This document shows positions 1-64,000 of a stretch of 64,000 nt of DNA, one piece after another. Below the pieces are notes generated by a model that was not told the origin of the DNA, made no database searches, and saw only the letters and a list, made by a program, of their open reading frames with translations. The DNA is from Candidatus Acidiferrales bacterium. GTDB taxonomy: Bacteria; Acidobacteriota; Terriglobia; Acidiferrales; UBA7541. The stretch is taken from contig DASYYH010000003.1 of the NCBI GenBank assembly GCA_035934015.1, positions 372,001 to 436,000 of the forward strand. Direction: 5' to 3'. The translations under genes and the position numbers were made by a program. Every line of letters begins with the position of its first letter. Position 1 is the stretch's first letter.

Positions 1-17
1 GCGTCATTGCTGCGACC

Positions 18-296
18 ATGAAGATTGTCTCGACTGTTCGAGTGTCGCGCAGCGCTGCGGTTTCAAAGGCTGCGCGCGCGGTATATCTTGTCCAAACCAT
101 ATTTCTATTCACTTTGGTGGGATTGGCGCTGGCCAGATTCTTCTTCCCGCCGGTTTGGCAATTCTCGATCTTTGACACGAGGACATTCGTGGTGCTCATC
201 GGAATTTTGGTGATCCTCTGGCTGGCGTATCTAGCCTTACTGTGGAGAGGCCGGAAGACCATGTTGCAGAAACATGATGCTGCGGAGATTCGTTGA
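18..296 (+). CDS. Small two-helix membrane protein, function unknown
   Basis: A 92-residue protein with two hydrophobic stretches, at about residues 23-42 and 55-76, each long enough to span the membrane. A basic N-terminus and a basic C-terminal tail (RGRKTMLQK) flank them, suggesting a hairpin with both ends in the cytoplasm. No motif was recognised. Its TGA stop overlaps the TTG start of the next small membrane gene, so the two are probably co-translated. Little sequence lies upstream, so the start cannot be tested well. The reading frame is convincing mainly because of the hydrophobic pattern and the stop/start overlap. Confidence 0.55.
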   Translation: MKIVSTVRVSRSAAVSKAARAVYLVQTIFLFTLVGLALARFFFPPVWQFSIFDTRTFVVLIGILVILWLAYLALLWRGRKTMLQKHDAAEIR

Positions 297-634
297 ACAC
301 AAAACTGCAATTCGGGTTGCTGGCGCTCATGGCGCTTTCCGCGCTGGCGGCGATTAGTGTCAGCATCTTGATCGCGCGAAGACAGGATCTCGCCGTGGCG
401 GCGCGACGGGCTTTTCTCCTCAGCAATGTTGCGCTGATTTTTTGTCTTGCGTCGGCGATTGCAGGAGTGTCTGTTTACCGCGCTTCCCATTTATGGGGAA
501 ACATTCTGCTTGGAGCCGCTGTAGCCTTTCTGATTCTTAAGTTCATCCTTGTGCGCCAGTTTGCGCATCTCATTCGACAGGGACAACCGAAAAACCGGCC
601 CGGCCAAGTTTTGCGTTCCGCTGGTAAAAGCTAA
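293..634 (+). CDS. Small three-helix membrane protein, function unknown
   Basis: A 113-residue protein with three predicted membrane segments, at about residues 6-27, 43-62 and 68-88, and a basic C-terminal tail. The start is a TTG whose last two bases belong to the TGA stop of the preceding gene, an arrangement typical of translational coupling. No family was recognised. The pair may form a small membrane complex, but this rests only on coupling and shared topology. The gene ends 23 bases before the NmrA-type reductase gene and may share its transcript. Confidence 0.55.
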   Translation: MNTKLQFGLLALMALSALAAISVSILIARRQDLAVAARRAFLLSNVALIFCLASAIAGVSVYRASHLWGNILLGAAVAFLILKFILVRQFAHLIRQGQPKNRPGQVLRSAGKS

Positions 635-657
635 GCGAAAGCGACGAGGAGGCTGCC

Positions 658-1560
658 ATGATCGTAATCACAGGAGCCACGGGAAATACAGGGAGTCCGG
701 CGGCGGAGGCGCTGCTGACTGCGGGAGAAAAGATTCGCGCCATCGGACGAGACGCGGCGAAGCTCGAACGGTTCAAAGCGAAGGGCGCTGAAGCGTTTGT
801 AGCCAACGTCGAAAATGCGGAGGAGATGGCGCGCGCCTTCGACGGAGCGGACGCTGTCTACCTGGTGATTCCCCAGGCACTGCAGCGCGAAGATTTCCGC
901 GCGTATCAGGGGCGCATCAGCGATGCATACGCCTCTGCCGCGCGTAGATCCGGCGTGAAATATGCCGTCGTGCTCTCCAGCATTGGTGGGCAGCATGCAG
1001 CGGGAACCGGCCCCGTCGTCGGGCTGCACGAAATGGAGGAAAAGTTGAATGGCATCGCCGGCCTCAACCTTCTGCATCTTCACCCGGCATCGTTTATGGA
1101 GAATTTTCTGATGAGCATCGAAGGGATTCGCATGATGAACGCCCTTCCGGGCGCGGCTCCCGCCGAAGCTCCACAACCCATCGTCGCAACCAAAGATATT
1201 GGCCTTTACGCAGCGAAGCGGCTGGCGAGCCGGAACTTTTCTGGGCATTCGACGCAAGAACTCCTTGGTCCGCGCGATATCACGATGAAGGACGCAGCCA
1301 GCATTATCGGCCGGGCGATCGGCAGGCCACATCTGGCTTACGTTCAATTGCCACTGATCGTGCTGGAATCGGCGCTGACTGGCTTGGGCCTTCCAAAGAG
1401 TTCCGCCGCCCTCTTGATTGAACTGTGGAACGGCGGAAACAAGGGACTGCTTGCGCCGCAGGAGCCGCGTTCGCAAGAAAACACGACGGCGACAACGCTC
1501 GAGCAGTTCGCCGAAGAAACCTTCGCTCCGCAATATCAACGCCGCGCCGCCGGCGCTTAG
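658..1560 (+). CDS. NmrA-type NAD(P)-binding reductase
   Basis: A 300-residue atypical short-chain dehydrogenase of the NmrA/YwnB/QorB type. The N-terminus reads MIVITGATGNTGSPAAEALL, with the GxxGxxG dinucleotide motif at residues 6-12 on the first Rossmann beta strand. It continues with alternating strands and helices, including DAVYLVIP near residue 61 and a VVLSS strand near residue 102. Family members bind NADP(H) as redox sensors or reduce quinones and other small electrophiles; the substrate cannot be read from sequence. The ATG has a clear GGAGG site a few bases upstream. It is likely cytoplasmic, and neighbours give no further hint. Confidence 0.85.
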   Translation: MIVITGATGNTGSPAAEALLTAGEKIRAIGRDAAKLERFKAKGAEAFVANVENAEEMARAFDGADAVYLVIPQALQREDFRAYQGRISDAYASAARRSGVKYAVVLSSIGGQHAAGTGPVVGLHEMEEKLNGIAGLNLLHLHPASFMENFLMSIEGIRMMNALPGAAPAEAPQPIVATKDIGLYAAKRLASRNFSGHSTQELLGPRDITMKDAASIIGRAIGRPHLAYVQLPLIVLESALTGLGLPKSSAALLIELWNGGNKGLLAPQEPRSQENTTATTLEQFAEETFAPQYQRRAAGA

Positions 1561-1672
1561 AGCGCGAACTGGATGCGCAGGGATGGCGGCTGATCTCCGC
1601 AGAGGACGCAGCTCTGTGGAACTATTTTGCTATGGATTCCGTATCTCCAGTCAGAAAGCGGAGGTGCGCCCC

Positions 1673-2302
1673 GTGACTTCGAAAATGTCAGCCAGAGCTG
1701 CTTTGTTTCTTTTCATACTGCTGCCGACGGCCGCCGCCGCACAAGGAAGCCGGACTCTCTCCGAACAGGGCGGCAATCCATTTACAGCCGACTTCCCCAG
1801 CGGCGGCCAGATTCGCATGGATCTTCGTTCCGCGGGCGTGACGGTCACCGGAAGCGACGAGAATAAAATTCAGGTGCGCGTTTCGGCGCGCGGCTCCGGC
1901 GATCTCAGCAGCGTTCGCATTTCTCTGAAAACGAACGGAAATCGCGGAGAACTGAAAGTGACGGGAGGACCGAGCGATAATTTCCAGATAGACATTCAGA
2001 TTCCGCGAAATTCGGACCTATATGCGCGCATGTTTGCGGGCGAACTGGATATCCGCGGAGTCGAAGGCAACAAAGACCTGGCGGTCCACTTCGGCCAAAT
2101 GGACATCGCCTTGGCTCATCCCGACGATTATGCTCCCGTGCGGCTTTCGGTAAGTTCCGGGGATTTGGAAGCAGCGGCGTTCAACGTATCGAAGGGCGGG
2201 CTGTTCCGCTCGTTCGAAATGGATTCGACGCTGCACAAGAGTTCGCCCGGCAGATACTCGCTCTACGCGCACGTTGGCGCGGGTGAGATCGACATCAATT
2301 AA
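1673..2302 (+). CDS. Exported DUF4097-like beta-strand protein
   Basis: A 209-residue protein. The frame is open far upstream, but the best start is GTG at 1673, seven bases after a GGAGGT site; ATG 1685 is an alternative. The N-terminus has a signal peptide (hydrophobic core LFLFILLPTAAAA followed by AQG). The mature part is rich in short beta strands with repeated VTGS, VRVSARG and GELDIRG stretches. That pattern resembles DUF4097 adhesin-like proteins, which fold as beta-helices outside the cytoplasm. Function is unknown. It converges with the TPR gene at 2339-4000 and shows no operon partner. Confidence 0.65.
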   Translation: MTSKMSARAALFLFILLPTAAAAQGSRTLSEQGGNPFTADFPSGGQIRMDLRSAGVTVTGSDENKIQVRVSARGSGDLSSVRISLKTNGNRGELKVTGGPSDNFQIDIQIPRNSDLYARMFAGELDIRGVEGNKDLAVHFGQMDIALAHPDDYAPVRLSVSSGDLEAAAFNVSKGGLFRSFEMDSTLHKSSPGRYSLYAHVGAGEIDIN

Positions 2303-2338
2303 TCAGCACACAGCTCCGCGAAGTGTGCCCGTGCGCGG

Positions 2339-4000
2339 TTATTTCTTTGCCACTTCTTCGCGCGCGATCTGAAGCTCCGGGCGATCCGCATCTGGGCTGC
2401 AAACCTTCACCAGCTTCGCCAAGTATCCCCGCGCTTCCGTCGCGTTTCCGGCAAGCTGTGCCGCTTGCGCCGCGCCATAGAGCGCGTTAAAGCGATTCGG
2501 CGACTCGGCAAGTGCGGTCTTATAAGCCGCCAGCGCATCGGCCGGGCGTTTCATTTCCAGAAGCATGTCGCCGAGCATTTCGCGCGCGGGAGTCGACAGT
2601 GAGTCCACTCCCTCCTTTTCCTCCTGCGCAGCAGCCGTACGTATCGCCGTTAGCGCCTCTGCGCTTTTCCCTTCGGCGAACGCTACCCAGCCCGCCGCTT
2701 CCTGCTCGCCTATGGTGTCGCTCGAAGCCACACTGTAGCCGGCGGCCTGCTTCTGGGAACTCGCCACCGCTTCCTTGTACTTTGCAAAATTCTGCTCCGC
2801 AGCCGCCGCGTCACCCATGCGTGCCGCGCCAACTGTCTTCACAAAATATGTGATTTCCAGCGCGCCGTTATCCTCGCCAACCGGAAGCGCCGCCGCTTCC
2901 TTCCACTGGTGCAACTCGTATGCATTTCGAGCTGTCAGCCATGCGGTATTCTGTGCAACACTCTCAGATTTCAACAGCATTCGCGGCACGGAAACATCAA
3001 CATGCTCGTCGGCAACAGCACCCGGCACATTTTTCAATTCGCTGACAACATCCTCCGCTTTGGCAGACTGCCCGCTCTGCAAGTACGCGTAGTCAAGGAA
3101 ATCCATGGCGTGGAATTGATAACTCGGGTCTGCGTTGCCCGCTTTCGTTGCCTCAGCGGCTGCGGCCGCGGCAGCGATGTTGGATTGAATGGCTTCCTGC
3201 CACAGGCCGAGGCGCACAAAAATGTGCGAAGGCATGTGCAGCGCGTGGGAAGAGTCGGGAGCGATTTTCGCATAGCGACGCGCGGCATCGAGTCCCTGCG
3301 GCGCAAGTTCTGGTGTATCCGCGGCATGAATCAGATAGTGAGCGACACCGGGGTGATTCGGCGCGACCACGAAGAGCTTGTTGAGAATAGCGATGGCTGC
3401 TTCACGATTCGCGGTTTCATCCTCGCCCTTGCCCTGCAAAGTGATCAGCGAAAGAGCATAGAACGCACCCGCGTCGACGTCATCGGGATATTTCGTGAAG
3501 ATGCGATTCATCCAATCCGAATATGCCTTGATGCGCGCGGCTTTGCTCAAATTGGGGTTGTCCTGGAAGAAAACTCCGGCAGCGACGATGTACATGCGCT
3601 CGCGCTCAGTCTTCGCGCGAAGCTTCTGAGCCTGCATGGTGTCCTGAAAACCTTCTTTGAGCGTAGCGTCACTTGGCCAATCCCAAAGCTGGTGGTAAAG
3701 CGACATGGCCTTGCCCCAATAGGCCATCGCACAAGTGGGATCTTGCTGCGCCACTTGCGTGAAGGTTTGCTCGGCCTGCTGGTATTGGAAGGAATGCAGC
3801 AGCGCGAGCGCTTGATTAAATGTCACCTGCACGGCGGGATCGCAGGAAATGGCGAAATTGACTGCACCGAGGCTGCTCGTCTGCGCCGCTCTGCGAGAAC
3901 GCGGAGAGCTTCCCGGGCGGGGCGCTGCGTTCACGACAGAAATGGAGACGGCGAGAAACAGCGATACGCAGAGAAAACGATACCGTGTGATCCGCTGCAT
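2339..4000 (-). CDS. Exported TPR-repeat protein
   Basis: A 553-residue protein with an N-terminal signal peptide (hydrophobic stretch at about residues 9-24 ending VNAA). The mature protein has tetratricopeptide-like helices, for example FNQALALLHSFQYQQAEQTF followed by PTCAMAYWGKA near residues 60-95. More repeats sit in the C-terminal 120 residues (ADALAAYKTALAESP, ALYGAAQAAQLAGNATEA). TPRs are protein-interaction scaffolds; no catalytic motif was seen. It lies 29 bases downstream of the D-aminoacylase-like gene on the same strand and is probably co-transcribed with it. The conserved HMPSHIFVRLG stretch near residue 255 occurs in a family of acidobacterial TPR proteins of unknown role. Confidence 0.8.
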   Translation of the reverse strand: MQRITRYRFLCVSLFLAVSISVVNAAPRPGSSPRSRRAAQTSSLGAVNFAISCDPAVQVTFNQALALLHSFQYQQAEQTFTQVAQQDPTCAMAYWGKAMSLYHQLWDWPSDATLKEGFQDTMQAQKLRAKTERERMYIVAAGVFFQDNPNLSKAARIKAYSDWMNRIFTKYPDDVDAGAFYALSLITLQGKGEDETANREAAIAILNKLFVVAPNHPGVAHYLIHAADTPELAPQGLDAARRYAKIAPDSSHALHMPSHIFVRLGLWQEAIQSNIAAAAAAAEATKAGNADPSYQFHAMDFLDYAYLQSGQSAKAEDVVSELKNVPGAVADEHVDVSVPRMLLKSESVAQNTAWLTARNAYELHQWKEAAALPVGEDNGALEITYFVKTVGAARMGDAAAAEQNFAKYKEAVASSQKQAAGYSVASSDTIGEQEAAGWVAFAEGKSAEALTAIRTAAAQEEKEGVDSLSTPAREMLGDMLLEMKRPADALAAYKTALAESPNRFNALYGAAQAAQLAGNATEARGYLAKLVKVCSPDADRPELQIAREEVAKK

Positions 4001-4029
4001 GGTCAGAACACCTCGGCCGCAATTCTACG

Positions 4030-5766
4030 CTATTGCGCGCGTCCTGTGTAGCCGGGGCCATAAAGGACCTTGCCCGGCAGCGCGTTGGTCATTTTGCCAT
4101 CCGCAATCACCGGCACGCCATTCACAAGCACGTAATCCATTCCAACGGCGAGCTGGTTGGGATTCTCATAGGTTGACGTGTCCCGCACCTTCGCGGGATC
4201 AAACACCACGACATCCGCCCACATTCCTTTCTTCAGCACGCCGCGATCCGTCAGATGCTCGCGCTGCGCCGCGAGCGCCGAAAATTTGCGGATGGCGTCC
4301 GGCAGCGTCAGCAAATGCTCCTCGCGCACATATTTCCGCAGGATGCGCGGAAACGTTCCATAGGCGCGCGGATGCGGATGGTCCTGGCCCAAAATTCCCG
4401 TCGGCGACGCCCCCGACGCGTCGTTATCCACCGACACCCACGGCTGTTTGAGCGTTAATTGCACGTCCGGTTCGCTCATGCCGAATGTCACGACATACGT
4501 TCTCGCTTTATCTTTGATGATTAAATCCAGGATCGCATCAATCGGATCTTCATGCCACATCTGTGCGATTTCCGCGATGGTCTTCCCCTGCAAATTCAAT
4601 AAGTCGCGGTTGTCCACAGTCGCAATCATGATTCCCTGCGGCCCGGCGACCTCTTGCCATTCGTTGTCCCACTCTTTCGTCGGAGTCACCATGTCTTTGC
4701 GAATTCGCGCGCGCGTTGCGGGATCTTGCAAGCGAGCAATCAACTTCGCGTCACCGCCATTATTTGCCCACGGCGGAGTGTAGGCAGCCAGGTCATTTTC
4801 CCAAGCTGTGTAGGCGTATGTATCCGCGCTGATGTCCAGCCCTTCGCTGCGCGCTTTATCCAGGAACGCGACAACTTGCGGCATCTTCCCCCAATTCGGC
4901 TTTCCGGCGGCCTTCAAATGAAAAATCTCGACGCCCGTATGCGCTTCGCGCGCGATGCGCTCCGTCTCTTCGAGCGCAGCCATTTCACCATCGCCTTCAT
5001 TGCGCATGTGCGTCGCGTAGATGCCACCGTACTGTGCGCTCACCGACGCGAGCGCGATCAGTTCATCCGTCGAAGCGTATGGCGCCGGCGGATATTCCAG
5101 CGCGCTCGACAGTCCCATTGCGCCTTCGCGCATCGCCTCCGCCACCAGCTCTTTCATCTTGTCAAGCTGCTCTGGCGTGGCTTTCACATCGTCCTCGCCG
5201 ATGACGACTCGGCGGACCTGCGTCGCGCCGACGTATGTGCCGAGATTGATTCCCATACCCTGCTTTTGCAGGCGCGCAAAATACTCGCTCATCGTGTGCC
5301 AATCGCACGTAATCCCGTAGTGCTGGCATTGTGGCTGCATCTGCCCAAGAGTTGCATCCGTCTGCGGCCCGACCGTGTCGCCCTCGCCGGTAATCTCCGT
5401 GGTAATTCCCTGGAAAATCTTCGACGGAAGGTGCGGATCCACCAGCATGGTGATCTCCGACTGGCCGAGCATGTCGACGAATCCGGGAGCGACGACGCGG
5501 CCTGCTGCATCAATGGTCTCCTTTGCGCGCGCGTCCGAAAGGTCGCCAATCGCCGCGATATGGCCGTCGCGTATCCCGACGTCTCCCGCATACCACGGCG
5601 AGCCTGTGCCGTCGATGATGTGCCCGTTGTGGATTACGATGTCGTATTCTGCCGAGGCGACCGCCGCATTCTGCGCACGCGTCCATCTCGCGGATGCAAA
5701 TCCAAACACAATCGCTGCCACGCTAGCCATCGCAACGAACGCCACTGCCATCATCCTGCGCTTCAT
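4030..5766 (-). CDS. Exported D-aminoacylase-like amidohydrolase with altered metal site
   Basis: A 578-residue protein. I chose ATG 5766 because GGGGAGG lies just upstream; an in-frame extension to 5799 lacks this support. A signal peptide or N-terminal anchor spans about residues 5-30. The rest matches the N-acyl-D-amino-acid deacylase branch of the amidohydrolase superfamily: YDIVIHNGHIIDGTGSP, APGFVDM, THMRNEGD, IFHLKAAG, and HPRAYGTFPRIL near the C-terminus. In characterised members the first strand ends in HxH, and a Cys in GNCG bridges two metals. Here the HxH positions are Leu100 and Gln102, and the GNCG region reads GEGD (residues 127-130). Function as a hydrolase is therefore uncertain. 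The TPR gene lies directly downstream. Confidence 0.82.
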   Translation of the reverse strand: MKRRMMAVAFVAMASVAAIVFGFASARWTRAQNAAVASAEYDIVIHNGHIIDGTGSPWYAGDVGIRDGHIAAIGDLSDARAKETIDAAGRVVAPGFVDMLGQSEITMLVDPHLPSKIFQGITTEITGEGDTVGPQTDATLGQMQPQCQHYGITCDWHTMSEYFARLQKQGMGINLGTYVGATQVRRVVIGEDDVKATPEQLDKMKELVAEAMREGAMGLSSALEYPPAPYASTDELIALASVSAQYGGIYATHMRNEGDGEMAALEETERIAREAHTGVEIFHLKAAGKPNWGKMPQVVAFLDKARSEGLDISADTYAYTAWENDLAAYTPPWANNGGDAKLIARLQDPATRARIRKDMVTPTKEWDNEWQEVAGPQGIMIATVDNRDLLNLQGKTIAEIAQMWHEDPIDAILDLIIKDKARTYVVTFGMSEPDVQLTLKQPWVSVDNDASGASPTGILGQDHPHPRAYGTFPRILRKYVREEHLLTLPDAIRKFSALAAQREHLTDRGVLKKGMWADVVVFDPAKVRDTSTYENPNQLAVGMDYVLVNGVPVIADGKMTNALPGKVLYGPGYTGRAQ

Positions 5767-5861
5767 TGTTCCTCCCCGGCTTTTAACGCTGCGCGGCAAA
5801 GTATAGCGCGAGGTATTGCGCCTCGCCTTGCTTTTCAGTACCGTGAAGAGCCGAACTTCAA

Positions 5862-7133
5862 ATGCACAGTCCGCACGCGGAAACGTCCTGGCTTATAACC
5901 AACTGCTGCGAAATTCTGACGCTTCGCGGCAAAGCGCCGAAGCGCGGGCGCGATCTCGCCGATACCGGGCTGGTTCGCGATGGCGCGATACTCGTTCGCG
6001 AGGGACGCATTGCTGCGATTGGGCCGCGCCGCCGCATCGAAGCGCTGCGCGATTCGCGCCGTGCGCGCAAGCTGGACCTGGGCGGACGCGTAGTTGTCCC
6101 CGGTTTCGTTGACTCGCACACGCATTTCATTTTTGCCGCGTCGCGCGCCGCGGAATATGAGCAGCGCATCGGTGGCGCGACGTACGAACAGATTGCGCGC
6201 GCCGGCGGAGGGATCGCGAACAGCGTCCTCCGGCTGCGCAAGAGTTCGTCGGATGATTTGAAATCGCGCGCGCGAGCCCATCTCGCGCAGTTTGCCGCGC
6301 ATGGCACAACGACGGTCGAAGCGAAATCGGGCTACGGCCTCGATTGGGAAAGCGAGCGCAAGATTCTCGCGGCGCTGCGCGAACTCGGCAATGAACAGCC
6401 CATCGAAATTGTGCGCACGTTTCTCGGCGCGCACGTTGTGCCCCCGGAATTTCGCGGCCGTGCCGATGCGTATGTCGAATTGCTATGCAAAGAGTGGATT
6501 CCGAAGGTTGCCGCTGAAAATCTCGCGGAATTTTGCGATGTTTATTGCGACCGCGGAGCTTTCACGGTCGCGCAATCTCGCCGCATTTTCACTGCGGCGC
6601 GTGCCTGCGGACTTGGTTTGCGCGTGCACGCGGAGCAGCTCGCGCGCACCGGCGCCGCGCGGCTTGCCGTGGAATTGAACGCTGCAAGCGCCGACCATCT
6701 GGAAAAAATATCCTCCAGCGACATACGCGCCCTCGCTCGCTCGAACGTCGCCTGCACGCTGCTTCCCGGCTGCTGCTTTCATCTCGGCTTGGCGCATTAT
6801 GGACCGGCGCGAAAGCTGATCGAGGCCGGTGCCATCGTCGGGATTGCCACGGATTTCAATCCCGGCACGAGCCCCACGCTTTCGATGCCGATGATCCTCT
6901 CGCTTGCGTGCACGCAAATGCGCATGACTCCCGCCGAAGCCATTGCCGCTGCAACTATCAATGCCGCGTATTCGCTCGGACGCCACGACGGCATCGGCTC
7001 GCTCGAAGTTGGCAAGTTCGCCGATTTTGCTGCCTTCGATGTGGCCGACTACCGCGAGATACCCTATTATTTTGGCGTGAACCATTGCTGGCTGACGATG
7101 AAGCGCGGCCAAGTCATTTACTCGCGGAGGTAA
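5862..7133 (+). CDS. hutI: Imidazolonepropionase (histidine degradation)
   Basis: A 423-residue amidohydrolase that opens the ring of 4-imidazolone-5-propionate to give N-formimino-L-glutamate, the third step of histidine degradation. Visible motifs are the metal-binding DSHTHFIFA (His86 and His88), VEAKSGYGL, TFLGAHVVPPE, RVHAEQL and the conserved ATDFNPGTS. Length fits the family (about 400-420). Eight bases after its stop comes a tannase-family gene and then ftcD, whose product uses formiminoglutamate. The pathway link to ftcD is therefore direct even though the middle gene is unrelated. hutH and hutU are not in the window. The start has only a weak upstream GAAGAG. Confidence 0.93.
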   Translation: MHSPHAETSWLITNCCEILTLRGKAPKRGRDLADTGLVRDGAILVREGRIAAIGPRRRIEALRDSRRARKLDLGGRVVVPGFVDSHTHFIFAASRAAEYEQRIGGATYEQIARAGGGIANSVLRLRKSSSDDLKSRARAHLAQFAAHGTTTVEAKSGYGLDWESERKILAALRELGNEQPIEIVRTFLGAHVVPPEFRGRADAYVELLCKEWIPKVAAENLAEFCDVYCDRGAFTVAQSRRIFTAARACGLGLRVHAEQLARTGAARLAVELNAASADHLEKISSSDIRALARSNVACTLLPGCCFHLGLAHYGPARKLIEAGAIVGIATDFNPGTSPTLSMPMILSLACTQMRMTPAEAIAAATINAAYSLGRHDGIGSLEVGKFADFAAFDVADYREIPYYFGVNHCWLTMKRGQVIYSRR

Positions 7134-7140
7134 ATTCGGC

Positions 7141-8757
7141 ATGAGTCACCGACGTATCTCACTTTTCCTGATGATTACGTTTACGGCGGTGGCCGTTTTC
7201 GCAACTTCGAGCTTGGCGCAGCGGTCGTGCGAAAGCCTCACGGCTCTGAAACTGGCTGACACCACGATCGTATCGGCTGCGGAGGTCGCTGCAGGTCCAT
7301 TCAGTGTGCCCCGCGAAGGTCCCCTGCCGCCGGAATCCCTCACCGTTCCAGCCTTTTGCCGTGTGGGGGGCGTTATCAAGCCGACTGCCGATTCGGACAT
7401 CAAGTTCGAGGTGTGGATGCCAGATCACGGCTGGAATGGAAAATTCGAGGGCGTAGGCAACGGTGGCTTCGCAGGCTCGATTAATTACCGAGACCTCGCT
7501 ACTGCTTTGCGCGCCGGTTTTGCCGCGACTTCCACGGACACCGGGCACGAAGTAGTCGGCATGCCGGAAAACGCAAACTGGGCCCTTAGCCACCCTGAGA
7601 AGATCGCCGACTTCGGCTATCGCGCCATTCACCTGACCAGCGTAATCGCCAAGATCATCGTTCACGATTTCTATGGCAGCGCGCCTCGCCAGTCGTACTT
7701 CTCGAGCGGTTCCAACGGCGGCCGCCAGGGGCTCATGGAAGCGCAACGCTTCCCGAGCGACTATGACGGAATCATCGCCGGAGCGCCGGCGAATTTTTGG
7801 ACTCATCTGATGGTGGACGCCATTTGGTTAGCTCAAGCGCTCTACGCGAATCCCGTAAGCTACATTCCCGCAACCAAGCTCCCTGCCATTCACGATGCGG
7901 TGCTTGCCGCATGTGACGCCAACGATGGCGTTAAGGACGGCATCATCAACGATCCCAGACAATGCCATTTCCGCGCTGAAACCCTCCTGTGCCATGGTCC
8001 TGAGACTGACGCTTGCCTTACCGCGCCTCAAGTAACGGCCCTTAAGAAAATTTACGCCGGGCCGACTGACTCCAAAGGCCAACAACTCTTCCCGAGGACA
8101 GTGCCAGGCGGCGAGCTTGGTCCAAACTCCTGGAGAATCTGGATTACCGGCCATCCCCCCACCAACAAGGGCGTCGGCTTCTTATTCGGCACTCACTTTT
8201 TCTCCGATGTGATTTTTGACAATCCGACATGGGACTTCCGCACCTTCAACTTCGATGCAGACGTTCAACTCACAGACAAGAAAATGGCTCGCGTCCTCAA
8301 CGCAACCGACCCGAAGCTCACAGCGTTCAAAGCTCGCGGTGGAAAGTTGATTCTGTATCACGGTTGGGCCGACCCGGCGATTTCGCCCCTCAACACGGTG
8401 AATTATTACAATAGCGTGCTCGCTACCATGGGACGCGAGCAAACGGAGAGTTTTGTTCGTCTCTACATGGTTCCTGGGATGACGCATGGCCCCGGTGGCT
8501 CGGGCCCCGATTCCTTCGGCGCGCTTCCTGAACCGAACGCCGATCCAAGCCACAGCATGTTTAGCTCGCTGCAACAATGGGTCGAGCGCGGCATCGCTCC
8601 GCATGCGATCATTGCAACGAAGTACGCACAACCGCCAGGCGCTGCGCGAGTTGCCGAGATGACTCGTCCTTTGTGCCCTTATCCGCAAGCCGCGCAATAC
8701 AAAGGTAGCGGCGATATCCATGACGCTGCCAACTTTGTATGTAAGCTGGAGCAATGA
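7141..8757 (+). CDS. Tannase/feruloyl esterase family hydrolase
   Basis: A 538-residue protein with a signal peptide (about residues 1-26, ending SLAQ) and a GGAGGT ribosome site. It matches the tannase/feruloyl esterase alpha/beta-hydrolase family: KFEGVGNGGFAG, then GSNGGRQGLMEAQRFP with the likely nucleophile Ser191, YHGWADPAISP with Asp411, and VPGMTHGPGG with His449. Known members carry Cys just before the Ser and just after the His, joined by a disulfide (CS-D-HC motif). Here both positions are Gly (Gly190 and Gly450). It probably hydrolyses an ester of a phenolic or other carboxylic acid outside the cytoplasm; the substrate is unknown. It sits between hutI and ftcD with short gaps, probably in one transcript. 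Confidence 0.85.
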   Translation: MSHRRISLFLMITFTAVAVFATSSLAQRSCESLTALKLADTTIVSAAEVAAGPFSVPREGPLPPESLTVPAFCRVGGVIKPTADSDIKFEVWMPDHGWNGKFEGVGNGGFAGSINYRDLATALRAGFAATSTDTGHEVVGMPENANWALSHPEKIADFGYRAIHLTSVIAKIIVHDFYGSAPRQSYFSSGSNGGRQGLMEAQRFPSDYDGIIAGAPANFWTHLMVDAIWLAQALYANPVSYIPATKLPAIHDAVLAACDANDGVKDGIINDPRQCHFRAETLLCHGPETDACLTAPQVTALKKIYAGPTDSKGQQLFPRTVPGGELGPNSWRIWITGHPPTNKGVGFLFGTHFFSDVIFDNPTWDFRTFNFDADVQLTDKKMARVLNATDPKLTAFKARGGKLILYHGWADPAISPLNTVNYYNSVLATMGREQTESFVRLYMVPGMTHGPGGSGPDSFGALPEPNADPSHSMFSSLQQWVERGIAPHAIIATKYAQPPGAARVAEMTRPLCPYPQAAQYKGSGDIHDAANFVCKLEQ

Positions 8758-8781
8758 GAATGAATAGAGGCTGATTCCCGA

Positions 8782-10311
8782 ATGCCACGACTGATTGAAT
8801 GCGTGCCGAATTTTTCTGAAGGGCGCGACGAAGCCAAAATTGATGCGCTGGTTGCCGCGATGCAATCCGTCGAAGGCGTCTACGTCCTCGACCGCGAAAG
8901 CGACGCAGATCACAACCGCTGCGTCATTACCTTGGCCGGTGAGCCTGAGCCGGTTGCGGAAGCGGCGCTGCGCGGCGTGGGCAAGGCGCTCGAACTTATC
9001 GACCTGACCAAACACTCAGGCGCACATCCGCGGCTTGGCGCGACGGACGTTGTGCCGTTTATCCCCGTTGACGGCGTGACTATCGAAGATTGCGTTACGC
9101 TCGCGAAAAAAATTGGGCAGGAAATCTGGAGCCGCTACAAGGTCCCGGTCTATTTTTACGAAGCTGCCGCCGCGCGGCCCGAACGCGCCAATCTTGAAAA
9201 TGTCCGCAAAGGACAATTCGAAGGCGTGCGTGAGGAGGTGCAGAAAAATCCCGACCGCGCGCCGGACATTGGCGAACCGCGTTTGCATCCGACGGCTGGA
9301 GCCGTGATCGTCGGCGCGCGAAAATTCCTGATCGCCTACAACATCAATCTGAATACGCCGGATGTTTCCATCGCCAACAAGATTGCGAAGGCCATTCGCT
9401 TTTCGAGCGGCGGCCTGCGCTACGTGAAATCCATGGGCGTGGACCTGCGCGCGCGGCATGTGGCGCAGGTGTCCATCAACATGACCGACTACGAGCAAAC
9501 GCCATTGCATCGCGTCTTCGAAATGGTGCGCATCGAAGCGGCGCGCTACGGTGTCTCTATTATTGGGAGCGAAATTGTCGGCCTGATTCCCAAACGCGCG
9601 ATTGAGATGACTGCGGATTTCTATTTGAAGTTCGAAAACTTTTCGGCGGCACAGGTTTTCGAAAACCGGCTGGCTGGGGCGCTGCGAGGAACGCCGCTCG
9701 AAACCGGCCCGGGGAAATTGGCTGCGCTGGCGCGGCCGTTTCTCGATGCCGTCGCCGAACCGACGGCGACGCCGGGAGGAGGCTCGGTCTCCGCGCTTGC
9801 GGGTGCGCTGGCCGCGAGCCTCGCGCAAATGGTCGCGGGACTCTCGCGCAAGAAAAAATCGCAGGCGGCATACGCGGATCGGCTCAGCCAGGCGGTCGCC
9901 GAGATGCACGCAGCCGCCGCGGAACTCGCAGAAGCCATCGACCGCGATGCGCGGTCGTATGACGCGGTTCTTGCCGCATTCAAGCTTCCCAAGGAAACGC
10001 CCGAAGAGGAGCGCCACCGGCAGGAAGAAATTCAGAAGGCGACGCGCGGCGCGGCGCAGGTTCCGATGAATGTCGCTCGTAAATCTTTGGAAATTTTCGA
10101 ACGGCTCGGGCAACTGGAAGCCATTTCCAGCGCTTCTATGCTTTCAGACCTTCGCGTAGCACGATTGATGGCCGCGGCTGGAGCGCGCGGCGCGCTTGCG
10201 AATGTGTCAATTAACCTGGATTCGATCACCGACGCATCATTCGTGGCCGCAATGCGCAAGGACATAGCGGAGATTGAATCGCGGCTGACGGCGAGCCGGA
10301 TGAGCGCGTAA
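8782..10311 (+). CDS. ftcD: Fused glutamate formiminotransferase / formimino-THF cyclodeaminase
   Basis: A 509-residue bifunctional folate enzyme. Residues 1-300 are the formiminotransferase (N-terminal LIECVPNFSEGRD, the HSGAHPRLGATDVVPF block, and FLIAYNINLNT). Residues from about 325 are the cyclodeaminase (EPTATPGGGSVSALAGALAA, then an all-helical region ending near DSITDASF). It moves the formimino group from formiminoglutamate to tetrahydrofolate, then releases ammonia to give 5,10-methenyl-THF. This completes the branch begun by hutI upstream. The fused form is best known from animals but also occurs in several bacteria. It is cytoplasmic. A GAGG stretch lies about 11 bases before the ATG. 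Confidence 0.93.
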   Translation: MPRLIECVPNFSEGRDEAKIDALVAAMQSVEGVYVLDRESDADHNRCVITLAGEPEPVAEAALRGVGKALELIDLTKHSGAHPRLGATDVVPFIPVDGVTIEDCVTLAKKIGQEIWSRYKVPVYFYEAAAARPERANLENVRKGQFEGVREEVQKNPDRAPDIGEPRLHPTAGAVIVGARKFLIAYNINLNTPDVSIANKIAKAIRFSSGGLRYVKSMGVDLRARHVAQVSINMTDYEQTPLHRVFEMVRIEAARYGVSIIGSEIVGLIPKRAIEMTADFYLKFENFSAAQVFENRLAGALRGTPLETGPGKLAALARPFLDAVAEPTATPGGGSVSALAGALAASLAQMVAGLSRKKKSQAAYADRLSQAVAEMHAAAAELAEAIDRDARSYDAVLAAFKLPKETPEEERHRQEEIQKATRGAAQVPMNVARKSLEIFERLGQLEAISSASMLSDLRVARLMAAAGARGALANVSINLDSITDASFVAAMRKDIAEIESRLTASRMSA

Positions 10312-10332
10312 CCGGACGGAGGGATTACGACC

Positions 10333-11325
10333 GTGAAATTCTGGGGCAACTGCAAAGCAATGACTTTCCTCGCGGGCGCCGCTCTGGCGTGCGCGATGCT
10401 CGCACCATTGCAAGTGAAAGCGAACACATTAGGGACCGATATCATCGGAATGTTCCCAAAAGACATGAGCGAGTTTGCGTACATCGACATGAAAGCCGCG
10501 CGGCAACTGCCGTGGTTTGCGCAACTGCAACAGCAGATGCTGCCTTCGAACTTTCGGGAGTTCGAAACGTTTTTGCGTTCGGCGGGAGTCAATCCGGATG
10601 CGCAAATCGATGAACTGGCCTGGGGCACGTCCTCAGCAACTTCGCAGCATCCGTATGAAATCGCGGGCGTCGCGCTAGGGTCATTTTCGCCTGATTCCAC
10701 GGAGGCGTCTTTTGCGCAGCAAAAGCTGCCCCATATTGATTTCCACGGCTACAAGCTCTGGGCGTTTGGCAGCGGCGCCGGTGCGAACGATATTCTCTTT
10801 TTCTTCCTCGACAGCAACACAGCCGCCTTCGGCCAGCGTGACATTTTGCAAAGGCTCATCAACGTTCATTTCGGCGCAGCCGAGAGCCTGCTGAATAATG
10901 ACGAGATTTTTCCGCTCATCAGCGCGGCGAATGGCAATGGCATGGTCTGGGCCGTGCTCGACAAAGCCAATACGCAACTGGCGCTGCATCAGCTTTTGCC
11001 GCAGGCGAGCCAGTTTCCGCAGGCCGCGGCGATTCTCAACCGCATTCGAAATATGGAGATCCACGTCCAGGCCGACGACGGCGTGGACGCAAAATTTCAG
11101 GCCGTGTGTGATTCTCCCGACGACGCCAATCAGCTGGCGGCAATGATGCAGGGCGGGATCATGATGCGGCGCTATCAAGTGCAACAAACGGATCCCGACC
11201 TCGCCAACATGCTTTCCAATGTGACGGTGGCTCCGTCCGGCGACAGCCTGAACGTCGATCTTCCTGTCAGCAATGATCAAATTGGCGCGTTGATTCGCAA
11301 CCGCGCCTTTGCGGTTCCCATGTAG
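10333..11325 (+). CDS. Exported protein of unknown function
   Basis: A 330-residue protein starting at GTG 10333 behind a GGAGGG site, 21 bases after ftcD. It has a signal peptide (hydrophobic MTFLAGAALACAMLAPL, cleavage probably near VKA-NT). The mature part begins with GMFPKDMSEFAYIDMKAAR and has alternating helices and strands but no motif that I recognise. The phrase about an element facing its own role as a substrate-independent structural protein (FAYIDMKAARQLPWF) recalls other acidobacterial secreted proteins of unknown role. It is probably the last gene of the hutI-ftcD transcript, but a role in histidine breakdown is not implied by its sequence. Confidence 0.65.
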   Translation: MKFWGNCKAMTFLAGAALACAMLAPLQVKANTLGTDIIGMFPKDMSEFAYIDMKAARQLPWFAQLQQQMLPSNFREFETFLRSAGVNPDAQIDELAWGTSSATSQHPYEIAGVALGSFSPDSTEASFAQQKLPHIDFHGYKLWAFGSGAGANDILFFFLDSNTAAFGQRDILQRLINVHFGAAESLLNNDEIFPLISAANGNGMVWAVLDKANTQLALHQLLPQASQFPQAAAILNRIRNMEIHVQADDGVDAKFQAVCDSPDDANQLAAMMQGGIMMRRYQVQQTDPDLANMLSNVTVAPSGDSLNVDLPVSNDQIGALIRNRAFAVPM

Positions 11326-11380
11326 TTGGCGCGCGCCGACCCCGGCGGGTTCGCTTTTTCCTTATTTTACGAGATAGATT

Positions 11381-11686
11381 CTACGAGCGCGCGGGATCGC
11401 TCTGGAAGTGTTTGACCAGGGGCGCAGAGGCAGACGGAACGGGGCCGTTTGCTGGTGCGACGACCCGAATTTCTATGCGGTCCTCGAAGGAATCGATCGC
11501 GACCTCGCAAAAAGCTTCCTTCGAACCGCCAGCCGACAGCTTACACTGGCATTCGCGCTCCGCTGCGAGGGCGAATTCGATCTGATCGGCTTTTCCTAAA
11601 CCGTGTTGATTGGAGATGTGCTCGATCGCGCCACGCAAGCCCGCGAATAGCCTTGGATCGTTGGTGATTTTGAATTCGATGTGCAT
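11381..11686 (-). CDS. RsbW-like (HATPase fold) protein with degenerate ATP site
   Basis: A 101-residue protein from ATG 11686. The opening MHIEFKITNDPRLFAGLRGA and the pattern EHISNQHGLGKADQIEFALAAE match the first half of anti-sigma/serine kinase domains (RsbW, HATPase_c_2). Where those proteins have the E-x-x-x-N box that binds ATP and magnesium, this one reads AERECQCKL, with no Asn. The C-terminus (IEIRVVAPA) keeps a late beta strand. It probably no longer binds nucleotide and may act by protein contact. It starts four bases after the stop of the Cys-rich gene at 11691-11870 and is almost surely its operon partner. A longer in-frame ORF to 11866 overlaps that gene and is unlikely. Confidence 0.6.
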   Translation of the reverse strand: MHIEFKITNDPRLFAGLRGAIEHISNQHGLGKADQIEFALAAERECQCKLSAGGSKEAFCEVAIDSFEDRIEIRVVAPANGPVPSASAPLVKHFQSDPARS

Positions 11687-11690
11687 CGTT

Positions 11691-11870
11691 TCAGCGTTCG
11701 CTCTGCTCCGCGAGGTGAAGCTCGCAGGCTTCCCGGCATTCGGGACAATAATACAGCCCATCGTCACACAGGCGGATATTGTGCTGCGACTGGCAGTACG
11801 TGCAATACTTATCGCACGTGCACTGCCCTTCCCTCTTGTCGCATTGCGCGCAGACGACCGGTGCACTCAT
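11691..11870 (-). CDS. 59-residue Cys-rich (zinc-ribbon-like) protein
   Basis: A short gene found by reading the frame opposite the RsbW-like ORF extension. It begins MSAPVVCAQC and contains ten cysteines as pairs: C7/C10, C17/C19, C23/C26, C35, C42/C45 and C49, with His residues between. The spacing (CAQC, CTC, CTYC, CPEC) suggests two small zinc-binding knuckles. The ATG follows GGAG by six bases. The stop is separated from the next start by four bases. It is probably a small cytoplasmic zinc protein that partners with, or regulates, the RsbW-like product. Family and function are not recognised. Confidence 0.6.
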   Translation of the reverse strand: MSAPVVCAQCDKREGQCTCDKYCTYCQSQHNIRLCDDGLYYCPECREACELHLAEQSER

Positions 11871-12080
11871 GGGATTCTCCGCACCCCGACAAGCTCAATA
11901 TAGGGCAACGGCACACATGCGACAAGCAACTTCTCCGTCTCTGTTATTCTGGCGTGCAACGCGCGGTAAACATTCGTTTCACTCGATCCAGCCAGCCCTT
12001 TGACGCCCGCCGGATGGCATTCGTTGCCTGACGCGATCGGCCTGTTGCAGCGAGCGCTTCACGGTTATTATCGGACGGAT

Positions 12081-12569
12081 ATGAAATTTTCAGTTCGCGA
12101 CTACCAGCCAAAAGATTTCGACACGCTCTATCTGGTTGATCGTGCCTGCTACGAACCGGAAATCGCTTACACGCGCGAAGAGCTTCGCTGGTATCTCCAT
12201 CTGCCTTCGGCAGACTGCCTGGTTGCCGAGGCACGGCTTTCCGCGAAGAGCCTGGCCAGTCAAATTGCCGGGTTTGTCATCGTGGCAAGCCAGAGGACTC
12301 ACGGCCACGTCATCACAATGGATGTCGTCGAAAACTTTCGCCGCGGAGGAGTGGGAACCTCTCTGTTGCGCGAAGCCGAGGCCAGGCTCGTTCGGCGCGG
12401 GGTCAGCGAGGTATGGCTGGAAACGGCAACGAACAACGATCCCGCGATTGCCTTCTGGCACAAGCATGGCTATCGTACATGCGGCCGCATTCGCAATTAT
12501 TATCCGGGCGGGCTCGGCGCGTTCTCGATGTCGAAGCCTCTACCCAATTCCGCGGCCGAGGAGAATTGA
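12081..12569 (+). CDS. GNAT-family N-acetyltransferase, RimI-like
   Basis: A 162-residue protein from ATG 12081 (MKFSVRDYQPKDF); an upstream extension to 12000 looks non-coding. It shows the GNAT core: VITMDVVENFRRGGVGTSLL, with the acetyl-CoA pyrophosphate motif RRGGVG near residue 93, then EVWLETATNNDPAIAFWHKHGY, the usual alpha4/beta6 region. RimI-type enzymes acetylate the N-terminus of ribosomal protein S18, but many relatives have other substrates, so the target is not assigned. The stop lies three bases before the TTG start of uppP, suggesting co-translation. Confidence 0.85.
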   Translation: MKFSVRDYQPKDFDTLYLVDRACYEPEIAYTREELRWYLHLPSADCLVAEARLSAKSLASQIAGFVIVASQRTHGHVITMDVVENFRRGGVGTSLLREAEARLVRRGVSEVWLETATNNDPAIAFWHKHGYRTCGRIRNYYPGGLGAFSMSKPLPNSAAEEN

Positions 12570-12572
12570 AAA

Positions 12573-13427
12573 TTGCTGCACCTCTATCAGGCGATCCTTC
12601 TGGCGATTATTCAAGGACTGACGGAATTTCTCCCTGTCAGTTCAACCGCGCACTTAATCCTGTTCCCGTGGCTCGCGGGGTGGCCCGATCCGGGCCTCGC
12701 GTTCGACGTCGCCTTGCACGTGGGCACGCTTTTCGCCGTGCTCCTTTACTTCCTTCGCGACTGGACGGAATTGATCGCCGCGGGCCTCGGGTTTCATTAT
12801 CCGCGAGGCGCGAGCTACGAGTACATCGAACACCAGCGGAAAATGTTCTGGTATCTGGTCGCGGGAACAATCCCGGCGGCGATTGTGGGAGTGCTTTTTC
12901 AGCATCGGATTGAAGACCGGCAGGGAGAGTCCTGGTACATTTTGGCAATTGCTGGCGCGCTGATTGCCGTGGGTCTGCTGATGTGGTATGGCGAATATGC
13001 CGGGCGCCTCGACCGTCCGATGGAGCGCGTGAATTTCGTCGATGCCGTGATTATTGGCCTTTCGCAAGCGTGCGCGCTTTTCCCAGGCGTGTCTCGCTCC
13101 GGAGCGACAATCACGACGGGACTTTTCCGTGGGCTGACACGCGAGGCTGCGGCGCGATTCTCATTCATTCTCTCCACTCCCATCATTGCCGGCGCCGCTG
13201 TCGTGGAGCTTCCCAAACTAATGAAGATGCACCGCGCCGGGACGCTTCTTCTGCCGATGTCCACAATCGCAATCAGCGTGGCCGTTTCGGCGATTGTGGG
13301 CATGATTGTGATTGCTTTTTTCCTGCGTTATCTGCAAGTACGAACGCTGAAAATATTTATTTACTACCGGATTCTGCTCGGTATAGTTATCCTGTTGCTG
13401 GTGTTCCTCCACATGGGTCACGCGTGA
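12573..13427 (+). CDS. uppP: Undecaprenyl-diphosphatase
   Basis: A 284-residue polytopic membrane enzyme of the BacA/UppP family. It dephosphorylates undecaprenyl diphosphate to recycle the lipid carrier for peptidoglycan and other surface polymers. The two signature regions are QGLTEFLPVSSTAHL (residues 11-25) and PGVSRSGATITTG (about residues 172-184); both carry the acidic and Ser/Arg residues of the active site. The start is TTG with GGAG upstream, three bases after the acetyltransferase stop. About eight membrane segments are visible. Length (typical 260-285) is normal. The ftsK gene follows after 56 bases. Confidence 0.95.
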   Translation: MLHLYQAILLAIIQGLTEFLPVSSTAHLILFPWLAGWPDPGLAFDVALHVGTLFAVLLYFLRDWTELIAAGLGFHYPRGASYEYIEHQRKMFWYLVAGTIPAAIVGVLFQHRIEDRQGESWYILAIAGALIAVGLLMWYGEYAGRLDRPMERVNFVDAVIIGLSQACALFPGVSRSGATITTGLFRGLTREAAARFSFILSTPIIAGAAVVELPKLMKMHRAGTLLLPMSTIAISVAVSAIVGMIVIAFFLRYLQVRTLKIFIYYRILLGIVILLLVFLHMGHA

Positions 13428-13483
13428 TAGCGCCCACGCTCCCCATGCGATACTGAGGCCTTCCCCACAGCCCAGGAGAGCTT

Positions 13484-15811
13484 GTGCGCATATTCGAACC
13501 AACTGAAAATCGCCGCGTCAACGAATTGATCGGATTTGTCGGCATCACGCTTGCCGCCTTGCTGGCGTTGAGCCTGCTTTCCTATTCGCCGCAGGATGCG
13601 TCATTCAACGTTTCTGCCGTGCCGCCGGTCTCCGGCCCGTCGCATAACTGGATCGGGCCTGCCGGCGCGTACACTGCGGATTTGTTTTTCCAGGCGCTCG
13701 GCTACGCGGCATTTCTCTTCCCCGTAGGAATTTTTCTCGTTGCACTGCGCTGGTTTCGCAGCAAAGCGATTGCCGCGCCTATCGCCAAGCTGATCGGCTG
13801 CGCGCTATTCGCATTTTCGCTGCCGGCAGAATTCTCGCTGATCGGCGTGCCGGACGTTCGCGGCGCGCTGCCGCCGGGGGGAATGTTTGGCGAGCTGCTG
13901 TCTCATGGCCTGCGCGCCGTATTCAATTCCGTTGGCGCACACATGGTCGCGCTGGCCTGCATTTTTGCAGGGCTTTTCCTGACGACGCATTTCACGTTTG
14001 AAGGCACAGCAAAGAAAATGGGCGGGCCGCTCGGCGCCGAAGGATTCATCGGCCGCCACATTTACGCCCTCATCGACCGCTTCAAGGATTGGCGCGAAGC
14101 GCGCGAGTCGGAGAAGCTTCGTAAGCGCGTGGAAGAAATCAAGATTGCCGGACGCCCCGCCGTTCCCACGCAAGTGAAATCATCGAAAGCTGCGCTGGAG
14201 GAAGAGACGGAAGCGGAGGAAGCGCCCGCGTCCTCGCGCACTGCGCCTGTAATCACATTCAGCGAGCGACTGGATTCCGCGCCAGCGCGCAAATCCGCAA
14301 GCGAGCCGAAGATTGCAAAAGGCAAGACTTCGTTTCGCCTGCCTTCGCCAGCGCTGCTGCATCAGGCGGAGCGCAGCGAGCGCATGACGGAATCCGAGCT
14401 AAAAGAATACGCCCGCGCCATCGAACAGAAATGCGCGGAATTCGACGTCGCCGGTCACATTACGCAGATCAATCCCGGCCCGGTGGTCACGACGTTCGAG
14501 TTGAAGCCTGAGGCAGGAATCAAATACAGCCGCATCACTGGCCTCGCTGACGATCTTTGCCTGGCGCTGAAGGCAGAGTCAATTCTTATCGAGCGCATTC
14601 CGGGTAAATCCACGGTCGGCATCGAAGTTCCCAATCCGCATCGCGAGACCATCGCGCTGCGCGAAGTGATCGAGTCGCAGGAATTTTCGCATGCAGGCAC
14701 GAAGCTGGCGCTGCCGCTCGGCAAGAACCTCGTCGGCCAGATTCGCGCGGCGGATCTGGCGCAGATGCCGCACTTGCTCATCGCCGGCGCCACGGGAACG
14801 GGCAAGAGCGTGTTCATCAATTCGATGATCATGGGCATGCTCTATAAATGCACGCCTGACGAAATGAAGCTCGTGCTCGTCGATCCCAAGCGCATCGAGC
14901 TTGGACTCTACGAAGACATCCCGCATTTGTTCACGCCCGTAGTCACGGATCCCAAAGTCGCGTCCAACGTCCTGCGCAACGCCACGCGCGAAATGGAGCG
15001 GCGGCTGAAGCTTCTCGCACAGCGCGGCGTCCGCAACATCGAGCAGTACAACCGCGCGTTCGACAAAGGCCAGTCGCTTTCGCTTTTCGACGAGACCGAA
15101 GAGACCGAGCACAAGCCGCTGCCCTACATCGTCATCGTCATCGACGAACTAGCTGATTTGATGATGGTAGATACAACCAACGTCGAGGAATCCATCACGC
15201 GCCTGGCACAAATGGCGCGCGCCGTCGGCATTCATTTGATTCTCGCCACGCAGCGGCCGTCGGTTGACGTCATCACCGGCCTCATCAAGGCGAATTTTCC
15301 GGCGCGCATTTCCTTCCGCGTCGCCAGCAAGGTGGACTCGCGCACGATTCTCGACACCAATGGCGCGGAATCTCTCCTTGGCCGCGGCGACATGCTTTAT
15401 TTGCCTGCCGGTTCATCGCGCATCCATCGCATTCACGGGCCGCTGGTCACGGAGTCGGAAGTCGCCGCCGTCTGCGAATTCTGGCGCGAGCAGGCCAAGG
15501 CGATTTACAACGAAGAGTTGCTCAAGCCGCCGAAGGACGAGAACGCATCCGGCAATTCCGATGCGGATGCCGGTGGCGCGGACGATGTGGATGACGATCT
15601 CTATCAAGAGGCCGTGCGCGTCGTCTGCGAAATGGGCCGCGCTTCGACTTCCACGCTGCAGCGGCGACTGCGCGTCGGCTACGGCCGCGCCGCGCGTTTA
15701 ATCGACATCATGGAGAAGGACGGCATCGTCGGCCCACCGGATGGCTCGCGCCCGCGCGAAGTCTTGAAGAAAAAAGACTGGATGCGCGAATTCGACGAAT
15801 CGATGAAATAG
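13484..15811 (+). CDS. ftsK: DNA translocase FtsK/SpoIIIE
   Basis: A 775-residue septal DNA pump that moves chromosome ends during division and activates dimer resolution. Residues 15-160 hold four membrane segments. A charged linker follows at about 195-290. The motor domain has Walker A GATGTGKS at residues 435-442 and Walker B YIVIVIDELADL near residue 550. The C-terminal gamma winged helix (YQEAVRVVCEMGRASTSTLQ, then RRLRVGYGRAARLID) reads polarity sequences in DNA. The start is GTG 13484 with GGAG five bases away. The linker is short compared with E. coli, as in many bacteria. tRNA-Phe follows downstream. Confidence 0.95.
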   Translation: MRIFEPTENRRVNELIGFVGITLAALLALSLLSYSPQDASFNVSAVPPVSGPSHNWIGPAGAYTADLFFQALGYAAFLFPVGIFLVALRWFRSKAIAAPIAKLIGCALFAFSLPAEFSLIGVPDVRGALPPGGMFGELLSHGLRAVFNSVGAHMVALACIFAGLFLTTHFTFEGTAKKMGGPLGAEGFIGRHIYALIDRFKDWREARESEKLRKRVEEIKIAGRPAVPTQVKSSKAALEEETEAEEAPASSRTAPVITFSERLDSAPARKSASEPKIAKGKTSFRLPSPALLHQAERSERMTESELKEYARAIEQKCAEFDVAGHITQINPGPVVTTFELKPEAGIKYSRITGLADDLCLALKAESILIERIPGKSTVGIEVPNPHRETIALREVIESQEFSHAGTKLALPLGKNLVGQIRAADLAQMPHLLIAGATGTGKSVFINSMIMGMLYKCTPDEMKLVLVDPKRIELGLYEDIPHLFTPVVTDPKVASNVLRNATREMERRLKLLAQRGVRNIEQYNRAFDKGQSLSLFDETEETEHKPLPYIVIVIDELADLMMVDTTNVEESITRLAQMARAVGIHLILATQRPSVDVITGLIKANFPARISFRVASKVDSRTILDTNGAESLLGRGDMLYLPAGSSRIHRIHGPLVTESEVAAVCEFWREQAKAIYNEELLKPPKDENASGNSDADAGGADDVDDDLYQEAVRVVCEMGRASTSTLQRRLRVGYGRAARLIDIMEKDGIVGPPDGSRPREVLKKKDWMREFDESMK

Positions 15812-15838
15812 CCCTCATTTCGCGCAATTCAATCCGAA

Positions 15839-15867
15839 TTGACACGCCTGCCGCGCGTCCGTAAGAT
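15839..15867 (+). promoter_or_regulatory. Sigma70-type promoter for tRNA-Phe
   Basis: A perfect TTGACA -35 box at 15839-15844 is followed by a 17-base spacer and TAAGAT at 15862-15867. The predicted start is about nine bases before the tRNA. It lies just after the ftsK stop, so the tRNA has its own promoter. Confidence 0.75.
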
Positions 15868-15882
15868 GATTAGACGTCCCGT

Positions 15883-15957
15883 GCCGAGGTAGCTCACCGG
15901 TAGAGCGCGGCCCTGAAAAGGCCGGCGTAGGCAGTTCAACTCTGCCCCTCGGCACCA
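15883..15957 (+). tRNA. tRNA-Phe (anticodon GAA)
   Basis: A complete cloverleaf: acceptor GCCGAGG pairs with CCTCGGC, the D arm contains GCTC/GAGC, the anticodon stem CGGCC/GGCCG closes a loop CTGAAAA with GAA at positions 34-36, and the T arm is GGCAG-TTCAACT-CTGCC. The 3' CCA is encoded (ACCA at 15954-15957). Confidence 0.95.
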
Positions 15958-15990
15958 CTTTCACCGCAAGTGTTTTCCCACGGCCAGTTG

Positions 15991-16383
15991 CTAGTGCTCG
16001 ATCTGGCGGCCAATTTCCCAATGGTGCCCGAAGGGGTCAATCACGCGCCCCACTCGCCAGCCATGTTCTTCGTTCACCGGGTAAACTTCCGATGCGCCGG
16101 CGGCCAGCGCTCGATTGAAGACCGCGTCCGGGTCCGCGACAGTCAGTATGATTCGCACGGTGCAGCCCTTCAAGCCTTCCGGACTGATGTTGCCATTCTC
16201 CGGCGATTCGTCGCTGAGCCAAAATTCCGCGCCGTCAATGGACATTCGGGACACGATTTCGCCATCCGGCGATTCCACGTGGTGTAGCTCGATAGCTCCA
16301 AACGCGGCTTTGTAGAACTCAATCGCGCGTTTGCCGCGGCGAACTTCAAGCCAAGGAGCAATTGCCGTTGTAGTATTTCGCAT
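15991..16383 (-). CDS. VOC-family (glyoxalase/PhnB-like) protein
   Basis: A 130-residue protein of the vicinal oxygen chelate fold. It shows the paired beta-alpha-beta-beta-beta modules: IAPWLEVRRGKRAIEFYKAAFGA at the N-terminus and the C-terminal DPFGHHWEIGRQIEH typical of PhnB-like members. The central LWLSDESPENG and VRIILTVADPDAVF also fit. Members include metalloenzymes and resistance proteins; the substrate is not predictable. A GGAG site precedes the ATG. It is the last gene after pntB and the monooxygenase-like gene on this strand and may be read from the same transcript. Confidence 0.85.
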   Translation of the reverse strand: MRNTTTAIAPWLEVRRGKRAIEFYKAAFGAIELHHVESPDGEIVSRMSIDGAEFWLSDESPENGNISPEGLKGCTVRIILTVADPDAVFNRALAAGASEVYPVNEEHGWRVGRVIDPFGHHWEIGRQIEH

Positions 16384-16432
16384 CCCGAATCTCTCCTTCG
16401 AGGCGCCGAGCTTCCTTCGTGTAGGTCTGGAT

Positions 16433-16503
16433 CAGACTTCCTTGAGGGCCCGGATCATCTGGGTGCTCACACCTTAAGCGTCGCCGAAGGCCATGTGCGT
16501 GTT
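16433..16503 (-). repeat. Duplicated copy of the pntB 3' end
   Basis: These 71 bases align without gaps to 16845-16915, the last codons of pntB, with 10 mismatches. Read on the minus strand the copy encodes NTHMAFGDA, then TAA where pntB has CAA, then GVSTQMIRALKEV and the same TGA stop. The gene at 16474-16800 uses the first part as its own C-terminus. It is a decayed partial gene copy. Confidence 0.85.
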
Positions 16504-16800
16504 TGCGCGCACCTCGTAGTGCATTGCAACGGCCTCGATTCTGGAGAGTAGCGCTTTCGCTTCGGGTTCGAAGACCGGAACCGAATAATCCGGGCCTGCA
16601 AATCGCTTCACTGCCTCCAGAGAGTCGAACAGGTTGACCACCACGAACTCCGCTTCGTTTGGGCCGTCGCAGCGAAACACGTATCCGCCTCGATAGCCTT
16701 CGATGGCCCGCATGCCGGGAAGCATTTTGTTCTTCAGAAGAGCCTCGTAGGCGTCCGCGTTGGGGATTTTAGTCCAGCCTCGCCAGTGGCGTGCAATCAT
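16474..16800 (-). CDS. Antibiotic biosynthesis monooxygenase (ABM)-like protein with a PntB-derived tail
   Basis: A 108-residue protein. Residues 1-98 fit the ABM dimeric ferredoxin-like fold: MIARHWRGW, a helix ADAYEALLKNKMLPGM, GYVFRCDG, then EFVVVNLFDSLEAVKRFAG and the usual ending HYEV. Relatives are small oxygenases or stress proteins acting on quinone- or haem-like substrates, or of unknown role. The final nine residues NTHMAFGDA are identical, apart from one substitution, to the PntB stretch NTHMVFGDA, and come from the duplicated DNA at 16433-16503. ATG 16800 is preceded by GGAG. It lies just after pntB on the same strand. Confidence 0.75.
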   Translation of the reverse strand: MIARHWRGWTKIPNADAYEALLKNKMLPGMRAIEGYRGGYVFRCDGPNEAEFVVVNLFDSLEAVKRFAGPDYSVPVFEPEAKALLSRIEAVAMHYEVRANTHMAFGDA

Positions 16801-16843
16801 GTTCGTTCTCCTTGCTCTCCGCCGTTGGAAGTCTGTACGCGTT

Positions 16844-18283
16844 TCAGACTTCCTTGAGCGCCTGAATCATCTGCGTGATCACGCCTTGTGCATCGCCGAA
16901 GACCATGTGCGTGTTCGGGCCGAAAAATAATTCGTTCTCGATTCCCGAAAATCCTACACCCTTGCCGCGCTTGATGACCAGGACTTGCCTGGCCTGGTCG
17001 GCATTCAGGATCGGCATGCCGTAAATTGGGCTGCTCTTGTCGCTGCGCGCCGCGGGGTTCACAACGTCATTCGCGCCGATCACGAGCGCCACGTCTGCGT
17101 TCGCAAAATCGCTGTTGATCTCTTCGAGATCGTAAATCAGATCGTAAGGCACGCCCGCTTCGGCCAGCAGAACGCTCATGTGCCCGGGCATGCGTCCGGC
17201 GACGGGATGGACGGCAAATTTCACTTTGACGCCCTTGGCCTGCAGCATCTGGACGAGTTCCCACAATTTGTGCTGCGCCTGCGCCACGGCAAGCCCGTAA
17301 CCCGGCACGACGATGACGTTTTCCGAATATGCCATCGTTGCCGCTGCGTCGCGCACTTCCATCGCATTCATCGTGCGCGCCTCGCCGCCCGCAGCCGCGG
17401 TCGCTGCCACGTCGCCGAATCCGCTGAACCACACGTTCAGGAACGAGCGATTCATCGCGCGTGCCATCAGCACGGTCAGCAAACTTCCTGCTGCGCCGAC
17501 AATCGTGCCGGCGATAATCATCGCCGGATTCTGCACCACGAAACCTTCGAAGCCCACGGCAAGGCCAATGCACGCGTTGTACGTCGAAATCACCACGGGC
17601 ATATCCGCGCCGCCAATGGGCAGCGTGACAAAGATTCCAAGAATCAGCGAAACGACGAGGAAAATGCTAATAAGCACATCGACAGAAAGGTTCAATCCTG
17701 AAACCCAGTCCGGATGAATGCTCGCCAGCGTCAGCGCCAGCGCTGCGAGCGAAAGAATTCCGTTGATGAAATGCCGCCCGGGAATTCGCGGGCTGCCCAT
17801 CCAGCTCTGAAGTTTCAGGAAGGCCACCACGCTGCCGCCGAAAGCTGTCGCGCCAAAGAGCGCGCCGATGACGGCGATAATCGGAAACGCCAGCGAGCCG
17901 CTATACGCGCGGCCGCTGTACATCTCCACCGCAGCGATGGCCCCTGCCGCGCCGCCGCCAAGGCCGTTGTAAATGGCCACCATCTGCGGCATTTCCGTCA
18001 GCGGTACTCGCCGCCCGGTCCACCACGCGGGAACCGCTCCGACAGCGACCGCAAAAAAAATCAGCACGAGGCGCTGCCCGGAATTCCCCGGTATGATCAA
18101 TTCCGAGACTCCGGGGATATAGACAAACGTGACCGCCACAGCGATCAGCATGCCGACGCCGGCCCACAAGATACCGTTGCGCGCCGTGCGCGGCGAACTC
18201 ATGCGCTTGAGGCCCAGAATCAAGAGCAGCGTGGCGATGAAGTAGCTGGCTTGCAGGGGAAAGGCTGTGAGAATGTGGCTCAC
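16844..18283 (-). CDS. pntB: NAD(P) transhydrogenase subunit beta
   Basis: A 479-residue membrane subunit of the proton-translocating transhydrogenase, which moves hydride from NADH to NADP+ using the proton gradient. Residues 1-270 contain about nine membrane helices (domain II), including YNGLGGGAAGAIAA and MPVVISTYNACIG. The C-terminal domain III binds NADP(H): VIVVPGYGLAVAQAQHK, KFAVHPVAGRMPGHMSVLLAEA, LVIGANDVVNPAA and the final NTHMVFGDA. Length fits (about 465-480). Its ATG overlaps the last base of the pntA2 stop region. Genes run pntA1-pntA2-pntB, as in Rhodospirillum. Confidence 0.95.
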   Translation of the reverse strand: MSHILTAFPLQASYFIATLLLILGLKRMSSPRTARNGILWAGVGMLIAVAVTFVYIPGVSELIIPGNSGQRLVLIFFAVAVGAVPAWWTGRRVPLTEMPQMVAIYNGLGGGAAGAIAAVEMYSGRAYSGSLAFPIIAVIGALFGATAFGGSVVAFLKLQSWMGSPRIPGRHFINGILSLAALALTLASIHPDWVSGLNLSVDVLISIFLVVSLILGIFVTLPIGGADMPVVISTYNACIGLAVGFEGFVVQNPAMIIAGTIVGAAGSLLTVLMARAMNRSFLNVWFSGFGDVAATAAAGGEARTMNAMEVRDAAATMAYSENVIVVPGYGLAVAQAQHKLWELVQMLQAKGVKVKFAVHPVAGRMPGHMSVLLAEAGVPYDLIYDLEEINSDFANADVALVIGANDVVNPAARSDKSSPIYGMPILNADQARQVLVIKRGKGVGFSGIENELFFGPNTHMVFGDAQGVITQMIQALKEV

Positions 18284-18570
18284 TATGCTTTCTCCTTCTT
18301 GCTGTGGAACATCTCGAGCATGCGCTCGGTGGAAACATAACCGCCGACGGCGTTGCCCGTAGCCATCACCACGCCCACAAAACCCACAAATACTTCGAGC
18401 GGCCCGCGCGCTTCCGCCAGCGCCAGCATCGCGCCGACGAGGACGATTCCGTGGACGAAGTTCGAACCGGACATCAACGGCGTATGCAGAATCACAGGTA
18501 CGCGGGCGACGATTTCATATCCCGCGATAGCCGCAATCAAGAAAATATAGAGCGCTACGAATCCGGTCAT
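18283..18570 (-). CDS. pntA2: NAD(P) transhydrogenase subunit alpha, membrane part
   Basis: A 95-residue protein forming the short membrane piece of the alpha subunit (three helices). Residues 3-20, 36-52 and 58-77 are hydrophobic; the motifs VPVILHTPLMSGSNFVHGIVLVG and MATGNAVGGYVSTERMLEMF are characteristic. In E. coli this is fused to the NAD domain; here it is separate, as in Rhodospirillum rubrum. It overlaps pntA1 upstream by four bases and abuts pntB, so all three are translated together and assemble as one proton pump. Confidence 0.93.
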   Translation of the reverse strand: MTGFVALYIFLIAAIAGYEIVARVPVILHTPLMSGSNFVHGIVLVGAMLALAEARGPLEVFVGFVGVVMATGNAVGGYVSTERMLEMFHSKKEKA

Positions 18571-19706
18571 GATTTCACTGCTCCTTGAAGAAGTTCGCGC
18601 GTGGGTTCGTGCTTGATTTCGCCCGCGAACGTAAGAACGGTCCTGGCGATCACTTCGTCATTCCAGTCGAATGAAATGTTTCCGCCTTTTAGAAACAGGC
18701 TGAGGAGGTTATAGAGATTCGTCGCATACATCTGGCTGGCGTCTTCGGCGAGCATGCTGGCCACCTGCAAGACGCCGAGGATGGTCACATTGCCATGGTG
18801 AATTTCCTGCCCGGGCTGCGTGAGTTCGCAGTTCCCTCCCGTATCCGCGGCCAGGTCCACGACGAGTGAGCCTGACTTCATCGCGTCAACCATCGGCCTA
18901 AGCAAAATTTTCGGCGCTGGGCGTCCAGGAACGTTCGCGGCACAGATGACCACATCCGCCTGCCGCACATGCTGCGCCAAAACTTCCTGCTGCGCCTTGC
19001 GCTCCTCGGCGGTCAACTCGCGGGCATAGCCGCCATCGCCTTCCGCGCGGATATTCGCGGAGACGAATTTCGCGCCGAGGGATTCCACTTCTTGCTTGCT
19101 GGACGTTCGAACGTCGTAGCCTTCCACTTGCGCGCCCAGCCGCCGCGCCGTGGCCATTGCCTGCAGGCCGGCGACGCCCGCGCCAATCACGAGCACTTTC
19201 GCCGGCCGGATCGTGCCTGCGGCGGTCGTCAGCATGGGGAAAAATCGCGCCAGATGGTTCGCGGCAATTAGCGCGGCTTTGTATCCGGCAACCATCGCCT
19301 GCGACGACAGCGCGTCGAGGCTCTGCGCCCGCGAAATTCTCGGCACGAGCTCCATTGCAAACGCCGTGATCTTGCGATCGCATAGCAGCTTTACTTCTTC
19401 GGTGTGCTGCTGAGCGTAGATGAAGCTCGCGAGAATGGAATTCTCGCGCATCATGCGAATTTGCGAAATATCCGGCGCCTGCACGCGCAGCGTGATATCC
19501 GCTTGGGCGTATAACTGCGCCGGATCTTTCACTACGGTCGCGAATCGCTCATATTCGGAATCGGGAATGCCGCTCGCCGCACCCGCGCCGGATTCCATCA
19601 GGATCGTCGCGCCCAGTTTCGTCAGGCGTTCGGCGACTTTCGGCGTCATGGCGACGCGTTTTTCCCCCGCGCGCGTTTCCCGGGGAACCGCAATTTGAAT
19701 GGCCAT
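18567..19706 (-). CDS. pntA1: NAD(P) transhydrogenase subunit alpha, NAD-binding part
   Basis: A 379-residue cytoplasmic subunit related to alanine dehydrogenase. ATG 19706 is chosen because GGAG lies eight bases upstream. The N-terminal IQIAVPRETRAGEKRVAMTP and the Rossmann stretch AKVLVIGAGVAGLQAMATARRLGA (about residues 165-188) define the NAD(H) site. The PGRPAPKILL and LAADTGGNCE blocks are also conserved. It delivers hydride to PntB. First gene of the pnt operon. An upstream promoter was not clear. Confidence 0.95.
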   Translation of the reverse strand: MAIQIAVPRETRAGEKRVAMTPKVAERLTKLGATILMESGAGAASGIPDSEYERFATVVKDPAQLYAQADITLRVQAPDISQIRMMRENSILASFIYAQQHTEEVKLLCDRKITAFAMELVPRISRAQSLDALSSQAMVAGYKAALIAANHLARFFPMLTTAAGTIRPAKVLVIGAGVAGLQAMATARRLGAQVEGYDVRTSSKQEVESLGAKFVSANIRAEGDGGYARELTAEERKAQQEVLAQHVRQADVVICAANVPGRPAPKILLRPMVDAMKSGSLVVDLAADTGGNCELTQPGQEIHHGNVTILGVLQVASMLAEDASQMYATNLYNLLSLFLKGGNISFDWNDEVIARTVLTFAGEIKHEPTRELLQGAVKS

Positions 19707-20149
19707 TAAAAACACTCCTCTGAAGTACGACCATCGTTGGCCGCCTGTTCAGCTATGATTTCCTTCGATTTACAAAAATTCCAGGGCACGCCAATTCGGC
19801 GAAAAGAAAAAAATCTGACCGAAAAATATCGAGTGCCGCCTCATCGGCGCGATTGGATTTGGTGCGAAAACAGCCTGGTTTGCGGATATTCGACAGAGTC
19901 ACGGGATTTCGACGATCCGGATCATTCGCGCATTTCGTTCTTGCTTCCTGGGCCAGCGCCTTCTTCCTGCATCATCCAAACGAATTAGCATATCAGATGC
20001 AAGCGCATCTTGCCTCCGGCTGTTTCGGATTCTTAAATGCCACCGGAACCGCTCCATTTCTCGCATCCCGGGCAAAACTCAAGGCTCGGGGCACGTTTTG
20101 GATAGCTCAAGGCGCTCCCGTGGCGTAAAATCCATGCGGAGGCCCGGAA
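19707..20149. other. Intergenic region without a supported gene
   Basis: This 443-base stretch separates the divergent pnt operon and the zinc-finger gene. Several short frames are open, but none has a ribosome site, recognisable protein or consistent codon use. The part at 19780-19850 is rich in A. It presumably holds promoters for both directions; no convincing -35/-10 pair was found. Confidence 0.5.
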
Positions 20150-20410
20150 ATGAGCGAGACTTGCGCACACACCAGCGAAATTCGGAAGGTCACGCCCAGC
20201 GGCAAGGGCTGCAAAGAGTGCCTCGCTACGGGCGATTCGTGGGTCCACCTGCGCTTGTGCCTGATCTGCGGGCATGTTGGCTGCTGCGACTCCTCCAAGA
20301 ACAAGCATGCAACGAAGCATTTCCACGCGACAAAGCATCCGATCGTTCAATCGTTCGAGCCGGGCGAAGACTGGCGCTGGTGCTACGTGGACGAAATGTT
20401 TTTGGAGTAA
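20150..20410 (+). CDS. UBP-type zinc-finger protein
   Basis: An 86-residue single-domain protein that is almost entirely a UBP (ubiquitin-hydrolase type) zinc finger. It shows GKGCKECLATGDSWVHLRLC, then CGHVGCCDSSKNKHATKHF and HPIVQSFEPGEDWRWCY, i.e. the ordered Cys and His ligands of the family. In eukaryotes this fold binds the ubiquitin C-terminus; bacterial stand-alone versions have unknown partners. GGAGG lies seven bases before the ATG. Fifty-six bases downstream begins the DUF5996 gene on the same strand. Confidence 0.88.
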   Translation: MSETCAHTSEIRKVTPSGKGCKECLATGDSWVHLRLCLICGHVGCCDSSKNKHATKHFHATKHPIVQSFEPGEDWRWCYVDEMFLE

Positions 20411-20466
20411 CATACGCGACCGCGAACCGATGGCTGCCAGTCGCCGGAGATTGAGAGTTCATCCGT

Positions 20467-21408
20467 ATGATGCCTGAAGCCAAATCCGCGGAGGCAAGCG
20501 CCTGGCCGGCCCTGCCGCTGAAGGAATGGGAGCCGACACGCGCTACGCTGCACATGTGGGTGCAAATGGCCGGCAAAGTTCGCATCGCGCTTTCGCCGCG
20601 AATCAATCATTGGTGGGACGCCACACTTTACGTCAACAACAGCGGCCTGACGACTTCGCTGATTCCCTACGGCCAGCGCGCGTTTGAGATTCAATTCGAT
20701 TTCCTGCGCCACGTTTTGGAAATTCGCACATGCGAAGGCGACTCGCGCACGATTAAGCTGGCTCCAAAATCCGTCGCGCAGTTCTATCAGGAATTCATGG
20801 GCGCGCTTGCTTCGCTCGGCTTTCCCGTAAAAATCTGGCCCATGCCGGTCGAAGTTCCCAATCCGATTCGCTTCGATCAGGACCGCACGCACGCGTCCTA
20901 TGATCCCGAATACACCAATCGCTTCTGGCGCACGCTCGTCTCCGTGGATTCCGTGTTTAAGGAATTTCGCACGCGTTTCATCGGCAAATCGAGCCCCGCG
21001 CATCTTTTCTTCGGCAGTTTCGATTTGGCCGTGACGCGTTTTTCCGGCCGCCGCGCTCCCGAGCGCCCCGGCGCGGATGCCGTCACGCGCGAAGCCTACT
21101 CGCACGAAGTCATTAGCGCGGGATTTTGGCCGGGGAACGAAGGCGTGATCGATGCTGCGTTTTATGCTTATGCAGCGCCCGAACCGCCCGGCTTCGCCGA
21201 AGCGCAGCTTCGCCCTGCGGCGGCTTTCTACAACAAGCAGATGTCGGAATTTTTCCTGCCCTACGAAGATGTCCGCCGCAACCCCGACCCGCGCGCCAGT
21301 CTCCTCGATTTCCTGCAGACGTCCTATGAAGCAGCCGCAGATCGCGCCGGATGGGATCGCGCCTCCCTCGAGCGCCAGCCGAACACGAACAAAGAGTCGG
21401 TTGCATGA
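20467..21408 (+). CDS. DUF5996-family protein
   Basis: A 313-residue cytoplasmic protein matching the DUF5996 family: WPALPLKEWEPTRATLHMWVQ, GKVRIALSPRINHWWDATLYV, IQFDFLRHVLEI and the HLFFGSFDLAVTRFSGRRAP block near residue 180, followed by SAGFWPGNEGVIDAAFYAYA. No biochemical role is known to me. Its ATGA stop/start overlap with the halogenase-like gene at 21405 shows translational coupling, so the two products may work on the same compound or in the same complex. ATG 20470 is an alternative start one codon downstream. Confidence 0.85.
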   Translation: MMPEAKSAEASAWPALPLKEWEPTRATLHMWVQMAGKVRIALSPRINHWWDATLYVNNSGLTTSLIPYGQRAFEIQFDFLRHVLEIRTCEGDSRTIKLAPKSVAQFYQEFMGALASLGFPVKIWPMPVEVPNPIRFDQDRTHASYDPEYTNRFWRTLVSVDSVFKEFRTRFIGKSSPAHLFFGSFDLAVTRFSGRRAPERPGADAVTREAYSHEVISAGFWPGNEGVIDAAFYAYAAPEPPGFAEAQLRPAAAFYNKQMSEFFLPYEDVRRNPDPRASLLDFLQTSYEAAADRAGWDRASLERQPNTNKESVA

Positions 21409-23150
21409 GCGCACAGGCATTCGATGTTCTTGTCATGGGCGGCGGGGCGACGGGGCAGCTCGCTGCGGCGTACCTGCGGATGCGATTCCCGCAGATTCGC
21501 ATCGGCGTCATCGAAGGGCCGCACAAAAATCGGCCAATCGTCGGCGAATCTTTCGTCGAAATCACCATTGATTTTCTTCTCGAACTCGGTCTCGGCTACT
21601 ACCTTATCGAAAATCATTTCCCAAAATACGGGCTCACTTACTATTACAAACCCGACATCGACAATCCCACCGACCGTACTTACGTTGTCGATGAAACTGC
21701 TACGGTGCCGCCTCTGCTCTCGTTCCAGGTTAACCGCTTCACATTCGACCGTCACGTTCGCGAACGCAACTTGAAAACGCGCGTCGAATTGCTCGACGCC
21801 ACAGTAACGAACGTGAATCTCGGCCACAACGGCGGATTGCACACGCTCACCGTGCGCGATTCCGCGCAGCAGGAAAGCACGCTTCAAGCGCGCTGGCTCA
21901 TCGACGGCACGGGCCGCAATCGCGTACTCCAAAAATTATTGGGACTTCAACAAACAGTCGCTGAGCAGAAGGACGTTTTTTGGTTCCGGCTGAAGAATTT
22001 TAATCCCGAAATCCTCGCGCGCATTCGCGCGGTGAAAAAAGAAAATCGCGCTTTCGTTCCCTATTTCGCCACGCACCATTTTTTCGGCAAAGGCAACTGG
22101 ATCTGGCTGATCCCCATGCGTTCGCCCGACGGCGAGCCGTTCATCAGCATCGGCATTACGTATCGCAAAGACATTTATCCGCACGGCCAGATTCACACGA
22201 TGGAGCGCTTTCTGGAATGCGTCGGACGCGAGCACGAAATGATCGTCGAGCTTGTGCGCAGCGGCACGGTCGCCGACACGAACGTCTACAGCTCGTACAT
22301 GTGGGAGTGCGCGCAGCGCTATTCGCCCGACCGCTGGTACATCATCGGCGACGCGGGCGACACGGTCGATCCGCTCTATAGCGTCGGCATGGCGTTGTCG
22401 TCTGTGCAAATTCGCCAGATCGCCGCGATGATCCAGCGCGAAATGGATGGCCACGATACGCGCGAATTCACCATGGACCTCGACACCGCGATCATCGCGC
22501 TGCAACGCAGCCTGACGCGCGATACGACGCGCTTATACGAGGCCATGGGCGACGCCTACCAATGCCATCTGCGCGTGCATTTGATCGTCACGAAACTTTT
22601 CCATCTTGGGCTGCCGCTGCTGATGAACGACTACCTCTGGGACCCGCTCGGCGCCAAACTCATCAATCGCTTTGCGCCGCTCCAAAAACTCGAAGCCGAA
22701 TCGCGGATGTTCCACGCCCTCATACGCGAAGTTGCCGCGAATTCCGAGAACCGCGCCATCGGCAATTTCATCAAAGTACAGTCCAGCGATTCGATGAACT
22801 ACGCATTTTACGAATATCACCGCGAAGAAGATATTCCCGCGTCGCTTTCCAACATGCTTTTCGGCCTGGCGGCGCTGCGGCTCGATCTTCTCGCCAAGCT
22901 CGGCTGGCGCGGATTTCTGCGCTTCGATCAGCACCGCGCTCTTTTGAAAGATATTTTCCGCGGCGCGCTCCTTCTTCCCTTCCACGGAACAAAATTGCGC
23001 AAGAGCCGCCTCGTCCGCAGAATGTTTCCAATTCATGAGGGAATGCGCGAAAGCGGAGCACAAATGCGCGAGCCTTTCCGCGAAAAGATGGAGTCCTCTG
23101 TTCCTCCTTTGCCGATGGATCAGGTGATGGAGCGGAAGACAGCCGACTGA
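21405..23150 (+). CDS. FAD-dependent halogenase/monooxygenase-like protein
   Basis: A 581-residue flavoprotein starting at ATG 21405, overlapping the DUF5996 stop by four bases. It has the FAD motif VMGGGATGQLAA (about residues 9-20), GESFVEIT near residue 46, WLIDGTGRN near 165, and YIIGDAGDTVDPLYSVGMAL near 315. Two features of flavin-dependent halogenases are present: WIWLIP at residues 232-237 fits WxWxIP, and Lys74 in FPKYGL lies where the halogenase catalytic Lys is expected. Those enzymes make hypohalite with reduced FAD and route it to an aromatic substrate. A plain hydroxylase or reductase is the main alternative. The last 200 residues are helical and unlike tryptophan halogenases. 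No flavin reductase is adjacent. Confidence 0.75.
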   Translation: MSAQAFDVLVMGGGATGQLAAAYLRMRFPQIRIGVIEGPHKNRPIVGESFVEITIDFLLELGLGYYLIENHFPKYGLTYYYKPDIDNPTDRTYVVDETATVPPLLSFQVNRFTFDRHVRERNLKTRVELLDATVTNVNLGHNGGLHTLTVRDSAQQESTLQARWLIDGTGRNRVLQKLLGLQQTVAEQKDVFWFRLKNFNPEILARIRAVKKENRAFVPYFATHHFFGKGNWIWLIPMRSPDGEPFISIGITYRKDIYPHGQIHTMERFLECVGREHEMIVELVRSGTVADTNVYSSYMWECAQRYSPDRWYIIGDAGDTVDPLYSVGMALSSVQIRQIAAMIQREMDGHDTREFTMDLDTAIIALQRSLTRDTTRLYEAMGDAYQCHLRVHLIVTKLFHLGLPLLMNDYLWDPLGAKLINRFAPLQKLEAESRMFHALIREVAANSENRAIGNFIKVQSSDSMNYAFYEYHREEDIPASLSNMLFGLAALRLDLLAKLGWRGFLRFDQHRALLKDIFRGALLLPFHGTKLRKSRLVRRMFPIHEGMRESGAQMREPFREKMESSVPPLPMDQVMERKTAD

Positions 23151-23171
23151 GTTCTCTTTTCGATCGCTAGC

Positions 23172-24524
23172 TCACTGCTGAAGTGGCGCCCACTCAAACG
23201 GGAAAAGCTTGCCCGCTGCGGCAGGATCGAGCTTCGCGCCGGCAAGCTGCGCCGCCTGCGCGAGCGCAGGATCGCGACCGGCGGCGAGGTCCGCACCCGT
23301 CGGCACGATCAACTCATCCGGCGTTACGCCAACGCTTTCGAGGCTCTTTCCATCCGTCATGATGAGGTTATCGTGCGTAATCGAGGCAGCGTAGAAGACG
23401 ATGAGGTCGTTGCCTCCCATGACTCCAATTTGAAATGGGTAAATTCTCGATTCCATGACTGCGCCAGCGCTCAAATCTCCCACTACGACCCCTCTGTGAT
23501 TGAGTTGCATGGTGCGCGCAAAAAGCTCTGCTGCTGACGCGGAACCGCTGTCGACAAGAATAAATAGTTTTCCTGTGTACGTCTTGCCGCGAGGCTTAGC
23601 GACGAGATCCTTATCTCGCTTCCGACCAACAGGCGACGCAATCGTTATGTCATGATCAAAAAAGTGTCCGACGAGATATGAAAGGGCGTCGACCGCGCCT
23701 CCAGGGTTTCCGCGAAGGTCGATGACAAGCGCTGCGTGCTTGTCGGCCTTGCCCATAATGTCATCTGTTACTCCCTGGTCCATATTGAATGCAGGAATTT
23801 TCCAGATGAACGTATCGCCAATCTCAGCCCAGCGCTCTCGAAGGAGATGGATTCTGCTTTCCTCGTCCAGAATCAGATTCCAGAAACCGGTATCGCCCGT
23901 TTCAAAGGAGACGTCAATGAGTTTTTGTTTGGTGATGAATTTCGTGCGCACCTGCTCCGTCCGCATAGTTCCTTGAGGATCGCGGAGAGAAAGCTCCAAA
24001 GCACCTTGAGGCGAGAGCGAATTCAGATAGTATTCGATATCCGAAAAATCCTTTCGGTTGACCGAAAATGCACCGACCTTAAGTATTTCATCTCCTGGAT
24101 GAATCTTGCTGGCGGCGTCGGTCTCAGGCCGCACTTCCGTGACGAAACAGCGATCCCCGATCATCTGCATTCGAAACCCATAATCGAAATTGTAGTTTAT
24201 GGACGGCGGCACGAAGAAGGTGTGCGAATCGTGAAGGCCTGAAAGATAGCCCGCGATAACGTGGAAGGCCTCACCCAGTGTGGGCGCGTTCTTAATCGCC
24301 GCTGCGTACTTCTGGTAGCGTGCGTCCATATCCACGCCATGAAAAGTAGAATCGTAATAATCCTTCTTCACGGCATCATGAACCTGCTGAAGCATCTCTT
24401 CCGCATGGGCGCGATCCATGCTCGAGAGCTGTTGCGCCTTTCCCTGAGCACGTGCACGCGAAATCGCAGACATCGCCAAAGCGACAAACAATGCGACGGA
24501 GAGAATCGGAAGGGCGCGCTTCAT
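23172..24524 (-). CDS. Exported S41-family peptidase
   Basis: A 450-residue protein from ATG 24524 (GAGGT upstream), with a signal peptide ending near ARAQ. A PDZ-like segment follows (GDRCFVTEVRPETDAASKI, then HPGDEILKVGAF). The S41 catalytic region reads AALVIDLRGNPGGAVDALSYL and FILVDSGSASAAELFAR, with the nucleophile near residue 328. Tail-specific proteases of this family cut exposed C-termini of periplasmic proteins. The Lys that usually follows about 25 residues later is not obvious: the region reads SAGAVMESRIYPF. It converges with the halogenase-like gene, with 21 bases between stops. Confidence 0.82.
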   Translation of the reverse strand: MKRALPILSVALFVALAMSAISRARAQGKAQQLSSMDRAHAEEMLQQVHDAVKKDYYDSTFHGVDMDARYQKYAAAIKNAPTLGEAFHVIAGYLSGLHDSHTFFVPPSINYNFDYGFRMQMIGDRCFVTEVRPETDAASKIHPGDEILKVGAFSVNRKDFSDIEYYLNSLSPQGALELSLRDPQGTMRTEQVRTKFITKQKLIDVSFETGDTGFWNLILDEESRIHLLRERWAEIGDTFIWKIPAFNMDQGVTDDIMGKADKHAALVIDLRGNPGGAVDALSYLVGHFFDHDITIASPVGRKRDKDLVAKPRGKTYTGKLFILVDSGSASAAELFARTMQLNHRGVVVGDLSAGAVMESRIYPFQIGVMGGNDLIVFYAASITHDNLIMTDGKSLESVGVTPDELIVPTGADLAAGRDPALAQAAQLAGAKLDPAAAGKLFPFEWAPLQQ

Positions 24525-24560
24525 GGAAGAAGCACCTCGCTTATCTTTGAAGGAGCAGGC

Positions 24561-24595
24561 AAAAAAATAACTCGCTTGCACGCAACAAGCGAGTT
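24561..24595 (-). terminator. Hairpin with T-run upstream of the S41 peptidase
   Basis: On the minus strand a 10-bp stem AACTCGCTTG / CAAGCGAGTT with a 7-base loop is followed by ATTTTTTT. It fits a rho-independent terminator for the amidohydrolase gene, or an attenuator in the S41 leader. Confidence 0.65.
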
Positions 24596-24606
24596 TATAG
24601 CAAATT

Positions 24607-24634
24607 TATATAACATATCTCCAAAAAAAAGCAA
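24607..24634 (-). promoter_or_regulatory. Possible promoter for the S41 peptidase
   Basis: On the minus strand TTGCTT (24634-24629), a 16-base spacer and TATATA (24612-24607) sit in an AT-rich island. The predicted start falls at the edge of the hairpin at 24561-24595. Confidence 0.4.
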
Positions 24635-24760
24635 GCCTTTTCTTTGTATCGCAAAATCGTCTACGGTGAAAATCCCCCAAAGCTCGATTTTCGGTGAAAA
24701 CGCGCAGGGCGCGCCGAATCCCGACGTTCGAGTCCCAGCGCGCTCCAGTTGGGCGGCGAT

Positions 24761-26080
24761 CTAGTACCGATTCGCCGCTGGCATCGATTCGCCCTTGACG
24801 ATCACCGCGCGCACGCGTTCGAGTGCGTGAATGTCGTCGAGCGGATTGCCTTCCGTCGCCACCACATCGCCTTCTTTCCCGACGGCGATCGTGCCGAGGT
24901 CGTCATACCCGAGCAAGTCCGCCGAACCCCGTGTACCAAAGTAGAGCGCCTGCTTTGGCGTCGCGCCGAAACGCACCTCGGTCATGATTTCGTCGCGAAC
25001 CGTTCCCTTCCCGGGTTCGTAACTCTGGTCCGAACCCGCCGCGATTTTCAGCCCTGTTGCCAGCGCGACTTTGAAGCCTTGCAATTCGCCTTGCCAGATG
25101 AGATTTGCCTTGCGAATCGCGTAGTCCGCCATGTGCATCTTCGGCCCGTTTTCGACGATGTTGTTCGCGATGTAGAGCGTCGGCGTCAGGTACGTGCCGT
25201 GCTCTTTCATGTAGTTCGCCGCGTCCTGATCCAGTCCCGCGCCGTGCTCGATCGAATCCACGCCTGCATGCAGCGCGGCCCAAATCGTCGGAAGATTCTC
25301 ATCGTGCGCGGCGACTTTTACGTGCGCATTGTGCGCCTGCTCGACGATCACCTTCAGCTCTTCAGCCGAAACCTGTTCCGCCAGCGGCGAATCGAGCGGC
25401 GAAAGCACGCCGCCGGACGCGAGAATCTTGATGACGCGCGCGCCGTATTTGAGCTGCCAGTGAACGGCGGCTTCGGCATCCGCAGGCGAATTAATGAATC
25501 CGTTTTCCGGCGTATAGAAATCCTCGGGCATGAGATCCGGCGGAAAATCGTAGAAGTCGCCGTGGCCGCCGGGGATGGAAATCGCGTGCGCCGCAGGATC
25601 GAGCCGAGGGCCAGGAATCGTGCCTTCGTTGATGGCGTTCATCAGCGCGACATCCACGAAGCCTTCGCTTCCGAGGACGCGCGCGGCGACAACGCCGGAA
25701 TCAACCGCATACGCCATGGCCTTCGAAGCGCGCAGCGTGGCGAGCGGCAGCGACGGATATTGTCCGCGCGGGCCAGTCCACAAATGAATGTGCGCGTCGA
25801 TCAGCCCGGGAATGCATGTGTATTTCGTCAGGTCTTGCTGCTGCGCGCCGGCGGGCGCGGTGAGGTCGCGGCCAACCGCCGTAACTTTTCCGTCGGCGAT
25901 GATGATTTCGCCGCCGTCGATTGCGGGCTGATCCACATCGGCAATCAATTTTCCGCAGCGGACGAACATCGTACTCTTCGCGGCCGTCTTCGGCATCCCA
26001 TCCGTATCCTGCGCCAAGACGTTCGGCGCGAAGAACGCGCACGCTGCAAGCGCACAAACAATGGCAATCTTTCGCTTCAT
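24761..26080 (-). CDS. Exported metal-dependent amidohydrolase
   Basis: A 439-residue protein from ATG 26080, which follows GGGAGG; the frame stays open to 26431 but without support. A signal peptide ends near VLAQ. It has a complete amidohydrolase site: IPGLIDAHIHLW (His97 and His99), Lys in VIKILASGG, His in KVAAHDEN, His in IEHGAGLD and Asp in AAGSDQS. The family includes imidazolonepropionase-like and Xaa-Pro/Xaa-Arg dipeptidases of soil bacteria; a cyclic dipeptide or dipeptide substrate is plausible. It is divergent from the alpha/beta hydrolase gene at 26328. Confidence 0.87.
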   Translation of the reverse strand: MKRKIAIVCALAACAFFAPNVLAQDTDGMPKTAAKSTMFVRCGKLIADVDQPAIDGGEIIIADGKVTAVGRDLTAPAGAQQQDLTKYTCIPGLIDAHIHLWTGPRGQYPSLPLATLRASKAMAYAVDSGVVAARVLGSEGFVDVALMNAINEGTIPGPRLDPAAHAISIPGGHGDFYDFPPDLMPEDFYTPENGFINSPADAEAAVHWQLKYGARVIKILASGGVLSPLDSPLAEQVSAEELKVIVEQAHNAHVKVAAHDENLPTIWAALHAGVDSIEHGAGLDQDAANYMKEHGTYLTPTLYIANNIVENGPKMHMADYAIRKANLIWQGELQGFKVALATGLKIAAGSDQSYEPGKGTVRDEIMTEVRFGATPKQALYFGTRGSADLLGYDDLGTIAVGKEGDVVATEGNPLDDIHALERVRAVIVKGESMPAANRY

Positions 26081-26327
26081 GCTTCCTCCCGTTGTCGTAT
26101 GGCGAATCTCACTCACACATTCCGGCCAGCGCACCACCCGCTGGCAGCGAGGCTCGAAAGCGTATTCTGGCCGGGCTTGCGTGTCAACGAAGAGATATTC
26201 GAACCTGTACCGCCTATGCCGCGATGCAAGGAAGCGTTGAATAGGAGCCGCCGCGCGTGATATGCATCTACCGGCTGTGCAGTGGCACGTTCGCGCTCGC
26301 AGCGGATTTTTCCGGGGAGAAAGAGCG

Positions 26328-27434
26328 ATGAAGAACATTTTTCGCATTCCTTTTCTGATTTTTGCCCTGCTTTTCGCGCTGCCATTTCCCGCTTCTGCGC
26401 AAACCGCAGCCTCGCCGCGGGCGTGGCCCACAAAGGAAGGCGACTACGTGGTTCCGGAATTCCATTTTCGCGATGGCGAAACGCTTGCGAACGTGCGCCT
26501 GCATTACACGACGCTCGGCGAGCCGCGACGCGACGCCTCCGGGCGCGTGACGAACGCCGTGCTGATCATGCACGGCACGGGCGGCACGGGACACCAGTTC
26601 TTGCGGCCCGTTTTCGCCGGCGTGCTCTTTGGACCGGGCCAATTGCTCGACGATTCGAAATATTTCATCATTCTGCCGGACGACATCGGCCACGGAAAAT
26701 CGAGCAAGCCAAGCGACGGAATGCGGATGAAGTTTCCAAAGTACGATTACGCGGACATGGTGCAGGGCGAATACGACGTGGTTGCTGACGGCCTGCACGT
26801 GAATCATTTGCGCCTGGTAACGGGAACTTCGATGGGCTGTATGCACACGTGGCTGTGGGGCGAGACGTATCCGAAATTCATGGACGCGCTCATGCCGCTC
26901 GCTTGCCTGCCCGTGCAGATCGCGGGACGCAATCGCATGACGCGCAAAATGATTATGGATTCGATTGAAGACGATCCGGCGTGGGACGGCGGAAATTACA
27001 AGACCGAGCCAGTCAATGGGCTGCGCGCCGCTCTCGATGTGGAGTTGCTGATGGTCAGCACGCCGCTTTACTGGCAGCATGAGTACCCAACCGGCGTCGC
27101 AGCGGATGCGTTTCTGGACAAAAGTCTCGCGGAACGCCTCAAAGGATTGGACGCCAACGACATGATTTACGCGTGCAATGCTTCGCGTGACTACGATCCT
27201 TCGCCCGATCTGACCAAAATCGAAGCGCCGCTGCTGGCGATTAATTCCGCAGATGATTTTGTCAATCCACCGGAATTGCACATTGACGACGAACTGATTC
27301 ACCGCGTGCCGCACGGGAGATTTGTGCTGCTGCCGATTACAAATGAAACGCGCGGCCATGGCACGCACACGCTCGCGGCCGTGTGGAAAAATTACTTGGC
27401 GGAATTGCTGGCCGAGAGCGGGCCGCAGCCCTGA
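26328..27434 (+). CDS. Exported MetX-like alpha/beta hydrolase
   Basis: A 368-residue protein from ATG 26328 (GGGGAG upstream) with a signal peptide (FLIFALLFALPFPASA). The fold is that of homoserine O-acetyltransferases: HYTTLGEPRRD, ILPDDIGHGKSSKP, the nucleophile elbow GTSMGCMHTW, Asp in NSADDFVNPPE and His in RGHGTHT. MetX enzymes are cytoplasmic, and the homoserine-binding part is not evident. With a signal peptide this is more likely an esterase or hydrolase working in the periplasm. It is divergent from the amidohydrolase gene by 247 bases. The substrate is unknown. Confidence 0.82.
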   Translation: MKNIFRIPFLIFALLFALPFPASAQTAASPRAWPTKEGDYVVPEFHFRDGETLANVRLHYTTLGEPRRDASGRVTNAVLIMHGTGGTGHQFLRPVFAGVLFGPGQLLDDSKYFIILPDDIGHGKSSKPSDGMRMKFPKYDYADMVQGEYDVVADGLHVNHLRLVTGTSMGCMHTWLWGETYPKFMDALMPLACLPVQIAGRNRMTRKMIMDSIEDDPAWDGGNYKTEPVNGLRAALDVELLMVSTPLYWQHEYPTGVAADAFLDKSLAERLKGLDANDMIYACNASRDYDPSPDLTKIEAPLLAINSADDFVNPPELHIDDELIHRVPHGRFVLLPITNETRGHGTHTLAAVWKNYLAELLAESGPQP

Positions 27435-27612
27435 CACTTTCGCATCGTCCTATCCCTGTACGTCGGGACAGTTCTTTTTCGGAATCGCCAGATTCTGAAA
27501 CGCTTGTTCCATGTTGTGTGCCACGCGACAATTTCCTCAGTGCTCCGCGATTCAGGCGACACTGCAATACACGGCAGATGCGCTGCGGATTTGGTTCGAG
27601 GGGGCTATTGGG

Positions 27613-28131
27613 ATGTCGCGATTGACAAAAACAATTTTGCCTAACCAAGCCGAAGAAACAAACGAACGGCGCAACGCCATACGCTACCAACTGACCGTCT
27701 CTGCGGAAGTCGTGGAAATCAAGTCGGGCACGCGATTTTCCAGCCGCACCACGGACCTCGGTCCCGGCGGATGTTTCGTGGACACGCTGATGCCGCTGCC
27801 GGTGAATTCGGAAGTGCGCGTCCGGCTGCACAAAGACAATTTCAGCTTCGAAGCCATCGGAATGGTGACGTTTTCGCAAGCCGGCCTGGGCATGGGCATC
27901 GCCTTCAACGAAATGCGCCCGGAAAAACAGAGCGCACTGGACGCGTGGCTTGCGGAATTGACGATGGCGCGCCCGGCGAATCTGGAGCGCGAAAGCACGC
28001 CAGCCAAACCGGCGGGAATGAGCGATGCTTCCGCTGCCGTGCTGGCTCAACGGCTGATCCGTTTGCTGGCCAAGCGCGGCGTTATCAGCGATGCGGACGC
28101 TGCGGCCCTCCTTCGCGAACACCTGCTGTAA
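27613..28131 (+). CDS. PilZ-domain protein
   Basis: A 172-residue cytoplasmic protein. The PilZ domain covers about residues 16-115. The c-di-GMP contact motif is NERRNAIRYQ (RxxxR, with Arg20 and Arg24), followed by TTDLGPGGCFVDT, a variant of the D/N-x-S-x-x-G loop in which Ser is replaced by Gly. MGIAFNEMRPEKQSALDAWL closes the domain. The C-terminal 55 residues hold a helical tail (AQRLIRLLAKRGVI). ATG 27613 was chosen; the frame is open to 27511. It is probably a receptor for cyclic di-GMP, though the loop change may weaken binding. It ends 16 bases from the convergent stop at 28148. Confidence 0.82.
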   Translation: MSRLTKTILPNQAEETNERRNAIRYQLTVSAEVVEIKSGTRFSSRTTDLGPGGCFVDTLMPLPVNSEVRVRLHKDNFSFEAIGMVTFSQAGLGMGIAFNEMRPEKQSALDAWLAELTMARPANLERESTPAKPAGMSDASAAVLAQRLIRLLAKRGVISDADAAALLREHLL

Positions 28132-28147
28132 TCAATCCTCAGAGCAT

Positions 28148-29713
28148 TCATGGTTGTTTCGGCTGGCTAATCTTCTCGTTCGCCGCGACGTGGAATTTCT
28201 GGTAGCCGTAGTAATGGTCGATTTCGTCCGCGCGAACTGTTTTCAGCATCAAGAGCCTCGCTCCCACATGAATTTCATCGTAGGAAGGAAGCCAGACCTC
28301 GTTGTTCACAAGAGACTGTTCGAACTGAAACGCGGAGCCCTTCTGCAACGACGCCAAGATGCCTCCGATCCTCATTGAATTATCGAAGCGCGCTTCGAGG
28401 CGCACGACGTCCTGCGCCTGCGCATCCACCCAGACGGTCCCGACGAGGTCATAGATCAGCTTTTCGACGAGCTTCTTGGGCTTGAAATCGGGATTCGGAC
28501 CAAAATCGAAAACGACGACGTCCTGCCCCCGGAAACGTTCCCAGCGCGGATTGGTAAAGTGGGAGATCCGCAGGAAATCGGAGATGCCCACATCATCGTC
28601 GTTTTTCTTGGGTGGACTCGCGGCTTCTTTGTCGTAGCGGTCGATGCCTTTTTTGATGCGGTCGTCCTCCTTCTGTTGCTGAGCGGGATTGAGAGGCTTA
28701 CCGTCGACCTCCGTCTTGCGGTCAATTTCATGCCCGGCGATATAAGAAACCTGATAGAGAGTTGCGGTGCGCTTGGTGACCTGGCCCTTGCCATTTGTCT
28801 CGTCGTTCTCTTCGAGCTTCATGCAGGCGTAGTCCTTTTGGATTTCATCAATGTGTTTCTGATTTTTCTGAACAGCCGCAAGAAGCTGGGCCACGTCGGG
28901 CAGGGGTTTCCTGGAAAGATTTGGAAACTGGAATGAAGATGCATTCACGCTCGAATTCAGAGAGATGCGATCGAGGGAAACTTGAAACGTCCGGCCGCCT
29001 TGCTGGATTGTGAGCCGAAACGGTTCCATCACGCCTTGCACGGCGCGGTAATCCGCAAAATCGATTTCTTGCGCTCCGCCCGCGGAAGGCGCTTCGGCAA
29101 CTTTCGACAAACGCCCGGCCGGCTCCCGTTCTTTGCTTTCCGCAGGAGATACGCGCGCTGCATCGACAACTTCTTTCACAATGAGATGGCTTTTCTGGTC
29201 GAAAAAAACGCGGCGGGTTTCCCCGGGAGGAATGGAAAGCTCAACGACATCGGCGGACTGGCCGTTGACACTTTCCGTGTCGACAAACCGCGCCTGAATC
29301 TTTTGCTTCTTGTAGTTGGCCAGGGCGAAGTTCAAGTAGTGGCCGGTCGCCTCAGCGCGTTTTTCCTCCGCACCGAAAAAAGTATAGAGATTTCCGCTCC
29401 CCTGCTCGCCCCAGCAGGAACTTGTGTTGCAGGCTTCGGCGATGCGCTCCGTTCCGAAGACGATTTCGCGATAGAACTGGCCGGGCGCGGCGGTAATCAA
29501 AGTGAATTCGCCCGTCTCGGGGAGGTTGGATTCCCTGACGGTTCCCTCCCATAGAGACGAATGGATTTTTGCGAGCGCCTTTGCGCCTCCGGAAGCGCGG
29601 AGGGATTGCTGAATGATTTTGTCAGCGGACTGCGCGCAGCAAGGATTCGCGGCGATGAGGAAAATCGCGGCAGCAACGAGGGCATAAGTGAGGTGCGGAA
29701 TCGAGCACGGCAT
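28148..29713 (-). CDS. Exported protein with two LolA-like halves
   Basis: A 521-residue protein from ATG 29713. The frame is open much further upstream to 30433, but that part shows no protein-like sequence. A signal peptide ends at CCAQ. Residues 25-235 (ADKIIQQSLRASGGAKALAK, YLNFALANYKK, TESVNGQSADVVELSIPPG) resemble outer-membrane lipoprotein-sorting (LolA) folds. Residues from 275 (HIDEIQKDYACMKLEE, SHFTNPRWERFRGQDV, VWVDAQAQDVVRLEARF) look like a second, related beta half found in acidobacterial proteins of unknown role. It is probably periplasmic and binds lipid or another hydrophobic ligand. Two 80-bp elements lie upstream. Confidence 0.65.
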   Translation of the reverse strand: MPCSIPHLTYALVAAAIFLIAANPCCAQSADKIIQQSLRASGGAKALAKIHSSLWEGTVRESNLPETGEFTLITAAPGQFYREIVFGTERIAEACNTSSCWGEQGSGNLYTFFGAEEKRAEATGHYLNFALANYKKQKIQARFVDTESVNGQSADVVELSIPPGETRRVFFDQKSHLIVKEVVDAARVSPAESKEREPAGRLSKVAEAPSAGGAQEIDFADYRAVQGVMEPFRLTIQQGGRTFQVSLDRISLNSSVNASSFQFPNLSRKPLPDVAQLLAAVQKNQKHIDEIQKDYACMKLEENDETNGKGQVTKRTATLYQVSYIAGHEIDRKTEVDGKPLNPAQQQKEDDRIKKGIDRYDKEAASPPKKNDDDVGISDFLRISHFTNPRWERFRGQDVVVFDFGPNPDFKPKKLVEKLIYDLVGTVWVDAQAQDVVRLEARFDNSMRIGGILASLQKGSAFQFEQSLVNNEVWLPSYDEIHVGARLLMLKTVRADEIDHYYGYQKFHVAANEKISQPKQP

Positions 29714-29780
29714 TTCTCGAATTGGATGCGGAAGCGAAAAAAATTGCTTCAAGAAATGCCTGAGGAAGCAGTGAAATTCG

Positions 29781-29861
29781 TCCCGATTAGAAAGGCATGC
29801 CGGCGTTTGTTTTGTGTCAGTTACGGGAATCTCACTGGAGTTTTGTGTCCCGATTATAAAT
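29781..29861 (-). repeat. 80-bp element, copy 1 (upstream of the LolA-like gene)
   Basis: On the minus strand it runs from a TATAATCGGGACAC end to a TCTAATCGGGA end, with GTAACTGACACAAAACAAACG in the middle region. The TAATCG boxes are 28 and 29 bases from the central AACT. It is 68 bases before the ATG at 29713. Confidence 0.7.
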
Positions 29862-30306
29862 TCAGCTGGTCGGGCGTAAAGCCGGCGAGGGGGATTCGTT
29901 TCACTTACGAGAGAGCGGGACAAAGGACCCGCGAAAATTTGGCGATTAGGAATTGGAACGGGGCTTTGCTTTTTGTGAGTTACAAAAAATTCTAATTCCG
30001 GCGTGTCGCGATTAGAAATGGCACCGGCAACCCTCCGCACACTCTGATCGTTTCCTGCGTCAGGGCAAACAGGAGGGGACGTCGTGCCGTCTCTCTTCGA
30101 GTTATTTGCCGCAGCCATTTTGCCATCCAGGCGGTCAACGCACGCCTGAAACCACGCTAGCATGAAGGAAGGACGTGTGGGAAGGTGTAGTGGAAGTGGA
30201 TTCTCAGGTCCGATCGGCGATGGGTTCACGCATGGTGCGACAAGTTGTGCGCTGCGATAAAATCGTGCAGACATTCGCCGGCCGAGTTGCGCGGAGAGCA
30301 AACCGA
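29862..30306. other. Upstream region of the LolA-like gene
   Basis: Apart from the second 80-bp element (29940-30018), no gene was found in this 445-base stretch. The minus frame stays open through it but lacks signals or protein-like sequence. It separates the divergent gene at 30307. Confidence 0.5.
29940..30018 (-). repeat. 80-bp element, copy 2
   Basis: Second copy, 159 bases from the first. On the minus strand: TCTAATCGCGACACG at one end, then GTAACTCACAAAAAGCAAAG in the middle, CCTAATCGCC at the other end. Spacings between boxes are 27 and 29 bases. Confidence 0.7.
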
Positions 30307-30636
30307 ATGCAGCCGAATCCGAAAGAAAACACGCGCATGGAAAGCGAACGGCAAGTGCTGCGATTCTTGTGCGCAGGCGGAGCAGACGCGGCAGCTCAGC
30401 AAAATGTCGCGCGCAGGCTGGCCGATTACTCATGGCGCGACGCGGACCATGAAATTCTTTTTGAGGCTATCGGTGAACTTCTCGCGCGCGAGCCGCGTCG
30501 AATCTTGCGCGAATTGCCCGCTGCGATTACGCGGCGGGGATTTCCGGATATCGCGTGCGAATGGCTCGCGGAAGATTCCGCCATGGACAGCACGGATGCC
30601 ATGGAGCTGACCGAAAAACTGCTGCGCGCATCTTAG
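30307..30636 (+). CDS. Small helical protein, function unknown
   Basis: A 109-residue protein from ATG 30307, preceded by GGAGAG; an open frame runs back to 30175. It is largely helical: RQVLRFLCAGGADAAAQ, DADHEILFEAIGELLAREP, and a C-terminal STDAMELTEKLLRAS. No signal peptide or motif was seen. The pattern of a short helical domain with an HEILFEAI segment resembles part of the DnaB N-terminal helical fold, but this is too weak to assign. It ends six bases before the CPBP-like gene and probably shares its transcript. Confidence 0.55.
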   Translation: MQPNPKENTRMESERQVLRFLCAGGADAAAQQNVARRLADYSWRDADHEILFEAIGELLAREPRRILRELPAAITRRGFPDIACEWLAEDSAMDSTDAMELTEKLLRAS

Positions 30637-30642
30637 AAAGAA

Positions 30643-31284
30643 ATGAACCAACGGGCGCTGCGCATACTTTCGCTTATCGACGTGACTGGGATTCCGATTT
30701 TCACGCTGCTATTTATCTGGCGATGGGAATTCACGGCGCGCCGCGTATGGATTATTTTTCCGGTGTGGGTCGCCGCGACCTTCTTGCTGCATCGCGACAC
30801 GCCGAAGACGCTGGGCTGGCGCGCGGATAATTTGTGGCCGGCGACGAAATGGGCGCTGATCGCATTTGCGATAATGGCCGCGGCGCTGATTGCGACGGGA
30901 TTGGTTCTTGGACAGCCATGGCACATTCCAGAGAATCTGCGCTCGACCGAGCGGCTGTGGAGCTACTTCGCCTTTTGCCTGTTGCAGCAAGTCGCGCTCA
31001 ATTCTCTGCTGATGAATCGCTTCCTGTCGCTCTTGCGGCGCGAGTGGGTCGCGGCGCTGCTTGCCGGAGCAATTTTCGCGGCGTGTCACTGGCCGAATCC
31101 GGTGCTTGTGCCGCTTACATTCGTCGGCGGCGTAGTGTTCGCGCGGCTATTCGCGCGGCACAGAAATATTTTACCGCTTACGCTGATTCAAGCCATGCTT
31201 GGAACAATCGCGTGGTGGAGTTTTCCGGTGGCCTGGCATCACAGTCTGCGCGTCGGGCCGGGATACTACAGGCCGTGGAAATAG
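30643..31284 (+). CDS. CPBP-like membrane protein with substituted active-site residues
   Basis: A 213-residue protein with about six membrane helices. It resembles CPBP (Abi/CAAX protease) intramembrane proteins: a first conserved helix around residues 110-130, then FAACHWPNPVLVPLTFVGGVVFARLF, where the HWPNP His matches the second motif. The first motif is normally EExxxR; here it is QQVALN (Gln115, Gln116 and Asn120), so the catalytic Glu residues are missing. It may be a non-proteolytic relative, or a subfamily with another mechanism. Spacing to the preceding gene is six bases. Confidence 0.68.
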   Translation: MNQRALRILSLIDVTGIPIFTLLFIWRWEFTARRVWIIFPVWVAATFLLHRDTPKTLGWRADNLWPATKWALIAFAIMAAALIATGLVLGQPWHIPENLRSTERLWSYFAFCLLQQVALNSLLMNRFLSLLRREWVAALLAGAIFAACHWPNPVLVPLTFVGGVVFARLFARHRNILPLTLIQAMLGTIAWWSFPVAWHHSLRVGPGYYRPWK

Positions 31285-31347
31285 CGAGCGAAAACGCGCG
31301 CGGCTTTCTGACATTGCGTGCCGATTTTCAACGCGCGCAGCGAGATG

Positions 31348-31833
31348 CTATTGGCTCGCGGGAATCACCTGCGCAGATGGGCAGCCAATCACGTCGCCCT
31401 GATAAATCAGAGCACTCTCATCGCTGAAAAAAGAGAAGCGACAGGCCTTGTCGTCAACATTTCGCAGAGCGAATTCATAGCCGCGACGGTCTGCGGAGGC
31501 AATCAGGTTCAGATTCCAGCCGGGGACGACTTCAGGACCAGCGGTGATTTGCAAGCCGCTGAACCGCGGCTGCATTGACGCGTCCCCATTCACGATGAAA
31601 CGGTACAGCTCGCTCCAATCGGCGTAAGCGCCATGCTGCGATTTGTATTTCGCTTCGGCGGTGTTCAGCATGCGAACGACGTCGATGCCGATCAGGCGGC
31701 TGTCGCGCGTGCGCTCGACGGCCATGGTGGGTTGGGTCTGAGTGCGCTGCCGACTTTGAGCCAGCGCAAAGGCTGCACAGGCGAGCGCGGCCGCGGCGAG
31801 AACAGCGATCGAAAAAACGCGAATGCGATTCAT
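31348..31833 (-). CDS. Small exported protein, function unknown
   Basis: A 161-residue protein from ATG 31833, preceded by GGAG; the frame is open upstream into amrS on another frame. A signal peptide covers about residues 1-26 (VLAAAALACAAFALAQ). The mature part has MLNTAEAKYKSQHGAYADWSEL, a pattern seen at the start of some type II secretion or pilin-like periplasmic proteins, and two Cys residues (C135 and C153 region). No family is assigned. It begins 26 bases after the amrS stop and is probably its operon partner. Confidence 0.6.
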   Translation of the reverse strand: MNRIRVFSIAVLAAAALACAAFALAQSRQRTQTQPTMAVERTRDSRLIGIDVVRMLNTAEAKYKSQHGAYADWSELYRFIVNGDASMQPRFSGLQITAGPEVVPGWNLNLIASADRRGYEFALRNVDDKACRFSFFSDESALIYQGDVIGCPSAQVIPASQ

Positions 31834-31859
31834 GGTTTTCTCCTCAGAAGATATGCGAT

Positions 31860-32990
31860 TCATAAATTCCAGGAATCCAATTCGTCCGTTGACAGAACCC
31901 GGCCACTGCGATGCGCAGGACCGGCTGTCGCGTTGTGCATGCTCGACCAGCGGCCGGGGATGACGCAGCCGCACTTGGGACAGGCGCCATTTTTCAAAAG
32001 GTTGCGGCGAACGTCGTGCCAGGACCGTTCGATGAGAAGCGCGCGGCACTGCGGGCAATAGGTGTTTGCAGCATCCGTGAAAATATTGCCTTCGTAGACG
32101 TAATGCAGGCCGACGTCGAGGGCGATGTGGCGCGCGCGATGCAAAGTTTCCGGAGGCGTGCGCGGCTTGTCGCGGAGCTTGAAATCGGGATGAAACGCCG
32201 TGAAATGCAGCGGAACATCCGGGCCAAGATGCTCGAGGACCCATTCCGAGAGCTTGCGCGTTTCGTTCTCGTCGTCGTTGAGCGTGGGAATCATCAGATT
32301 AGTCAGCTCGAACCAGACGCTGGTTTCGTTTTTGAGGCGAAGGAGAGTTTCGAGCACGGGCGCGAGATGCGTCAGCGTAATTTTGCCGTAGAAATTTTCG
32401 GTAAAGGCTTTCAGGTCGACGTTGGCGGCGTCGATGAGGCCGTGGCCGTAGACGTCGGCGAACGCTTCGCGCGTGATGTAGCCGTTGGTCACCATGACGG
32501 TTTTCAAGCCGCGCGCGTGGGCGACGTTGCAGATGTCGATGACATATTCGGCCCAAATAGTGGGCTCGTTGTAGGTGAAAGCAATCGAAGGACAGCCATG
32601 GTGGACGGCGAGTTCGACGATTTGGTCGGGTTCGAGATGCGTCGAGTGAACCTGATCGCTGCGGGATTTCGAGATGTCCCAGTTCTGGCAAAAAAAGCAG
32701 CCCATGTTGCAGCCGGCAGTGCCCATAGAGAAAATTTTCGTGCCGGGAAGAAAATGATTGAGCGGCTTTTTCTCGATGGGATCGATCTGAAGGGCGGCGG
32801 GAGAAGCATAGCCGAGGCTGTAGAGCTTTCCGCCTTGATTGACACGGATGAAACAGAAGCCAGCCTGGCCATCACCGATATGGCAATGGCGAGGACAAAG
32901 ATAACAATGGAGCTTGCCGTTTGGGGCAACGTCCCACCAGCGGGCTTCGTGGAGCGATCCAGGCGGTTGAAGAATTTCAAGTGCTGGCAC
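31860..32990 (-). CDS. amrS: AmmeMemoRadiSam radical SAM enzyme
   Basis: A 376-residue radical SAM protein. The [4Fe-4S] motif is CNMGCFFCQNWDISK (CxxxCxxC, about residues 94-101). Upstream is the family-specific LHCYLCPRHCHIGDGQAGFC with four Cys, and near the C-terminus TYCPQCRALLIERS and ACPKCGCVIPGRW form a rubredoxin-like zinc site. The enzyme belongs to the AmmeMemoRadiSam system, usually with AmmeMemo and MEMO proteins; its reaction is unknown. Neither partner is in the window. The start is GTG 32990. One 80-bp element lies 77 bases upstream of it. Confidence 0.9.
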   Translation of the reverse strand: MPALEILQPPGSLHEARWWDVAPNGKLHCYLCPRHCHIGDGQAGFCFIRVNQGGKLYSLGYASPAALQIDPIEKKPLNHFLPGTKIFSMGTAGCNMGCFFCQNWDISKSRSDQVHSTHLEPDQIVELAVHHGCPSIAFTYNEPTIWAEYVIDICNVAHARGLKTVMVTNGYITREAFADVYGHGLIDAANVDLKAFTENFYGKITLTHLAPVLETLLRLKNETSVWFELTNLMIPTLNDDENETRKLSEWVLEHLGPDVPLHFTAFHPDFKLRDKPRTPPETLHRARHIALDVGLHYVYEGNIFTDAANTYCPQCRALLIERSWHDVRRNLLKNGACPKCGCVIPGRWSSMHNATAGPAHRSGRVLSTDELDSWNL

Positions 32991-33066
32991 GATTTATGCT
33001 CGCCTTTCCGGCCATTATAACTCCGGCGTCCGAAATCGAACACTTCTCTGAAAAAAAACGCGAAAA

Positions 33067-33147
33067 ACTCGATTAGAAAAGAACTCGACCCTTTGTTTTG
33101 TGCAAGTTGTCTCAATTTCTAATTTCCCATAGAAACTCGATTAGAAT
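33067..33147 (-). repeat. 80-bp element, copy 3 (upstream of amrS)
   Basis: Third copy, 77 bases upstream of amrS. On the minus strand it has TTCTAATCGAGT at both ends, GAAATTAGAAATT inside, and ACAACTTGCACAAAACAAAGG in the centre. Box spacing is 29 and 29 bases. Confidence 0.7.
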
Positions 33148-33161
33148 TTTCAGTCGGCCCA

Positions 33162-33191
33162 TAAAAGCAAAAAGCCGCGTTTCCGCGGCTT
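33162..33191 (-). terminator. Rho-independent terminator-like hairpin
   Basis: On the minus strand AAGCCGCG, a four-base GAAA loop and CGCGGCTT are followed by TTTGCTTTT. It lies between the PEP-CTERM gene at 33610 and amrS, and would insulate amrS from upstream transcription. Confidence 0.7.
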
Positions 33192-33289
33192 GCCTCCTGC
33201 TAAGTCGTTCACAGCCAACACGCTGCGTCTGCAATTGCTTATATATCAGATAATTATAGGATTGTCAATGGAAATCGAGAAGTCATGAT

Positions 33290-33600
33290 GACTGGTGATG
33301 AGTTGCGAGTCCACTGGTCAGGGAAAAGGGGCCTACCTGTGGCAGGCAAGCCCGGGCGGTAGCGTAAGGGCCGACCCACGAAGGGGCAGCGCCGAGACGA
33401 GGACACGCCGGGTTCTCGCGCTGCGCGCGACGGCCCGATGAATCCAATCGGGCCCTACAAAAGCGCAATGCGCCGACCTAGGAGATAGTCCCGGAGAAAA
33501 AGTGATAGGCGCGGGCGGGTCTCCCACCCCAAAAGCTCGAAATCAGCTTTTGGGGACCCCGTCAAGACCCGCCCCTACGAAGAACGCGGCTTGATCGCCT
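33290..33600. repeat. Intergenic mosaic of hairpin repeats, block A
   Basis: No gene is seen. It contains the palindrome CCTACCTGTGGCAGGCAAG (33338 area), a hairpin GGCCCGAT/ATCGGGCC followed by CTACAAAAG (33432-33463), and a nested hairpin at 33513-33574. That hairpin has outer arms GGGCGGGTCT/AGACCCGCCC and inner arms CCCCAAAAGCT/AGCTTTTGGGG, followed by CCTACGAAGA. The same units recur in the spacers near 34.5, 36.4 and 38.2 kb. Confidence 0.75.
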
Positions 33601-33609
33601 GAGCGCGAC

Positions 33610-34308
33610 CTAGGAATGCCCGAAGCGGCGGATGAACGGGCCGAGGCCGAGCAAGCCAGTGCCGAGAAGGAGCAACGAGGATGGCTCGGGAGTTGCGGAT
33701 GTAGACGTCCCGGTTACACTAACGTTATCCAATCCCAAGTCAAGCCCGCCAGGGAACTGCGCAGCCAAGTCCTCGAACTGCAAGGTCACATTGCTGTTGG
33801 TGGCCAGGAAGGTCATGCTTTCCCCTTGCCACGCCGTCCAATAACTACCGGAGGCCAGAGCTGTAAAATTCTGTGCCGAAGTCGACGAGCCGCTCAGAAA
33901 GGAAACCTGACCGACTGCACAGCAACCAACCTCCGAGGCAATATCAAAAGTGAGCATGTAAGAGTCGCCGACAACAAGTCCTGTCATGGTTTGCTGTATC
34001 GTGTAATCAGTGCCGGTACCGACTTCTCCAAGCACAAAAAACTGGTTACCAAAAGGGGTCGATGCGCCGAATGCGCCATTTGTGAGCCCCCAAGGGTAGG
34101 TACCATCGCTCGCCGGGATGAACCAGCCCGGTACGTCGTTGCCCACGAGACCCAATGTGTAGCTGCCGGGAGAGCCAAACGAACTCGCTTCGAAGCTGCC
34201 GTTAACGATAAATTGGTTTGCATGAGCTGGGGAGGCCAAAGCGCAGAAAAACAAAAACGCTACACCAGTTAGACGCGTTATGACGCGCAACAGAGAGTCT
34301 GTGGACAT
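33610..34308 (-). CDS. PEP-CTERM protein with a DUF642-like domain
   Basis: A 232-residue exported protein. GGAGG precedes ATG 34308. A signal peptide ends near AHA (residue 30). The mature domain (NQFIVNGSFEASSFG, PGWFIPASDG, NVTLQFEDLAAQ) is a beta sandwich of the kind seen in DUF642 and carbohydrate-binding proteins. The C-terminus is a sorting signal: TPEPSSLLLLGTGLLG, a hydrophobic helix and RRFG, recognised by an exosortase. No exosortase is in the window. It is probably placed on the cell surface or in the matrix. A pentanucleotide microsatellite lies 91 bases upstream. Confidence 0.85.
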   Translation of the reverse strand: MSTDSLLRVITRLTGVAFLFFCALASPAHANQFIVNGSFEASSFGSPGSYTLGLVGNDVPGWFIPASDGTYPWGLTNGAFGASTPFGNQFFVLGEVGTGTDYTIQQTMTGLVVGDSYMLTFDIASEVGCCAVGQVSFLSGSSTSAQNFTALASGSYWTAWQGESMTFLATNSNVTLQFEDLAAQFPGGLDLGLDNVSVTGTSTSATPEPSSLLLLGTGLLGLGPFIRRFGHS

Positions 34309-34398
34309 GACTTCCTCCGTATATTCCTAGATTCAAGAACTCAGGGCCGAAGGTCAAGCGTTTGATATGTTCGGAGGAGAGGCACGCAAGGGGCCAAA

Positions 34399-34426
34399 CT
34401 GTTCTGTTCTGTTCTGTTCTGTTCTG
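34399..34426. repeat. Pentanucleotide microsatellite (CTGTT)5
   Basis: Twenty-eight bases of perfect CTGTT repeats, about 5.6 units, lie upstream of the PEP-CTERM gene that starts at 34308. Such tracts are prone to slipped-strand changes. Confidence 0.9.
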
Positions 34427-34831
34427 AAAGGACTTAGCGCTAGCAGCAGAGCGGGCTTCTTAACGAGTTATGCAATTGCTTGCGGCCAAAATGCAGTAGA
34501 TTGCGACGACGAACAATTAGCTTGCAATGCGATGACACACAGTGCGGGTAAACCGGCCGCTACAAAAGCACACAGACTGAGAGCCTGCCTGCGGCAGGCA
34601 GGCCTGTGCCACCCAAAGCGGCGGCGGGCCACGGCACTCCAAAAGGGCAGCAGCAGGTTCCTCGTCGTCCCGACAAACTGCGTCGGGGCTCGCTCGGAAT
34701 GACAGACCAAGAGCCGAGGTGCCGTCGGACTAAGGCTGCTGGTCGCTTTCGCCGATACCCCGATAAATGCGATCGAGTCACACGGAGAAGCAGCCGCAGA
34801 GTCTCAAAAAACGAGACTCTGCGCTATACCC
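34427..34831. repeat. Intergenic mosaic of repeats, block B
   Basis: No gene is seen. It contains GCGGGTAAACCGGCCGCTACAAAAG-like sequence (about 34546-34567), the palindrome CCTGCCTGCGGCAGGCAGG (34583-34602), and a unit ending CTCGCTCGGAATGACA (34690-34701) of the type shared with blocks C and D. Confidence 0.7.
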
Positions 34832-35425
34832 TCAGTAGCGCGCGAAGCGGCGGATGAATGGGCCGAGGCCGAGCAAGCCGGTGCCGAGCAGCAGCAAGGA
34901 AGAGGGCTCAGGCGTGGGAATGTTGGCCCCAGGGTCGGCGATGATCACATTGGCAGAGGCCGTCTGAAAGACGGGCGCGCTGCAGTTCGGGCAAGTGTAT
35001 CCAATACTCAAACCAACTGTGTTGATGCCATAGTCCCCGTCGGTTTCGCCTACGTCCGAAGTAGAAAAATTCCAGTCGAAGCCGCAAGAGGCGCCCGAAG
35101 CAAGGCTAGACACAGCCAAGCAGGATCCTCCGAGCGAGTCGAAGGTGAGGGCCGTCGCGTCCGTAGGGTCTCCTGAGCCGGGCGACAAAGTCGCGTTACT
35201 CAAGAAGGCCTGACTATTGCCCGAAAAAGCAAAAATGGTGTTGTTGGTGTTGTTGGTTACGGTCCAATTGAGGGTAATCAAATTTCCTTCAGTGACGGTG
35301 AGCGGTCCTGGGTTGAGGGTTATGGTCACGCTACCTGCCGCGGCTGGACGAGGAGAGATAAAGAAAAAGAAAACTGCAACTCCGAACAGGTATGACGCCA
35401 GCCGAAGCAATCGTGTCCTGAGCAT
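34832..35425 (-). CDS. PEP-CTERM protein, tandem paralogue 1
   Basis: A 197-residue exported protein from ATG 35425, with AAGGAG upstream. A signal peptide is followed by AAGSVTITLNPGPLTVTEGN and ITLNWTVTNNTNNTIF. This strand-rich domain matches the neighbouring gene at 35436 closely. Pairs of Cys (SCLAV, SCGFDW and CPNC) suggest disulfides. The C-terminal PEP-CTERM signal TPEPSSLLLLGTGLLG ends in RRFARY. Probably the later member of a two-gene tandem duplication; the two genes are 10 bases apart. Surface-associated; specific role unknown. Confidence 0.85.
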   Translation of the reverse strand: MLRTRLLRLASYLFGVAVFFFFISPRPAAAGSVTITLNPGPLTVTEGNLITLNWTVTNNTNNTIFAFSGNSQAFLSNATLSPGSGDPTDATALTFDSLGGSCLAVSSLASGASCGFDWNFSTSDVGETDGDYGINTVGLSIGYTCPNCSAPVFQTASANVIIADPGANIPTPEPSSLLLLGTGLLGLGPFIRRFARY

Positions 35426-35435
35426 AGGTTTCTCC

Positions 35436-36074
35436 TTAGCTTGTGCGTGCCAAAAGACGAATGAGCGGCTCGAGACCCTTCGCGGCGAGCAGGCCGAGGA
35501 GGCCGGTACCGAGGAGGAGCAATGAGGAGGGCTCCGGTGTTGCGCTTGGGTCTGACGACCTGACGAAAGCCGAGGAGTTGACGGGCCTGAAATATCCGCC
35601 AGGAGTGTAGAAAGGGTCGGTATCGCCAAGACAATTTGGGCAATCGTACTCGAAGATTGCGATGACCTGGTCAATGGCGAAGTCCGAGTTTTCCTTTTCC
35701 CCGGTAGTTGAGCCCGCGGTAAAGGTGAACGAGAGAGTGCAGTTGGCACCGTTGCTCAGGCTCGACTCTGACGAACACGTTCCTGAGAAAATGCCGGTTG
35801 CGAAGTCAAGATCGTCAGACGAGTCGCCGGAAATTGAGACGCCCTGATAGCCGACGATGAACTGTGGCAGGCCGTCGCCGAAAATCGTTGAACCCGTGTT
35901 GTTGGTAACGGTGTAGTTGAGCGTAATGTTGTTGCCCTCAGTGACGGTGAGGGGGCCAGGGTTCAGTGTTATGGTGACATTGCCCGCGGAGGCGCGTCGC
36001 GGAGCCACGAAGGCACAGAGAACGACAAGGCTCAAAAATCCGACGACGAAGCGAATCGGCCCAAAGTTAGTCAT
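35436..36074 (-). CDS. PEP-CTERM protein, tandem paralogue 2
   Basis: A 212-residue exported protein from ATG 36074 (GGAG upstream; 36101 is a weaker start). Signal peptide, then AGNVTITLNPGPLTVTEGN and ITLNYTVTNNTGSTIF, nearly the same as the adjacent gene. CSSESSLSNGANC and CPNC again carry Cys pairs. The C-terminus TPEPSSLLLLGTGLLG is followed by LLAAKGLEPLIRLLART, a longer hydrophobic tail than in the other two PEP-CTERM genes. Likely co-transcribed with the gene at 34832. Processing needs an exosortase encoded elsewhere. Confidence 0.85.
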   Translation of the reverse strand: MTNFGPIRFVVGFLSLVVLCAFVAPRRASAGNVTITLNPGPLTVTEGNNITLNYTVTNNTGSTIFGDGLPQFIVGYQGVSISGDSSDDLDFATGIFSGTCSSESSLSNGANCTLSFTFTAGSTTGEKENSDFAIDQVIAIFEYDCPNCLGDTDPFYTPGGYFRPVNSSAFVRSSDPSATPEPSSLLLLGTGLLGLLAAKGLEPLIRLLARTS

Positions 36075-36776
36075 GAAACTTCTCCGTTGGTGGATGCGCA
36101 CAAAACACCTGTACGCGGACAGAACGCGAGCACGCTAGGAACCATATCCTATTCTGCTGTACGGAAACGGTTTAGCGAACGGATTAGGCCACGCAACTGC
36201 ATCGTTCTGCGGTCATGATGCACTAGCTTGCATAGTCAGGGATGAAAAGACGGCACAATGCAAATATCAAGACAGGTACCCCACCCTTCGCGCCTTCTTC
36301 ATGTTGGGCCGCATGCCGCATCCCGGGCGCGAAGGATGGGGCATTCGCCGCTTCCTCGCCTGCCTAGGCGGGCAAGTTCGGAATGACAATGAAAGTGCGC
36401 GGGGTAAAACTGCTGCGCGACTCGGGGAGTCGCGACGGGCGCAGCAAGCAGCGCCCCTACGAAGACGTTCCAGAAACTAGGTGACTTCCGGCGGGATGCG
36501 CGTATTGCTTGCGTCCCAAAGAATAAAGTAGAGAGCAGAGAGTCTCGCAGGACGCGATACGGCGCATCGTCCGCCCAGGCGGATAGACGCGGGCAGGGCC
36601 CTTCTTTTGTCAGGATAAACAAGCCCTGCCCTTACGAAAGTGAAAAGCAGATCCCTGCCTACGGCAGGCAAGACTCACCGGTCGGATAAGTCGGGACAAA
36701 AACCAACTGCAGATTCCTCGTCGTCGCACGCCGCTTCGCGGCGGGCAAAACACTCCTCGGAATGACAAAACAGGGC
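36075..36776. repeat. Intergenic mosaic of repeats, block C
   Basis: About 700 bases without a gene. It holds TACCCCACCC...GCGAAGGATGGGG (36279-36344), GGCGGGCAAGTTCGGAATGACA (36367-36388 region), hairpins followed by CTACGAAGA (36437-36466) and CTTACGAAAG (36591-36640), CTGCCTACGGCAGGCAAG (36654 area) and a GCAGATTCCTCGTCG...GGAATGACA unit (36709-36768). Confidence 0.75.
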
Positions 36777-38383
<1,607 letters not shown>

Positions 38384-39562
38384 CTAGCGCGAGGCGACGA
38401 CGGCCGCGGGAAGGCCGGCTTCCTTGCGAATGGCGTCGGCGCGATCCGTCTTTTCCCACGTGAAGCCCGGCCCCGTGCGGCCAAAATGACCGTAGCTGGC
38501 GGTGGCGCGATAAATCGGCCGGCGAAGGTTCAGCGTCTCGATAATTCCCTTCGGATTGAGCGCGAACGTGCTGCGAATCAGCTCCGTGATTTGAGGATCG
38601 GGAATCGTGCCAGTGCCGAACGTGTCGGCCATGACGGAAACAGGCTCGGCGACGCCGATGGCATAAGCCAATTGAACTTCGACCTTACGCGCGACGCCCG
38701 CGGCGACGAGATTCTTGGCGATGTAACGCGCCATGTAGCAGGCAGAGCGATCCACCTTGGTCGGATCCTTGCCGGAGAGAGCGCCGCCGCCATGACGGCC
38801 GTAACCGCCGTAAGTATCCACGATGATTTTTCGGCCCGTAAGACCCGCGTCGCCCATGGGACCACCGATGACGAAGCGGCCAGTGGGATTGATGTGAAAC
38901 TTGGTGTGCTTATCGATCATCGAAGCGGGAACGACGGGGCGAATGACTTCGTTGATGATGGCCTGATGCAAATCCTGATTGGAAACGGAGTCGCTGTGCT
39001 GCGTGGAGATGACCACACAATCGACGCGCGCAGGACGGCCGTTGATGTATTCAATGGTGACCTGGGATTTGCCGTCGGGACGAAGGAAGTCAGCGATTCC
39101 CTGCTTGCGAACGTGAGCGAGGCGATGAGTGAGCTGATGCGCGAGCTGAATGGGCATGGGCATCAGCTCTTCGGTCTCGTCGCAGGCGAAGCCGAACATC
39201 AGGCCCTGGTCGCCCGCGCCGCCGGTGTCAACACCCATGGCGATGTCGCCGGACTGCTTCTTGATCGCGGAGATGACGCCGCAAGTGTCGGCGTCGAAGC
39301 CATATTTTGCGCGTGTGTAGCCGACGTCGCGAATGACCTGGCGGGCGAGGTCGGAGAAATCAACGTAGGTCTTGGTGGTGATTTCGCCAGCGACGACGAC
39401 GAGGCCGGTGGTGACGAGCGTTTCGCAAGCGACGCGGCCCATGGGGTCGTCCTGCATGACGGCGTCGAGGACGGCGTCGGAGATCTGGTCGGCAATTTTA
39501 TCGGGATGACCTTCAGTAACGGATTCGGAAGTGAATAAAAACTTTTCTTCTGGACGTGTCAA
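38384..39562 (-). CDS. metK: S-adenosylmethionine synthase
   Basis: A 392-residue enzyme making S-adenosylmethionine from methionine and ATP. I chose TTG 39562, six bases after AAGGAG, over the longer frame to 39592; this gives the normal family length. Motifs: [20 protein letters not shown] at the N-terminus, [16 protein letters not shown] (residues 114-129), the P-loop-like [17 protein letters not shown] and [17 protein letters not shown] promoter at 39637-39665 lies about 75 bases upstream. ahcY follows downstream. Confidence 0.95.
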
Positions 39563-39636
39563 CACAGTCTCCTTCGTCGCATTGGAAGGCAAATTAATGG
39601 CCTATACGCACGAAATTGCGGGAACCACAATAAAAA

Positions 39637-39665
39637 AGGCTAACATCGCGGAAAGGGAGTGTCAA
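39637..39665 (-). promoter_or_regulatory. Promoter for metK
   Basis: On the minus strand TTGACA (39665-39660) is followed by a 17-base spacer and TAGCCT (39642-39637). The -35 box is perfect and the -10 box weak. No SAM-binding riboswitch was recognised in the leader. Confidence 0.5.
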
Positions 39666-39791
39666 CGCCTTGCAGCGAAAGGGCTTAATTCATGGCTTAA
39701 CGGCGAAATTCAGGCGCTGAAAAGTACACACCGCTTAAGACGAATTCTAAGCAGAGCAAGAAAACCGAAAGAAATTGCACTTTGTTGAGAC

Positions 39792-40953
39792 TTAGCTTTC
39801 GAGGTCTTCCGCTGCTGGCGGCGGGGCGCCGGTGCGGCGCCAGAGCAAGTAGCCGCGGATGAATTCGTCAATGTCGCCATCGAGAACACGGCTCACGTTG
39901 CCCTCTTCGATTTTTGTGCGGTGATCCTTGATGAGCTGATAGGGCTGAAGAACGTAGGAACGAATCTGGCTGCCGAAGCTGATTTCGGGTTTGGATTCGT
40001 CGAGCTTGCGTGTTTCCTCGCGGCGCTTTTCGATTTCGCGCTCGTAGAGCTGCGAACGAAGAATTTTCATGGCCAGCTCGCGATTTTTATGCTGGCTGCG
40101 CTCGTTCTGGCACTGGACGACGATGCCCGTCGGGAAATGCGTGATGCGGACGGCGGTCTCTACCTTATTGACGTTCTGGCCGCCGTGGCCCCCGGCGCGA
40201 AACGTGTCGATGCGAATTTCATCGGGCTTGACGACGATTTCGATGGTGTCGTCGATTTCAGGAATCGCGAAAACAGAAGCGAATGACGTGTGGCGGCGCG
40301 CGGCTTGATCAAACGGCGAAATGCGCACGAGGCGATGGACGCCGCTTTCGCCGGAGAGCAAACCGTAAGCGTTTTCGCCTTCCATACGCACCGTGGCAGA
40401 TTTGATGCCGGCTTCTTCACCGGGAGTCGAATCGATGACGGAGGCGCGTATTCCCTTCCCTTCCGCCCAGCGAAGATACATGCGCAGGAGCATCTCGGCC
40501 CAATCCTGCGACTCCGTGCCGCCAGCACCGGGCTTGATGGTCAAGATGGCGTTGCGCGCGTCGTTGGGGCCGGAGAGCAGCGTTTGCGTTTCGAGTTCGG
40601 CGATGAATTTATCGGCGGCGGCGAGCTCGGCGCTGATGTCTTTCAAGACGGATTCGCGCTGCGAAGCGTCGGACTCCTCGTGCGCCATGTGGAAATAGGT
40701 TTCGATGTCGCTGACGATGCGATTGAGTTTGTCTTCCGAGGCGATGACCGTTTCGGCGCGCTTGCGCTGCTGGAGAATGGCCTGAGCCTTCTCCTGATCG
40801 TTCCAGAACGCGGGATCGTTGACTTTGACGTCGAGAGATTTCAGGAGTTCGCGGCTGGCGGGGACGTCAAAGATAGCTCCGCACGAGGTCGATACGCTTC
40901 CGGAGTTCTTCGAAGCGGGTTTGCAGGTCTTCGATGTGAAGGGCTATGGGCAT
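39792..40953 (-). CDS. prfB: Peptide chain release factor 2 (with programmed +1 frameshift)
   Basis: Release factor that ends translation at UGA and UAA. The first reading frame starts at ATG 40953 and encodes 28 residues (ending LVRSYL) before an in-frame TGA at 40869-40867. Translation continues in the +1 frame from GAC at 40868 to the stop at 39792, giving about 386 residues. The main frame holds [19 protein letters not shown] with the catalytic GGQ, and the codon-recognition region around [16 protein letters not shown] and [13 protein letters not shown]. It lies between lnt and metK in a same-strand series. Confidence 0.93.
40863..40886 (-). promoter_or_regulatory. prfB +1 frameshift site
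   Basis: On the minus strand the mRNA reads GCGGAGC-TAT-CTT-TGA-C: the slippery CTT before the TGA stop and C context are the canonical site, with GGAG a few bases upstream acting as internal Shine-Dalgarno. Low RF2 favours shifting, which restores RF2 synthesis. Confidence 0.92.
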
Positions 40954-41004
40954 GGTCTGATTTTACATGCGAAACGGGAAAATCGAAACTGGGTCATATT
41001 GCGG

Positions 41005-42531
41005 TCAGTTTAGGGAGTGATGACGCTTCAAACCCCATGCGAGCAACACGAGCGAAGCGAGCACGCAGAGCCAGGCGAACCAGTTGCCGAAGCGGACATA
41101 CAACGTGCGATCGGACCGAAAGGCGTAGGGCGCGTCGAGTTCGCCGCGGATATAGGGCTTAAGACGCGCGACGATGCGGCCATAGGGATCGACATCGACC
41201 GTGAAGCCCGTGTTCGTGTCGCGCAACAGCCACCGGCGACTTTCCACAGCGCGAACGCGAGCCATCATCAGATGTTGCGCCGGCGCGGAGGAGCGGCCGA
41301 ACCAGCCGTCATTGGAGATATTGATGAGCAATTGCGCGCCTCGGCCGGCGAAATTGCGAATCTCGCCGGGGAAAATTGCTTCGTAACAGATGAAAACGCT
41401 GAAACGGCCGCCGGGGAGCGCGCCGACGGAATATTCGCGGCCGGGCGTGAAATCGCCGATGCTGTCGATGAGGCTGTGCGCGAAGAAAAGATATTTGCGG
41501 AGCGGAACGTATTCGCCGAAAGGAACGAGATGAATTTTGTCGTAGGTGAAAAGGCGCTGACCCGCGGGACCAAGCAAGACGGCGCTATTGGACGCGAGCC
41601 ATTGACGATTCGGGCCGAGTTTCCAATCGACAACGCCAACGAGAAAATCATTGTTCGAGTTACTGGCGATGCCGCTAGCGATGGCGGCAAATTTGCGATC
41701 CTGGAAACTGAATGGAGCGGGCACTTCGGGCCAGATGATAACGCCGGGCGTCTGCCGAGCCGCCTGTATGCTGATGGATTCGAGTTGTGCCATGTCCGCG
41801 GCGTGCAATTGCATCCAGTTGGGTGGATAGATTTCCTCCTGCGCGAAATTGGTTTGCACGAGATGAGCAATGTGATCCGCTTTCGCTTGCGGAACGAAAT
41901 GCGGGCCAACTGCGGCAACGGCGATGAGAGCTATTGTTGTGCCGATGACGATGCGACGGCTTTTCGATGACGGCGAAGCGACAGTCCACGCGAGCAACGC
42001 GTTGAATGCGACGACGACGGCCGAGAGACCATAAATCCCCGTGAGGCTGCAAATCTGGACGAGCGCCAGATTTCCGGAAACGGCGTAGCCAATCAAATTC
42101 CACGGAAAACCGATGATGGGCAAATGCGCGCGCGCGAACTCAAGCGTGACCCAAAGGAAAGGAGCCATCGCACATGCCACGAAAACGCTCGATTTACCGA
42201 GGCGCGTGATGCACAGCGCGAAAATGATTGGAAAAACTGTGCCGGCAAGAGTCATGAGTCCCAGGATTCCGACGGCGGCGAGCCAACTGATGTTGCTGCC
42301 ATACTGCTTCATTACCGTGGCGATCCAGGGCACAGCGAGGGGATAAAAAAGAGCGCCATTGATGAAGCCACAGAGCGCTGCGACACGCGGGCGCGCGCCG
42401 AGCGTGGCGAGAATCAGAAACGTTACAGCGACCCACGCGAGCAGCGACAGATTGTAATTTGGAAACGACAGAGGGAGCGCGATGCCGGAAGCTACGGCAA
42501 GTCCCAAGCGAACCGGCGAAGAGAAATTCAT
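41005..42531 (-). CDS. lnt: Apolipoprotein N-acyltransferase
   Basis: A 508-residue inner-membrane enzyme that adds the third acyl chain to lipoproteins. Residues 1-210 hold about six or seven membrane helices; the nitrilase-like domain follows. The catalytic triad is visible: Glu269 in IIWPEVPAPF, Lys332 in YDKIHLVPFGEYVP and Cys382 in FICYEAIFP. A final helix lies at about residues 485-503. Length is normal. Its ATG directly follows the SPOR gene stop with no gap, which indicates tight coupling. prfB follows after 51 bases. Confidence 0.95.
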   Translation of the reverse strand: MNFSSPVRLGLAVASGIALPLSFPNYNLSLLAWVAVTFLILATLGARPRVAALCGFINGALFYPLAVPWIATVMKQYGSNISWLAAVGILGLMTLAGTVFPIIFALCITRLGKSSVFVACAMAPFLWVTLEFARAHLPIIGFPWNLIGYAVSGNLALVQICSLTGIYGLSAVVVAFNALLAWTVASPSSKSRRIVIGTTIALIAVAAVGPHFVPQAKADHIAHLVQTNFAQEEIYPPNWMQLHAADMAQLESISIQAARQTPGVIIWPEVPAPFSFQDRKFAAIASGIASNSNNDFLVGVVDWKLGPNRQWLASNSAVLLGPAGQRLFTYDKIHLVPFGEYVPLRKYLFFAHSLIDSIGDFTPGREYSVGALPGGRFSVFICYEAIFPGEIRNFAGRGAQLLINISNDGWFGRSSAPAQHLMMARVRAVESRRWLLRDTNTGFTVDVDPYGRIVARLKPYIRGELDAPYAFRSDRTLYVRFGNWFAWLCVLASLVLLAWGLKRHHSLN

Positions 42532-43197
42532 TCAGCGCCGGAAAATGGCTTTGAATCCCTCGCGCTGGAGCGATTGCTTAGCCTTGTCGCCAACAGCCTG
42601 ATTGGGAAACGGGCCGACCTGGACGCGATAGAAATTGTCCGAGGTGGGAGCGAGGACGAACGCAGGAAATCCCTTTTGCTGTAGGGCATCGGCCAAAGCC
42701 AAAGCGTCCCCTTCGCTGCGCAGAGCACCGACCTGGAGAACGATGGCGTTGCGCGACATGCGCGGCGGACGAAAACGAGCCGGCGGCTGAACGACAGACG
42801 CAGGACGCGAAGCCGGAGCAACCGATGACGGCGATGCATTCACGCGGGCCGGCACGGAAGCGGATGCGGTTGCGTGGCTCGATGCAGCCGAAGAAGGCTT
42901 CAAAGGAATGTCGGCGCTTTTCTTATTCGAATAGAAATCCCATTCGGGCGAAGATGGCGGCTGCGCGGCGGGAGCTGTGGCGCTGCGAGATGCGGCGGCT
43001 TCAGAGGGCGCGACGGATTTATCGAGAGTAGCGGCCTCGACAGGCGTATTGCCGTACTGCGTCTTGCCCATGACGTAGCCGAGCGTGAAAAAGACGCAGC
43101 AGAGCAACACCACGCCCAAAAACAAACCGATCAGATGACGACCTTCCAGAACCCGGTCGCCGCCGCCTCGCTTGGAATGACCACTCGCCATATTCAA
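42532..43197 (-). CDS. SPOR-domain membrane protein
   Basis: A 221-residue protein. One membrane helix (residues 21-43, HLIGLFLGVVLLCCVFFTLGYV) anchors a low-complexity Pro/Ala/Ser linker (about 50-145) and a C-terminal SPOR domain (ALRSEGDALALADALQQKGF then FYRVQVGPFP). SPOR domains bind glycan strands lacking stem peptides and bring proteins to the septum. Start TTG 43197 has GGGGAG upstream; ATG 43191 is an alternative two codons in. It sits between the slipin and lnt genes, consistent with a cell-envelope operon. Confidence 0.85.
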   Translation of the reverse strand: MNMASGHSKRGGGDRVLEGRHLIGLFLGVVLLCCVFFTLGYVMGKTQYGNTPVEAATLDKSVAPSEAAASRSATAPAAQPPSSPEWDFYSNKKSADIPLKPSSAASSHATASASVPARVNASPSSVAPASRPASVVQPPARFRPPRMSRNAIVLQVGALRSEGDALALADALQQKGFPAFVLAPTSDNFYRVQVGPFPNQAVGDKAKQSLQREGFKAIFRR

Positions 43198-43212
43198 CCG
43201 CGCTCCCCAAAT

Positions 43213-43977
43213 TTATTTGTTCAGACCCGGCTTGAGCCACTGACCGATCAAGTCGATGGGTACAGGGAAAATCACCGTGGTGTTTTTCTCTGTGCCGATT
43301 TCCTGCAGCGTCTGCAAGTACCGAAGCTGCACAGAAACCGGCTGCCGCTGCAGCGCCTCGGCCGCTTCCGCGAGCTTCGCGGAAGCCTGCAATTCGCCAT
43401 CAGCATTGATAATTTTGGCGCGGCGTTCGCGCTCCGCTTCGGCCTGCCGCGCGATGGCGCGCTGCATGTTGTCCGGAATATCGACTTGTTTGACCTCAAC
43501 CTTCGTTACCTTAATACCCCAAGGCTCGGTATCCAGGTCAAGGATTGTTTGCAATTTCGAGTTTACCTTTTCGCGCTCGGAGAGAACGTCGTCCAACTCG
43601 AACTGGCCGACGACGCTGCGGAGGTTGGTCTGCGCGAGCTGCGAAGTGGCGTAGAGATAATTCTGGACCTGAGAGATGGCGAGGTTGGCGTCCACGACGC
43701 GGAAATAGCAGACAGCGTTCACTTTTGCCGAGACGTTGTCTTTGGTGATGACATCCTGCGGCGGGACATCGAGCGTTTCGACGCGCAGAGAAACGCGAAT
43801 GAGCTTGTCGATGGGCGAAAAAATGAGGACGAGGCCGGGACCCTTCGGCGCAGGCATCATGCGGCCCAGGCGAAGGACGACGCCGCGTTCCCATTCCTTG
43901 ATGACGTTGATGCAATTGAAAAGCCAGATCAGAAAAATAAAGATGGCGATACCGGCAGCGGTCATCACGAGATTCAT
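43213..43977 (-). CDS. SPFH/slipin-family membrane protein
   Basis: A 254-residue stomatin-like protein. An N-terminal hydrophobic hairpin (residues 3-22) is followed by the SPFH domain (VVLRLGRMMPAPKGPGLVL, VSAKVNAVCYFRVVDAN), then the helix-rich part (ARQAEAERERRAKIINADGEL) and KNTTVIFPVPIDLI. Slipins form oligomers in lipid patches. The gene immediately follows the NfeD-type protease gene, the standard NfeD/slipin pair. In an archaeal homologue the protease cuts the slipin tail. GGAGG precedes the ATG. Confidence 0.92.
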   Translation of the reverse strand: MNLVMTAAGIAIFIFLIWLFNCINVIKEWERGVVLRLGRMMPAPKGPGLVLIFSPIDKLIRVSLRVETLDVPPQDVITKDNVSAKVNAVCYFRVVDANLAISQVQNYLYATSQLAQTNLRSVVGQFELDDVLSEREKVNSKLQTILDLDTEPWGIKVTKVEVKQVDIPDNMQRAIARQAEAERERRAKIINADGELQASAKLAEAAEALQRQPVSVQLRYLQTLQEIGTEKNTTVIFPVPIDLIGQWLKPGLNK

Positions 43978-44019
43978 CGTATCCTCCGAACTTCTCTCTA
44001 TTCTCCGAGCAGCAACGAA

Positions 44020-45438
44020 TTAATGTCCTGCACGCACAGGCTCGACAAGAAGCGTCAGGCCCTGGACTTTATTGACGCGCACTTGCGTTCCTTTCGCAAT
44101 GGCCTCGCTCGAGGCGGCGCGCCACAGCTCGCCGTGGATCATAACCATGCCACTGACGCCAGCCGATTCGACAGGTTCCGTGATTTCTCCGACTGCTCCG
44201 ACCAGTTGCTCGGCGCCCGAGGCCTGCTTCCAGCGCAAAGAGCGCAGGACGAGGCGCATCAGGAAAATGATGATGAGCGCGACGGGAATGGTGACGGCCA
44301 AGGCAATGGCCGGACGCACGCCGCCTCCCGTGATGGGAGAGTGGACCAGCATCAGCGCGCCGAGCAGCATGGAAATCGCGCCGCCGACGCCGAGAATCCC
44401 ATGCGTGGGATATTTCGCTTCGAGGACGAAGAGGACGATAGCGAGAATGATGAGCAAGAGACCGGCGAAGTTCACGGGCAGCATGTGCATGGCAAAGAGC
44501 GCGAGGACGAGCGCGATTCCACCAATCACGCCGGGAGCAAACAGACCGGGGTGAGTGAACTCAACGTAGAGACCGAGAAAGCCGAGGATGAGGAGGATGA
44601 AAAATGTGTCGGGAGCAGCGACGAAATCGAGGAACTTTTCGCGGCTGCTCATTTCGTGAAGTTCGACGACAGGATTCGAGAGGTTGAGAGTTTGCTTTGT
44701 GCCGTCGAGGCGCGTGATCGTGCGGCCATTGAGATCGGCGAGAAGCTCCTGGACATTGGGGGCGACGAGATCAATCAATTTCCCGTTGAGAGCTTCTTCT
44801 TCGCTGAAGGCTTTTGCGTCAGTCACGGCAGTAGCAGCGAGCGTCACGTTGCGTCCGCGAAGCGCGGCGTAACTGCGCAGATATGCGGTCGCTTCGTTCA
44901 TGATTTTGCGCTCGAGGGTATCGTTGACGTTGACCGGACTTCCGGCGATTTCCAAGAGCGGCGAAGCGGCGCCTGTGTCGGTGCCCGGCGACATCGCGGC
45001 GACATCTGCGGAGATGAGGATGAAAAATCCGGCGGAAGCAGCGCGCGAGCCGGAAGGCGAAACATACGTGACGACAGGCACGGAAGAATGGAGGATGGCG
45101 GCGATGATCTCGCGCATGGAGGTATCGAGGCCCCCGGGCGTGTTGATGGTGATGAGAATCAGGCTGGCGTGGGCGCGATTGGCGGCGTTGATGCCTCCGA
45201 CGATATATTCGGAAAGAATGGGTTCGATTTCGCCATTGATCTGCAATTCGCAGACGTTTGCGGGCGACGCTGGCGAAGCGGCTCTTGCGGAGAACGAGGC
45301 AAATGAGCCGCAGGGCGCGGCCAGAAAGAGAAGCGCAGCAACGGCCGTCAGGACGGACAATCGAAAAGCACGCGGCGACGAAACGCAGCTCTCCTCGCAA
45401 GGAATGCGATTGCGAGAGGGTGGAATTGCGCGCGTCAT
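44020..45438 (-). CDS. NfeD-family membrane serine protease
   Basis: A 472-residue protein with a signal-like N-terminus (residues 25-50), a ClpP-fold domain (about 60-250), three or four membrane helices (about 280-390) and a C-terminal OB-like NfeD domain. In the ClpP-like part, INTPGGLDTSMREIIAAIL and SGSRAASAGFFI are the usual motifs, with the Ser in AASAG as the likely nucleophile; a Lys partner may be in LERKIMN. It acts on membrane proteins, and the adjacent slipin is the expected partner. A TATAAT box sits only nine bases before the ATG, with no obvious ribosome site. Confidence 0.9.
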   Translation of the reverse strand: MTRAIPPSRNRIPCEESCVSSPRAFRLSVLTAVAALLFLAAPCGSFASFSARAASPASPANVCELQINGEIEPILSEYIVGGINAANRAHASLILITINTPGGLDTSMREIIAAILHSSVPVVTYVSPSGSRAASAGFFILISADVAAMSPGTDTGAASPLLEIAGSPVNVNDTLERKIMNEATAYLRSYAALRGRNVTLAATAVTDAKAFSEEEALNGKLIDLVAPNVQELLADLNGRTITRLDGTKQTLNLSNPVVELHEMSSREKFLDFVAAPDTFFILLILGFLGLYVEFTHPGLFAPGVIGGIALVLALFAMHMLPVNFAGLLLIILAIVLFVLEAKYPTHGILGVGGAISMLLGALMLVHSPITGGGVRPAIALAVTIPVALIIIFLMRLVLRSLRWKQASGAEQLVGAVGEITEPVESAGVSGMVMIHGELWRAASSEAIAKGTQVRVNKVQGLTLLVEPVRAGH

Positions 45439-45447
45439 CCCGCTGGC

Positions 45448-45453
45448 ATTATA
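45448..45453 (-). promoter_or_regulatory. Putative -10 box for nfeD
   Basis: On the minus strand a perfect TATAAT lies nine bases upstream of the nfeD ATG at 45438. No matching -35 at 16-18 bases was found. Confidence 0.4.
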
Positions 45454-45542
45454 GCAGGGACGGGACAGGCCGAGGGATTAAGATACGGGCCGCGGCGGGA
45501 CTCGCCAGATTGAAAACGACTGGCAATTCCGCTCGAAAACTC

Positions 45543-46355
45543 CTAGTGCTTCGGCAACAGCCCGGGCACGGGCTGGAAAACGGCCTGCACGCGCGGATCC
45601 TTGACGACCAAGGCGAATGACGGATCCGTCCTGGCAGAATCGAATTTCTTATATCCATCGTCGCGGGACATCGTGAGATAGTGCGCGGCGCGCTCGGCGT
45701 TTCCCAACTGCGCGTACATGCGCGCGAGGAGGAAATAGAAGGAACCCATATCCGTGGTACCGCGCGGTTGAACGATGGATCCGCTGCGGCCATGCGAATT
45801 CATGACGCCGGGATCAATCTGAATGGCGCGACGGAAAGAATCCATGGCCTGGGAATATTTCTTGGAATCGAAATACGCGCAGCCGAGATTGTAATAGACA
45901 GGGGCAACATCCGTGCGCAGGGAGAGGGATTTCTGGTACCAGTCGATGGCGTGGCTGTATTTGTGGCGATCGTATTCGACAGTGCCAATGTTGTTATAGG
46001 CGTCGGCATACTTCTTATCCGCCTTGATCGCCAGCTTGAAAGCGCGCTCGGCACTGCCATCGTTGTGGTTGCCTTCGTAGGCGATGCCGAGCTTATTGAG
46101 AAGCTCGGCGTTGTGCGGGTCCCCTTTGACGAGACTCTTGTAGGTGGAAATCGCCTGAGGATACATTTTCTGGGCCATGAAAATATCGCCGTGGAGTTCA
46201 GTGGCCTGCGACTGAGACTGGTCCGAGCGCATGGTAGAATCCTTGCCCGTCGAAACCTGCTGGAGAGAGGCAACAGCAGACCGCTGCGCGACGGCGACAA
46301 AAGGCAGGACACAAAAGCAACCGAGAACTAATACAGGCAGGGCCAGACGCTTCAT
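45543..46355 (-). CDS. Exported TPR protein
   Basis: A 270-residue protein from ATG 46355, preceded by GGAGGGG; an open frame to 46658 overlaps the PBP gene. A signal peptide (VLVLGCFCVLPFVAVA) is followed by tandem TPR repeats: AISTYKSLVKGDPHNAELLN, AERAFKLAIKADKKYADAYNN, AIDWYQKSLSLRTDVAPVYY and AMDSFRRAIQIDPG. Repeats usually scaffold protein complexes. It lies 22 bases after the PBP gene and about 100 bases before nfeD, all on the same strand, so it could assist envelope assembly. No enzymatic domain. Confidence 0.82.
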   Translation of the reverse strand: MKRLALPVLVLGCFCVLPFVAVAQRSAVASLQQVSTGKDSTMRSDQSQSQATELHGDIFMAQKMYPQAISTYKSLVKGDPHNAELLNKLGIAYEGNHNDGSAERAFKLAIKADKKYADAYNNIGTVEYDRHKYSHAIDWYQKSLSLRTDVAPVYYNLGCAYFDSKKYSQAMDSFRRAIQIDPGVMNSHGRSGSIVQPRGTTDMGSFYFLLARMYAQLGNAERAAHYLTMSRDDGYKKFDSARTDPSFALVVKDPRVQAVFQPVPGLLPKH

Positions 46356-46377
46356 ATTCACCCCTCCTCCAGCAACC

Positions 46378-48954
46378 CTACTGATCCGGCTTCGGTTTGG
46401 CTGGCGGTTTTTTATTACTTCCAAAGATACCAAAAATCTTGTCCAGCAGACTCTTTTTATTTTGAGGAGGTGCAGCAGCCGCTGGCGAGCCCGGCGGAGG
46501 AGCGGGCACAGCGGGCGGCGCGGCTTTCGCAGCCGATGCGCCGGTTTTGCCTGGCTCTGTTGCCGATTGCGAGCCGGGGGGAGGCGGAGTGGATGATTTG
46601 CCAAAAAGATGAGAAAGCCACGAAACAGGAGGAGCGTTTGAAAGGCCTCCGGCACCATTATCCGGACAAAATGCTGTTGGCTCCGTCCCGGCGATATAGA
46701 CCTCGTTGACCGTATCGGGGCAGTTCACCGTGGCCAGATCGCCGGATTGCGGGTCCACGGTGACATTTACAAGGCCCTGCGGCTCAGGAAACTCCTGCAT
46801 GTCCTGATAGGCAGGCAAGGCCTCGGCACGCTTCATGAATTCGGCCCATACAGGAGCGGCAGAGTTCGCACCGGAAAGGCCGAGGTCGCGGTCGTCGTCG
46901 TATCCCACCCAAACGATGCAGAGGAGGTTTGTCGTGTAGCCGGCGAACCAGCCATCCTTCGAAGTTCCCGTCTTGCCTGCGGCGGGGGCGTCAAAACCAA
47001 GAGTGCGGACGCGATTGCCGGTGCCGTGGTTGATGACGTCTTCAAGAATATTCGTGACCAGATAGGCGACGCGAGGATCGAGGAGGGCCTTGGTTTGCGG
47101 GATGGATCTTTGAAGAATGGAGCCATCCGCGCTGACGACTTTATTCAGGAACCGCGGTTCGGCGCGTACGCCGTTATCGGCGAAAATCGTGTACCCCGCG
47201 GCGACCTCGAGAGGCGTCATGACATAAGAGCCCAGAGCCATGGCGGGAGTCGCCTGAATGCCAGGGTCAAGCCCGAGCTGCTGCGTGAAATCCTTCACGC
47301 GGTCATAGCCGACCATCTGCGCGAATTTCACGGTGGCGACATTGAGAGAATGCGTGAGCGCTTCGCGAGCGGTGACGGTACCGTAAAACTGGCCTTCGTC
47401 GTTATTCGGCGTGTAGTCATTGCCGTCGAAAGTGAAGGTTGTCGGTTCGTCAACGACGGTGGTCTCCGGCGTGACGACGGGCTGGAGACCGGCGACAGCA
47501 TTATCAAAAGCAGCGGCATAGACGAAAGGCTTGAAGGAAGAGCCGGGCTGGCGGCGAGCGAGCGCGTGATTGAGCTGGCTCTCACCATAATCGCGGCCAC
47601 CGACGAGCGCGAGGATGGCCCCACTCCGGGGATCCATGGCAATGAGCGCGACTTGCGGTTTGGTTGCAGGAAGGCCCTTGCGTTTTTCGAGAGCGTAGCG
47701 GCGGGCCAAGGCGTCATCCACGTCCTTCATGCCGACTTGAACAGCTTGCTCCGCGGCGGCCTGGAGATTGGGATCGAGCGTGGTGTAAATGCGGTAGCTC
47801 TGCGTGGTCAAGTCGGACTGCGAATACTGGTCGAGGAGAGAATCGCGGACCATGTCAACGAAAAAGGGAGCGGTGCGGCTGGAACCACCGCCGCCGACGA
47901 ATTTGAGAGCCTCGGCGCGAGCGGCATTTTCCTGCGCGGGCGTGATGTAACCGTCCTCCAGCATCTGGCGCAGGACACGATCGCGCGCATCAGCAACGCG
48001 ACCGGGATGACGCTCGGCGGAGGTGTAGCGATTCGGCGAGCGAATGATGCCGGCGAGGAAGGCGCACTGGGCCAGATCGAGATCGCGGACATCCACACCG
48101 AAATAGGCTTCGGCGCCCTCGCCGAATCCGCGAATGGCGAAGCTGCCGCGATTGCCGAGATAGATTTCGTTGGCGTAAAGCTCAAGAATTCGCTCCTTGG
48201 AGAAGCGATGATCGAGCTCCAAGGCGACCATGGTTTCGGCGAATTTGCGGCGCCAGGTGCGCTCGGTGGAAAAGAAGAAGCTGCGCGCGACTTGCATGTC
48301 AATCGTGCTGGCGCCCTGCGCGCGAGCGTCGTGACGCAGGTCGGCGATGGCGGCGCCAGCGATACGAATGGGGTCGAAGCCGCCATGCTCGAAGAAGCGC
48401 TTGTCCTCAGCCGCAAGAACGGCGTGGATGAGCGTCGACGGCAAGTCTTCATAACGCACGACGCGGCGCTTTTCACGAGAATCGTCAAAGAGATTGGTGA
48501 GAAGTTCGGGCTCGATCTGCGCGGAACTGACCGATGCGTTAAAGGAGAGCAGGCGAATCGCGGTGATCTTTCCAGCAGCAAAGGTCACGCGCAGAGGGTT
48601 TTCGCCGTTGAAATAAGAATCCTCAGACGGATAGACGGTTACGGAGGATTTTCCGACTTGAAAGCCGCCGGTGGCGCCGCCGCCCTTGGCCCCTGAATAG
48701 CCGTTGTTGACGAGATAGCCGGCGAAGTCCTGCGGCGTCATGCTCTGGCCGACAAAAATCTTCTGTGGCGCGGAGTAAATGTGGGACGCATGGCCGAAGA
48801 CCTGGCCCGTGAGGCGTTCGTCAATGAGATGGCTATCGCGAACCCAATAGAACGTGAAAATCCCGGCGCCGATGAGCAAGACGCAGAGAGCCGCTCCCAG
48901 CAGCGCCAGGCCGAAACGCGAGGTCCAGAATCCGCGGGCCATCCGGATACGCAA
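46378..48954 (-). CDS. Class A penicillin-binding protein (PBP1b-like)
   Basis: An 858-residue bifunctional peptidoglycan synthase. TTG 48954, five bases after GGAGG, fits better than ATG 48942. A membrane helix at about residues 13-36 is followed by a UB2H-like region (YSAPQKIFVGQSMTPQDFAGYL). The glycosyltransferase domain has AAEDKRFFEHGGFDP and GASTIDMQVARSFF. The transpeptidase domain has the nucleophile motif PGSSFKPF, then SLNVAT and KTGTSKDGWFAGYT. The C-terminus is a long Pro/Ala linker with GSNKKPPAKPKPDQ. It polymerises and crosslinks glycan in the periplasm. Neighbours are a DUF4845-like gene and a TPR gene on the same strand. Confidence 0.93.
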   Translation of the reverse strand: MRIRMARGFWTSRFGLALLGAALCVLLIGAGIFTFYWVRDSHLIDERLTGQVFGHASHIYSAPQKIFVGQSMTPQDFAGYLVNNGYSGAKGGGATGGFQVGKSSVTVYPSEDSYFNGENPLRVTFAAGKITAIRLLSFNASVSSAQIEPELLTNLFDDSREKRRVVRYEDLPSTLIHAVLAAEDKRFFEHGGFDPIRIAGAAIADLRHDARAQGASTIDMQVARSFFFSTERTWRRKFAETMVALELDHRFSKERILELYANEIYLGNRGSFAIRGFGEGAEAYFGVDVRDLDLAQCAFLAGIIRSPNRYTSAERHPGRVADARDRVLRQMLEDGYITPAQENAARAEALKFVGGGGSSRTAPFFVDMVRDSLLDQYSQSDLTTQSYRIYTTLDPNLQAAAEQAVQVGMKDVDDALARRYALEKRKGLPATKPQVALIAMDPRSGAILALVGGRDYGESQLNHALARRQPGSSFKPFVYAAAFDNAVAGLQPVVTPETTVVDEPTTFTFDGNDYTPNNDEGQFYGTVTAREALTHSLNVATVKFAQMVGYDRVKDFTQQLGLDPGIQATPAMALGSYVMTPLEVAAGYTIFADNGVRAEPRFLNKVVSADGSILQRSIPQTKALLDPRVAYLVTNILEDVINHGTGNRVRTLGFDAPAAGKTGTSKDGWFAGYTTNLLCIVWVGYDDDRDLGLSGANSAAPVWAEFMKRAEALPAYQDMQEFPEPQGLVNVTVDPQSGDLATVNCPDTVNEVYIAGTEPTAFCPDNGAGGLSNAPPVSWLSHLFGKSSTPPPPGSQSATEPGKTGASAAKAAPPAVPAPPPGSPAAAAPPQNKKSLLDKIFGIFGSNKKPPAKPKPDQ

Positions 48955-49074
48955 ACGTTCCTCCGAAGTCTGACTTCCGGGATCAACTGTCGGAGGCCGG
49001 GCGCGATGCGCGTTGGGCCAGGCGCAACGTTGGCCGAGAGCTCTCCCGGAACTGCTACATACTAAGTTGCTATT

Positions 49075-49449
49075 CTAAATGGAAGTGTTGTTTGCCTGGG
49101 GATGAAAATGCAACTGGAACTGATAAACCTTCAAATCTATGGGGACGGTGTAGTCCACGGAAATGGTGACCTGGCCAGAGACGTTGGTGACTTGAATGGC
49201 CTTCGGGGACGCCTGGATGCCCAGAGAATCCAACTTCTTCTGAACGTCCTCGATAACCTGGTCTTGCGTCTTGCGATTTACGGCCGCGAACGTGGCCTCT
49301 TCCTGAATGGAATCCTGCAACTCGTAGTTGTTCACCAGCGCCGGGACGATTTTCACGGCCGAGAAGATAAAGGCAATCAGGATGACCAAGGCCAGAAAGG
49401 CCTTAAACCTGGCTCCCCCTCTTTCGGTATTTCGCGGTTCGCGCAACAT
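49075..49449 (-). CDS. DUF4845-like membrane-anchored protein
   Basis: A 124-residue protein. One membrane helix at about residues 17-37 (FLALVILIAFIFSAVKIVPAL) is followed by a small domain outside the membrane (NRKTQDQVIEDVQKKLDSLG and GQVTISVDYTVPIDLKVYQFQL). This layout matches DUF4845 proteins, whose function is not known. It lies between proS and the PBP gene, with a 120-base gap before the latter. No catalytic residue is obvious. Confidence 0.7.
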   Translation of the reverse strand: MLREPRNTERGGARFKAFLALVILIAFIFSAVKIVPALVNNYELQDSIQEEATFAAVNRKTQDQVIEDVQKKLDSLGIQASPKAIQVTNVSGQVTISVDYTVPIDLKVYQFQLHFHPQANNTSI

Positions 49450-49581
49450 AGGCTAATCCCCTGCCCGGCAACAAACTAACAAAGCTCCCCAGAGAAATCC
49501 TAGCACCCCAAAAGGGAGGAGCGACATTCCCGTGGGGAGAAGTTTCGGAGGAGTTACCTGTCCGAAGGGGAAATTCTGCGA

Positions 49582-51024
49582 TTAGTAGGCTTTGGCGAAA
49601 ATGGCCTGTTCGGCGGCTGACTGGCCGCAATAGACACACTTCCCCGAGCCAGCGGTCTGTTCGAGAGGAATGCAACGCATGGTGGCCTTGGTCTCTTCTT
49701 TGATTTTGGCTTCGCAATCCGCGCTGCCGCACCAGTGGGAAAGCGCAAAACCCTTTTCGACCGCGGATTTGAACTCGTTGTAATCCTTTGGCTCAACCGT
49801 ATTGGCCTTGCGGAAAGCGAGGGCGCGATCGAAGAGCGATTGCTGAATTTCATCGAGCATCTTCGCCACGGTGGGCGCGATTCCCTGCTGCGAGACAGAG
49901 GTTTTGCCTTCGCGGCCAGGGCGGTCGCGGCGAGCGAGAACGACGTTGCCCGCGGCGACGTCCTTGGGACCAAGCTCGATGCGGAGAGGCACGCCGCGCA
50001 TCTCCCAGTCGTTGAACTTGAAGCCGGGGCTCATGCCGTCGCGCTCGTCCATCTTGACGCGAATGCCGACAGCGATGAGTTCCGCGCGAACTTTGCGAGC
50101 GGCTTCGAGAACAACGTTTTTCTCATCGTCCGATTTAAAGATGGGAACGATGACGACCTGATACGGAGCCAGGCGCGGAGGCAGAATCAACCCCTGGTCA
50201 TCACCATGAACCATGACGATGGCGCCGACGAAACGCGTCGAAAGGCCCCAGGAAGTGGTCCAGCAGAATTGGTGCACGCCATTTTTGTCGAGATACTTGA
50301 TCTCGAATGCCTTGGCGAAATTCTGGCCGAGATTGTGAGACGTGCCGGATTGCAGCGCTTTGCCGTCACCCATCATGGCTTCGATCGAATAGGTGATATC
50401 GGCGCCGGCGAATTTTTCGGAGTCCGATTTGCGGCCCGGAATTACGGGAATGGCGGCATCGCGAACGGCAAAATCGCTGTAAATGTCGAGCATCTGGCGC
50501 GTTTCGGCTTCGGCTTCTTCGAGTGTCGCATGAGCCGTGTGGCCCTCCTGCCAGAAAAATTCGAGAGTGCGGAGGAAAAGCTTCGTGCGTAGCTCCCAGC
50601 GGACGACGCTGTTCCACTGATTGATGAGCACGGGCAGGTCGCGATAGGACTGAATCCATTTCGCGTAGGCGTGGCCGATGATGGTTTCGGAGGTCGGGCG
50701 AATCACGAGAGGCTCTTCGAGCTCTTCTCCGCCGCCAACGGTGACCACAGCAAGCTCCGGCGAGAAGCCGGCAACATGGTGCTGCTCCTTGTCGATGAAA
50801 CTGCGCGGAATCAGCAGCGGAAAGGCGGCGTTCATGTGGCCGCTGGCTTTGAAGCGGCGATCCAAGCCGGCAGTGATGTTCTCCCAAAGCGCCCAACCAT
50901 AGGGACGAACAATCATGCAGCCGCGCACAGGCGCGTAATCGGCCATCTCCGCGCGAAGAACGACCTGGTTATACCATTCGGCGAAATCCTCAGCGCGAGT
51001 TGGGAGTTTGCGATCTGCCGCCAT
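49582..51024 (-). CDS. proS: Prolyl-tRNA synthetase, archaeal/eukaryotic type
   Basis: A 480-residue class II synthetase charging tRNA-Pro. Motif 2 region: VIRPTSETIIGHAYAKWIQ and NQWNSVVRWE, LRTKLFLRTLEFFWQEGHTAH; motif 3 includes GVHQFCWTTSWGLSTRFVGA and HGDDQGLILPPRLAP. The C-terminal zinc-binding extension WCGSADCEAKI and KCVYCGQSAAEQ ends in AY, as in archaeal-type ProS. It lacks the editing insertion of the bacterial type. Start ATG 51024. A promoter-like sequence lies about 130 bases upstream. Confidence 0.93.
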   Translation of the reverse strand: MAADRKLPTRAEDFAEWYNQVVLRAEMADYAPVRGCMIVRPYGWALWENITAGLDRRFKASGHMNAAFPLLIPRSFIDKEQHHVAGFSPELAVVTVGGGEELEEPLVIRPTSETIIGHAYAKWIQSYRDLPVLINQWNSVVRWELRTKLFLRTLEFFWQEGHTAHATLEEAEAETRQMLDIYSDFAVRDAAIPVIPGRKSDSEKFAGADITYSIEAMMGDGKALQSGTSHNLGQNFAKAFEIKYLDKNGVHQFCWTTSWGLSTRFVGAIVMVHGDDQGLILPPRLAPYQVVIVPIFKSDDEKNVVLEAARKVRAELIAVGIRVKMDERDGMSPGFKFNDWEMRGVPLRIELGPKDVAAGNVVLARRDRPGREGKTSVSQQGIAPTVAKMLDEIQQSLFDRALAFRKANTVEPKDYNEFKSAVEKGFALSHWCGSADCEAKIKEETKATMRCIPLEQTAGSGKCVYCGQSAAEQAIFAKAY

Positions 51025-51149
51025 ACTCAGCTCTCTGCCGCCTCTCTAAATTCTATTCCTTCCATTCTATTGCTTCGTCTCCGCGCATATTCGAATTCTT
51101 CCACGAACCGGCAATGACATTGCACAGAATGAGCGCAGGAGAGCAAATG

Positions 51150-51178
51150 AGCGTAACGGAGGCTTAATGAGTTGTCAA
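51150..51178 (-). promoter_or_regulatory. Possible promoter for proS
   Basis: On the minus strand TTGACA (51178-51173) and a 17-base spacer precede TACGCT (51155-51150). The -35 box is perfect; the -10 box matches poorly. Confidence 0.4.
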
Positions 51179-51206
51179 CGGAAGCGGAGGCGCTCCGGGA
51201 AAAAGC

Positions 51207-51698
51207 TCACTTGCCGATGAATTCGTCGACGATTTCGGCGGCGATGGGAAGGCGGAAAAGTTCGCGCTGGTATGCCTTAATCATGCACACGATCCAGAGA
51301 ATGAATGTGAGGAGACCAATCAGGCTGTGAACGCCTCCCCAGGCACCAAAGTCGTCCCATCGAAAAGATGGGCCCCAGAAAATGCGCGAGCCGAAGAAAA
51401 TGCTCACGGCAGTGCTGAGGATGTTCAGGATGCCGAAAGTCACTAAAGATTGCGCTGCATGGAAGCGCACGAACGGCCGCTTGTCGATCAGGAGAAAAAT
51501 CAGGCCGGTGACCCATCCCAAGGCGTAACAGAGCAAGCCCGCCACATTTTCGGAGAGGCCGGAGTCAGCGATTGGCATGGCGGCTCCTTGCGGCGCACCC
51601 GCGGGAGCAGCGACTGGCGCGTGTTGCGGCGCGCCACAATTCGAGCAGAATGCGGCGACATCGGCTACAACGGATCCACACTTTGAACAATGTGGCAT
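51207..51698 (-). CDS. Zinc-ribbon protein with DUF4870-like membrane domain
   Basis: A 163-residue protein. The N-terminus is a zinc ribbon, CSKCGSVVADVAAFCSNCG (residues 4-22), joined by a Pro/Ala linker to a membrane domain with three or four helices: VAGLLCYALGWVTGLIFLLI, FHAAQSLVTFGILNILS and a helix near 130-145. The arrangement matches DUF4870-type proteins, whose function is not defined. GGGAGAG precedes the ATG. Confidence 0.85.
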   Translation of the reverse strand: MPHCSKCGSVVADVAAFCSNCGAPQHAPVAAPAGAPQGAAMPIADSGLSENVAGLLCYALGWVTGLIFLLIDKRPFVRFHAAQSLVTFGILNILSTAVSIFFGSRIFWGPSFRWDDFGAWGGVHSLIGLLTFILWIVCMIKAYQRELFRLPIAAEIVDEFIGK

Positions 51699-51783
51699 GG
51701 GCTCTCCCTAGCAAGAATGAAGCTGGCAGGAGCGTAACAAAGCCCCCGGCAGGCGGCAAGTAAATTGGAAGAATGAAGCGCGA

Positions 51784-53127
51784 TTGAGTAGAATCGCGCG
51801 GCAAAATGAATCAATTGCCGAGGCTTCTGATCTCGCGGAGAGTGCTTCCCTGCCGACTCCATTCGTGAATGCTGAGCCGCGACCCACGCGGCGAATTCTG
51901 GGGCTCGAGTGGCCAAGGCGAATCAGCCCGGCGGAGCGCAATTCTCTGCTTGCGGGCGGCTTCGGCTGGATGCTGGACTCCTTCGACGTGACGCTGTACG
52001 CGATGGTGCTCGCGTCCCTGATGCGGGACTTGGGAATCGGAAAAAGCACCGGCGGACTGCTGGGATCGCTGACGCTGCTGGCATCGGCGGCGGGAGGAGT
52101 GATTTTCGGATTTGTCGCTGACCGCATCGGGCGGTCGCGTTCGCTTTCGGTTTCCATCGTAATTTATTCCGTGGCGACGGCGGCTTGCGGCTTTGCGAGC
52201 AGCGTAGCCATCCTTGCGATTTTCCGCGTGATTCTTGGGCTCGGCATGGGCGGCGAATGGTCGGCCGGTGCGGCGCTTGTGGCGGAGACTTGGCCGGCGG
52301 AGCACCGCGGCAAGGCGCTGGGGCTGATGCAATCCACATGGGCCATCGGCGGAATGCTGGCCGCGGGCGTTGCATGGGCGATTTTGCCGCGATGGGGATG
52401 GCGCGACGTATTTTTCGTCGGTGTGGCTCCGGCATTGATGGCACTGTGGATTCAGCGGCGCGTCCCCGAACCGGAGATCTGGAAGATTCATCAGCAGGCC
52501 GCTGGGAAAACGGCGCGCGTGCCGCTGCGTGTTTTTTGGCGCGAGGACATTCGCTGGAACGGATTGCTGGCAACGGCGATGAATACGTTCAGCATGATTG
52601 GATATTGGGGACTCTTCACCTGGATCCCGGCGTATTTTTCGCTGCCTGTGTCGCAGGGAGGCCGCGGGCTGAGCGTTGCAGAAACGTATTCGTGGCTTTT
52701 GATCATTGGCGCCGGGCAATGGCTCGGATATGTGCTGTTTGGGTTCGCGGCGGACGCATTTGGCCGGCGACAAACATATTTCGCGTATCTCGCCGTGGCG
52801 GCAATTCTTGCGCCGGTGTACGGATTTGTTGATCGGCCGACGCTGCTGCTTGTGCTTGGGCCGCTTGTGGCGTTTTTTGGCACGGGATTTTTTTCGGGGT
52901 TCGGCGCGATTGCTTCGGAACTTTTCCCGACGGAGATTCGCGGGACGGCGATGGGACTCAGTTACAACGTTGGGCGAGGAATTTCGGCGATTGCGCCGTT
53001 CATGATCGGCAAACTGGCGAATCGGTTTGGACTCGGACATTCGTTTTTTTTCCTGGGAGCTTCCTTTTTCGTCGCGGCCCTTCTGACTTTGGCGCTGCCG
53101 GAAACACGAGGCAAACAGCTCGAATAA
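51784..53127 (+). CDS. MFS transporter (sugar/aromatic-acid symporter type)
   Basis: A 447-residue protein with 12 predicted membrane segments. Motifs of the major facilitator superfamily: GFGWMLDSFDVTLYAMVLAS on helix 1 and GFVADRIGRSRSLSVS between helices 2 and 3. RVILGLGMGGEWSAGAALVAE on helix 4 and FFPTEIRGTAMG-type LFPTEIRGTAMGLSYN near the C-terminus are typical of the aromatic acid:H+ and sugar porter groups. The substrate is not clear. TTG 51784 is the likely start, since an ATG nearby is out of frame. The gene is divergent from the zinc-ribbon gene. Confidence 0.85.
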   Translation: MSRIARQNESIAEASDLAESASLPTPFVNAEPRPTRRILGLEWPRRISPAERNSLLAGGFGWMLDSFDVTLYAMVLASLMRDLGIGKSTGGLLGSLTLLASAAGGVIFGFVADRIGRSRSLSVSIVIYSVATAACGFASSVAILAIFRVILGLGMGGEWSAGAALVAETWPAEHRGKALGLMQSTWAIGGMLAAGVAWAILPRWGWRDVFFVGVAPALMALWIQRRVPEPEIWKIHQQAAGKTARVPLRVFWREDIRWNGLLATAMNTFSMIGYWGLFTWIPAYFSLPVSQGGRGLSVAETYSWLLIIGAGQWLGYVLFGFAADAFGRRQTYFAYLAVAAILAPVYGFVDRPTLLLVLGPLVAFFGTGFFSGFGAIASELFPTEIRGTAMGLSYNVGRGISAIAPFMIGKLANRFGLGHSFFFLGASFFVAALLTLALPETRGKQLE

Positions 53128-53186
53128 ACGCTGCGAGAGACGCGGGATACGCGATGGTTCGCATAAGCTGCGGGCGGTCAAGCGCG

Positions 53187-54161
53187 ATGGCAATCATCAA
53201 GGACGGCTTGCTTCGTAATCTGGGATGCCCGGCGGACCATGGGCCGCTGCGCATCGAAGGAGACGGCCTCGTTTGCGAACGCGGGCATCACTACGTTTTC
53301 GAGAATGGCGTGGCGGTGTTTACAAACACACCACGGCGCGAGCCTGTGCCGCTGAATATGGGCCCGTGCCCAACGTTTGCGAAAAATGAGAAGCAAGGCG
53401 CTGCGATCGATCCCTTTGTGAACGACTGGATCGTGAACACGAACGGCAATCTTTACCGGCGCGCCAGAGGAAGGCTCTCGCGCTACCCGATCGCCAAATG
53501 GCCGTTCGATGAAGGACGCGGCAGAACACTTGTTGAAATCGGCTGCAGCTGGGGACGATGGAGCATTGCCGCGGCGCGCGCGGGCTTTCAGGCGATTGGC
53601 GTGGATGTGCACATCGATGCGCTCGAAGCAGCCGGACGCGTGGCCCGGCAGTTGGGGAGCAGCGCCGACTTTATCTGCGGGGACGCGGAACGGCTGGCGT
53701 TGCAAGATCAGAGCGTCGATTGCGTTTTTTCCTATAGCGTGCTGCAACATCTCGACCGCGCGAAAGTGCTTTCGGTTTTTCGCGAGATCGCGCGCGTGCT
53801 GAAGCCGGGCGGTGTTTGCTGGATTCAACTGCCGAACCAATTCGGAGTGCTGAGTTTTTTTCAACGGCTCAAGCGCGGATTCCGTGAAGCGAGACCGGGA
53901 ACTTTTGAAATGCGCTATTGGTCGCGGAAATCCATCCGGGAGGGTTTTCACGCAGCCGGATTGAAGCGTGTGACCATTCGCACGGATGGATTCTTCACGC
54001 AGAATCCGCAATTGCCGGACATGGACTTGCTTTCTCCGGCGGGAAAATTGATTGTTCTGGCTTCTTGTGCGGGACGCGCGATGGCGGATGCTCTGCCTAT
54101 TTTTACGCGCGTTGCGGACAGCCTGTGGATCGAAGCGTGCGCGCCGGGCCGAGCGCCGTGA
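53187..54161 (+). CDS. SAM-dependent methyltransferase
   Basis: A 324-residue protein from ATG 53187; ATG 53154 is possible. The N-terminal 45 residues resemble a Trm112-like cap (LLRNLGCPADHGPLRIEGDG). The class I methyltransferase domain begins with LVEIGCSWGRWSIAAARAG, with the GxGxG-like loop at about residues 116-121, then VDVHIDALEAA, FICGDAERLALQDQSVDCVFSYSVLQHLD and REIARVLKPGG. The acceptor is unknown. It begins about 59 bases after the transporter stop. The tRNA-Leu gene follows. Confidence 0.85.
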   Translation: MAIIKDGLLRNLGCPADHGPLRIEGDGLVCERGHHYVFENGVAVFTNTPRREPVPLNMGPCPTFAKNEKQGAAIDPFVNDWIVNTNGNLYRRARGRLSRYPIAKWPFDEGRGRTLVEIGCSWGRWSIAAARAGFQAIGVDVHIDALEAAGRVARQLGSSADFICGDAERLALQDQSVDCVFSYSVLQHLDRAKVLSVFREIARVLKPGGVCWIQLPNQFGVLSFFQRLKRGFREARPGTFEMRYWSRKSIREGFHAAGLKRVTIRTDGFFTQNPQLPDMDLLSPAGKLIVLASCAGRAMADALPIFTRVADSLWIEACAPGRAP

Positions 54162-54247
54162 AGCGGGACGCGAAAGCCGCAACAGGAAAGGCCGCGACGC
54201 TTAACTCCGGCGGCGCGAAATGCTAACCTAAGGCATAGCATTTCCGC

Positions 54248-54331
54248 GCGGAAGTGGCGGAACTGGCAGACGCGCCAGCCTTAGGAGCTGGTGGCCGAAA
54301 GGCCGTAGGGGTTCAAATCCCTTCTTCCGCA
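54248..54331 (+). tRNA. tRNA-Leu (anticodon TAG)
   Basis: Acceptor GCGGAAG pairs with CTTCCGC; the anticodon arm is CCAGC-CTTAGGA-GCTGG with TAG in the loop; a long variable arm (TGGCCGAAAGGCCGT) marks a class II tRNA. CCA is not encoded (CGCA followed by GAAT). Confidence 0.93.
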
Positions 54332-54600
54332 GAATTTTTCCGGCCAGTCCTGAACGCAAGACTAGCTATTTGACGACGCTTGAGCTTTCTCCCAACGGAG
54401 ATAGCTTTGAATTCGCTGACTAACTCGCGAGTTAACTAGGCACAGTAGTTTCTTCGCGGCACTTGCGGCCGGAATCCGCCGATTTTATTTTTGGCGTGAA
54501 ACTCCTGCGCCGACCTGCACGTCTCAGAGCTTGATTCCGTACGACATTCTGCCGAAGCAGATATATGGCAAGACATTCTTGCGTTTGTGGAGGGGATACG

Positions 54601-56160
54601 ATGGAAATGAACCGCCTGATTGTCGGAGCGATTGTCGTTTTGTTCGCTTCAACCACGGCCGTCGCACAGCAACCGCAGCGCCGCCGCGCCGGCTACCTCG
54701 GACAACAACAAATGGAGCAAATGCAACGGAGGGGAGAGCAGCAGGGTGATCAGCAGCCGGGACACCCGATGCCGCCGCCTCCCGTCGAAAAAAGCTCCGT
54801 AACGCATCACAGCGCGCGCGTGGGCGGTGAGGAGATCAACTACACGGCCACGGCAGCGACCTACGTTATTAAAGATGACGCAGGAAACCCCAAGGCTACT
54901 TTTTTCTTCGTCGCTTACACGAAGGACGGTGTATCTGATATTTCCAAGCGGCCAGTCGCATTCGTGTATAACGGCGGGCCGGGCTCGGCGTCGCTCTTCA
55001 CGCACATGGGAATGGGACCGAAGAAGGTTGTGCTGACGGCTGACGGCCACGGCATGCCCGCGCCCTATTCGGTCAAAGACAATGACGATTCGTTTCTGGA
55101 TGCGACCGATCTTGTTTTCATTGACGCGGTTTCGACGGGCTACAGCCGCCCTGTGCCGGGGCAGAATCCGGCGCAGTTCTACGGCGTGGTGCAGGACGCG
55201 GAGATTTTCTCCGATTTCATCTATCAATACATCACGCGCAATGAGCGGTGGGATTCGCCGAAATACCTGATCGGCGAAAGCTACGGCACGACGCGCTCGG
55301 CGGAACTGGCCGGCGTCCTCGAACACCGTCATTCGATGTACTTGAACGGAGTTGTCCTGCTTTCCACGATGGCTTTTGCATCGTGGGGCGCCGATGACCG
55401 TTCGGAGTTCTTTCTGCCGACCTACGTCACTTCAGCGTGGTATCACCATCTTCTTGCCGCAGATTTGCAAAGCCTGAGCGCCGACCAGATCGCGCAGAAG
55501 GCACGCGAATTCGCTCACGGCGAATACGCAGAGGCTCTGGAAAAAGGCGACGAGATTTCGCCGGCGGAATACAACAAAGTCGTGGCGGATATGGCGCGGC
55601 TAACTGCTCTTTCGCCGGAATACATCAAGGAATGCGATTTGCGCGTCAGCCCGTTCCGCTGGTTCGCGGAGTTGATGCGCAATAAGCGATTGATCGTTGG
55701 ACGCCTCGATTCGCGCTTCACGGGCATGAATCGCGACGCGGCCTCGGAGTCTCCAGAATACGATCCGAGCGAAGCGTCGTACCTCGGCGCGTTCGTGGCC
55801 ACGTTCCAGGATTACGTGCGCCGGGATCTTGGATGGGACGACAATCAATATTACGCGGTGAGCGGAAATGTCCGGCCATGGGACAGTCAGGCTTTGCCGC
55901 AAGTCGGCGAGGTGCTGCGCTCAGCGATGACGGAGGAAGGGTCATTGAAGTTGCTCGTCCTCTGCGGCTATTACGATCTGGCGACGCCTTTCAACGGCAT
56001 CGAGGAGACCGTATCGCATATGCAGCTTGAGCCAGCGATTCGCAAAAACGTCAGCTTCGAATATTACGAATCGGGGCATATGGTCTATATCGACCAGAAA
56101 GCCCACGACAAGATGCATCGCGACGTGGATAGCTTCATCAACTCCAGCTACGCGCACTGA
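54601..56160 (+). CDS. Exported S10-family serine carboxypeptidase-like protein
   Basis: A 519-residue protein from ATG 54601, seven bases after GGAGGGG. A signal peptide (about residues 1-23, ending TAVAQ) leads to a Gln/Pro-rich linker and an alpha/beta-hydrolase with the S10 order: VAFVYNGGPGSASLFTHMG (oxyanion region), GESYGTTRSAELAG with Ser227, CGYYDLATPF with Asp and YYESGHMVYID with His. S10 enzymes remove C-terminal residues and are mostly known from eukaryotes; bacterial versions are secreted. A strong terminator follows. Confidence 0.9.
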   Translation: MEMNRLIVGAIVVLFASTTAVAQQPQRRRAGYLGQQQMEQMQRRGEQQGDQQPGHPMPPPPVEKSSVTHHSARVGGEEINYTATAATYVIKDDAGNPKATFFFVAYTKDGVSDISKRPVAFVYNGGPGSASLFTHMGMGPKKVVLTADGHGMPAPYSVKDNDDSFLDATDLVFIDAVSTGYSRPVPGQNPAQFYGVVQDAEIFSDFIYQYITRNERWDSPKYLIGESYGTTRSAELAGVLEHRHSMYLNGVVLLSTMAFASWGADDRSEFFLPTYVTSAWYHHLLAADLQSLSADQIAQKAREFAHGEYAEALEKGDEISPAEYNKVVADMARLTALSPEYIKECDLRVSPFRWFAELMRNKRLIVGRLDSRFTGMNRDAASESPEYDPSEASYLGAFVATFQDYVRRDLGWDDNQYYAVSGNVRPWDSQALPQVGEVLRSAMTEEGSLKLLVLCGYYDLATPFNGIEETVSHMQLEPAIRKNVSFEYYESGHMVYIDQKAHDKMHRDVDSFINSSYAH

Positions 56161-56214
56161 GCGGCGTCTGAAATTTGGAAATGTCGCGCAAGTGGCGCAA
56201 CGGAACGGTTAGAC

Positions 56215-56253
56215 AAACCGCGGAGGAATGGCTTCTCCGCGGTTTTCGTTTTT
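56215..56253 (+). terminator. Rho-independent terminator after the S10 gene
   Basis: An 11-bp stem AAACCGCGGAG / CTCCGCGGTTT with a nine-base loop is followed by TCGTTTTT. It ends 93 bases after the stop of the peptidase. Confidence 0.9.
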
Positions 56254-56416
56254 GGAGCAAGGTTCGCGAAAGGGCGGCTGAGTCTGCGTGAAACCCTACT
56301 ACTTCATTGAATTTTTCGCGCAGCGGCCAAAATCGAGCTCAAATCCTGTAAGATGAGCGCCGCTTCCCGCCGCGATCGCGGGAACCCAACTCACGAGCGC
56401 ATCCTGCAAACTGACA

Positions 56417-59008
56417 ATGACGAGCTGGACGAGACGCGAACTATTGCAAATCGGCGCGATGGCCCCTGCCGCCGGGGGATTGATGGCTCAAGATCTAACG
56501 CGAAGCCCTCTGCAGAACACAGAACAATCAGCAGATCGAGAAGCGCCGGGTTCTGACAAGGTTCGCGAGCGGCTTCTGCTCGATTTCAACTGGCGCTTTC
56601 ATTTTGGAAATGCGGACGATCCGGAGCAGGATTTCCATTTTGGAGATTGGAGCGCGTTTGCAAAAACCGGCGAATTCTTCCTGCCGTCGCGCACGGATTT
56701 TGACGACAGCGGCTGGCAAGCGATCCGGCTCCCGCATGACTTTGCCGCCGGCTTGCCTTTTGTAAACGATCCTGATCTGGCGGATTACGGCTTCAAACCG
56801 ATCGGCAGAAAGTATCCGGCAACAAGCATCGGCTGGTATCGGCGCGTTTTCGAGATTCCGCAGAGCGATCACGGGCGACGGCTGGCAATTGCCTTCGACG
56901 GCGTGTTCCGAGATTGCATGGTGGGGCTGAATGGGAATTATCTTGGCCGGAACCTGAGCGGCTATGCCCCATTTCGCTACGACATCACGGACTTCGCGCG
57001 CTACGGCGACAAAAATGTGCTCGTGGTGCACGTCAACGCCACGGAGCACGAAGGATGGTTCTACGAAGGCGCGGGAATCTACCGCCATGTCTGGCTGGAG
57101 AAAATGAATGCGGTGCACGTCGCGAATGGCGGCACGCATGTGACGAGCGAAGTTCACGGCAGCGGGGCAACGATTGAGATTGCGACCGAAGTCGCGAATG
57201 ACAGCGATGCCGCCGCGCAAATTCGTGCGACGCATGAGATTTTTGACGCTTCGGGCGACAAAGTAGCGACCATACAAGCTGCATCCGACACGTGCGCGCC
57301 GTGGGGAAGCAGCAAAATGGCGCAGGGCGCTGAAATAAATGCCGCGAAGCTTTGGTCGCTTGAAAATCCGCATCTGTATCGCGCGGTTACGACAATCGAA
57401 AGCGCCGGCACGATTGTGGACCGGTACGAAACGATTTTTGGTATTCGCACGGCGCATTTCGATCCCGATAAGGGATTTTTCCTCAATGGCGAGCGCGTGG
57501 AAATCAAGGGAATGTGCAACCATCAGGATCATGCGGGCGTCGGCTCGGCGCTGCCCGATGGGCTGCAATATTTTCGCGTCGCCAAGCTGAAAGAAATGGG
57601 CGCGAACGCGTACCGTACTTCGCACAATCCGCCGACACCGGAGCTGCTCGATGCGTGCGACCGTCTGGGCATGCTGGTGATGGATGAGACGCGAATGATG
57701 TCGTCGAGCACGGAAGGACTGAGCCAGCTCGAACGAATGATCCGGCGCGACCGCAACCATCCGTCAATTATTTTGTGGTCGCTCGGGAATGAAGAGCCGC
57801 TGCAAGGCACGCCCACGGGCGCGCGCATCTGCGCGACCATGAAACAAGCCGTGCGCGAGGTCGACGCCAGCCGCCCGGTCACACTGGCGATGAATAATCA
57901 CTGGGGCCAGGGCGCGTCCACAGTCCTGGATGTGCAGGGTTGCAATTATGTCCACAACGGGGATATGGACAAATTTCATTCGCATTTTCCGCGACAGCCG
58001 ATCGTTGGAAGCGAAGAAGCCAGCGCGCTGAGCACGCGCGGTATCTATTCGAACGATGCGGTGCGCGGTTACATGTCCTCTTACGATGTGAACACGCCCG
58101 GGCACTACGCTGCGACAGCGGAAGAGTGGTGGAATTATTACTCGACGCGCCCATTCGCCGCGGGAGCTTTTGTCTGGACGGGCTTCGATTATCGCGGGGA
58201 GCCTTCGCCATACAAATGGCCGTGCATCAATTCTCATTTTGGCGTCATGGATACGTGCGGCTTCCCGAAGGACACATATTTTTATTATCAGGCGTGGTGG
58301 AGCGGCAGGCCCGTGCTGCACTTATTCCCCCACTGGAATTGGCAGGGGCAGGAAGGCCAGCCGATTCAAGTTTGGGTGCACTCGAATTGCGATGAAGTTG
58401 AATTGTTTCTGAATGACGCGAGCCTGGGCCGAAAGCCGATGCCACGGCTGTCGCATCTCGCGTGGAAAGTGAACTACGTTCCCGGTGTTCTGATGGCTCG
58501 CGGCTGGAAAAACGGCAAGGTGGTTTCGGAAGACAAGCGCGAGACGACAGACGCAGCCGCGCAAATCAAACTGATTCCCGACCGCGCGGGCATTCGCGCT
58601 GATGCGGAAGATGTCGCCGTCGTTTCTGTCTCCGTTCTTGACGCGCAGAATCGCGTCATACCGATTGCTGACGACGAGATTACTTTCGAAACTTACGGCC
58701 CGGGAAAAATTATTGGCGTGGGCAATGGCGACCCCTCCAGCCACGAGGCCGACAAGCCCCCGGCTGAACTTTACGATTCCCATGGAGCTTTTATTTTCGG
58801 CTCGGCCACGGAACAGAGTGCGAAGGTTTCTGTCAACGCGGCGCAGATTCTCACGAGCCGCAGAGTATTTAACGGTTTTGCCCAAGTTATAGTTCAGGGG
58901 CAGAAGCAGCCGGGCGATATCGTGCTGACGGCAGCCTCGCCGGGGCTGCAATCTGCGTCGATTACGATTCATGCGAACACCGCGCGACTGCGCCCCGCCG
59001 TGGCGTGA
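56417..59008 (+). CDS. Tat-exported GH2 beta-galactosidase-like enzyme
   Basis: An 863-residue glycoside hydrolase. MTSWTRRELLQIGAMAPAAG is a twin-arginine signal, so it is probably exported folded. The N-terminal jelly-roll begins near LLLDFNWRFHFGNADDPEQD, then a sandwich domain and the TIM barrel: KGMCNHQDHAG, GANAYRTSHNPPTPELLDACD, acid/base Glu459 in LWSLGNEEP and nucleophile near Glu533 in GSEEAS. Then GAFVWTGFDYRGEP, and a C-terminal DUF4982-like beta region. Substrate may be beta-galactosides or related plant/microbial glycans. The start has a weak ribosome site; the Tat motif supports it. Confidence 0.88.
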   Translation: MTSWTRRELLQIGAMAPAAGGLMAQDLTRSPLQNTEQSADREAPGSDKVRERLLLDFNWRFHFGNADDPEQDFHFGDWSAFAKTGEFFLPSRTDFDDSGWQAIRLPHDFAAGLPFVNDPDLADYGFKPIGRKYPATSIGWYRRVFEIPQSDHGRRLAIAFDGVFRDCMVGLNGNYLGRNLSGYAPFRYDITDFARYGDKNVLVVHVNATEHEGWFYEGAGIYRHVWLEKMNAVHVANGGTHVTSEVHGSGATIEIATEVANDSDAAAQIRATHEIFDASGDKVATIQAASDTCAPWGSSKMAQGAEINAAKLWSLENPHLYRAVTTIESAGTIVDRYETIFGIRTAHFDPDKGFFLNGERVEIKGMCNHQDHAGVGSALPDGLQYFRVAKLKEMGANAYRTSHNPPTPELLDACDRLGMLVMDETRMMSSSTEGLSQLERMIRRDRNHPSIILWSLGNEEPLQGTPTGARICATMKQAVREVDASRPVTLAMNNHWGQGASTVLDVQGCNYVHNGDMDKFHSHFPRQPIVGSEEASALSTRGIYSNDAVRGYMSSYDVNTPGHYAATAEEWWNYYSTRPFAAGAFVWTGFDYRGEPSPYKWPCINSHFGVMDTCGFPKDTYFYYQAWWSGRPVLHLFPHWNWQGQEGQPIQVWVHSNCDEVELFLNDASLGRKPMPRLSHLAWKVNYVPGVLMARGWKNGKVVSEDKRETTDAAAQIKLIPDRAGIRADAEDVAVVSVSVLDAQNRVIPIADDEITFETYGPGKIIGVGNGDPSSHEADKPPAELYDSHGAFIFGSATEQSAKVSVNAAQILTSRRVFNGFAQVIVQGQKQPGDIVLTAASPGLQSASITIHANTARLRPAVA

Positions 59009-59053
59009 CGGCGAAATTGCGGAACTGGGCGGCCTTCCATTTTGATCGCCGGG

Positions 59054-59082
59054 TTGACGCGCGAATGCGCTTCGCCTATACT
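59054..59082 (+). promoter_or_regulatory. Sigma70-type promoter for tig-clpP-clpX-lon
   Basis: TTGACG at 59054-59059, a 17-base spacer and TATACT at 59077-59082. It lies 116 bases before the tig start. Confidence 0.75.
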
Positions 59083-59198
59083 TTTTGACGTGGGTGATTG
59101 GTTGCTGTTTCCTTCCCTTGCTGCGAGAAATCCCGAAAAAGCACAAGAGAGCGAAAGGGGCCGCGACCTGCAGTTGTGATTCCCCCTGGGATACGTGA

Positions 59199-60488
59199 AT
59201 GACTGAAGCGACCTGCCGGCGCGAACTCGAACTCGAGATTCCCGCGGAAAATGTTCAGAAAACCAGCGAAAAGATCGCGCGCGATCTGGCGCGCGTGGCG
59301 CGCATTCCCGGCTTTCGGCCCGGCAAAGCTCCGGTGACGCTGATTCGGCGGCGATTTGCGGAAGAAATCAAAGGCGAAGTGCTCGAATCGCTTGTGCCGG
59401 AGCACATCGAACGGGCGCTGAATGAAAAGAAACTGACGCCCGTCACACGGCCGCAAGTCGACAAAGTGGAATTCACGGATGCGGGTCCGCTGAAATTCCG
59501 CGCGGTGTTCGAAGTGCTGCCGGAATTCGAGCTGGGCGATTACAAAAACCTCGAGATCGAAGTTGAGGCCACCGAAGTTGGCGACGCGGAGGTGAATAAA
59601 ACGCTCGAAGAGATGCGCGAGCGTGCCGCAACGTACGCTCCCGTGGAAGGCCGGACTGCGCAGGACAATGATTACGTCCAAGTGAAACTAATGGGTACGC
59701 CGGCGGGCGGCGGAGATCCCATTCGCGCGGAGAATGTGGTCTGCCACATTGGCGCGGAAGAAACACTTGATTCGTTCAACCAGAACTTGCGCGGAGCGTC
59801 CGTCGGTGAGACGAAGAGGTTTGAGACAAAATATCCCGACGACTATCCGGACGCGAAACTTGCAGGCAAGACTTACCATTACGCTCTGGATATTCGCGCC
59901 ATCCGCGAGAAGAAATTGCCGGAGCTCAACGATGAATTCGTGAAAGAACTGGGAGAAGGCGCGGCAGGAGCAAAAACGCTCGAAGAGCTGCGCGGAAAGA
60001 TACGCGAGAGGCTCAACGAAGCCCGGGACGACCAGGAAAAAGCGCAGGTGCGCGAGAAGATTTTGGATGAAATCGTCAAGCGGCATGACTTCCCGGTGCC
60101 GGAAGCTTTGATCGAGCATCAAATGGACGTGCGGCTGGAGCGCGTGGTGCGGTCGCTGGCGCAGCAGGGTGTGGATCCGCGAGCGGTCAACGTTGACTGG
60201 GTGGCGATGAGGCAGCGGCAGCATGACCGCGCGGAGCGCGACGTCAAGGCGGAGATTTTACTGGACCGCATCGCGGACGCGGAGAAGATTGAAGTGAGCG
60301 ACGAAGAGCTCGATAAAGAGATTACATCCTTTGCGCAGCGTAGTGGCGAATCCGCAGCAGCAGTTCGCGCTCGCTTGACAAAGGAAGGGACGCTCGATAG
60401 GATGAAATCGAAGTTACGCAGTGATAAAGCAATCGATTGGCTTCACCACTCGGCTCGAATTCAAACCATCGCCAAACGTGAAAAATAA
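59199..60488 (+). CDS. tig: Trigger factor
   Basis: A 429-residue ribosome-associated chaperone. The ribosome-binding N-terminal region includes IPGFRPGKAPVTLIRRRF (residues 32-49), with the GFRxGKxP signature. A PPIase domain follows (about 150-240, NDYVQVKLMGTPAGGG, YHYALDIRAI), then a C-terminal helical domain that cradles nascent chains. The PPIase region is divergent in places, as is common. It is first in the order tig-clpP-clpX-lon and is followed by clpP after about 40 bases. Confidence 0.94.
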   Translation: MTEATCRRELELEIPAENVQKTSEKIARDLARVARIPGFRPGKAPVTLIRRRFAEEIKGEVLESLVPEHIERALNEKKLTPVTRPQVDKVEFTDAGPLKFRAVFEVLPEFELGDYKNLEIEVEATEVGDAEVNKTLEEMRERAATYAPVEGRTAQDNDYVQVKLMGTPAGGGDPIRAENVVCHIGAEETLDSFNQNLRGASVGETKRFETKYPDDYPDAKLAGKTYHYALDIRAIREKKLPELNDEFVKELGEGAAGAKTLEELRGKIRERLNEARDDQEKAQVREKILDEIVKRHDFPVPEALIEHQMDVRLERVVRSLAQQGVDPRAVNVDWVAMRQRQHDRAERDVKAEILLDRIADAEKIEVSDEELDKEITSFAQRSGESAAAVRARLTKEGTLDRMKSKLRSDKAIDWLHHSARIQTIAKREK

Positions 60489-60527
60489 TTTTTGGTTCGT
60501 ACTCCCCAGCGCGACGGACAACCCCCG

Positions 60528-61148
60528 ATGAGAGACAGGGAATTCCCTTCTTCGCAAGCAACCACACTCGTTCCCATGGTCGTCGAGCAGACGAACCGCG
60601 GCGAACGCGCCTATGACATTTACTCGCGACTGCTGAAAGACCACATCATTTTCATCGGCACGCCGATTGACGACCACGTAGCGAACCTGGTGACCGCGCA
60701 ATTGCTTTTCCTGGCCGCTGAGGATCCCGAAAAAGACATTTCGATTTACATCAATTCGCCCGGCGGCGTGATCACGGCGGGGATGGCCATTTACGACACG
60801 ATGCAATTTGTGCGGCCCGACGTTGTGACGTATTGCATAGGGCAGGCCGCATCGATTGCGGCGGTGCTGCTGATGGCCGGAGCACCCAAGAAGCGATATT
60901 CGCTGCCGAATGCGCGGATCCTGATTCATCAGCCGTGGCTGAGCGGCCTGTCGGGCCAGGCGACGGATATTGATATCCACGCAAAAGAGATTCTGCGGAC
61001 GCGCGACTCCCTGAACAAACTCGTCGCCCATCATACGGGCCAGTCCGTGGAAAAGATCGAGCGAGACGTCGAACGCGATTTCATCATGTCCGCGGAACAG
61101 GCGAAGGAATACGGGATCGTCGACGAGATCATCTCCAAAGCTCGATAG
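60528..61148 (+). CDS. clpP: ATP-dependent Clp protease proteolytic subunit
   Basis: A 206-residue serine protease, from ATG 60528; a TTG at 60492 would add 12 residues. The triad fits: Ser in [12 protein letters not shown], His in RILIHQP and Asp in the C-terminal third. [22 protein letters not shown] carries the GG loop of the oxyanion hole. Fourteen subunits form the barrel used by ClpX. The usual GQAASMGAF reads GQAASIAAV here. It is followed by clpX after about 117 bases (from the chosen start). Confidence 0.93.
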
Positions 61149-61265
61149 CCGTTCCAAAAGGTTAGTAGCTAACCCGAAGAAAAATCGCACGACGGCGTCT
61201 CCGCGCCGTAGAATAGCGATTAAGATTTCTGGCATATGCAGATTTGAGTGGAGGCAGAAAACCCA

Positions 61266-62516
61266 GTGAAGCGATTCAGCTCAGACGAAGCCCTGCACTG
61301 TTCCTTCTGCCATAAAACGCAGGAGCAGGTGGAGAAGCTCATCAGCTCCCCTTCGGAATTTCCGCGATCCTATATTTGCAACGAATGTATCAGCGTCTGC
61401 CAGCAGATTCTTGAAGAAGAAAAGCGCGAGCAAGCCGGTCCGGTAAACAAACGTCTGCCACGCCCGCCGGAAATCAAGACATTTCTCGACGGATACGTCA
61501 TCGGCCAGGAAAAAACGAAAAAGAAACTCGCTGTTGCCGTCTACAACCATTACAAGCGCATCTTCCTCAATCGCCAGCCAAGCGACGTCGAACTGACCAA
61601 GTCCAATATTCTTCTCATCGGTCCGACGGGCACGGGCAAGACGCTTCTCGCGCAGACATTGTCGCGCATGCTGGATGTTCCGTTTGCGATTGTGGATGCG
61701 ACGACGCTGACGGAAGCGGGCTACGTCGGCGAAGACGTGGAAAACATTATTCTGAAACTCCTCCAAGCCGCCGACGGCGACGTGCAAAAGGCGCAGCAAG
61801 GCATCATATACATCGACGAGATCGACAAGATTTCCAAGAAGGACGAGAACCCTTCCATCACGCGCGATGTTTCCGGAGAAGGCGTACAGCAGGCGCTGCT
61901 GAAGATTTTGGAAGGCACTACGGCGAACGTCCCTCCGCAGGGCGGACGCAAGCACCCGCATCAGGAATTCACGGCCGTGGATACGACGAACATTCTTTTC
62001 ATCTGCGGCGGCGCGTTTGTGGGGATGGAAAAAATCATCGAGCGCCGCATCGGACAAAAATCGCTTGGGTTCCATGCCGACGTGCAGCCCTCGACTCCTT
62101 CGCGGCGCAATATCGAGGTCCTCGAACAGGCGCAGCCGACCGATTTGATTCGGTATGGGCTGATTCCCGAATTTGTGGGGCGCCTGCCGGTCGTCGGCGT
62201 GCTGGGGGATTTGGACAAATCCGCGCTGATTCGCATTTTGCAGGAACCGAAGAACGCGCTGCTTCGTCAATATCAGAAGCTCTTTGAGTTTGAAAACGTC
62301 CGGCTGAAGTTCACGGACGATGCGCTGGAAACCGTTGCGGAACTGGCGCTGCAGCGCAAGGTGGGCGCGCGCGGCCTGCGAATGATATTAGAAGATCTCA
62401 TGCTCGACCTGATGTACCACTTGCCCTCTCAGCGGAAACTGCGCGACTTCATTGTGACGGCGGAAATGGTGAAGAGCCGCGAGATCAATTGGAGTTTGCT
62501 GGAGAAAGCGGGTTAG
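61266..62516 (+). CDS. clpX: ATP-dependent Clp protease ATPase subunit
   Basis: A 416-residue AAA+ unfoldase. The zinc-binding domain [15 protein letters not shown] and ICNECISVC (four Cys) precedes the ATPase: Walker A GPTGTGKT (about residues 118-125), [10 protein letters not shown], Walker [13 protein letters not shown], then [21 protein letters not shown] with the pore IGF-like region nearby. I prefer GTG 61266 (GGAGG 11 bases upstream) over GTG 61248; the latter adds six residues. It hands unfolded substrates to ClpP. lon begins right after the stop. Confidence 0.94.
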
Positions 62517-62543
62517 GTCTTGGCGAAAGACATCGAAGGTTCC

Positions 62544-64000
62544 ATGTTCAACCGGGAAAAACTCGAAGTAAAACGCGTGCCCATGATGCCCGTGCGGGAG
62601 CTGGTGATTTTCCCGCAGATGATGAACCCGTTCATCGTGGGACGCGAAGCCTCTGTGCGCGCTCTAGAAGAGGCGCTGGCGGGCGAAAAGAAGATTTTCC
62701 TGGCCACGCAGCACGATGCATCAGTGGATGATCCGCGGCCGGACGAAATCTATCAGGTCGGAACGCTCGCGAATATCGTACAGAGCGTCAAGCTCCCCGA
62801 TGGCAATATCAAAGTGCTGGTCGAAGGGGCGGAACGCGCGAAAGTCGTGCAGATTACGAATGACGAAGGCTTTTTCCGCGCCTCGATTCGCATTATTCCG
62901 TCGAAAGCGGAGCCCAGCCCGCAACTGGAGCAGACGGCCAGCCGCGTGACCGGCCTTTTCGAGCAGTACGTGAAACTTTCGCAGTCGCTGAACTACGACA
63001 CGATGATCGCCGCTGTTCGCGTAGACGATCCGGCCAAGCTCGCCGACGCCATCGCCGCCAATTTGCAGATCCCCATCGAAGAGAAGCAGGAACTGCTCGA
63101 GATTTTTGACCCGCTGGAGCGCCTGAATCGCATCGCGGAAATCCTCGACGCGGAGACCGAAAAACTGAACGTCGACCGCAGCATCAATACGCGCGTCAAG
63201 CGGCAGATGGAACGCGCGCAAAAAGAGTATTACCTCAATGAAAAACTCAAGGCCATTCAGAAGGAACTGGGGCGCGGCGAAGCGGGCGAACTCGAACAGC
63301 TCAAGAAAAAGATCGAAACCTCCGGCATGCCCAAGGAAGTGCAGGAAAAGGCCATGCAGGAGATGAAGCGTCTCGAAATGATGCCGCCGATGTCTGCAGA
63401 ATCGACGGTTTCGCGAAACTACCTCGATTGGATGCTGGCCGTACCGTGGAAAAAACGCTCGAAGGAAATTCGCGACATCCAGCGCGCCGAGCAAATCCTG
63501 AACGAAGATCATTTCGGGCTGGAGAAAATCAAGGAACGCATCCTGGAATTCCTCGCGGTACGGCAACTGGTGAAGAATCCGAAAGGATCGATCCTGTGCT
63601 TTGTTGGCCCTCCGGGAGTCGGCAAGACTTCACTGGCAATGTCGATCGGCAAAGCGACGGGGCGAAAATTCGTGCGCGTGTCGCTTGGCGGCGTGCGCGA
63701 CGAAGCAGAGATTCGCGGGCATCGCCGCACCTATATCGGCGCTCTTCCCGGACAGATTATCCAGATGATGCGCAAAGCGGGGACCGTCAATCCCGTGTTT
63801 GTTCTCGACGAAGTGGACAAGATGTCCATGGATTTTCGCGGCGATCCATCCGCAGCGCTGATGGAAGTGCTGGACCCGGAATTGAATCACGCATTCACGG
63901 ACCATTACCTGGACGTCGAATATGATCTCTCGAAGGTGATGTTCGTGTGCACCGCAAACGTGCTGCACACGATTCCGCAGCCGCTGCAAGACCGCATGGA
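62544..64000 (+). CDS. lon: ATP-dependent protease Lon (5' part; runs off the window)
   Basis: The first 485 codons of Lon; the frame is open to the window edge. ATG 62544 is preceded by GAAGG; TTG 62520 would add eight residues. The substrate-binding N-domain starts MMPVRELVIFPQMMNPFIVGR (about residues 13-33); a helical bundle with KRQMERAQKEYYLNEKLKAI follows near 225. The AAA+ domain has Walker A GPPGVGKT (from residue 355) and Walker B PVFVLDEVDKMS near 420. The Ser-Lys protease domain lies beyond the window. It degrades misfolded and regulatory proteins. Confidence 0.95.
   Translation, partial: MFNREKLEVKRVPMMPVRELVIFPQMMNPFIVGREASVRALEEALAGEKKIFLATQHDASVDDPRPDEIYQVGTLANIVQSVKLPDGNIKVLVEGAERAKVVQITNDEGFFRASIRIIPSKAEPSPQLEQTASRVTGLFEQYVKLSQSLNYDTMIAAVRVDDPAKLADAIAANLQIPIEEKQELLEIFDPLERLNRIAEILDAETEKLNVDRSINTRVKRQMERAQKEYYLNEKLKAIQKELGRGEAGELEQLKKKIETSGMPKEVQEKAMQEMKRLEMMPPMSAESTVSRNYLDWMLAVPWKKRSKEIRDIQRAEQILNEDHFGLEKIKERILEFLAVRQLVKNPKGSILCFVGPPGVGKTSLAMSIGKATGRKFVRVSLGGVRDEAEIRGHRRTYIGALPGQIIQMMRKAGTVNPVFVLDEVDKMSMDFRGDPSAALMEVLDPELNHAFTDHYLDVEYDLSKVMFVCTANVLHTIPQPLQDRM

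Follow-up and report, generated by a model that had tools for sequence, protein, structure and literature searches.

An 80-bp element found in three copies in the window (the whole 64,000-nucleotide stretch of DNA analysed here) belongs to a dispersed family with 59 sequence-model matches in its own 3.37-Mb genome, that of a soil acidobacterium of Candidatus Acidiferrales type, and we propose, with about even odds (a probability of roughly 0.5), that it is a clade-specific cis-regulatory cassette read by a putative clade-specific factor. The evidence comes from the invariance of its boxes, from the bases that its two direct repeats share, from its orientation towards genes and from its conservation at the same genes in different species and in two genera.

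Three Copies of the Element in the Window

Pattern and profile searches of the window recovered the three copies at the positions where they had been predicted (Table 1). The pattern CGATTAG-N15-TTTGNTTTNTGNNAGTT, with up to 3 mismatches, has exactly these 3 matches in the window versus 0.02 expected by chance, and a profile derived from 56 copies, with the three window copies included, gives the same 3 matches and no others (E 5e-18 to 7e-17). The near-constant spacing announced by the original prediction is borne out, the distance from C' to A' being 67, 66, and 68 bases in copies 1, 2, and 3. As to the boxes, those described at the two ends and in the centre are there, but a third box, B' (ATTAGAA), had been overlooked. 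So had the matching bases that follow both A' and C', and so had the short transcript that precedes copy 3, together with its promoter. On the minus strand, the order is C' (TTCTAATCG), B', a core (GTAACTnACACAAAACAAA, which reads AACTnnCAnAAAnCAAA in the three window copies), and A' (TTCTAATCG again).

Table 1. Copies of the element and associated features in the window.
Feature	Position	Strand	Basis
Copy 1 (type GGACA)	29773..29862	-	pattern search; profile match E 7e-17
Copy 1, boxes	C' 29851-29859 (TTATAATCG); core 29806-29822; A' 29784-29792; B' absent	-	
Copy 2	29929..30021	-	pattern search; profile match E 5e-18
Copy 2, boxes	C' 30009-30017; B' 29990-29996; core 29965-29981; A' 29943-29951 (TCCTAATCG)	-	
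Copy 3 (type AGTTT)	33065..33149	-	pattern search; profile match E 1e-17
Copy 3, boxes	C' 33138-33146; B' 33117-33123; core 33092-33108; A' 33070-33078	-	
LolA-like gene, downstream of copies 1 and 2	28148..29714 (start approximate)	-	ORF and coding-score start
amrS-like gene, downstream of copy 3	31860..32990	-	ORF; orthologues across the family
TGCTAGCGT, possible extended -10 of an upstream promoter for copies 1 and 2	30154..30162	-	string match; by-eye reading across copies; weak
Terminator-like hairpin GCCGCGGAAACGCGGC with TTTTTGCTTTT tail, directly upstream of copy 3	33160..33189	-	string match, fold
Promoter P1 of the short transcript, TTGACA-N17-TATATA	33240..33268	-	string match and promoter scoring
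TATAATGG, possible -10 of a separate amrS promoter P2, between copy 3 and the gene	33012..33019	-	string match; sense-strand enrichment 17:2

Copies 1 and 2 stand in tandem, 159 bases from start to start, and A' of copy 1 begins about 70 bases upstream of the start of the LolA-like gene, whose N-terminal part has no NCBIfam match; the start of amrS lies 79 bases downstream of copy 3. Strings resembling TGCTAGCGT were seen by eye before copies of the element in other genomes, and the layout of copy 3, a terminator followed by the element, recurs in many other copies. Elsewhere in the window (33610-36101, minus strand), three neighbouring ORFs have PEP-CTERM-like ends (TPEPSSLLLLGTGLLGL...), which suggests a cluster of sorted secreted proteins.

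A Dispersed Family Restricted to One Acidobacterial Clade

The sequence-only model behind the 59 matches was built from the 56 copies and used at a threshold of E up to 0.01; 48 of these matches fall below E 1e-11. The genome has about 50-59 copies. Many of the copies lie 140-210 bp apart, in tandem arrays. A strict pattern occurs 30 times in this genome (G000) versus 0 times for its reversed control; it is present in all five genomes of the same genus, with 9-30 copies each, and, with fewer copies, in two further genera of the same family, genus g8 being among the genera that carry it. One has to keep in mind that the genomes besides G000 are fragmented drafts, and that the copies were gathered with patterns favouring intact boxes.

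Searched with the model, 299 genomes of the class gave matches in 22, namely those of the same genus, almost every sampled member of genus g3, and G007, G224, and G170 with one lone weak match each; per-genome counts in this survey are to be read as "at least", since apparently no more than 13 matches are listed for any genome. Apart from these lone weak matches, no copies were found in the 299 genomes outside three genera of the family. Pattern scans of genome and viral collections returned mostly chance matches, the full motif being found only in Acidobacteriota records (named Candidatus Acidiferrales, Terriglobia, and other Acidobacteriota MAGs) and in one IMG/VR contig. On this viral-classed contig (L333, IMGVR_UViG_3300031670_000408), a complete element with its promoter sits around position 500 of the locus, next to ORFs that are integrase-like and MerR-like by appearance; the contig may be a provirus edge or host DNA.

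Matched Direct Repeats and Recognition Types

When the 56 copies are aligned on their boxes, the boxes are almost invariant while the remaining sequence drifts. The bases that follow TTCTAATCG differ from copy to copy, and yet they agree between A' and C' of one copy, at a mean of 3.84 of 5 positions versus 1.87 after shuffling (shuffle maximum 2.24; 106 copies). These bases define recognition types: CGGAAA dominates in G004, GTACAA in G001, and GGTA in G002, and G000 and G003 have CTGATT, CCACA, AGTTT, and others. Several types are found side by side in one genome, a coexistence that a single factor does not explain and that counts against the regulatory cassette. A target-site duplication was considered as the origin of the matching bases and ruled out: copies of one type have them in common, conserved, and they therefore belong inside the element.

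A further inverted box, D', was seen by eye about 15-30 bases after A' in part of the copies, chiefly those of G002 and G004 but also a few of G000; where present it completes a hairpin with compensating bases, and other copies do without it. Low-complexity runs such as CAGTGGCGAGTGGCGAGTGATTAGCGA adjoin C' at several loci (L002, L023, L028, and G003 L053) and are apparently another intergenic repeat of these genomes.

RNA Structure and Coding Capacity

A structured leader RNA was one of the two functions originally suggested for the 80-bp element, and the search for a structure came back empty: RNAalifold, run on 59 and on 56 copies, predicted no pair, Rfam gave nothing over the element at gathering and at E-value thresholds, and the two 7-bp helices that could form are for the most part invariant and do not clearly covary more than shuffles do. 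The idea of an attenuator, in which C', B', A', and D' would fold the P1-derived leader into alternative hairpins and so switch termination or translation, has points in its favour: B' can pair with either C' or A', some copies have a hairpin completed by D', and a promoter, with a terminator or a leaderless mini-ORF in many copies, stands upstream. We nevertheless judge it improbable, given that neither pairing shows clear covariation or a consensus structure, that 9-12% of the cells in the possible pairings are unpaired, that B' is missing in some copies and D' in many, and that the terminator comes before, not after, the element. Structured RNA, made of a 5' hairpin and a terminator, does occur in many copies directly upstream of the element.

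Of 112 copies, 76 have one frame that stays open across the element, and stops occur in many copies; the open frame is a by-product of the boxes, which carry stops in only one frame. A protein-coding element was ruled out: one and the same DNA box falls in different frames from copy to copy, its translation being SNR in some and FLI in others. The element probably yields spurious predicted peptides (...SNR...TKQ...SNR...), and masking or annotating it is advisable. As no RNA structure is supported and the frame is non-coding, the conserved object is the sequence itself, most simply as double-stranded DNA, with an unstructured RNA site as a possible alternative.

The Upstream Unit: Promoter, Short RNA, and Mini-ORF

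Many copies form the end of a larger unit, in which a strong promoter is followed by a short RNA with a terminator or by a leaderless mini-ORF, and then by the element. The promoter, in many copies, consists of TTGAC with a TAnAnA hexamer 17 bases on, often with GTTAAC in the spacer, and sits on the strand of the element, some 110-225 bases ahead of the end of C'. Used alone as a query, this motif has 9 sites in G000, 16 in G004, 2 in G002, and 0 in three other genomes; at 13 of 13 inspected sites the element was found downstream on the same strand, including some copies that the element pattern had missed.

The stretch between promoter and element is of two kinds. The first, to which copy 3 belongs, is a short RNA in which a GGAG-like, purine-rich linker joins a 5' hairpin to a GC-rich terminator (four examples gave fold z-scores of -2.3 to -4.8); the second is a leaderless ORF of 22-24 codons ending in RGxRWxLLAA or similar, and in 11 copies its stop precedes the end of C' by 49 or 58 bases.

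Both kinds recur as families. The small-RNA-like gene is multi-copy (L015, L021, L007, L009, L013, L014, and L010, with copies in G002-G004, and 33160-33268 in the window), with the GTTAAC-spacer promoter, a variable self-complementary 5' hairpin, a GGAG-rich linker, and a GC terminator; it matches no Rfam family. The mini-ORFs (L001, L008, L016, L019; G003 L043, L083, L090, L092, L095, L101; G004 L067) start 8-12 bases after the -10 and keep their frame despite differences in length; they may encode a leader or signalling peptide. A smaller inserted repeat (GAAGCGCCGTAGC...GCGAAGGAGTTTCGC), at times with a second terminator, is found between the terminator and C' at L366, L347, and G003 L432.

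At orthologous loci (L013, G003 L088, and G002 L102), the leader upstream of C' is fully replaced while promoter, terminator, and element are retained. Such swaps, together with matching bases common to A' and C' as the partner sites of a recombinase would have, could be read as the trace of a site-specific recombination site, in a role comparable to that of integron attC, with the short transcription unit as cargo and the matching bases as crossover region. We hold this to be highly improbable: neither an excised form nor a recombinase was seen, a crossover joining A' to C' would delete no more than about 68 bp, and such a site would not be expected to favour the 5' side of genes.

Promoter-like sequence is enriched on the sense over the antisense strand both upstream of C' (35:8) and between A' and the gene (17:2), and hence, at some genes, the element appears to be followed by a promoter.

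Orientation towards Genes

With gene calls from a simple coding-score caller, in which genes and start codons are approximate, the copies of the window's own genome are intergenic, except for two that overlap a called gene. The start of the gene on the A' side faces the element in 43 of 52 cases in this genome (43:9, p 2e-6), a bias that holds when tandem copies are collapsed by hand (32:8, p 2e-4) and over 11 genomes (83:25), the gene on the opposite side being unbiased (48:47). The strand preference agrees with the original claim that these are not random repeats, and related genomes, too, carry copies upstream of genes. Two observations count against a regulatory cassette: about one-fifth of the copies are without a correctly oriented downstream gene, and a few lie just 34-60 bases from the start codon, which leaves little space for an intervening promoter.

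Many of the downstream genes are housekeeping genes (gyrA, alaS, argS, ligA, leuC, glyA, ffh, and amrS), often essential ones such as gyrA, alaS, and ligA; others are ychF, panB, ribBA, a YifB/ComM-like gene, a 3-hydroxybutyryl-CoA dehydrogenase gene, and the LolA-like gene. A metabolic regulon was ruled out, the downstream genes belonging to unrelated pathways; as they have no pathway in common, they suggest no signal either.

Conservation, Gain, and Loss

The element is present at leuC and at amrS in four species each and at three further genes in three species each, and it is shared across genera at glyA (G000, G004, and G045) and at ffh (G001 and G006). The amrS copy of G003 is of another type and has a different upstream gene before it; that of G001, about 570 bases upstream of amrS and apparently with a small gene in between, is a weaker case. 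No element was found at amrS of G004, nor at the LolA-like gene in either G002 or G004; that it can be dispensed with there counts against the regulatory cassette. The cassette is thus gained, lost, or exchanged, yet recurrent at the same genes.

In 17 orthologous copies compared between the close species G000 and G003, the two agree at 264 of 265 sites in C' and B' versus 551 of 611 other interior sites (p 7e-9), from which we conclude that the boxes are under purifying selection; A' and most of the core are near-perfect too, but they lie within the selection pattern and were excluded as evidence.

The main rival to the regulatory reading is a non-autonomous mobile repeat like BOX or Correia elements, mainly parasitic, moved by a transposase acting in trans, carrying an outward promoter and keeping its boxes for transposition. 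Tens of intergenic copies, tandem arrays, expanded types specific to species, presence/absence differences at the same gene, and a promoter carried as in Correia elements (PMC10969869) all speak for it. We regard it as possible, though on the unlikely side: the 80-bp element has direct repeats at its ends (C' and A') in place of the terminal inverted repeats of a MITE, no transposase or target-site duplication was found, and the strong orientation towards genes, at the same genes in different species and genera, is at odds with it; moreover, box conservation in orthologous copies that have not moved would need selection on the site or very recent replacement. The comparison of empty sites in G002, G003, and G004 gave no alignable junction that would place an empty site or the ends of the larger unit at base level. 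The two readings overlap, as a repeat family can spread and then stay where it is useful.

A Possible Mode of Action

The regulator-binding array, the other function originally suggested, fits what was found, namely invariant boxes at fixed spacing, matched direct repeats, and purifying selection. Repeated conserved boxes do stand at fixed spacing in 5' intergenic regions, and C' and B' are under purifying selection at orthologous sites, as in an array. A putative trans-acting factor would read TTCTAATCG and the next 3-5 bases at both direct repeats, which stand 66-69 bp apart, and would be assisted in this by B', an inverted half-site, and by the A/C-rich core. It would most likely bind double-stranded DNA and so set the expression of the downstream gene, either at the gene's own promoter P2 or through control of read-through from P1. 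Cassettes would spread and swap between loci by recombination, an exchange that we infer because orthologous genes keep a cassette that is often of a different type.

A bolder version, which we find rather doubtful, is that one factor or a paralogous set controls dozens of housekeeping genes through such portable, exchanged cassettes, with the types changing together as regulator and sites co-evolve genome-wide. If the element is regulatory, it offers a testable case, inside a single bacterial family, of a network of housekeeping genes that came under a common, portable control cassette whose recognition types shift in concert; it would also be a handle on gene regulation in the abundant, mostly uncultured soil Acidobacteriota.

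Comparison with Known Systems

Regulator-binding arrays are operators with multiple spaced half-sites. The element resembles them in its repeated boxes, its fixed spacing, its place in 5' regions, and its conservation at the same genes across species; it differs in that the bases beside the constant box vary between types in one genome, that copies are linked to a promoter and a short transcript, and that its factor is putative.

Among dispersed repeats, the BOX elements of Streptococcus pneumoniae are built of boxA-boxB-boxC modules, their transcripts are predicted to fold extensively, and they are able to affect the expression of neighbouring genes (PMC3049150). The likeness is one of layout, both being modular, intergenic, many-copy repeats near genes (here dispersed modules in tandem arrays, with 59 matches); unlike BOX, the element has no supported structure, is strongly oriented towards genes, and has boxes that are matched direct repeats. 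The Correia elements of Neisseria are MITEs with terminal inverted repeats that carry sigma70-type promoters (PMC10969869), and our family, too, is a small dispersed repeat, mostly upstream of genes, with sigma70-type promoters, although the 80-bp element ends in direct repeats and the promoter lies outside it. REPs are 20-40-bp palindromes, and REP/BIME repeats go with RAYT transposases (PMC2817692, PMC3733652); compared by repeat layout alone, they share with our family the dispersed, extragenic, clustered arrangement and differ from its 80-bp, direct-repeat plan.

Our searches of the open-licence literature for the boxes and for acidobacterial intergenic repeats found no published description of the element. 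On the best reading, the cassette would have spread like BOX or Correia repeats; it looks like a previously undescribed control cassette.
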